This document shows positions 1 to 25,270 of a stretch of DNA of 25,270 nucleotides, in pieces; position 1 is the stretch's first letter; each line of letters begins with the position of its first letter. The notes beneath the pieces are model-generated. The model was not told where the DNA came from. It made no database searches and saw nothing but the letters and a program-made list of their open reading frames with translations. This DNA is from a virus: the IMG/VR virus record IMGVR_UViG_3300049479_000361, positions 1-25,270 of that record. One strand, given 5' to 3'. Position numbers and translations under genes: made by a program.

Positions 1-170
1 CTGACTGCGCAGCCACTGCTCATCTTATCGCCGCCGCGCCGGAATTATTAGACGCGCTTAAAGCCGCGCTTGGTCCATTGGACCTCTATCATGCTTATGG
101 TTGGCCAGATCGGGCGGGTGTCATCAAAAAGATACAAAGCGCAATTGCGAAGGCAGAGGGTGGCGAATGA
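1..170 (+). CDS. Small phage protein, 5'-truncated (LIAAAPELL motif)
   Basis: The reading frame beginning at base 3 is open from the window edge to TGA at 168-170, so only the last 55 residues are seen. They include the run HLIAAAPELLDALKAALG and end with AIAKAEGGE. This 'LIAAAPELL-ALK' stretch followed by an 'A-IAKA-GG' tail is a recurrent C-terminal signature of small uncharacterised proteins in the early or accessory regions of many phages; no biochemical role is known to me. The stop overlaps the next gene's start as ATGA, so the two are probably translationally coupled. The start codon and N-terminal half lie outside the window. Confidence 0.6.
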   Translation, partial: DCAATAHLIAAAPELLDALKAALGPLDLYHAYGWPDRAGVIKKIQSAIAKAEGGE

Positions 171-616
171 CGCCCAAGAAATCAAAATATAACCGCCAAT
201 GTGTTTTCATTGGGCGGCGGATGAACGAGAGGGGCCGGGTCTTTTACGCGTTCGAGTTGCTACCCAATCGAAAGCTGATGTTTTTTGGCAGGATATCTGG
301 TGTTTCTATCGGCGGAACTTATGCCTGCACCAAGGATTCCATCTCAAAAAAGCCAGAGAGGATTGCGAGGGAAATCGAATCCAACCCGGAATGGGAAGCC
401 AATGATGCGCTGGTTGACGAAAGAAATATGGAATTGCGAAACCAGGTTAGAATCGCAAGCCTGTCGAGGCCCCACATAAAGGCAGCAATCCAGGCCCTAA
501 AGCCATTGGTCGAACCGTTTCCAGAATTTGACTGGGGCAATTCTCGAAAAAAAATCATCTCGCTTTTGGTGGATGAGGCCAGAAAGGCTATTTCCGAAAG
601 GAAGAAAAGAAAATGA
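167..616 (+). CDS. Hypothetical phage protein, 149 aa
   Basis: I chose the ATG at 167 because it overlaps the previous stop (ATGA) and has a GAGGGTGG ribosome binding site just upstream; the frame is open further 5' only from a TTG at 101. The protein is basic. Its N-terminal part (MTPKKSKYNRQ, then a beta-rich stretch with RVFYAFELLPNRKLMFFG) is followed by a helical C-terminal half ending ISERKKRK. No signal peptide, membrane segment or catalytic motif is visible, and I do not recognise the family. It sits in a run of small overlapping genes upstream of the packaging module, a usual place for accessory phage genes. Its stop overlaps the next start as ATGA. Confidence 0.6.
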   Translation: MTPKKSKYNRQCVFIGRRMNERGRVFYAFELLPNRKLMFFGRISGVSIGGTYACTKDSISKKPERIAREIESNPEWEANDALVDERNMELRNQVRIASLSRPHIKAAIQALKPLVEPFPEFDWGNSRKKIISLLVDEARKAISERKKRK

Positions 617-873
617 AGAGCTTAGGTTTTGTTTACGGCCCGAATGGGAAGGTTGTGACCATAATTGAGCGCGACCATTCCGGTTTGGTTCACTGTTCGG
701 GTTGTAAAAATAAAAGCGAACAAACGAAAGCTTACTACCAAAACGCTGGCCATGGCGATTGTGGGCCATTTTGCACGAAGCAATGCGCTGCTGAAGACGC
801 CCAAGAACAACATGGGCCGTCCGATGAGGATTTGGACTATACCTATGGCTCTGATGGGTGGAGGGGAATGTGA
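613..873 (+). CDS. Small Cys-rich protein, putative zinc-binding, 86 aa
   Basis: The start ATG at 613 overlaps the preceding stop (ATGA). The product has an N-terminal beta-like segment (FVYGPNGKVVTIIERDHSG). Then comes HCSGC, and further on DCGPFCTKQC. This spacing of Cys and His looks like a small zinc-knuckle or ribbon. The C-terminal third is acidic and Gly/Tyr rich. No enzyme motif is seen. It is followed by another tiny Cys-rich gene, which suggests a pair of small metal-binding accessory proteins. Function unknown; zinc binding is inferred only from Cys spacing. Confidence 0.6.
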   Translation: MKSLGFVYGPNGKVVTIIERDHSGLVHCSGCKNKSEQTKAYYQNAGHGDCGPFCTKQCAAEDAQEQHGPSDEDLDYTYGSDGWRGM

Positions 874-1010
874 AACTCTGCCCCAACGGAAACCAGGCCG
901 ACGAAAACGGGGAATGTGACAAAGAAGAATGCCAGTCATGTTGCCCTCACGACGAAATGGACCACGGCATTTGTTCTGGGTGCGGATACGATAGGATGAA
1001 ACATTGGTGA
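870..1010 (+). CDS. Tiny Cys-rich zinc-finger-like protein, 46 aa
   Basis: This short gene starts with GTG at 870, whose TG is shared with the previous stop (GTGA overlap), 3 nt after a GAGGGG binding site. It ends TGA at 1008-1010, itself overlapping the next gene's GTG at 1007. The translation begins MKLCPNGNQADENGEC, continues EECQSCCPHDEMDHGICSGC, and ends YDRMKHW. Eight Cys and three His in 46 residues, with a closing CSGC pair, argue for a zinc-stabilised fold. The perfect chaining of its start and stop with both neighbours is the best evidence that it is a real gene. Function unknown. Confidence 0.6.
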   Translation: MKLCPNGNQADENGECDKEECQSCCPHDEMDHGICSGCGYDRMKHW

Positions 1011-1402
1011 TTTTTCTTTTCATAGCCGCAATCCTTGCTGGATGCGGAGCGGAGACCAGAGAGGCACAACTGGTGCGGATGGTGAGCCAGTTCCAGTTGG
1101 AAGCCTCAAGCCGGGGATGGAACGTTGCCGCGTGTCCCACCCCAACCTTTACCAACCAAGACGCACAGCATTCGTGGTGCAATGAACCCCATCGAATTTC
1201 AATCCCGGACAGTACCCCACAGGAAAGCCTTGAGTTTGTTGTCTTTCATGCGTTAGGACATTGTTGGTTGGGGTTACCAGATTCGCCTGTCGGGTTGATG
1301 TCAGAAAACGGCGACGGTTATTTGACCGACAGGCGGGGATTTCTGGACAGTCTTTTTCAAGACGCACAAATTAATGGGTGTGTGACCAGGGTAGAAAAAT
1401 GA
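1007..1402 (+). CDS. Lipoprotein resembling a metalloprotease, catalytic Glu replaced by Ala
   Basis: The start is taken as GTG 1007 (GTGA overlap with the previous gene); a TTG two codons... one codon further upstream at 1004 is possible. Residues 1-13 form a short lipoprotein signal with lipobox LAGC, so the mature protein should be anchored through Cys13 in the envelope. Residues around 79-90 read VFHALGHCWLGL. In small phage and bacterial lipoproteins of putative zinc-metallopeptidase type the matching segment is HELGH, followed by an 'IM' turn and a 'NR--Y-DELF' tail; here the later parts are also present as GLMSENGDG and TDRRGFLDSLF. The Glu of HExxH is Ala (GCG at 1250-1252), so hydrolysis is doubtful although both zinc-ligand His remain. 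It could be a binding pseudo-enzyme. Family assignment is by motif only. Confidence 0.65.
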   Translation: MIFLFIAAILAGCGAETREAQLVRMVSQFQLEASSRGWNVAACPTPTFTNQDAQHSWCNEPHRISIPDSTPQESLEFVVFHALGHCWLGLPDSPVGLMSENGDGYLTDRRGFLDSLFQDAQINGCVTRVEK

Positions 1403-1578
1403 AGATTCAAAAATCTGTCAGATTAAAACAAGACGCATACGAAAAGTTGGTTGGTATCGCTGTGGCCGAGGAACGCACCTTTTCCAACATGGTCGATATC
1501 ATGCTGAATAAGGCCATTGTCCAATGGGAAAAGAAAAACGGTAAAGCGCCAAAGCTTCCCGCGATTCCGCATCGGTGA
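1399..1578 (+). CDS. Ribbon-helix-helix DNA-binding protein, 59 aa
   Basis: ATG at 1399 overlaps the previous stop (ATGA). The N-terminal 45 residues (MKIQKSVRLKQDAYEKL, then EERTFSNMVDIMLNKAI) have the Arc/MetJ/CopG pattern: a short basic beta strand, a helix, a turn with a 'T-S-M' segment, and a second helix. Such proteins dimerise through the strands, which insert into the DNA major groove, and usually act as repressors. The C-terminal tail is basic and Pro rich. It may regulate phage genes, but its operator is not identified. Two palindromic sites near 25080-25123 are possible targets, with no direct evidence. Confidence 0.65.
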   Translation: MKIQKSVRLKQDAYEKLVGIAVAEERTFSNMVDIMLNKAIVQWEKKNGKAPKLPAIPHR

Positions 1579-1808
1579 TGACCCCTGAAAGCAAAAAGAA
1601 GCTGGTCTATCTCGACGCTTGCGATTTGATTCTCAAGGCCCAGCAAAGAATTCTGGACTTCGCCCGCGAAAGAAATGAGGCCGGTGATGTGCAAGAATAC
1701 TCTGAGGCCATGTTTTTTTTCGAAAAGCTGTCCCAAGTCCTTGACCCGCAAATCGGGAAATCCATCTACCGCATCGCCACAAACAAGCAAGACCCCCCCA
1801 AAGGTTGA
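1575..1808 (+). CDS. Hypothetical helical protein, 77 aa
   Basis: Start is GTG 1575 (GTGA overlap with the previous stop), or the adjacent ATG at 1578. The product is predicted to be almost entirely alpha-helical (KKLVYLDACDLILKAQQRIL, then a second and third helix containing FFFEKLSQVLDPQIGKSIYR). It has no signal peptide, transmembrane segment or Cys cluster. It is the last gene of the overlapping small-gene chain; a 49-base gap separates it from the small terminase. I do not recognise the family. Confidence 0.55.
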   Translation: MMTPESKKKLVYLDACDLILKAQQRILDFARERNEAGDVQEYSEAMFFFEKLSQVLDPQIGKSIYRIATNKQDPPKG

Positions 1809-1826
1809 CACAACGAAATCCAAACA

Positions 1827-1839
1827 CCCACATTGTGGG
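1827..1839. repeat. Inverted repeat before the small terminase gene
   Basis: The 13-base sequence CCCACATTGTGGG is a perfect inverted repeat around a central T. It lies in the 49-base gap between the helical protein and the terminase small subunit. As RNA it could form only a 5-bp stem with a 3-base loop, and no U-run follows, so it is a poor terminator. A protein-binding site (operator or packaging-related) is possible but unproven. Confidence 0.35.
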
Positions 1840-1857
1840 AAGGGTAATATGTAACCA

Positions 1858-2469
1858 ATGGACGATCGTGGAAGGCCAACGTTATTCCGCGAGGAATACT
1901 GCAAAGATTTCATTGAGCACGCCAAGAACGGGGGGTCGCTTCATTCTTTCCCGGCCTACCTATTTGAGAAATATCCAGAGAACGGACACAAAGTTCACCG
2001 TGACACCGTGTATCATTGGGCAAAGATTCACCCAACTTTTTCCGACGCAGTAAAACTCGGTGACGCGATAGCCCAACAAAAATATGAACAAATTGGCCTA
2101 GCTGGCATGACCGGCACCTTGAGGCGCGCGATTCGGGAACACATCGAAGCCAACGGCAGGGTGACCAAGGAATATGAACCCGCGCACTTCAACGCAGCGA
2201 TTTGGATTTTCACAATGAAAAACCGCTTCGGGTACAAAGACGCTATTGAGTTCGGCAATGGGGGCCCAGGGGATGAACAAAAGTCATTTAGCGCATTGGC
2301 GCGTTCGCTCCGAGAGGGAGCAAGTGAAGCAGGACTATCGGAACCTGATGTCGAGGTGCCAGAGGGATTACCTCTACCACATCGAGAAAGTCCAGGGTGT
2401 CGAGACGTTACTCCCAAAACAGAAAGAACTGTGCCGCCTATTGAGCAATCACGAGAGGGTGGCGGTTAA
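1858..2469 (+). CDS. terS: Terminase small subunit
   Basis: ATG 1858 is the first start after an in-frame stop; its binding site is weak (AAGGG about 13 bases upstream). The N-terminal 75 residues (GRPTLFREEYCKDFIEHAKN, then GGSLHSF, then DTVYHWAKIHPTFSDAVKLG) have the helix-turn-helix layout of small terminases of the 'GRPT-Y-GGS-W-HP-F-A' type. This subunit recognises the packaging site on concatemeric DNA and loads the large subunit. The central part, with FTMKNRFGYKD near residue 120, also fits the family. The C-terminal 50 residues are Pro/Glu/Ser rich and overlap the large subunit gene in another frame by roughly 150 bases, more than is usual. It is immediately followed by the terminase large subunit, which supports the call. 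Confidence 0.8.
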   Translation: MDDRGRPTLFREEYCKDFIEHAKNGGSLHSFPAYLFEKYPENGHKVHRDTVYHWAKIHPTFSDAVKLGDAIAQQKYEQIGLAGMTGTLRRAIREHIEANGRVTKEYEPAHFNAAIWIFTMKNRFGYKDAIEFGNGGPGDEQKSFSALARSLREGASEAGLSEPDVEVPEGLPLPHRESPGCRDVTPKTERTVPPIEQSREGGG

Positions 2470-3850
2470 AGCCTGCCACGGTGTTGGCAAGACCTTCATC
2501 GCATCAAGGATTGTCTTAGGGTTCGGTTCATCCTTTTTCCCTTCCAAGATAGTGACCACGGCCCCGACGGGGCGCTTGGTGAAGGAACTTCTTTGGTCAG
2601 AACTGAGGGACGGTCACGCGGCGAGTAAATATCCTTTGGGCGGAGAAATGCTCACCACGAAATGGGAGTTAGGGCCCAACTGGTATGCGCTGGGATTTAG
2701 CCCGCAAAAGGCGGCTGGCGACCAAACCCCGACCAACTTCCAAGGATTCCATTCCGAACACGTTTTAGTTGTCTTCGATGAGGCCACCGGGATTCCAGGT
2801 TCCTTGTGGGAACAGGCGGAAGGGATTCTGACCAATAATTATGTTCGTTGGCTTGCGATTGGGAATCCCACCGACCCCACCAGTGATTTTGAAAAATGCT
2901 TCCGTTCGAGGCTTTGGAAGAAACTCACCATCAATTGTTTCGATTCGCCGAACCTAACGGCCAATGGCTTTCTGACCCTGGATGATTTGCTTAAAGAACA
3001 AGAAATCTTAGATTCCTTGAGTGAGGACGAGCAAGAACATCGCCGCTCAAACTATAAATCGGTTTCAAAGGCTATTGTATCGGCCAAGTGGGTGATGGAA
3101 CGTCTCATCACTTGGGGGGTTGAACACCCGCTTTTCATTTCCAAGGTGTTGGGGGAGTTCCCGGAAGAATCAGAGGACCAGGTTTTCAAACTGGCCGATA
3201 TCATCAAGTCCCAGGAAAAAGAAATCTCGGAAAAGCCAACCAGGCGGGCCATGGGAATCGACCCCGCCAGAAAAGGGAAGGACAGCACAATCGTTGCGGT
3301 CTTTGAGGGATTAAAACAAACCGACAGATTCGAAATGAAGGGAAAGGAAGTCACCGAAATTGCCGGTTTTGTGACAAACTATTTTCACAATAAAAAGCCA
3401 ACCGATGAGGAATGCATTGCAATTGACTCGACCGGACTTGGTGCTGGCGTATTTGATATTCTCAAAGAAAATAATTTGAGGGGAAGTTTACGCGCTATCC
3501 CAATTGAAATTCATTTTGGGGGTGCAGCGTCATTGGAATTTGAGCGACCAGATATTCGCAAGCAAAAAGAAGAACGATGCTTTAATATGAAAAGCAGGTT
3601 GTTCTACGATTTAAGGGAAGACCTGAAATTCATAAAACTGTTGGATCATCCAATCTACCAGGAAGAACTTCCAACAATTCAAGGTTGGTATGATTCAAAA
3701 GGCAGACTTAGAATTGAGTCGAAAGATGAATATCGGGCCAGGACGGGAAGAAAATCACCCGATGACAGCGATGCCCTTGGTCTGGCAAACTTCGCCAGAA
3801 ATATCTATTTGCCTCAGACAAACCGACAGATAAGGATTTGGAGAGCATGA
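2324..3850 (+). CDS. terL: Terminase large subunit (packaging ATPase-nuclease)
   Basis: The motor cuts concatemeric DNA and pumps it into the prohead through the portal. I favour GTG 2324, which has GAGGGAG just upstream; in-frame ATGs at 2258, 2273 and 2348 are alternatives. With 508 residues: a Walker A-like ACHGVGKT at about 50-57, a Walker B strand VLVVFDEA at about 147-154, and a C-terminal RNase H-like nuclease with acidic residues in MGIDPARKGKDST (Asp near 313), CIAIDSTGLG (Asp near 368) and DDSDALG (Asp near 483). All key residues are present, so it looks functional. The length is normal for the family. The start lies inside the small subunit gene, and the stop overlaps the portal start as ATGA. 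Confidence 0.92.
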   Translation: MKQDYRNLMSRCQRDYLYHIEKVQGVETLLPKQKELCRLLSNHERVAVKACHGVGKTFIASRIVLGFGSSFFPSKIVTTAPTGRLVKELLWSELRDGHAASKYPLGGEMLTTKWELGPNWYALGFSPQKAAGDQTPTNFQGFHSEHVLVVFDEATGIPGSLWEQAEGILTNNYVRWLAIGNPTDPTSDFEKCFRSRLWKKLTINCFDSPNLTANGFLTLDDLLKEQEILDSLSEDEQEHRRSNYKSVSKAIVSAKWVMERLITWGVEHPLFISKVLGEFPEESEDQVFKLADIIKSQEKEISEKPTRRAMGIDPARKGKDSTIVAVFEGLKQTDRFEMKGKEVTEIAGFVTNYFHNKKPTDEECIAIDSTGLGAGVFDILKENNLRGSLRAIPIEIHFGGAASLEFERPDIRKQKEERCFNMKSRLFYDLREDLKFIKLLDHPIYQEELPTIQGWYDSKGRLRIESKDEYRARTGRKSPDDSDALGLANFARNIYLPQTNRQIRIWRA

Positions 3851-6042
3851 ACTTTTTCCAACGATGGTTCCAACGTAAACAATCCCAAATCATGCCAATG
3901 GTAGTTGTGAACCAACTCGGGCGACCGGCGCGGTCAAAGCAAAGTTATGAAACGCTGAGCAAGGAAGGTTATGAAAAAAACGTCATCGCTTTCCGGTGCA
4001 TTAATTTCATCTCCAAAGCCATTTCAAGAATGCCAATTTGCCTTTACCGCATGACGGACGAGGGCCCAGAGGAAGTCGAAAACCACCCGGCAAAGATGAT
4101 TCTTAATAACCCCAACCCAATGCAGGACGGGGTTCAATTCATGTTCGCGGTGGCGGCGTATCTTCACATCAAAGGCGATTCTTTTATTGAAGTCGCGACC
4201 GACAACCGAGGCACCCCTCAATTCTTATATGCTATTCGGCCTGACCGAATTGCGATTACGCCTGGGGCCAACGGGATTCCAGCCAGCTACACCGCGATTA
4301 TTAATGGCGCCAAAAAAGAATTCCCAGTCACAATTTTTGGCGTCTCAGATATCATGCACACCAAATTTTTTCACCCAACGGATGATTGGTTCGGCATGAG
4401 CCCGCTTGAGGCGGCGGCCTACGAAATCGACCAGATTAACGAAGCCAACAATTGGAATTACGCCCTACTAAAAAACAGCGCAGCGCCAAGCGGCGTTCTC
4501 CGCGTTAAGGCCGACCAATACAACACTGGAACTTTGACCGCTGACCAGCGCAAAGACCTCAAACAGCAACTGAATGAAATGTATTCTGGTTCCGGTAATT
4601 CGGGTCGCCCGATGGTTCTCGAAGGAAACATGGAATGGCAAAGCATTTCGATGTCTCCGCGTGAAATGGATTATCTGGAAAACAAAAAGACTTCGAAATC
4701 CGATATTGCTCAAGCTTATGGATTACCGCCGCAAATCATTGGGATTGAGGGCAGCCAGACATTTTCCAATTACGAACAAGCGCAACTTTCGGCATACGTG
4801 GACACGATCATTCCGGCAGCCGAACAAATCATTTCGCTTTTGAATCACAAATTCTTGGTGAGGTTCCCGGATTCCAAAGGTCTATTCTTTAAAATCGACA
4901 GAGACCAAATCGATGCGTTGTCCATTCTTAGGGACAAGATGTGGGAACGGGCCGAGAAAGCCAATTTCATTTCCCCGAACGAAAAACGGGCGCTTCTCGA
5001 CTATGGAAAATATGAGGAATCGGATGACGCGGCTGATAAGATTTATATGCCTGGTTCTTTGCAGCCCTTGGAAATGCTTGGTGACACTGGGTCAATGGAT
5101 GACGGGACGGACTCCGAGGATTTACTTCCACCCGAAGATGAACCAACCGATGAACCCACCGAAGAACCAATCGACGACGAAATAGAAGACGAAGAATCGG
5201 ATTTAGAAGAGGGAAAGTCAGAAAAGTTCCAAGTCTTTGGCGCGATAAATAAGTCTCAACAAAAGAAAGCCGCGAAGGACCGAATGCGCATCCAAGAATC
5301 TATGGAGCGCAAATTCGCTAGGCGCGTCAGAAATATTTTCGACATCGAGAAAAATGCAATCATCAAGAATGCTGGCGATGGGAAAAATATCGAAGCCGTA
5401 GTGAACTCGGTATTGGACCGAAGCGAATCTAAATTTAAATCCGAACTTGAGAAGCACCTTTCCGAAGTGGGTGAGGCATTCGGGAAAGAAATCATCAAAC
5501 AAGTCACCAAATCCAATCCTGAATTGGTTGAGGTGAAAGCCTCTGATGACGTATTTGATACGGCACTGCGTTCATTCGTGAGGAACCAATCTGGTCGGAA
5601 GATATCGCGCATCCAACAGGTGACCAGGCGCCGGGTTGTGGCAGCCGTTCGCAAGTCTATTTTACAAGCTAATGAAACCGGCGAGGATTCTGCTAGACTG
5701 GTAAAGAAAAGCATTCAGGCCGTTTACAAATCATTCTCCGCTGCCCGGGCGAACACTATCGCAAGAACCGAAACTCACAATGCGGCACTTTACGCGATGC
5801 AAAAAGGCGCTGAGAGCCTTCGGATTCCCGGAATGAAAAAAACATGGGTGGCGGCCAACGACGATAGGACCCGCGAATCACATGCTGATATCGATGGAAC
5901 CGAAGTCGATTTGAAAGAGAATTTTTTGGTACCAAATCCCGATGGTTCGCCTGATGAAATGATTGGACCTGGCGACCAAAGCGCACCGCCCGAACAAGTG
6001 ATAAACTGTCGGTGTGTGCTCACTTACTCGATCGGGGAATGA
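3847..6042 (+). CDS. Portal protein fused to Mu gpF-like head morphogenesis domain
   Basis: ATG 3847 overlaps the terminase stop (ATGA) and has GGAG upstream. Residues about 35-400 are an HK97/lambda-type portal (KNVIAFRCINFISKAISRMP, then GMSPLEAAAYEIDQIN, then DIAQAYGLPPQIIGIEG), the dodecameric ring through which DNA enters. Residues about 415-457 are a strongly acidic linker rich in Asp, Glu and Pro. A helical region follows, then residues about 630-731 match the Mu gpF/SPP1 gp7 minor head domain: ARTETHNAALYAMQKGAE, W-AANDDRTRESH, a Gly/Pro-rich GPGDQSAPPEQ, and the closing NCRC. At 731 residues it is well above the 400-500 usual for a portal alone, because of the fusion. The frame is continuous through the junction. 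Confidence 0.9.
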   Translation: MNFFQRWFQRKQSQIMPMVVVNQLGRPARSKQSYETLSKEGYEKNVIAFRCINFISKAISRMPICLYRMTDEGPEEVENHPAKMILNNPNPMQDGVQFMFAVAAYLHIKGDSFIEVATDNRGTPQFLYAIRPDRIAITPGANGIPASYTAIINGAKKEFPVTIFGVSDIMHTKFFHPTDDWFGMSPLEAAAYEIDQINEANNWNYALLKNSAAPSGVLRVKADQYNTGTLTADQRKDLKQQLNEMYSGSGNSGRPMVLEGNMEWQSISMSPREMDYLENKKTSKSDIAQAYGLPPQIIGIEGSQTFSNYEQAQLSAYVDTIIPAAEQIISLLNHKFLVRFPDSKGLFFKIDRDQIDALSILRDKMWERAEKANFISPNEKRALLDYGKYEESDDAADKIYMPGSLQPLEMLGDTGSMDDGTDSEDLLPPEDEPTDEPTEEPIDDEIEDEESDLEEGKSEKFQVFGAINKSQQKKAAKDRMRIQESMERKFARRVRNIFDIEKNAIIKNAGDGKNIEAVVNSVLDRSESKFKSELEKHLSEVGEAFGKEIIKQVTKSNPELVEVKASDDVFDTALRSFVRNQSGRKISRIQQVTRRRVVAAVRKSILQANETGEDSARLVKKSIQAVYKSFSAARANTIARTETHNAALYAMQKGAESLRIPGMKKTWVAANDDRTRESHADIDGTEVDLKENFLVPNPDGSPDEMIGPGDQSAPPEQVINCRCVLTYSIGE

Positions 6043-6220
6043 TTTATTAAACATTCGTTGCGAACACTGTGACCGAATCGGATTTTTGCAGTACCGTCTC
6101 GATACTGGGTTTGTTGAATGTGTTGGGTGTGGGGTTTTAAGCCGACAGGCTTTTCCGTTTGGGGGAAACAATGAAAATGAAGTTCATGAACCTTCCGCTG
6201 GAAGTGAAGGAAACCGGTGA
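6014..6220 (+). CDS. Candidate zinc-ribbon protein between portal and protease
   Basis: An ORF opens with GTG 6014 inside the portal gene's last 29 bases and ends 50 bases inside the protease gene. Its centre reads IRCEHCDRIGFLQYRLDTG, then VECVGCGVL: two C-x2-C pairs 19 residues apart, the classic zinc-ribbon layout. It fills the 128-base gap that otherwise separates portal and protease. Against it: no clear ribosome binding site, and both ends overlap solid genes. The last 20 residues simply read through the protease start and need not matter. Real but uncertain; function unknown. Confidence 0.45.
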   Translation: MCSLTRSGNDLLNIRCEHCDRIGFLQYRLDTGFVECVGCGVLSRQAFPFGGNNENEVHEPSAGSEGNR

Positions 6221-6836
6221 GGAAGGTTACATCGAAGGATATGCTTCTGTGTTTGGTGTCATCGATAGCTACGGTGACGTTGTGGACCCTGGGGCTTTTA
6301 AAAAGTCGATTAAAGAATCAAAAGGACGATTCCCAATCCTATCGAACCACCGTTCGGACCAACAAATCGGATGGAACATTGAGGCGGTCGAGGACTCCAA
6401 GGGCCTTTTAGTTAAGGGCTGGCTTGATACCGAAAACAACGCAAAGGCCCGCGAACATTATTCACTCATCAAAAAAGCGATTGAACTAAAGGCCAAAGCC
6501 GGTCTGTCGATTGGCTACTACACGATTAAAGCGGAGCCGGACAAAAGCAATCCGACCGTTCGGCGTTTGAAAGAACTCCGCCTCGTCGAGTATTCTCCGG
6601 TGGCTTTCCCGGCCAATACGGAAGCATCCGCTATCGCCGCCAAAGAAGACGGCATCAAAACTCTCGAAGAATATTTCGAGAAGATGAAACAAGATGGTTT
6701 TGAATTTCAAGAAATAAAGAATTTCTTTTCGGCACTTCGCGACGGTGAAGCCGCCAACCTACCGAACAACCCGCAAGATTTGCAGTTGGTCGAGACCGCA
6801 GTCAAACAACTATCAACCATTCTCAAGGGGGAATAA
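6171..6836 (+). CDS. HK97-type prohead protease
   Basis: I chose ATG 6171 because GGGGGAA lies just upstream; the frame is open slightly further to a TTG. The 221-residue protein has the family's order of motifs. IEGYASVFGVIDSYGDVVDP and GAF are at residues 21-43, LSNH at about 57-60 carries the catalytic His, AGLSIGY at about 111-117 the catalytic Ser, and LVEYSPV at about 138-144 the third catalytic position. The protease enters the prohead, removes the N-terminal delta domain of the capsid protein and then degrades itself. It lies directly upstream of the capsid gene, whose start follows its stop without a gap. Confidence 0.93.
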   Translation: MKMKFMNLPLEVKETGEEGYIEGYASVFGVIDSYGDVVDPGAFKKSIKESKGRFPILSNHRSDQQIGWNIEAVEDSKGLLVKGWLDTENNAKAREHYSLIKKAIELKAKAGLSIGYYTIKAEPDKSNPTVRRLKELRLVEYSPVAFPANTEASAIAAKEDGIKTLEEYFEKMKQDGFEFQEIKNFFSALRDGEAANLPNNPQDLQLVETAVKQLSTILKGE

Positions 6837-8021
6837 ATGGAACTTCAAGACTTGAAGAAATCCATCGAAACTCTCGGTAGCGATTGGGCCGCTTTCAAAA
6901 AAGAAAACGACGAGCGCCTAAAAGCCATCGAGAAAAAAGGTGTGGCCGATCCTCTCATCCAGGAAAAACTGGATAAGATGAACAAAAGCATGGATGAATC
7001 CATCGAACGAATCCAAAAGATCGAAGCGATGAAGAATTCCAGCGTGGAAGTCGAAACCAAAACCATCAACGAAAAATTGGCCAAAGAAGAAAAATCGGCG
7101 GTCAATGCGTGGATGAAAAAAGGTCGCGCGATTGAAATGAAATCGCTCGTCGAAAACGTGGACAGCCAAGGCGGATTCCTGGTGCGTCCCGAAGTTTCGA
7201 ACGATGTCCAAACCAAAATCTTCGAATCCTCGCCGATTCGTCAGTTAGCCACCGTGCTATCGATTGGCGGCGACTCGTTCGAAGAACCTGCTTGCTGGGA
7301 TGAACCCGAAGCCGGTTGGGTTGGCGAAACCGAAACGCGCAGCGGGACGAACACCCCTGCACTCAAGCAATTGATGATTCCTTTGCACGAGATGCACGCG
7401 AGCCCAAAAGCTAGCCAGCGCCTACTCGACGATTCGTTCGTTGACGTAGAAGCTTGGCACGGCCAAAAGGTAGCCGAAAAATTCGCGCGCCTCGAAGCGA
7501 CTGGTTTCGTGTCTGGTGACGGCATCAACAAACCGCTTGGTTTCTTAAGCTATGCGGCTGGCGACGATTACAACAAAATTGAGCAAGTGAATTCGGGGCA
7601 CGCCTCGCAATTGACTGCCGATGGTTTGATCGCGCTCCAAGCGGCCTTGCTTGAGCAATTCCAACCAAACGCCACCTGGTTGATGAAACGCGCCACCGTT
7701 GGTGCGGTTCGCCAATTGAAAGCTGGTACCACTGGAGAATATCTCTGGGGGTATGAAGCGCAATTGAACACCCCGATGCAAATGAGCCTGTTGGGACGCC
7801 CGGTCATGTTCGCAAACGACATGCCTTCGGTCGGTGCCAACGCGCTTGCGGTAGCCTACGGCGATTTCCGCGCTGGTTACCTCATCGTGGAAAAACCTGG
7901 TATTCGCGTGTTGCGTGATGCCTTCACGGCCAAACCCTACGTCTTGTTCTACACGACGAAACGGGTCGGCGGTGGCGTGCGTCACTTCCAAGCGATCAAA
8001 GTCCAAAAAATCTCGGCCTAA
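6837..8021 (+). CDS. HK97-fold major capsid protein
   Basis: ATG 6837 follows the protease stop directly and has AAGGGGGAAT upstream. The 394-residue protein starts with about 90 residues of charged heptad-like helix (MELQDLKKSIETLGSDWAAF onward), the delta domain that acts as an internal scaffold and is cut off by the prohead protease. From about residue 110 the mature subunit begins; NVDSQGGFLVRPEVSNDV is the usual entry into the HK97 fold. Later blocks GFVSGDGINKPLGFL and LLGRPVMFANDMPSV are typical of the P-domain region. C-rich, frequent codons make it look like the most highly expressed gene here. The Lys/Asn pair of HK97 cross-linking cannot be judged by eye. Confidence 0.93.
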   Translation: MELQDLKKSIETLGSDWAAFKKENDERLKAIEKKGVADPLIQEKLDKMNKSMDESIERIQKIEAMKNSSVEVETKTINEKLAKEEKSAVNAWMKKGRAIEMKSLVENVDSQGGFLVRPEVSNDVQTKIFESSPIRQLATVLSIGGDSFEEPACWDEPEAGWVGETETRSGTNTPALKQLMIPLHEMHASPKASQRLLDDSFVDVEAWHGQKVAEKFARLEATGFVSGDGINKPLGFLSYAAGDDYNKIEQVNSGHASQLTADGLIALQAALLEQFQPNATWLMKRATVGAVRQLKAGTTGEYLWGYEAQLNTPMQMSLLGRPVMFANDMPSVGANALAVAYGDFRAGYLIVEKPGIRVLRDAFTAKPYVLFYTTKRVGGGVRHFQAIKVQKISA

Positions 8022-8033
8022 TAGGGAGACCAA

Positions 8034-8471
8034 ATGAACAAAAGTTCACTTAAAGACAATACGAAACTGTCTGTCGCCCTAGCCGCTGGTGTGAAAACCA
8101 CCGACGGTAACGGTGCGACTATCGACACGCAAGGCTATGAACAACTTCGCATGATTGCGATTGTTGGTCCTTCGGGTGATACCCTTTCCGGTTCGCTTAA
8201 AGCGGAATTGGAATTGGAACACTCCGATGACGGTTCGGCCTGGTCTGACTGTGCGGACACCGACTTGGTGGCTGCCGTCACTGGAACGAATCCCGGAACC
8301 TTCGCTGTCATCGATGACGCCGCTGAAGACGAAACCGTCTATCAAGCGAGCTACATCGGCAAAAAGCGATACGTTCGCGTTGTTTACAACGTGACCGGAA
8401 CGCACACGAACGGAATGCCCGTTGGTGTTGTGGCGGAACTTGGTTCCCCACGTCATGCACCTACGGTGTAA
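8034..8471 (+). CDS. Putative capsid decoration protein, 145 aa
   Basis: ATG 8034 has AGGGAG seven to eight bases upstream. The product looks all-beta: after a short lead (MNKSSLKDNTKLSVALAAGV) come segments such as QLRMIAIVGPSGDT, ELELEHSDDGSAWSDCADTD and KRYVRVVYNVTGTHT. The 'LQ/E-S-DG-SW-D' pattern followed by 'YVRV' is common in small proteins encoded just after capsid genes, thought to coat the head. No signal peptide is present. It shares the capsid transcript and is followed at once by a terminator hairpin, which would group it with the abundant capsid protein. Decoration role is inferred from fold impression and position. Confidence 0.6.
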   Translation: MNKSSLKDNTKLSVALAAGVKTTDGNGATIDTQGYEQLRMIAIVGPSGDTLSGSLKAELELEHSDDGSAWSDCADTDLVAAVTGTNPGTFAVIDDAAEDETVYQASYIGKKRYVRVVYNVTGTHTNGMPVGVVAELGSPRHAPTV

Positions 8472-8483
8472 ACGAATAACGAT

Positions 8484-8518
8484 GGGGACTGGGTGTGATG
8501 CACCTGGTCCCCGTTTTT
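8484..8518 (+). terminator. Rho-independent terminator or attenuator in the head operon
   Basis: GGGGACTGGGTG at 8484-8495 pairs with CACCTGGTCCCC at 8501-8512 over 12 bp, two of them G-U, with the 5-base loop TGATG; a G and five T follow. This is a strong intrinsic terminator in the rightward sense. Because the tail genes continue in the same direction, it is likely to act partially, making more capsid than connector and tail mRNA. Confidence 0.85.
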
Positions 8519-8528
8519 CAGAGGAACC

Positions 8529-9164
8529 ATGCTGACTTTAGTCACACCACCATCAACTCCGCTTATTTCATTGGCTGATGCAAAGGCACATTTGCGTGTG
8601 ACGAATACGGCTGAAGACACCCTGATTCCTTTGTTGGTAAAAGCCGCAACGACTCGCGCCGAAAGATATACCGGCAGAAGATTCTTGAATCAGACCTGGA
8701 AAATCGTCTTGGATGGAATCCCGAAACGGAAAAAATCTGACCCATGGTGGGATGGGGTTCGCGATGGTGCCGTCTCCGAATTGTACGGGGATGGTGATTA
8801 CATCGATTTATACCTAGCCCCATTATCGTCGATTAATTCGATGAAAACATATGACCAGTCCAACGTCGTATCGACGTTCCCATCGACTGAATATTTTGCC
8901 GATAGTTCAAGTGAACCGGCAAGGCTGGTTAAGAATGACGGGTCTACCTGGCCTGTGAATCTAAGAACTTTTAACGCGGTCGAAATCGAAGCCGTTTTTG
9001 GATACGGGACAAATCCAACCGATGTTCCAGAAGATATTATTCAGGCCGTTAAACTCATCGTTGGGCATATGTTTGAAAATCGTGGCGACTCCGAAGCTGC
9101 CGAACGAATTCCCGGCCTCGCGATGGAACTTTTAGAAAGCTACAAAGTGAGAGTTCTTGGATGA
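8529..9164 (+). CDS. Head-tail connector (phage gp6-like / phiE125 gp8 family)
   Basis: ATG 8529 lies 5 bases after an AGAGGAAC binding site. The 211-residue protein opens with ISLADAKAHLRVTNTAEDTL, then VKAATTRAERYTGRRF, the hallmark of the HK97 gp6-like connector and phiE125 gp8 families (TIGR01560/TIGR02215 type). The middle is beta-rich, with IDLYLAPLSSINSMK, and the C-terminal part (DIIQAVKLIVGHMFENRGD) is the usual closing helix. It forms the ring under the portal that joins head to tail. It is the first gene after the terminator and overlaps the next as ATGA. Confidence 0.85.
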   Translation: MLTLVTPPSTPLISLADAKAHLRVTNTAEDTLIPLLVKAATTRAERYTGRRFLNQTWKIVLDGIPKRKKSDPWWDGVRDGAVSELYGDGDYIDLYLAPLSSINSMKTYDQSNVVSTFPSTEYFADSSSEPARLVKNDGSTWPVNLRTFNAVEIEAVFGYGTNPTDVPEDIIQAVKLIVGHMFENRGDSEAAERIPGLAMELLESYKVRVLG

Positions 9165-9493
9165 GAGAGATTGGCAAACTTCGCGAATACATCGCGGTGG
9201 AAAACCCCACCGAGACCCCTGATTCGGTTGGCGGGTATACCGTCACCTGGTCAACGTTCGCGAATGTTTGGGCCAAGATTGAGCCGACCAATTCCCAGCA
9301 TCAATATCACTCGGAGAATCTCGAATATCGCGTGACGCACAAAATCACCATTCGAGAACTCGCCGGACTTAACATCAAGATGCGCATCAGTTTCGAGAAT
9401 CGCATTTTTCACATTCGTGGATTCCGGGACATCTTGGAGCGGGATAGGTTTCAGGAACTTCTTTGCGAGGAAGGTAGTGGGGTGGCCTCGTGA
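9161..9493 (+). CDS. Head closure / head-tail joining protein
   Basis: ATG 9161 overlaps the connector stop (ATGA). The 110-residue protein begins IGKLREYIAVENPTETPDSV, then GGYTVTWSTFANVWAKIEP, and later THKITIRELAGLNIKMRI and IFHIRGFRD. That is the pattern of the SPP1 gp16-like head-tail adaptor family: small beta-barrel stoppers that plug the connector after packaging. Length is typical. Its place between connector and HK97 gp10-like protein is the standard order. Confidence 0.87.
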   Translation: MREIGKLREYIAVENPTETPDSVGGYTVTWSTFANVWAKIEPTNSQHQYHSENLEYRVTHKITIRELAGLNIKMRISFENRIFHIRGFRDILERDRFQELLCEEGSGVAS

Positions 9494-9918
9494 ACAATTT
9501 CATTTCAGTCGAATGGATTAACCTTAAATCCGCTGAGGTGAAGTTGAATAAGACGCTTCCCGATGCGGCTATCAAAATGATGCAATCCAAACTGGTCGCG
9601 TCGATTACCATGATTCATACCGAAGCGATTCGCGGGATTAGCAAAACCTCGATGGGGAAACGCGAGACCAGATACGGGCCGAAACGGCAGGTCATTGTTT
9701 CAAAGCCCGGCGACCCGTTTAATGTTGATACCGGTGTAACCTGGACAAGCATTCAGTACCGGGTAGACGTGAAAGCATTAAAATCAAGTATCGTCGGGAA
9801 TAATACGGCCTATTGGCTTGAGCGAGGGACTAAGAATATGGAGCCTCGGCCTTGGCTTCGCCCGGCATTACTTAAGACCATGGGTAAAAAAGTTGGTGGG
9901 GGGCTAAAACTAAAATGA
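9490..9918 (+). CDS. HK97 gp10-like tail completion protein
   Basis: GTG 9490 overlaps the preceding stop (GTGA). The 142-residue protein has an N-terminal helix followed by a basic loop (GKRETRYGPKRQVIVSKPGD), then GVTWTSIQYRVD, VGNNTAYWLERGTKNMEPRP and WLRPAL. The 'Y-LE-GT-M-PRPWLRPAL' ending is the recognisable HK97 gp10 signature. These proteins act at the head-tail interface in siphoviruses. It overlaps the tail terminator gene as ATGA. Confidence 0.87.
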   Translation: MNNFISVEWINLKSAEVKLNKTLPDAAIKMMQSKLVASITMIHTEAIRGISKTSMGKRETRYGPKRQVIVSKPGDPFNVDTGVTWTSIQYRVDVKALKSSIVGNNTAYWLERGTKNMEPRPWLRPALLKTMGKKVGGGLKLK

Positions 9919-10328
9919 ACCTTCATCCACAAAAACAGATTCTCTCATGGGTTTTAACCACACTTAAGAATGACGCGACACTGACAGCGCTCGTTCCCGC
10001 GTCTCGAATCGTCGAGAATCTGCCGGATAATACCAATTATCCACATATCCGGGTCTCTCCGGCATTCAGTGAAGACTGGTCATCCCACACTTTCAACGGT
10101 TTCAACGGCGAGATTCACATTCGGGTTTGGACACAAGCCCAATCCGTTGAATCAAACATGGACATCCTGAATCGCATCTATACTCTTTTACACGATATGG
10201 ACCCAGCGATTTCTGGTTTTCCAACAATTGATTTCCGCTGCACCTTTAACGAGCCAGTGGTTGAGCCCGATGGTCGGACTTATCAGGGGCTTCAGAGGTA
10301 CAGTTTCACACTCGGGGGGAACGACTAA
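9915..10328 (+). CDS. Tail terminator protein (DUF3168-like)
   Basis: ATG 9915 overlaps the previous stop. The 137-residue sequence carries LKNDATLTALVPASRIVENL, NYPHIRVSPAFSEDW, and GFNGEIHIRVWTQAQSVESN, which fit the DUF3168/gp11-type tail terminator family: an N-terminal helix and a beta sheet holding 'P-I-V', then a helix with ILNRIYTLLHD. The hexameric ring caps the tail tube when the tape measure length is reached and binds the head connector. It is followed by the tube gene with a TAATG overlap. Confidence 0.83.
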   Translation: MNLHPQKQILSWVLTTLKNDATLTALVPASRIVENLPDNTNYPHIRVSPAFSEDWSSHTFNGFNGEIHIRVWTQAQSVESNMDILNRIYTLLHDMDPAISGFPTIDFRCTFNEPVVEPDGRTYQGLQRYSFTLGGND

Positions 10329-10741
10329 TGCCTGCACAAGCCGGTAAAAATCTATTACTCAAGGTGGAGACCGCGCCGGGTAGCGCTGTGTTTTCGACCT
10401 TGGGTGGTTTGCGAACTAAAACCTACACCTTCAACAACGAAGCGATCGATGTCACGAATCACGGTTCAAATGAAAACCGTGAATTGCTGAACAACGCGGG
10501 CGTTCGTTCGATGTCGATTTCTGGTTCTGGGGTTCACACGGGTGATGCCGTGACCTTGGATCAAATCGAAGACGCTTGCATCAGTGGGGCTCACCTCACC
10601 ATGCAAATCGTTGACGCCACCCCTGGCCGCACCTATCAAGGCGCGTTCAAGGTTGTTTCGTTTGAGCGGTCGGCTGAACACTCGGCTGAACAAACCTATT
10701 CTATCTCGCTGGAATCCTCTGGCGCGATTACGGTCAGCTAA
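10328..10741 (+). CDS. Major tail tube protein
   Basis: ATG 10328 shares its A with the previous stop (TAATG). The 137-residue protein starts MPAQAGKNLLLKVETAPGSA and continues with TYTFNNEAIDVTNHGSNENR, GVRSMSISGSGVHTGDA and, near the end, SISLESSGAITVS. This is the TP901-1-type major tail protein pattern ('G-D-L-K', 'IDVT', 'SISGSG'). It stacks as hexameric rings to form the tube. Its size and this position mean a non-contractile tail; no sheath gene is present nearby. Confidence 0.88.
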   Translation: MPAQAGKNLLLKVETAPGSAVFSTLGGLRTKTYTFNNEAIDVTNHGSNENRELLNNAGVRSMSISGSGVHTGDAVTLDQIEDACISGAHLTMQIVDATPGRTYQGAFKVVSFERSAEHSAEQTYSISLESSGAITVS

Positions 10742-10750
10742 GGGGGAACA

Positions 10751-11170
10751 ATGAAATCAGGAAAAATCGCATTACTCATTGCATTGTTTTCTTTAAATTT
10801 GTTCGCGGTGCCGACCAACATTTCGGTTGTCACCACAGGACAAGCGGCTGCCGCGTTTGCCGATGTCACAGGCGATACCGTTAACGGAAACCAAATCCGA
10901 AATAACAATGGAGATTTGGTGCTGTTATTGAGAAATTCTCACGGTACGGATTCTGTGACGGTCACTATCGATGCACCTTCAACGTCCTACAGTATCCCCG
11001 GATATGGGACATTGACCCGCTCAGATATTTCGGTATCGTTGGCGGCTGGGGAGATGAAACACGTTGGAGTTCTGAATTCCACGTGGAACGACGCAAATGG
11101 TTATGTTCAGTTGACCTACACAGGAACAGGGACACCGAAGGTAACCGCGATTCGTTCGCCAAAACCGTAA
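10751..11170 (+). CDS. Small beta protein with signal peptide, 139 aa
   Basis: ATG 10751 has an excellent AAGGGGGAAC site. Residues 1-20 (MKSGKIALLIALFSLNLFAV) look like a Sec signal peptide with cleavage after an A-V-P region. The rest is beta-rich: ADVTGDTVNGNQIRNNNGDL, then LVLLLRNSHGTDSVTVTIDA, then VSLAAGEMKHVGVLNSTWN and YVQLTYTGTGTPKVTAIRSP. This 'NG-L-L-L-N---SVTVTIDA---AG-' pattern resembles small head or tail decoration proteins of phages. A signal peptide is unexpected for a virion part built in the cytoplasm. It sits inside the tail operon between tube and chaperone, one base from the next gene. Confidence 0.55.
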   Translation: MKSGKIALLIALFSLNLFAVPTNISVVTTGQAAAAFADVTGDTVNGNQIRNNNGDLVLLLRNSHGTDSVTVTIDAPSTSYSIPGYGTLTRSDISVSLAAGEMKHVGVLNSTWNDANGYVQLTYTGTGTPKVTAIRSPKP

Positions 11171-11171
11171 A

Positions 11172-11528
11172 ATGAACGCTGTAATCGGTGAAAAAACGTT
11201 AGTGCTGGGGGGCAAGTCTTATGTCTTGCGCCCCAGCTTTAAAGCTATGTGTCAGATTGAATCCCACACCGGGAAATCAATCCTCACTCTCATCAAGGAA
11301 TTCGGAGCGGGAAAACCGTTCATGTCTGACATGGTGGCGGTCGCCTATTTCTGCCACGCGGCATCCGATTATGAGCCGGGTAGTCTTCCGACCATAGACC
11401 GTTTCGGTGAACTCATGATGAAAGAGGGTATGTTCACCGTCGGGCCCCAGGTCTTGGAGTGTCTCGTTTCCGCGCTTAACCAAAGCGGCGATGACGCTAA
11501 AAAAAAGACTGCGATACAGAATCAGTAG
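11172..11528 (+). CDS. Tail assembly chaperone, short form
   Basis: ATG 11172 starts a 118-residue protein: MNAVIGEKTLVLGGKSYVLR, PSFKAMCQIESHTGKSILTL, and a helical C-terminal part with VGPQVLECLVSALNQSGDD. It resembles the gene transfer agent gp10-like chaperone family ('L-P---A---IE-TG-S---L'). The protein coats the tape measure before tube polymerisation. Its place between tube and tape measure is diagnostic, as lambda gpG. The last codons run over an A-rich slippery site, after which a -1 shift gives the long form; the 0-frame stop is TAG 11526-11528. Confidence 0.83.
   Translation: MNAVIGEKTLVLGGKSYVLRPSFKAMCQIESHTGKSILTLIKEFGAGKPFMSDMVAVAYFCHAASDYEPGSLPTIDRFGELMMKEGMFTVGPQVLECLVSALNQSGDDAKKKTAIQNQ
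11501..11507 (+). promoter_or_regulatory. -1 ribosomal frameshift slippery site A-AAA-AAG
   Basis: In the chaperone frame the bases read GCT AAA AAA AAG, so the heptamer at 11501-11507 is A AAA AAG, a canonical -1 site in bacteria. Eight A and a G run from 11499 to 11507. A possible downstream stem pairs GCGAT 11511-11515 with ATCGC 11532-11536. The -1 frame beyond is open for 69 codons with a protein sequence typical of the long chaperone's T domain. Confidence 0.85.
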
Positions 11529-11716
11529 TCGATCGCATTCAGTGGGATTCCTTTTACCGAACAGCGGTAACCATTTTTAAAATCAGTCCACGCGATTTTT
11601 GGAACATGACCCCGATTGAATTCTGGTGGCTCTATCCAAAGAAAGAAGAACCACCGGGCGCGATGTCGAAAGATTGGTTAAAATGGGCTATGAATAGATA
11701 CCCAGACAAAAGGTGA
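11507..11716 (+). CDS. Tail assembly chaperone, frameshift extension (T domain)
   Basis: Reading in the -1 frame from 11507 gives 69 residues and TGA at 11714-11716. They include VVDRIQWDSFYRTAVTIFKI, then SPRDFWNMTPIEFWWLYPKK and a short basic tail ending NRYPDKR. The 'W---YR-A---L-LSP-DFW-MTP-EFW' pattern is the usual second tail chaperone domain. In the long protein (about 181 residues, 11172-11507 joined to 11507-11716) it recruits tube subunits to the chaperone-coated tape measure. There is no good independent start: the only ATG early enough, 11606, would cut the domain in half. The extension ends just before the tape measure start at 11720. Confidence 0.85.
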   Translation, partial: DCDTESVVDRIQWDSFYRTAVTIFKISPRDFWNMTPIEFWWLYPKKEEPPGAMSKDWLKWAMNRYPDKR

Positions 11717-11719
11717 TAA

Positions 11720-13696
11720 ATGGCCACAGGACAACAAACACTTGAACAAGTCATTTTAGTCCTGGATGCGAAAATCGACGGCTTCCAGGCCGCGATGAAA
11801 GAAGCAAGCAAGGCCCAAAAAGAAGCCGCCGACAAAATGGGAGACTCTGCAAAGGGTATGACTTCCTCAATTGAGGGGGCCGCCCAAAGTTTCCTGGAAT
11901 TCAAAAACAAGGTTCTACTCGCTGCCGGAATTGGCGGGATTGGCGCTTTCATCAAATCCTCGTTTGAGGCTGCCGACGAAATTGGCGCGTTGTCCCAAAG
12001 GATTGGTGTCTCGACTAAGTTTCTCCAAGAGATGCAATTTGCCGCATCTCAGTTGAACGTTGACCAGCAAATCCTGAACCAATCCCTTCAGATTTTTACG
12101 AGGACACTCGGTCAGGCGACCGTTGGCGAAGAAGCGTCAATGAAAGCCTTCAAGCAATTGGGGATTTCAATTACTGATGCTTCTGGCAACGCGAAATCTG
12201 CCGAACAAGTTTTCGGTGAGGTGTCCGATAAATTCCGAGACATTGAAAGTCAGGCCGTCAGGGCGGCAATAGCCAACGATTTATTCGGTCGCTCGGGCGG
12301 GCAAATGACTCTGATTTTGGCCCAGGGGTCAGCGGAGTTGGCGAAGTTTGCTCAAAAGGCAAACGATCTAGGGCTCGTAATTGAAGACCGTCTCATTCAG
12401 TCAGCCGACGAAACGAACGACAAACTAGCCACCCTAGGGAAAGTAATCCAGTCCCAATTGGCATCGGCGGTTTTGGAGTTGGCCCCGGCTATTCAAGGAA
12501 TGGTTGACGGTTTCATCAGCGCAGCCGTCGTGACGCGAGACCTGTCACAGGAAGTTGGTGCATTCATAAGAAGCGTTTCGGGCAGCGAGACCGCTACCGA
12601 CAAGCTTCAAATCCTTCAGGAAAAATTGGGCAATCTGCAAAAATGGCAGGCCCCGGTCTGGCAAATTCAAGAAACCGAAAAGGCCATTGACGCCTTAATC
12701 AAAAAAGAATTTGCGCTGGATGAGGCCAAACAAAGGAAGATAGCGACCTCTCAAGCTGAATACGAAATCGCGAAAAAGAACGACGAACTTCAAAAGCAAG
12801 CCGAAGAAATAATCAAGCGCACTCAAGGTTCCGACAAAGAAGAAAAACTGAACGCTGAAATTGACCTATTAAAAAAGGCGCGGGAACAGGGGCTGATAAT
12901 CGAGACCGATTACCAAGCAGCGGTTCAACAGCTAGAAGCCGATCGCGAGGCGATGCAGGTCGAACAGACCGAACGGGAAATTGATTCACTGATTGCGAAA
13001 ATTGAAGCCATGAGGGCCTTAAACGATGAAGCCTATCAGGCCGAAATCGATGCCAACATGAACAAAGTGAATCAGTTGATGGGTCAGGAAAATGCGTTTT
13101 CTGAGCATTATCTTAAGACCAAGAACCGCCTAAAACAGATTGATGAGAAATCGAAGCAGGAAGAAAAAAAACGCGATGACCAAATGGTGAGGGACAGGAC
13201 AGATTCCCTCAACTGGATTTCGAATCTCCAACATTCGAAATCGAAAGAAATGGCAGCCGTGGGAAAGGCTGCCGCTATCGCCAACACCACCATCACAACC
13301 TACGAGGCCGCAATGAAGGCATATTCTTCATTGGCAGGAATCCCAATCATTGGGCCAGCCTTGGGCGCCGCTGCCGCTGCCGCCGCCGTCTCCGTTGGGT
13401 TAAGCCGCGTTGCATCCATTGCCGGAACCGATATCGGATTTAAAACTGGTGCCGATATGATTCCTGGGCTTGGGCTCGGAGATTCTGTTCCCGCGATGAT
13501 TCAACCCGGAGAACGCATCGTTCGAACTGACACGAACAGGGTGCTTGAGCAATTTCTGAGGGATTATCGGGATAATTCCGGTGGTGGCGTTGGTGGTGAG
13601 GTCCGACTTGAAATTGTCATGAACGATAATTTGATGGATTTCATCGAGACACAATTGGTCGCTCGGGGAAGAGTGAACGTGAGCATCAACCAATAG
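11720..13696 (+). CDS. Tail tape measure protein
   Basis: ATG 11720 follows AAGGTGATAA. The 658-residue protein has a helical N-terminal part (LEQVILVLDAKIDGFQAAMK), a hydrophobic stretch near 70-85 (VLLAAGIGGIGAFIKSSFEA), ADEIGALSQRIGVSTKFLQE, and long coiled coil from about 290 to 500. A second hydrophobic Gly/Ala-rich segment around 540-570 (IPIIGPALGAAAAAAAVSVG) may insert in the host membrane on ejection. Near the C-terminus GADMIPGLGLGDSVPAMIQP, GERIV is the familiar 'tape measure end' motif (ML-PGE). By the usual 0.15 nm per residue rule the tail would be near 100 nm. No peptidase or lytic domain is seen. Confidence 0.88.
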   Translation: MATGQQTLEQVILVLDAKIDGFQAAMKEASKAQKEAADKMGDSAKGMTSSIEGAAQSFLEFKNKVLLAAGIGGIGAFIKSSFEAADEIGALSQRIGVSTKFLQEMQFAASQLNVDQQILNQSLQIFTRTLGQATVGEEASMKAFKQLGISITDASGNAKSAEQVFGEVSDKFRDIESQAVRAAIANDLFGRSGGQMTLILAQGSAELAKFAQKANDLGLVIEDRLIQSADETNDKLATLGKVIQSQLASAVLELAPAIQGMVDGFISAAVVTRDLSQEVGAFIRSVSGSETATDKLQILQEKLGNLQKWQAPVWQIQETEKAIDALIKKEFALDEAKQRKIATSQAEYEIAKKNDELQKQAEEIIKRTQGSDKEEKLNAEIDLLKKAREQGLIIETDYQAAVQQLEADREAMQVEQTEREIDSLIAKIEAMRALNDEAYQAEIDANMNKVNQLMGQENAFSEHYLKTKNRLKQIDEKSKQEEKKRDDQMVRDRTDSLNWISNLQHSKSKEMAAVGKAAAIANTTITTYEAAMKAYSSLAGIPIIGPALGAAAAAAAVSVGLSRVASIAGTDIGFKTGADMIPGLGLGDSVPAMIQPGERIVRTDTNRVLEQFLRDYRDNSGGGVGGEVRLEIVMNDNLMDFIETQLVARGRVNVSINQ

Positions 13697-13704
13697 GGGA
13701 AGTC

Positions 13705-14514
13705 ATGGGGATAAGATTCTTCGAAAAAAATAAGATAGACCTGACTTTCGACAACGTTGCAATCACTGTGACGGATTTGGTCGCCACAGATTCAGGTCAG
13801 GCATTCGTTAATCTGATGCGGAATCGAAGGAATGATTCTGGTTGGACAACCACCGATTCAACCGACGCCGCCAACACAGAATTAATTTTTGATTTTGGCG
13901 ACCTGGTAGAAATCAACCGTATATTTTTGATTCAACACAATTTAAAAGCCTACACCATTCAATATTGGGACGGGGCTGCATACCAAAACTTTTCAACCCC
14001 AATTTCAGAAACCAACAACTCTGCCGTTGATAAGCTACACGAATTCAACAACGTCGAGACCAGCCGGGTGAAACTTGTCATCACGGGAACCATGGTTGCC
14101 GATGACGATAAATTCATCTCCCAGTTTGTTGCGACCCAAGAAATTGGCCAATTCCAAGTAATGCAGCCACGCATTGAAGATGCGAGGGTTAGCCGAAACA
14201 GAAAGGTTTTAAAATCGCTTTCTGGAAAAGCAAAAATCATGCGCTCAAGCGGGTTCATTGAGTTTAAATTTAGCCAGACCGGCGTCACAAACGATAACGA
14301 TCTGACGCTTTTGGAAACGCTTCACGACTATTACGACGGATTTCTGGTGTGGATTTCTGGCGGAGACGTTTCTCAATTTAGGAACGAAAGAATTGCCTAC
14401 CGTTTGAAAGACCTCATTTTCATGAACATCACGACCGAATATCAGCCCGAATGGAAGAACGGTTTTTATAATCAGGGCATCGACGTGAAATTCAATATGA
14501 CCGAGGTTCTTTGA
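13705..14514 (+). CDS. Tail tip protein with discoidin-like domain
   Basis: ATG 13705 has AGGGGAAGTC upstream. Residues 20-150 have a galactose-binding-like layout: GWTTTDSTDAANTELIFDFG, DLVEINRIFLIQHNLKAYTI, QYWDGAAYQNFSTP and later VKLVITGTMVADDDKFISQF. This is the strand order of F5/8 type C modules, often used for sugar binding. The C-terminal half (LSGKAKIMRSSGFIEFKFSQ onward) is also beta-rich and reminds me of distal tail proteins. It lies directly after the tape measure, where distal tail and hub proteins are encoded. Exact equivalence to a Dit protein is inferred from position. Confidence 0.6.
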   Translation: MGIRFFEKNKIDLTFDNVAITVTDLVATDSGQAFVNLMRNRRNDSGWTTTDSTDAANTELIFDFGDLVEINRIFLIQHNLKAYTIQYWDGAAYQNFSTPISETNNSAVDKLHEFNNVETSRVKLVITGTMVADDDKFISQFVATQEIGQFQVMQPRIEDARVSRNRKVLKSLSGKAKIMRSSGFIEFKFSQTGVTNDNDLTLLETLHDYYDGFLVWISGGDVSQFRNERIAYRLKDLIFMNITTEYQPEWKNGFYNQGIDVKFNMTEVL

Positions 14515-15737
14515 AAACAAGAATCTACATTAAGCCTTTCATTGACGATGAAGGAAGCGCCTATGTTTCTGACTGGATAGAAATCACCGAAGACGTGATG
14601 GGTCTAGATAAACTCCAACAGCAATTAGACAACACTGAATTTGATATCGGAATTTTCAGAGCCGCCAATTGCAAAGTGAAATTGAGGAATGACCACGGTA
14701 GATACGGTGCAGTAAACACCATCGAATCGATTTTCAAATACCGGCGCGGCGGATCGAAAATGAGGGTCACATGGGAACCAGGGGATGACCCAATTTATTG
14801 CAATTTCTTTTTTGCCGGTGACCCTGACGCAATAGTCTCAGAAGAGGTCACGGCATTCGAAGGCATATTGGATGACACTCAAAGCAAAAGTCCAATTGAA
14901 GAACAGACAATTGATTTTCTCATCCAGGGCTATGAGAATTTGCTGGGCCAACTCAAGGTTCCTTTCTCGTCTATCTCAAACGGTGATTCATTTGAGTCGG
15001 TGATTTTCGCAATCGTTAATCAGGCGCCACTAAATTCTTTCGTCACCGTTTCTCTAGCAAATATCTCAGTCGGAATTTCGACAACCATCGACGATAAAAC
15101 TTCGCTGGAAAACAAGACTTGCCTAGAAGCCCTTAAGTCCATTCTTTTGGCTTCGTCATCGGTCCTTTATATTAAGGATAACGTTCTGTTTGTGAAGGCG
15201 AGAACGCCAGGAACCGATGATTCGTATACCTTTTATGGCTGGGCCTCTGAAAATGGCCCGGAAAATATTCTTGATATCGACGATTTCAGGCTTGGAGAAC
15301 AAAGAATTTTAAACTTCGTTACCTGGAAAGATACCAATCTTTTCGCCGAAGACACGACATCAATTCAAAAATATCAGTACCGCAAAAAAGAAGTGGAACT
15401 GGATATCATCACCAACACGACAAAAAGAAATTCTATTCTGACTACAATTAAAGATGAATACCGAGACCCCAAACGGGAATTTATTCTTAAGTGTTTTCTT
15501 GAACAGAAGACCCTAGAATTGTTTTTGTTGGACAAGGTGATTGTTGATTACCCGCCCGAATATGTGACGCGAGACGATGAAAACGTCGCAATTTACGGAA
15601 TCGGGCAATACGGAATTGATTATTATGCGGATGCGATCACGCGTCTTTCGATTGAATCAAGTGCAAGGTTTAAAATCATGAGTCGGAAGGTAGACTTCTT
15701 GGGTGGTTTCATCGAGTTTGGATTGAGGGAAATATGA
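14511..15737 (+). CDS. Probable tail hub / baseplate-like protein, 408 aa
   Basis: The start is TTG 14511, overlapping the previous stop as TTGA; no other start is near. The protein is beta-rich with a central segment CLEALKSILLASSSVLYIKD, then NVLFVKART, and IDFLIQGYENLLGQLKVPF further up. A 'phage tail hub' protein of gp27/Tal type has such an arrangement: two beta domains, and a helical insertion leading to 'L-a-y-r-dg-l-v'. No peptidase, lysozyme or signal peptide is seen. With its neighbour 13705-14514 it probably closes the tube end. The call rests on gene order and size; sequence evidence is weak. Confidence 0.5.
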   Translation: MKTRIYIKPFIDDEGSAYVSDWIEITEDVMGLDKLQQQLDNTEFDIGIFRAANCKVKLRNDHGRYGAVNTIESIFKYRRGGSKMRVTWEPGDDPIYCNFFFAGDPDAIVSEEVTAFEGILDDTQSKSPIEEQTIDFLIQGYENLLGQLKVPFSSISNGDSFESVIFAIVNQAPLNSFVTVSLANISVGISTTIDDKTSLENKTCLEALKSILLASSSVLYIKDNVLFVKARTPGTDDSYTFYGWASENGPENILDIDDFRLGEQRILNFVTWKDTNLFAEDTTSIQKYQYRKKEVELDIITNTTKRNSILTTIKDEYRDPKREFILKCFLEQKTLELFLLDKVIVDYPPEYVTRDDENVAIYGIGQYGIDYYADAITRLSIESSARFKIMSRKVDFLGGFIEFGLREI

Positions 15738-16627
15738 ACAAGAAAACTTTATTTTGGGCTGGTTTCACCGTCGCAATCATCCTGGTTATCCCAAGCGTCG
15801 TTCTGCCAGATACATCGACCTTATTCAGCGTTTCGGGCGGGCGCGTTCTCACATCGCACGTGAATCAATATTTCAACGCGTTGAAGCAAGACCTAGTTCC
15901 GAGAAACTCTGGCGGCGCCCCAACCAATCGGGCGGGAAGTCTCGGCACCTCGGCCTTTCGATGGTTTAAGGCTTTCATCGAAAGCGGTTATTGGGCGGCT
16001 GGTGACGTTAAGCTACACCATACTTTCAATGGCCTTAGGACTTGCGGCCAGGGGTGGATGCTTGCGGATGGACAGCAAGTCACTCAAGCAAATTACGATG
16101 CTCAGGCGGGATATTCTGCCGGTGATTGGGCGACGTATGTGGTTTCGTCTCCGTTGCTCAATAAATTCACCCCGAACATGACCGGTAGATATCCGGTGGG
16201 TTCTGCCACCACGACTCAAGATGGGAGTATCGCGATCACGGCTGTGGGTAACTCTGGAAACACGGTCAATCTTCAACATGGTCATGGAACCCATAGCCAC
16301 ACCGCTCCAGACCATGGCCATGTCTGGCTTTTAGATGGATTGATTGCCGGTACCGACAGCACGTTAAGGTACACCGGAACAAGTTTTGTGACTCAGAATT
16401 TCGCTGTTAAGACGAAGAACGCCGGACCTTTGGGAATTCAATCTTGTTCTGGAAGCGCGACTTGTTTGGGCGGGGCTGCCAGCAATAATTTTTATACCGG
16501 TGGCGCCCTCTACACGGCAGCCGGTTCTTCTACTAGCGCAAATTCGGTACCGAATGCTCTATCAACAACGCAAACGATTCAGCCTGATTCCATTCAGGTT
16601 CAATATTGCATCCGTATCATAGATTGA
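15734..16627 (+). CDS. Tail fibre with collar domain and N-terminal signal/anchor
   Basis: ATG 15734 overlaps the previous stop (ATGA). Residues 4-25 form a hydrophobic segment after two Lys (LFWAGFTVAIILVIPSVVLP), a signal peptide or anchor. Residues 40-85 carry a fibre-linker motif (SHVNQYFNALKQDLVPRNSG, then AGSLGTSAFRWFKAFI). Residues 105-160 match the phage collar domain: GWMLADGQQV, then LNKFTPNMTGRYPVGSA. At 182-196 lies HGHGTHSHTAPDHGH, three HxH pairs, the type that bind iron in T4 fibre tips. The C-terminal end is beta-rich. It should be a trimeric receptor-binding or tip protein; the hydrophobic N-terminus is the odd feature. Confidence 0.75.
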   Translation: MNKKTLFWAGFTVAIILVIPSVVLPDTSTLFSVSGGRVLTSHVNQYFNALKQDLVPRNSGGAPTNRAGSLGTSAFRWFKAFIESGYWAAGDVKLHHTFNGLRTCGQGWMLADGQQVTQANYDAQAGYSAGDWATYVVSSPLLNKFTPNMTGRYPVGSATTTQDGSIAITAVGNSGNTVNLQHGHGTHSHTAPDHGHVWLLDGLIAGTDSTLRYTGTSFVTQNFAVKTKNAGPLGIQSCSGSATCLGGAASNNFYTGGALYTAAGSSTSANSVPNALSTTQTIQPDSIQVQYCIRIID

Positions 16628-16636
16628 GGTTAATCA

Positions 16637-17092
16637 ATGCCAAGCATCGCGACATCTATCCCAATCAGGGTAAACGGCCAAAGAGTTTATGCCGGATGGT
16701 GGAACATCCTCAGGGAATGGTTAATCTATCTTTTTGGCGCCGGGGCAATACCTGAAACTGAGTTCACGTTACCTAATAATCAGGTCAGCGCGCTAGATGT
16801 GACCGGGCTCGTTTTTGACTCAGCATCTTTTCGTGGCTCTGTAATCGAATACGATATCTATCGAAAAACGGATACCGCTTCAAGCGAGGTTAGGGCTATC
16901 GGAGAAATTCGATTGGTGTGGCGTACCGAGACTTCTCTTTGGGAATTATTGGGTCCATCAGAAAGCGGAGACTTTACCGGAGTCACTTTTTCTGTGACTT
17001 CACTTGGCCAGGTTCAGGTGACTACAACAAACATTTCTGGCGCGAATTATATTGGTTCAATGAGATTTAGAGCGAGGACGTTCGATGTTTAA
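16637..17092 (+). CDS. Tail fibre-associated beta-sandwich protein, 151 aa
   Basis: ATG 16637 has GAGG seven bases upstream. The first 35 residues (SIPIRVNGQRVYAGWWNILR) look like an attachment segment. The rest is a beta domain: FTLPNNQVSALDVTGLVFDS, ASFRGSVIEYDIYRKTDTAS, EIRLVWRTETSLWELLG and VTFSVTSLGQVQVTTTNISG. I recognise 'NNQ-A-DVTGL-FD-----IEY-IYRKT' followed by 'VTFS-T--GQV-YT-TN' as a recurrent module of phage fibres. It lacks the signal peptide seen on its two fibre neighbours. The next gene starts 8 bases before its stop. Confidence 0.6.
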   Translation: MPSIATSIPIRVNGQRVYAGWWNILREWLIYLFGAGAIPETEFTLPNNQVSALDVTGLVFDSASFRGSVIEYDIYRKTDTASSEVRAIGEIRLVWRTETSLWELLGPSESGDFTGVTFSVTSLGQVQVTTTNISGANYIGSMRFRARTFDV

Positions 17093-19211
17093 AAAAATTC
17101 TCACGTTTGTTTTATTAATCCCATTAATTGCCGTTGGCGGAAAAACCGAAATAGGTGATTTCCAGGTTAGAAAAACCCCTGGCGCCCAGAACGGTTCGGC
17201 AATTTTTGAGGTGACCACAGACAATAAGGGCAGTCTTCCGGCGCCGCGATTAACTACCGCGCAACGAAACGCTATTACGAGCCCAGCCACTGGACTTCTT
17301 ATTTTCAATACCGATACCGGACAGTTCAACGTTTATAACGGAATAATATGGTCGGCAGTCGGCACCACTGGCGGTTCCAATCTTGGGATTAATTATATCG
17401 AGTCCTCAGACGCTGAAGCGACCATCGCCGGTTGGAATACCTACGCCGATGCGGCGGGGGCCCTACCAGTTGATTGCACTGGTGGTTCGCCGACGGTCAC
17501 ATTTGCTCAAAGCGGAACCTCACCGCTCCGGGGGTTAAATTCGTTCCTATTTACCAAGACCGCCGCAAACACTCAGGGTCAAGGTTTCAGCTATGATTTC
17601 ACGATAGCCTCTGCCGACAAAGCAAAGGTCTTGGGCATTGAATTTGAATATGAGGTCGCCAGCGGAACGTGGCAGGCCGGAAGCTCAAGTCAGGATTCTG
17701 ATTTGCAAGCCTACATTTATGACGTGACCAACGCCCAAGTAATTCAGCCGACGCCCTATAAAATTACCGGTGGCACTGGGAACAATCATAAATTTCAGAC
17801 CGAATTCCAAACGAACTCGAACTCGACTTCGTATCGACTTTGTATTCATAGTGCCACCACCAACGCCTCGGCATTCTCGATGCGGTTCGATACGGTTGTA
17901 GTGGGGCCAAACACCAAGCAGGTCGCGACGGTAATTTCCGATTGGGTTCCGTTCACGGTGACCCATAGCTGGCTAACCGACGTTACCGCCACGGGATATT
18001 ATAGGCAGGTAGGGGATTCAATTCAGGCAAGGTACTTTTTGAGCATGACCGGCAGTCCAACTGGTCCAGATCTCACGATTCAACTTCCGCCTGGCCTTTC
18101 CTTCGATTCGACTAAACTCATGAGTTCGAGTCAGGAATTGGTAGGTGGTGGGATACTGAACGATTCAGGTTCGACGCAATTCAAAATCCAAGCAGCCAAT
18201 CCCTCTGGGAATAGCTTCTCGGTTCTTTTGCCTACAGATATTACTGTCGGGATAGCATACACTTCAGCGGTAACTCCAATTGTCCCGGTTGTTTTGGTCG
18301 CTGGGGATTCGATCGCGATAGATATTTCAGCCCCGATTTCGGGTTGGTCATCGAGTGCGATAAAATCCCAAGACGCCGACACTCGCTCTGTTTTTGCGCT
18401 GGCAGGCGGAACCCCAGCATCTACTACAGCGAACAATCCAATCGTGTATGGAACCAGCTTAATTGATTCTCACACTCGGTATGATACGTCAGCGGGAACC
18501 TATCGATGCCCCTACTCTGGAACCTACCGTGTTAACACCGTTCAGAGGGCTACGAACACTTATACGGTGAGCATCTATCGAAACAATGTGATTGATTCGA
18601 CCGGGATTCTCGCGGCTGTGACAAGCGGATTGGGCTCGGGTAGCAAACTGATTTCTTGTAACGCTAATGACACCTTATTCATTGGTCCATCGGCTACAAC
18701 CGGAGCGTTTAGCGCTGGAAGCACGGTTAGTTTTGAATTGATTTCGAACCCAAGAATTATCTCCGCCTCTGAAGTAGTGGCGGCCAGGTATTCCAGCGCA
18801 AGCGGTCAGGTGATTGCAAACAATACTCTGACCACAATCAATTACAGCACTAGATTTTACGATACTCACGGCGCTGTCACTACCGGGGTTTCTTGGCGAT
18901 TCACTGCACCGATGGCTGGTAGATATAGCGTTTGCGTTCGGGCTACATTAAATGCTTCCGCTGGTTGGGCAGCGAATGAAAGGGCTTATATCCAGTTGGT
19001 GAAAAATGCTGGCGCTTATTCTTTGCTGGCTAACACAAACGGATTAACTGCAAACGAAATCAGGGTTCTTTCTGGGTGTGATGACGTAGAATTGTTGGCT
19101 GGTGAAACGGTGACTCCGCAAATATTCCAGAACAACGGTGCGGCGATAGCGCTTTCAACAAACGTAAATGAAAACAATATTTCCATAAGCAGAATTGGGG
19201 GAGTCGAATGA
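17085..19211 (+). CDS. Large multi-domain fibre with C1q-like domains and signal peptide
   Basis: ATG 17085 overlaps the previous gene by 8 bases, with GAGG upstream. Residues 1-17 (MFKKILTFVLLIPLIAV) form a signal peptide. Residues 45-95 carry a fibre motif: GSLPAPRLTTAQRNAITSPA, TGLLIFNTDTGQFNVYNG. Residues 100-278 look like a carbohydrate-binding jelly roll (AEATIAGWNTYADAAGALPV at its start). Residues 285-420 form another beta domain (GYYRQVGDSIQARYFLSMTG). Two C1q/TNF-like jelly rolls follow, about 432-555 and 562-706, each with a 'G-Y/W-C/F-P-SG-Y-V' core (CPYSGTYRVNTVQRA; FTAPMAGRYSVCVRA). The order suggests a long receptor-binding fibre. It could alternatively be a cell-surface protein displayed on the lysogen. 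Confidence 0.7.
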   Translation: MFKKILTFVLLIPLIAVGGKTEIGDFQVRKTPGAQNGSAIFEVTTDNKGSLPAPRLTTAQRNAITSPATGLLIFNTDTGQFNVYNGIIWSAVGTTGGSNLGINYIESSDAEATIAGWNTYADAAGALPVDCTGGSPTVTFAQSGTSPLRGLNSFLFTKTAANTQGQGFSYDFTIASADKAKVLGIEFEYEVASGTWQAGSSSQDSDLQAYIYDVTNAQVIQPTPYKITGGTGNNHKFQTEFQTNSNSTSYRLCIHSATTNASAFSMRFDTVVVGPNTKQVATVISDWVPFTVTHSWLTDVTATGYYRQVGDSIQARYFLSMTGSPTGPDLTIQLPPGLSFDSTKLMSSSQELVGGGILNDSGSTQFKIQAANPSGNSFSVLLPTDITVGIAYTSAVTPIVPVVLVAGDSIAIDISAPISGWSSSAIKSQDADTRSVFALAGGTPASTTANNPIVYGTSLIDSHTRYDTSAGTYRCPYSGTYRVNTVQRATNTYTVSIYRNNVIDSTGILAAVTSGLGSGSKLISCNANDTLFIGPSATTGAFSAGSTVSFELISNPRIISASEVVAARYSSASGQVIANNTLTTINYSTRFYDTHGAVTTGVSWRFTAPMAGRYSVCVRATLNASAGWAANERAYIQLVKNAGAYSLLANTNGLTANEIRVLSGCDDVELLAGETVTPQIFQNNGAAIALSTNVNENNISISRIGGVE

Positions 19212-19591
19212 ATCGCTATACAATTACAAATCTTCGAAATGGTTTGGTTTTCATGATCGACGCGGAAAGCGAGCCAGAACACCGGGAAGATTTTGGGACT
19301 TTGCCAGCGACAAAAATTTCTTCTGATTGTGATGAGTGGGAACTTCAAAACGGGACGGAAGTTAGCCCGGGGATATATGAAATCCCGCGTTCATATTCCA
19401 TCGAAGTTGAAGACCTATCGCAGCAAATTGAAGAACAACAAAATCAGGAATTGTTGCGACAGCAAAGAATCGATAGACTAAAGAACGTCGATATCAATTC
19501 TTTACCGCAAGACATCAGGCAATTTCTTGATGACGTTAGGCGAATAACACTCGAAACAATCGGAGAACCAGTTGAGGGAGAACAAGGTTAG
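19208..19591 (+). CDS. Hypothetical protein after the fibre, possible fibre assembly factor
   Basis: ATG 19208 overlaps the fibre stop (ATGA). Residues 1-55 are beta-like (MNRYTITNLRNGLVFMIDAE onward) with DEWELQNGTEVSPGIYEIPR, and residues 70-120 form a Gln-rich coiled coil (LSQQIEEQQNQELLRQQRID) with a short acidic tail. A small beta-then-coil protein just after a fibre gene fits a fibre-assembly chaperone in layout, but I see no family signature. It has no signal peptide, unlike the fibre. The next gene begins within its last 20 bases. Confidence 0.5.
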   Translation: MNRYTITNLRNGLVFMIDAESEPEHREDFGTLPATKISSDCDEWELQNGTEVSPGIYEIPRSYSIEVEDLSQQIEEQQNQELLRQQRIDRLKNVDINSLPQDIRQFLDDVRRITLETIGEPVEGEQG

Positions 19592-19823
19592 CTTTGAAAT
19601 GTTGTTCAAGGTTGGCGGTTCAGTTCTTGCTTTATTGCTCGGCGCCAATATTTATTTCGTGAAGCGTCTTGTCGATAGCGTCGATGAAATCCCATCGATG
19701 AAAGAAAAGTTGGTTCAGTTCGAACGCACCATGCCAAATTACACCGAATTGAGGGTTGAGGTGGCTGTGCTAAAATATGAAATCAAGGACCTTCGGGAAG
19801 AAATTAAGAGGATAAAAAAATGA
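19572..19823 (+). CDS. Membrane-anchored coiled-coil protein, probable lysis gene
   Basis: I prefer TTG 19572, with GGAG six bases upstream and 20 bases of overlap with the previous gene; ATG 19599 is the alternative. The 83-residue product has one transmembrane helix near the N-terminus (VGGSVLALLLGANIYFVKRL), then about 50 residues of heptad-like helix ending VLKYEIKDLREEIKRIKK. One membrane helix plus a coiled coil, at the head of the lysis cassette, fits an inner-membrane spanin, an XhlA-like holin partner or a holin regulator. No residues distinguish these. ATGA links it to the next gene. Confidence 0.55.
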   Translation: MRENKVSFEMLFKVGGSVLALLLGANIYFVKRLVDSVDEIPSMKEKLVQFERTMPNYTELRVEVAVLKYEIKDLREEIKRIKK

Positions 19824-20086
19824 GCAAGCAAATGAAAACGGTTGAGTATTCGAAAGAAATCGATGACGTGATGGGACTTTTTGTCGCGATTGTCGATAAC
19901 CGAAAAAAGAAAGAAGAACTCGCGAAACTTTTCGACGAACTTCTAGAAGCCGTGACCGGCATCGGCGAAATCGATGACGAGTTCATGGTTGATCGGAAGG
20001 TGGCACTACAAACCATCGGTTATCGAACCGGTGAATTGGTCGATGCATTCCTGCCCGCAAAAGCGGAAAAGCCTATTGAAGGCTGA
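19820..20086 (+). CDS. Hypothetical cytoplasmic protein in the lysis cassette, 88 aa
   Basis: ATG 19820 overlaps the preceding stop (ATGA). The product is helical and acidic: KTVEYSKEIDDVMGLFVAIV, NRKKKEELAKLFDELLEAV, and VALQTIGYRTGELVDAFLPA. 'EYSKEIDDV---V--IV' followed by 'ALQT-GYRTGEL-DA' is a sequence type I believe recurs in phage lysis regions, without known function. It has no membrane segment. Its stop and the next start overlap as TGATG. Confidence 0.5.
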   Translation: MSKQMKTVEYSKEIDDVMGLFVAIVDNRKKKEELAKLFDELLEAVTGIGEIDDEFMVDRKVALQTIGYRTGELVDAFLPAKAEKPIEG

Positions 20087-20976
20087 TGGAAAACAAGAAG
20101 CCATCGTATCAGTCTAAAACTCTCTGGTTCAATTTGTCGGGGCTCATCGCGTTTCAGGTTATATCGCGGTGGGTCCCTGACTTTTCAAAAGCAATTTGTG
20201 CAAACGAAGAACTGACTCTCACAATCGGAGTAATAATCGTGCAGGCAATTTTTCTGATTAACGCCCTATTGAGATTTGCCACAAAGGATAGGGTATCTTT
20301 CTTGGCGCTTCTTTTGCTGGTCGGTTGTAGTTCAGTTCCGCAAAAGCTAGACACCAATATTTTTTATCGGCGTGACCTTCCTATTTGCGAACAAGATTTT
20401 GGGTGTTTTGAAGGGATGGCCGTACTGCCAAAGAAAGATTTTTACAAATTCCAATTGTCTCCAAAGGGCGGGGCGGAGATTGATTTGTTCGTCGCTACTA
20501 CAGCACACCGCAACGACACGTTTGAGCCAACAAATAGCTCGTGGCTTTTCTGGAAAAAGAAAAATTCATACGAATATAAGTTCTCGCCAAATCCATCGAT
20601 TGAAGGTGACGGAGATTCGAATTTGGTTTTCCAAACATTCGAAAAGAAAAAGGGAAGGCATAGTTGGGCAATCATCTTGTTCCAGCACCCTAAATACCAA
20701 TTGCCTTATACGCTTTATTGCAATGGATACACGATTCGATTCGATGGGGTCGGTGGATGCCAAAGCAAGACTGGACTGAAGCAGGGAATCAAGTTCGAAG
20801 AACCTGTGGCAATCGAGTCTGACGCCAATTGTCCGGTTCCAAAAAAAGTGAATGATTTCTATGAATGGCCAATTGGTTACAAGGAATGTGGTTATACTTT
20901 CCGTAGTAAAAGCGGGAAGCTTGGGACCCTAATGACCGTCGGTTACAAAGGCGAATTAGTCAGAGAAACGGAGTAA
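20086..20976 (+). CDS. Holin-like membrane domain fused to a lipoprotein-like domain
   Basis: ATG 20086 overlaps the previous stop (TGATG). Residues 6-67 resemble two-helix phage holins: PSYQSKTLWFNLSGLIAFQV, and TLTIGVIIVQAIFLINALLR, then FATKD. Such N-termini normally end the protein. Here the frame continues into SFLALLLLVGCSSVP, a textbook lipobox with Cys81, and about 215 more residues. These contain five further Cys and a beta-rich body (EGMAVLPKKDFYKF, WAIILFQHPKYQLPYTLYCN, YKECGYTFRSKSGKLGTLMT). The second part may be an outer-membrane spanin-like or unrelated lipoprotein. An internal TTG at 20302 with a good binding site could make it separately. No homologue recognised for the C-terminal domain. 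Confidence 0.6.
   Translation: MENKKPSYQSKTLWFNLSGLIAFQVISRWVPDFSKAICANEELTLTIGVIIVQAIFLINALLRFATKDRVSFLALLLLVGCSSVPQKLDTNIFYRRDLPICEQDFGCFEGMAVLPKKDFYKFQLSPKGGAEIDLFVATTAHRNDTFEPTNSSWLFWKKKNSYEYKFSPNPSIEGDGDSNLVFQTFEKKKGRHSWAIILFQHPKYQLPYTLYCNGYTIRFDGVGGCQSKTGLKQGIKFEEPVAIESDANCPVPKKVNDFYEWPIGYKECGYTFRSKSGKLGTLMTVGYKGELVRETE
20284..20304 (+). promoter_or_regulatory. Candidate internal ribosome binding site and TTG start
   Basis: AAGGATAGGG at 20284-20293 stands 8 bases before an in-frame TTG at 20302. Starting there gives MALLLLVGCSS, a compact lipoprotein signal, and a 224-residue lipoprotein ending at 20976. The same bases encode the holin-to-lipoprotein junction of the longer frame, so holin and lipoprotein could be made from nested frames. 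Confidence 0.45.
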
Positions 20977-20978
20977 TC

Positions 20979-21191
20979 ATGACCGGAATTATCGCGGCAA
21001 TCATTCCAATTGCTCTAGAACTCATTGGATATTTTTTAAAAAAGAATTCAGATAACGAAAAAATGGCTGAGGCTTTTTTTCAATGGGTCGAAAAAATTCA
21101 AGATGAATACCTGATGTCGGCCAATATGCGGGACAGGGCAAAAGAACGGATGAAGAAAATCACCGAAAAACCTTTTGTTGAATCGCCGTGA
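20979..21191 (+). CDS. Small membrane protein before the endolysin, 70 aa
   Basis: ATG 20979 lies two bases after the previous stop, with ACGGAG upstream. Residues 3-20 (GIIAAIIPIALELIGYFL) are one transmembrane helix; the remainder is a charged amphipathic helix (EKMAEAFFQWVEKIQDEYLM, then MRDRAKERMKKITEKPF). Beside an endolysin this could be a holin, a holin partner or an inner-membrane spanin whose helix meets the lipoprotein encoded upstream. I cannot choose among them. It overlaps the endolysin start as GTGA. Confidence 0.55.
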   Translation: MTGIIAAIIPIALELIGYFLKKNSDNEKMAEAFFQWVEKIQDEYLMSANMRDRAKERMKKITEKPFVESP

Positions 21192-21622
21192 TAAATGAAC
21201 CAATCTTTCATTATGCTATCTCGCTTGTCGGGAAACCTTATCGTTGGGGCGGATCGAACGCCCTTATTGGATTTGACTGTTCTGGGCTCGTCCTTGAATT
21301 GCTTGCGGCACAAGGGAAATGGAATCATCGGCAAGACGCCAGTTCCCAAGGTATATACGACCATTTCAAAAACTCTTCGAACGGTGAAACAAAGGGGTTT
21401 GGAACTCTTTATTTCTACGGAAAATCGATAAAACAAATCACCCATATTGCGTTCGGTCTCGATGATAAGACAATGATTGAGGCTGGTGGTGGCGATTCAA
21501 CAACGGTCAGCGAGACGGCAGCCAGAGAGCGTGGGGCAGTCGTGAGGCTAAGGCCGTGGAATTATCGAAGGGATTTAGTGGCGTTTCTCAATCCCAATTC
21601 ATTGGTAATCCAAACTCTCTGA
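21188..21622 (+). CDS. NlpC/P60 endolysin
   Basis: GTG 21188 overlaps the previous stop (GTGA). The 144-residue protein carries the NlpC/P60 core: GKPYRWGGSNALIGFDCSGL with catalytic Cys31, then QITHIAFGLDDKTMIEAGGG with His86 and a Glu at about 98 in the third polar position. These enzymes cut peptide bonds in the stem peptides of peptidoglycan. There is no signal peptide, so it depends on the neighbouring membrane proteins to reach the wall. It is the last gene of the rightward lysis cassette and its final 35 bases overlap, tail to tail, the reverse-strand VRR-NUC gene. Confidence 0.88.
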   Translation: MINEPIFHYAISLVGKPYRWGGSNALIGFDCSGLVLELLAAQGKWNHRQDASSQGIYDHFKNSSNGETKGFGTLYFYGKSIKQITHIAFGLDDKTMIEAGGGDSTTVSETAARERGAVVRLRPWNYRRDLVAFLNPNSLVIQTL

Positions 21623-21932
21623 GGGCATGACGCATCTCGGAACGCGACCTGGCCGATGCCCAAAATATTCCTTGGCGCTCGCACTGCCCCTTAAATTCAA
21701 TCTGTTCCTTCGAAAACACTCCACCCTTTGGCTTTTTCAATTCAATGAAGGCACATCTTCCGCGATGAAAGACCACTAAATCAGGCATCCCGGCGTTTGG
21801 GTTTTTGACCATCTTGCCGCGATGCAGCCTGCCACCCATGTAAATTCTTTTCCAGAAAATGATTCCCAACCGTTGTAAAATATCTAGGTCGGCTCGGCAT
21901 TCATCGAAAACTTCGCTTTCTGACTTGTCCAT
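21588..21932 (-). CDS. VRR-NUC domain nuclease, 114 aa
   Basis: The reverse-strand ATG is at 21930-21932. The core reads NPNAGMPDLVVFHRGRCAFI then ELKKPKGGVFSKEQIEF: Gly48-x2-Asp51, Glu64-x-Lys66 and Gln77, the PD-(D/E)xK active site of VRR-NUC. These stand-alone phage nucleases are thought to act on branched or replication-intermediate DNA, and could have a role in packaging or homing. It is antisense to all surrounding genes: its 3' end overlaps the endolysin and its start faces a fibre cassette across 36 bases. That suggests insertion as a separate unit. Confidence 0.85.
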   Translation of the reverse strand: MDKSESEVFDECRADLDILQRLGIIFWKRIYMGGRLHRGKMVKNPNAGMPDLVVFHRGRCAFIELKKPKGGVFSKEQIEFKGQCERQGIFWASARSRSEMRHALREFGLPMNWD

Positions 21933-21968
21933 TGTTACGATATAAAAAGTTCCATCTTTGGGGGAAAA

Positions 21969-22370
21969 ATGAAAATCAAATTGGCCTTCCTATTCCTGGT
22001 AACCATCCAGGCAATCGCTTTTTGCAGCGTCTACTCAATTCAGCAAACTCCAATGGCAACTCAACAATCGGTGAAAATCGATGCCTCGGTCAACAACATA
22101 CCAGATGCGTTTGACGCCACGGCTGGCAGTCAGGTGATGACGGTTTCATTGAGCGGACAGCAATGCATTTTAGTGAAGAACATCACTTCAACAATGATAA
22201 GTTATGTCAGCGCAGATTCCGTTCCCAGCGCCTCGACGACCGAAAGATTTTATGTTCCTGCGAATACCTACGAGGAACGTTGCTCAACTGCGATTAAATC
22301 AAAAATCTACATTCAATCAGAAGGTGGGTCCGATATCACCTCTGGAACCGTCACGGTGGGCGTATGGTAA
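21969..22370 (+). CDS. Small beta protein with signal peptide, second fibre cassette
   Basis: ATG 21969 has GGGGGAAA upstream. Residues 1-20 (MKIKLAFLFLVTIQAIAFCS) are a signal peptide; the Ala-Phe-Cys end might even be a weak lipobox. The mature part is beta-rich: GSQVMTVSLSGQQCILVKNI, TTERFYVPANTYEERCSTAI, and SKIYIQSEGGSDITSGTVTV. 'C-LVKN' followed by 'VPA-TYEE' resembles small phage decoration or tail accessory proteins, and recalls the signal-bearing beta protein at 10751 in layout. It starts a three-gene block, so it may be the first gene of its own transcript. Confidence 0.55.
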   Translation: MKIKLAFLFLVTIQAIAFCSVYSIQQTPMATQQSVKIDASVNNIPDAFDATAGSQVMTVSLSGQQCILVKNITSTMISYVSADSVPSASTTERFYVPANTYEERCSTAIKSKIYIQSEGGSDITSGTVTVGVW

Positions 22371-23806
22371 ACATTTTTCTTTCTGTATCGTTGCTTTTGT
22401 TCACGATTTGTTTGCAATCTTTTGGTGAGGCCGGGCCAATTGGAGCGCCTGCCGGAACCGAAATTTCATCTAGCGGACAGCCAGCAGGTTCCATCATCGT
22501 GAGCGATGGGGCCGGTGGTTCTACGTATCAAACATTAAGCCCACTGGAATTGGACCAGGTAACAACCCCAGCAAACCCTTCGTCGGGTAGCGTGAAACTT
22601 TATTTCAAGTCCGACGATAAGCTTTACAAACTAACATCGGCGGGGGTTGAGAGCGAGATAGGCGCTGGCGGTGGCGGCGGAATTAGTATCGGCGGCGCGG
22701 TCTCGGGCGGAACTGCCAATTATTCTCTTTTTGTGGATGGCTCTGGGAACCTTGCTCAATCGTCCGATTTCCAGTTCGATAACTCTGCGAAGAAAATGTC
22801 ACTGGGTGGCGGTGCAGGTAGCGTTTCCCTTCAAATGACCAATACCGCTAGTGGTTCATCGAGTACCGATGGAATTATTTTAAGTTTCAACGGCACTGGA
22901 TTGACGGTGAATAATCAGGAAGCGGGCTCTACCAGGCTGCTTTACCAAACAACCGGTGTAGCGGATAGCGGGGCCGAACATATTTCGGTTCACGGTGAAG
23001 GCACTACTCGGTTTCGTTACAACTTTTATCAATCCTCTGGAACTCAAAACGTTGCGGGAACCATGGCTCTTATGCGGTCTCGGGGAACCCTGGCATCCCC
23101 GACAGCGATTCAAACGTTGGACACCTTGGGGACTCTTTCCTTTGGTGGTTATGACGGTTCTGCGTGGGCCCGTCCTGCCAGCATGACGAGCTTTTCGGAA
23201 GCCGGGTGGACCGGAACAGATAGAAGTTCAGCTATTCAATTTGCGACATCACCGGTTGGTGCTTCAGCCGGTCAAGCGGCTTTCCGAATTTTAGGTAATG
23301 GAAATATCCAATTCCGACGTGGGCAGACCATGGGGGTCTACCATGTCGACAACGCGGCGGCTGACGCTTCAAAGGGATACGACATCGAACTTAAGGCGAG
23401 CAATAAAACTGCCGGAACTGGTAACGGTGGCGATGTTTTAATTTCTGGCGGAGCAAGTACTGGCGGAACAAAGGGTGGGATCAAATTTCAGTCTGATGCC
23501 GAGCTCGTTGGTTCTTTCGCTGCCGATGGACTGTTCAGCCTTACTAAAGTCGGCGGCGGTTTGTCGGTGAAAGAAGGATCAAACGCGACGATGGGAACGG
23601 CCACGATGACGGCTGGTTCGGTAACGGTAAACACCACAAAGGTGACGGCATCGAGTAGAATTTTTGCCTATTGTAATGATGCAAACGGCGGGACTCCGGG
23701 GGCTTCTTACGTTTCAGCGAGAAGTGCCGGAACTTCATTCACGTTAAGTTCAACCAGTGTTGTCGATACCTGCGTTATGTCTTGGGTGATCATTGAACCT
23801 AATTGA
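22364..23806 (+). CDS. Second tail fibre with signal peptide, 480 aa
   Basis: ATG 22364 overlaps the previous stop by 7 bases. Residues 1-20 (MVNIFLSVSLLLFTICLQSF) are a signal peptide. A Gly/Ser-rich body follows: SGQPAGSIIVSDGAGGSTYQ, PSSGSVKLYFKSDDKLYKLT, GGTANYSLFVDGSGNLAQSS. A shaft module contains RGTLASPTAIQTLDTLGTLS then FGGYDGSAW. The C-terminal 75 residues (TVNTTKVTASSRIFAYCNDA, then GTSFTLSSTSVVDTCVMSWV, IIEPN) are a recognised fibre-tip module ('TV-TT-VTA-SRIF', 'A-TSFTITS---DTS-V-WLIIEP'). It is probably an alternative or accessory receptor-binding fibre, far from the main fibre genes. Confidence 0.75.
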   Translation: MVNIFLSVSLLLFTICLQSFGEAGPIGAPAGTEISSSGQPAGSIIVSDGAGGSTYQTLSPLELDQVTTPANPSSGSVKLYFKSDDKLYKLTSAGVESEIGAGGGGGISIGGAVSGGTANYSLFVDGSGNLAQSSDFQFDNSAKKMSLGGGAGSVSLQMTNTASGSSSTDGIILSFNGTGLTVNNQEAGSTRLLYQTTGVADSGAEHISVHGEGTTRFRYNFYQSSGTQNVAGTMALMRSRGTLASPTAIQTLDTLGTLSFGGYDGSAWARPASMTSFSEAGWTGTDRSSAIQFATSPVGASAGQAAFRILGNGNIQFRRGQTMGVYHVDNAAADASKGYDIELKASNKTAGTGNGGDVLISGGASTGGTKGGIKFQSDAELVGSFAADGLFSLTKVGGGLSVKEGSNATMGTATMTAGSVTVNTTKVTASSRIFAYCNDANGGTPGASYVSARSAGTSFTLSSTSVVDTCVMSWVIIEPN

Positions 23807-23940
23807 TGTTAGAATTTTTACGACATAATCCGCACTATCAAAATTGGTTGGCTAAAGGTTTGTTGGAATCTTCCGGGTGGTTGTTGATTTGGGGTACGGC
23901 TTTTTTAGTTTATAAATTCATATTGAAAATATTTAAATAA
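23806..23940 (+). CDS. Tiny membrane protein, 44 aa
   Basis: ATG 23806 overlaps the fibre stop as TGATG, and TAA is at 23938-23940. The product begins MLEFLRHNPHYQNWLAKGLL and has a transmembrane helix over GWLLIWGTAFLVYKFILKIF with a Lys-rich end, so the C-terminus probably stays in the cytoplasm. It has no family signature. Tight coupling to the fibre gene and clean membrane topology support a real gene; it may be a small holin-like or anchoring protein. Confidence 0.5.
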   Translation: MLEFLRHNPHYQNWLAKGLLESSGWLLIWGTAFLVYKFILKIFK

Positions 23941-23942
23941 GA

Positions 23943-24221
23943 ATGAAACAGAGACGAACATGCCTTTGCGGGTGTGGTTCGGTTTACGCTGTAGACACAT
24001 CCAATGTCACAAATTTTTTTGCGGGATTGGATCATGCCTATTGGGCAAGAAAACGCCGCGATTCTGTCGGTGAAGCTGCAAGAAAATTACTGAGTAAAAA
24101 TCAAGCCAAAGCAGGTACTGACAGCCTCTATTTAAAGAGAAAAATGAAATTTGAACGCAGCCAATACGAACCTACCAATGACGATGCAATTGAGGCGGTG
24201 AGTGATGCCGAGGATTTCTAA
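23943..24221 (+). CDS. Small CxCGCG protein, 92 aa
   Basis: ATG 23943 begins two bases after the previous stop; no clear binding site is seen. The N-terminus MKQRRTCLCGCGSVYAVDTS then FFAGLDHAYWARKRR resembles the short phage domain 'CLCGCG-----RF-PGHDA', which may bind zinc with three Cys and a His. The rest is charged, with a central basic part and an acidic end (DDAIEAVSDAEDF). Function unknown. Its last 17 bases overlap the next gene. Confidence 0.55.
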   Translation: MKQRRTCLCGCGSVYAVDTSNVTNFFAGLDHAYWARKRRDSVGEAARKLLSKNQAKAGTDSLYLKRKMKFERSQYEPTNDDAIEAVSDAEDF

Positions 24222-24510
24222 ACCAGAACTTTTTCTCTCGGCCAGGCAAACTCTTCTCTCTCGTTGCCCTTGCTGCAACGCATTCATAAACTGGCGACAC
24301 CACCCGAATTCGGACGGAAGGATGTTTGGGTCATGTTGTTCTTTGGCGTTCGTCGTTACTCCTACCGGTGACCAACCTCTCGAATTCCGTATATTGGCCT
24401 ATAAGGCGAACCGACAGAATTTGGTAGTGTTACCATCCCCACACCCAGAAGAACCGTGCTTTGGCGATTGTGAGGAAGATGAACAGGGGTTGGATGAGGA
24501 TGAGGATTAA
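24205..24510 (+). CDS. Hypothetical Cys-containing protein, 101 aa
   Basis: ATG 24205 is preferred, with GAGGCGGTGAG upstream; a GTG one codon earlier is possible. Residues 20-45 carry SRCPCCNAFINWRHHPNSDG then FGSCCSL, perhaps a zinc site. A beta-like centre (EFRILAYKANRQNLVVLPSP) follows and the C-terminal 20 residues are almost all Asp/Glu. It ends in a 4-base convergent overlap with the HNH gene on the other strand. No recognised family. Confidence 0.5.
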   Translation: MPRISKPELFLSARQTLLSRCPCCNAFINWRHHPNSDGRMFGSCCSLAFVVTPTGDQPLEFRILAYKANRQNLVVLPSPHPEEPCFGDCEEDEQGLDEDED

Positions 24511-24797
24511 ATACGACTGATTTTCCCGCGTTCTAGTTTCCAACCCTTTACGGCCAGCAGGGCCTCAATTTTAGGATACCATTCGACGAACTTGGTTGGG
24601 CCGTATTGATGCCATTCGACATGATGTTTCCTACATAGCGTTTTCAGATTTTCTTCCGTATCGTCGCCGCCAGAACCTCTACTTTTTATATGCGAAGGGT
24701 CATTGGGCGGAGCCTTCCTACAAACATCACAGGGCTTCATCGTGAATGAATCTAGCAGGGCCCTGTTCTCAATTCTTATTTTCTTTGGATTTGGCAT
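24507..24797 (-). CDS. HNH endonuclease-like protein, 96 aa
   Basis: The reverse-strand ATG is at 24795-24797. The zinc and catalytic core reads KPCDVCRKAPPNDPSHIKSR, then GSGGDDTEENLKTLCRKHHV, then EWHQYG: Cys23-x2-Cys26, His36, Asn50, Cys55-x2-His58 and His63. This is an HNH fold with two zinc ligands pairs, of the small phage 'HI-SRG-GG-D--EN---LCR-CH-E-H' type often near recombination or packaging genes. Function in the phage is uncertain. A long inverted repeat ends six bases before its start, and no clear Shine-Dalgarno is seen. Confidence 0.8.
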   Translation of the reverse strand: MPNPKKIRIENRALLDSFTMKPCDVCRKAPPNDPSHIKSRGSGGDDTEENLKTLCRKHHVEWHQYGPTKFVEWYPKIEALLAVKGWKLERGKISRI

Positions 24798-24802
24798 CGG
24801 GC

Positions 24803-24856
24803 TGGGCGGTTCCCGGATTATGGACTGGCCGTCTTTTTAATTTCGGGAACCACCCA
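24803..24856. repeat. Long inverted repeat before the HNH gene
   Basis: TGGGCGGTTCCCGGA at 24803-24817 pairs with TTCGGGAACCACCCA at 24842-24856, 15 bp with one C-A mismatch and one G-T. The arms enclose 24 bases. In the leftward transcript the hairpin would end six bases before the HNH start codon and could block its translation. It is not followed by a U-run leftward. Alternatively it is a protein-binding site. Confidence 0.5.
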
Positions 24857-24995
24857 AAGCATAGAAGAACTTTGAATCCTTCACCGAAAACCCTTGTTTG
24901 GCAAGGCTGATGCGGGCGGAGCAGGGGACAACCATTGCCCCTGCCCCGATAGCTAGTCGTCTTCTTTTTTCCCTGTGTTCCCGTTCATACTCCAA
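24837..24995 (-). CDS. Candidate small protein, 52 aa
   Basis: On the reverse strand a TTG at 24993-24995 lies 8 bases after AAGG and opens a frame that stops at 24837-24839. The product begins with charged helix (LEYEREHREKRRRLAIGAGA) and goes on MVVPCSARISLAKQGFSVKD, then FFYALGGSRN. An internal ATG 20 codons in is an alternative. The final bases overlap one arm of the inverted repeat. Composition looks protein-like, but nothing is recognised. Confidence 0.35.
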   Translation of the reverse strand: MEYEREHREKRRRLAIGAGAMVVPCSARISLAKQGFSVKDSKFFYALGGSRN

Positions 24996-25077
24996 CCAGA
25001 ACGCCTTCCCTTCCCGCTAAGGTGGCGTTTCTTTAATTGTGAGAGAATCGGCGCGTTAGATGCTAGGGGAATTGCAG

Positions 25078-25091
25078 ACCATGTTTATGGT
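25078..25091. promoter_or_regulatory. Operator-like palindrome 1
   Basis: ACCATGTTTATGGT is two perfect ACCAT/ATGGT half-sites separated by four bases. The same half-sites recur 31 bp to the right, centre to centre, about three helical turns. A dimeric repressor binding site is the natural reading; the regulator is not known. Confidence 0.5.
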
Positions 25092-25107
25092 ACTGAGAAC
25101 GAACGAA

Positions 25108-25123
25108 TACCATAATTATGGTA
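25108..25123. promoter_or_regulatory. Operator-like palindrome 2
   Basis: TACCATAATTATGGTA is a perfect 16-bp palindrome containing the same ACCAT/ATGGT half-sites as the site at 25078-25091. It covers the proposed -10 box of a leftward promoter, so a bound protein would block that promoter. Confidence 0.55.
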
Positions 25124-25142
25124 CGCCAAGCGGTTTACTCAA
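25115..25142 (-). promoter_or_regulatory. Possible leftward promoter overlapping operator 2
   Basis: Read leftward, TTGAGT (25142-25137) is followed after 16 bases by CATAAT (25120-25115), four of six and five of six matches to the sigma-70 boxes. The -35 overlaps the stop of the upstream leftward gene. It would transcribe the 52-residue ORF and the HNH gene. The 337 bases between HNH start and this gene otherwise hold only the features listed here. Confidence 0.4.
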
Positions 25143-25270
25143 TTGCCCGCTTCACCGCTTCAATGATTTTATCTGCCTTGCCGGAGTATTCTTTATTGAT
25201 GGTGCCAGCGAGATAGGCTTTTTCAGCTTGCAGCGCAAAGTGTTTCGGCTTGGGATCGGCACCCCGGCAC
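25135..25270 (-). CDS. Leftward gene, C-terminal end only
   Basis: A reverse-strand frame enters from the right edge and stops at TAA (25135-25137). The 45 visible residues include GADPKPKHFALQAEKAYLAG, then YSGKADKIIEAVKRAIE. The end is helical and Lys/Ala rich. I do not recognise it and its start is outside the window. It reads toward the operator region, so any promoter for the downstream leftward genes must lie near its stop. Confidence 0.5.
   Translation of the reverse strand, partial: CRGADPKPKHFALQAEKAYLAGTINKEYSGKADKIIEAVKRAIE

What the first reader, a model, noticed from the sequence alone, without database searches (positions are those of the whole stretch)
10751..23806. Five fibre or decoration proteins carry Sec-type signal peptides
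The products at 10751, 15734, 17085, 21969 and 22364 all begin with one to three positive residues or a short polar lead and 14-20 hydrophobic residues, while the bodies are fibre or small beta modules. Tail parts are normally assembled in the cytoplasm, where an export signal would remove them. Either these proteins are displayed on the host envelope, or assembly of the tip is membrane-associated, or the signals are not used. The pattern is repeated in two separated cassettes, so it is not a single start-site error.
Basis: partly seen in the sequence, partly recalled or inferred. Interest (0 to 1): 0.72.

Follow-up and report, generated by a model that had tools for sequence, protein, structure and literature searches.

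The report
Phage fibres tagged for host export
A virus of predatory (Bdellovibrio-like) bacteria, and several unrelated viruses of the same bacteria, carry export tags on tail-fibre proteins that viruses of this kind normally build inside the cell, which suggests part of the attachment gear is sent to the host's envelope first.

Summary
Four of the five N-termini pass a strict Sec-signal rule. The fifth (22364) passes a looser one because it lacks a leading Lys/Arg. No core head or tail gene passes. Start sites are sound: no usable downstream start exists for 15734 or 17085. SP-less relatives of 10751 and 15734 begin just after the leader, so the signals are additions to ordinary fibre/decoration modules.

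A Bdellovibrionota genome holds a prophage syntenic with the window's tail module, with a signal-bearing fibre in the same slot, so the host is almost certainly Bdellovibrionota. Signal-bearing fibres recur in cultured Bdellovibrio phage phi1422 (gp68, gp75), a phi1422-like prophage, a podovirus prophage and podovirus MW202898. The main fibre in each sits directly downstream of a signal-less fibre or adaptor gene. Signal-less fibres occupy the same slot in other phages (2 of 45 IMG/VR homologues have a signal; 3 of 8 in known Bdellovibrionota phages), and a tree scatters the signal.

Export is likely (~0.85). What follows is unknown: joining the virion at lysis (favoured) or display on the host envelope. 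The proteins resemble, but are not, Bdellovibrio MAT fibres. I found no prior description in the open-access papers searched. No SignalP run or virion proteomics was possible.

The parts
10751..11170 (+). Small (139 aa) protein between the tail-tube and chaperone genes. Sec signal (1-19) fused to a module (29-135) of PHROG 16194 'tail protein'.
   Evidence: SD AAGGGGG; SP rule; PHROG 16194 E=1.3e-6 at residues 29-135; SP-less homologues in the same slot, L004:11192-11551 and L002:6228-6575
15734..16627 (+). Collar/fibre protein (297 aa) with a 25-residue hydrophobic leader; possibly an uncleaved signal anchor
   Evidence: SP rule; three SP-less tandem homologues in the G148 prophage begin just after the leader; no alternative start before codon 43
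16637..17092 (+). SP-less gene upstream of the exported fibre, probable adaptor or tail-tip protein; its stop overlaps the 17085 start by 8 nt (ATGTTTAA)
   Evidence: Sequence; homologues next to fibres in L205, L206, L203 (SP-less fibre) and G148 (SP fibre)
17085..19211 (+). 708-aa fibre: Sec signal (1-19), surface-protein module (about 30-95), receptor-binding-type body with a C1q domain (446-545)
   Evidence: C1q PF00386 E=4.8e-7; SP rule; body homologous to MW202898 fibre and phi1422 gp68, both with SP
21969..22370 (+). 133-aa protein, predicted mostly beta (low confidence), with Sec signal; two Cys in the mature part
   Evidence: G-run SD; SP rule; low-confidence beta model with N-terminal helix 5-19; no homologue found
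22364..23806 (+). 480-aa fibre: hydrophobic leader without Lys/Arg, stalk like Bdellovibrio MAT fibres (about 207-334), K1-lyase_C tail domain (407-477)
   Evidence: PF24146 E=1.8e-19; PDB 8ol4 E=1.8e-6; Bdellovibrionota surface fibres; loose SP
11720..13696 (+). Tape measure protein; start of the module syntenic with the Bdellovibrionota prophage
   Evidence: 37% over the C-terminus with G148
13705..14514 (+). Distal tail protein without SP, syntenic in the G148 prophage
   Evidence: 38%, E=6e-60
14511..15737 (+). Tail-tip protein without SP, syntenic in the G148 prophage
   Evidence: 37%, E=3e-92
21188..21622 (+). NlpC/P60 endolysin between the two fibre cassettes
   Evidence: PF00877 E=3.9e-12; 40% to the G148 prophage enzyme

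Best explanation
This is a siphophage of a Bdellovibrionota host whose fibres and small decoration-like modules have had genuine Sec signal peptides added, so these proteins are exported during infection instead of being built into tails in the cytoplasm. Shown by sequence: the signals, the sound starts, SP-less homologues that begin just after the leader (10751, 15734), recurrence in several unrelated phages of the same bacterial phylum, and location of the main fibre directly downstream of an SP-less fibre or adaptor gene. Inferred (about 0.85): the signals are used and the proteins reach the periplasm or surface. Inferred (about 0.4): these are halves of a two-part fibre. The adaptor stays on the cytoplasmic virion; the receptor-binding half trimerises outside the cytoplasm and meets the virion when the cell lyses.
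For: Signals and starts. Added leaders: 10751 against L004/L002 and 15734 against three G148 copies; phi1422 gp75 against a G073 prophage gene whose residue 2 aligns with gp75 residue 19. Recurrence: phi1422 gp68 (MKFMIAFIIALFSVTMATA) shares a fibre domain with 17085, E=8e-8; G148, G073 and G132 prophages; MW202898; L194 and L220. Gene-pair layout: window and MW202898 share the same 8-nt ATGTTTAA overlap; the upstream MW202898 gene starts with a T7-type tail-fibre N-domain; G132 has an overlapping 185-aa gene whose counterpart in G845 shares its N-terminus at 51%; phi1422 gp67 is a tail fibre. Host: syntenic G148 prophage with integrase. In the window every large fibre candidate past 14511 carries a signal, so virions would otherwise lack them. 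SP+ fibres are scattered on the tree: 5 changes, at least 2 forced.
Against: No experiment shows export, cleavage or presence in virions. 22364 lacks n-region charge and 15734 lacks a clean cleavage site. Five Bdellovibrionota phage fibres of the same family have no signal (G141, G780, G852, G795, G845), one of them in the same slot as an SP+ fibre, so export is not required for these phages. The enrichment over IMG/VR is modest (one-sided Fisher 0.02; 0.08 without phi1422). Even cysteine counts in mature SP proteins are only suggestive: MW202898 has 5, and the SP-less homologues are mixed.
Confidence: 0.5

Rival explanations
1. The exported fibres never join virions. They are displayed on the infected or lysogenic host's envelope, where they mask the phage receptor (superinfection exclusion or avoiding readsorption to debris, working like T5 Llp) or serve the predator as adhesins, like its own MAT fibres.
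For: The 17085 N-module directly follows a signal in most cellular homologues. Bdellovibrionota genomes encode SP-bearing surface fibres with the same stalk and C1q-type bodies outside prophages (G820, G107). In lambda the tail region holds lom, an exported outer-membrane protein (PMC12309495). MAT fibres are surface-exposed (PMC10769870).
Against: No lipobox or outer-membrane barrel is evident in the five. The lytic phage phi1422 has them too, so lysogenic conversion is not required. Their gene slots are those of virion fibres in relatives. No SP-less large fibre would remain in the window.
Confidence: 0.33
2. The hydrophobic N-termini are not processed; they insert into an adaptor or the tail as adhesive segments and the fibres stay virion parts made in the cytoplasm.
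For: 15734 lacks a clear cleavage site and 22364 lacks n-region charge.
Against: The other leaders show classical n/h/c order (e.g. phi1422 gp68 ATA-Q). Leaders differ in sequence, are absent from homologues in the same slot, and precede unrelated domains.
Confidence: 0.12
3. Start-site errors or chance hydrophobic stretches.
For: Shuffled proteins pass the strict rule 1.2% of the time.
Against: No alternative starts; SD sites; phi1422 gp68 and gp75 were annotated from the same start by their depositors; recurrence at the same slot.
Confidence: 0.03

Closest known systems
Mosaic adhesive trimer (MAT) fibres of Bdellovibrio bacteriovorus (PMC10769870)
   Same: Phage-fibre-like, signal peptide, beta-rich stalk; the 22364 stalk matches PDB 8ol4 and MAT-like proteins
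   Different: Phage-encoded; lacks the conserved domain after the signal (LTYQGRI... in MAT-like proteins); ends in K1-lyase_C, not S74; about 480 aa instead of about 1100
Bdellovibrio phage phi1422 gp68 and gp75
   Same: Signal-bearing genes in the fibre region; gp68 directly follows an SP-less tail fibre and shares a domain with 17085
   Different: Myovirus; annotated only as hypothetical; remainder of the sequence unrelated
Lambda Lom and other exported morons in the tail region (PMC12309495)
   Same: Exported protein encoded among tail genes
   Different: Lom is a membrane beta-barrel; the window proteins are fibre/decoration modules homologous to virion proteins
Signal-less fibres of the same body family (IMG/VR loci, G845, G141)
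   Same: Same receptor-binding body, same gene neighbourhood
   Different: N-terminal virion-type module instead of a signal
T5 Llp (receptor-masking lipoprotein; from memory)
   Same: Phage protein exported during infection to block the receptor (function-level analogy only)
   Different: Lipoprotein, not a fibre; no sequence comparison was made here

Membership tests
Sec/SPase I signal peptide | Positive n-region, hydrophobic core, -3/-1 small residues | tested here: met
   Strictly met for 10751, 15734, 17085, 21969; 22364 lacks n-region charge; the 15734 site is poor. Rule-based, not SignalP.
Sec/SPase I signal peptide | Export and cleavage in vivo | not testable with these tools
   Needs fractionation or N-terminal mass spectrometry
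MAT fibres of Bdellovibrio | Signal peptide | tested here: inconclusive
   22364 passes only the loose rule
MAT fibres of Bdellovibrio | Conserved ~130-aa beta domain right after the signal | tested here: not met
   Full-length host homologues begin with LTYQGRI...FEITNP after the signal; 22364 aligns only downstream
MAT fibres of Bdellovibrio | Beta-rich trimeric stalk homologous to solved MAT structures | tested here: met
   PDB 8ol4 E=1.8e-6 at residues 232-322; that entry is cited in the MAT paper
Tailed-phage fibre of the 17085 body family | Homologous body in other phage tail regions | tested here: met
   47 IMG/VR loci and MW202898
Phage of Bdellovibrionota | Syntenic relative in a genome of that phylum | tested here: met
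   G148:C76: tape measure to endolysin collinear, integrase present
Virion component | Protein present in purified virions | not testable with these tools
   No proteomics available

The most novel reading that the evidence does not exclude
Some tailed phages of predatory Bdellovibrionota use split fibres. A cytoplasmic adaptor is put on the virion, while the receptor-binding half is secreted through Sec, trimerises in the envelope, and is fitted onto virions only outside the cytoplasm, at or after lysis.
Probability: 0.3. Interest if true: 0.88.

Novelty: new variant of a known kind. Interest (0 to 1): 0.64.

Why it matters
Tailed-phage fibres are taken to be assembled in the cytoplasm. Repeated addition of export signals to fibre genes, probably several times independently in phages of one predatory phylum, implies either a tail-maturation route outside the cytoplasm or a phage strategy of coating the host with its own receptor-binding proteins. 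It also links phages of Bdellovibrio to the predator's own phage-like, secreted prey-binding fibres, and a cultured phage (phi1422) makes the question testable now.

Tried and rejected
Start-site error: rejected. Lipoproteins or beta-barrels: no lipobox near any of the five leaders and no barrel-type repeat noticed. Disulphide/cysteine-parity test of periplasmic folding: suggestive only. AlphaFold2 of 10751 and 21969: pLDDT 36 and 47, so no fold search was run. Direct nucleotide relatives in the phage collection: none. Pattern scans with 14511, TerL, 15734, 21969 and 22364 in IMG/VR found no relatives. PF24146 search in Bdellovibrionota gave nothing, but its controls were silent too, so it is uninformative. 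A clean host-phylum association of the signal was weaker than first seen: a first test gave Fisher 0.002, but further SP-less Bdellovibrionota phage fibres brought it to 0.02. One intended Pseudomonadota control turned out to draw on the same genomes as the Bacteroidota control, so a second set was run from another centre. MAT membership of 22364: rejected on the N-terminal domain.

Full report
WHAT IS THERE. The window is a 25,270-base IMG/VR virus record holding a siphophage structural module: large terminase (2246), portal (3838), protease (6159), HK97-type capsid (6837), connectors, tail tube (10328), tape measure (11720), tail tip (13705, 14511), a first fibre cassette (15734-19211), a lysis cassette with an NlpC/P60 enzyme (21188), and a second fibre cassette (21969-23806) (identities by homology or by position). 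The five products named in the finding have the leaders described. A rule-based Sec test passes four strictly and 22364 loosely; no head or tail-tube gene passes. The background is 4.5% of viral genes and 1.2% of shuffled sequences; four of 23 has P of about 0.018 and 1.5e-4 respectively.

STARTS. 10751 and 21969 follow G-rich Shine-Dalgarno-like sites. 15734 and 17085 have no in-frame ATG/GTG/TTG before codon 43, and none of the five has a convincing alternative. The leaders are therefore translated.

SIGNALS ARE ADDITIONS. Gene 10751 lies between the tail tube and the tail chaperone. Its relatives in the same slot of two other siphophages (L004:11192, L002:6228) have no leader, and their N-termini align just after its signal. 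PHROG 16194 ('tail protein') matches from residue 29. Gene 15734 has three tandem SP-less relatives in the G148 prophage that begin just after its leader. In cultured Bdellovibrio phage phi1422, gp75 carries a signal, and its relative in the G073 prophage lacks one and begins at the mature start, E=1e-5.

HOST. G148 belongs to the set of genomes drawn from the phylum of G001, the genome of Bacteriovorax sp. BSW11_IV. Its contig C76 carries a prophage collinear with the window from tape measure to endolysin: 13705 38%, 14511 37%, 16637 33%, NlpC/P60 40%, with an integrase. In the 17085 slot it has an SP-bearing 624-aa fibre that shares the SP-plus-module N-terminus (37% over residues 4-96) but has a different body. 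This makes Bdellovibrionota the almost certain host phylum.

RECURRENCE. phi1422 gp68, annotated 'hypothetical' by its depositors, starts MKFMIAFIIALFSVTMATA-Q, follows the SP-less tail fibre gp67, and shares a fibre domain with 17085 (E=8e-8). A phi1422-like prophage in chromosome G073, close to HSP90 and an integrase, has the same pair. Podovirus prophage G132 has an SP-bearing fibre overlapping a 185-aa gene; in the syntenic G845 prophage the corresponding upstream gene shares its N-terminus (51%). Podovirus MW202898 has an SP-bearing fibre 35% identical to 17085 over most of its length. There the start codon overlaps the stop of a gene with a T7-type tail-fibre N-domain in the same 8-nt ATGTTTAA that links 16637 and 17085. 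The deposited MW202898 start, 33 nt upstream, is probably wrong. L194 and L220 add two more.

THE SIGNAL IS OPTIONAL. About 43 of 45 IMG/VR fibres of this body family lack it and start with virion-type modules. In L205, L206 and L203 a 16637 homologue precedes an SP-less fibre. G845, syntenic with G132, has an SP-less fibre in the slot where G132 has an SP-bearing one. Among body-defined fibres in known Bdellovibrionota phages 3 of 8 have a signal, against 2 of 45 in IMG/VR (one-sided Fisher 0.02; 0.08 without phi1422). A tree of the bodies needs five changes for five SP+ rows and starred branches force at least two. Gain by module swapping has thus probably happened repeatedly.

LINK TO HOST SURFACE FIBRES. 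The 17085 N-terminal module follows a signal in most cellular homologues but rarely in viral ones. The 22364 stalk matches PDB 8ol4, an entry cited in the Bdellovibrio MAT fibre paper, and proteins in 16 of 144 Bdellovibrionota genomes, against 1 of 198 and 1 of 200 in two other phyla. Full-length host proteins carry a signal and a LTYQGRI domain that 22364 lacks. It ends in K1-lyase_C. It therefore resembles a MAT and probably shares a module with MATs, but is not one.

MECHANISM. Shown: real leaders, sound starts, addition to virion-type modules, recurrence, adaptor-plus-fibre gene order. Inferred: export. Favoured next step: the receptor-binding half is exported, folds outside the cytoplasm, and meets adaptor-bearing virions at lysis. 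Reasons: every large fibre candidate past 14511 in the window carries a leader, relatives in the same slot are ordinary virion fibres, and a lytic phage (phi1422; lytic per PMC3391216) has the same arrangement. The main rival is envelope display for receptor masking or adhesion. No tool here separates them; proteomics of phi1422 would.

LITERATURE. Searches of the open-access library found the MAT paper and lambda Lom (an exported protein encoded among tail genes), but no description of Sec signals on Bdellovibrio phage fibres. One paper on phage DGR proteins notes that they lack the signal peptides seen on bacterial counterparts (PMC6199706), which underlines how unusual this is. Most subscription journals are not held, so novelty is provisional.

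Noticed in passing
L113, L118/L121, L128 (IMG/VR): Phage contigs with Bacteroidota-style signals (...AQ in several) on large tail-region proteins (1032, 827, 1107, 1011 aa) and neighbours; exported fibres may extend beyond Bdellovibrionota phages.
   Followed up: partly
MW202898.1 35733-38486 (L003:19266): Annotated start is probably 33 nt too early; the signal-bearing ATG lies at L003:19299 after AAGGAG.
   Followed up: yes
window 1004-1402 +: Small putative lipoprotein (TTG start, leader ending LAGC) with an HALGH motif resembling a degenerate metalloprotease signature; no Pfam hit.
   Followed up: partly
window 20086-20976 +: One ORF joins a transmembrane segment to a lipobox (LLLLVGCSS) and a long Cys-containing domain in the lysis cassette; may be overlapping or fused lysis genes.
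   Followed up: no
window 21588-21932 -: Opposite-strand gene resembling a VRR-NUC nuclease (by eye) between the endolysin and the second fibre cassette.
   Followed up: no
L215, L217, L221, L222, L225: Viral contigs with a signal-bearing 331-348 aa protein containing a CxxCH haem-type or similar motif (e.g. GYQTCVTCHA), mostly beside a 160-170 aa exported protein.
   Followed up: no
L247:15998-17930: Three tandem divergent copies of a collar-type fibre gene (relatives of 15734) in the G148 prophage.
   Followed up: no
L279:4689-7869: Fibre gene apparently split in two with another ORF (MHSIYLITNLINQKVYVGVSS, GIY-YIG-like by eye) between the halves.
   Followed up: no
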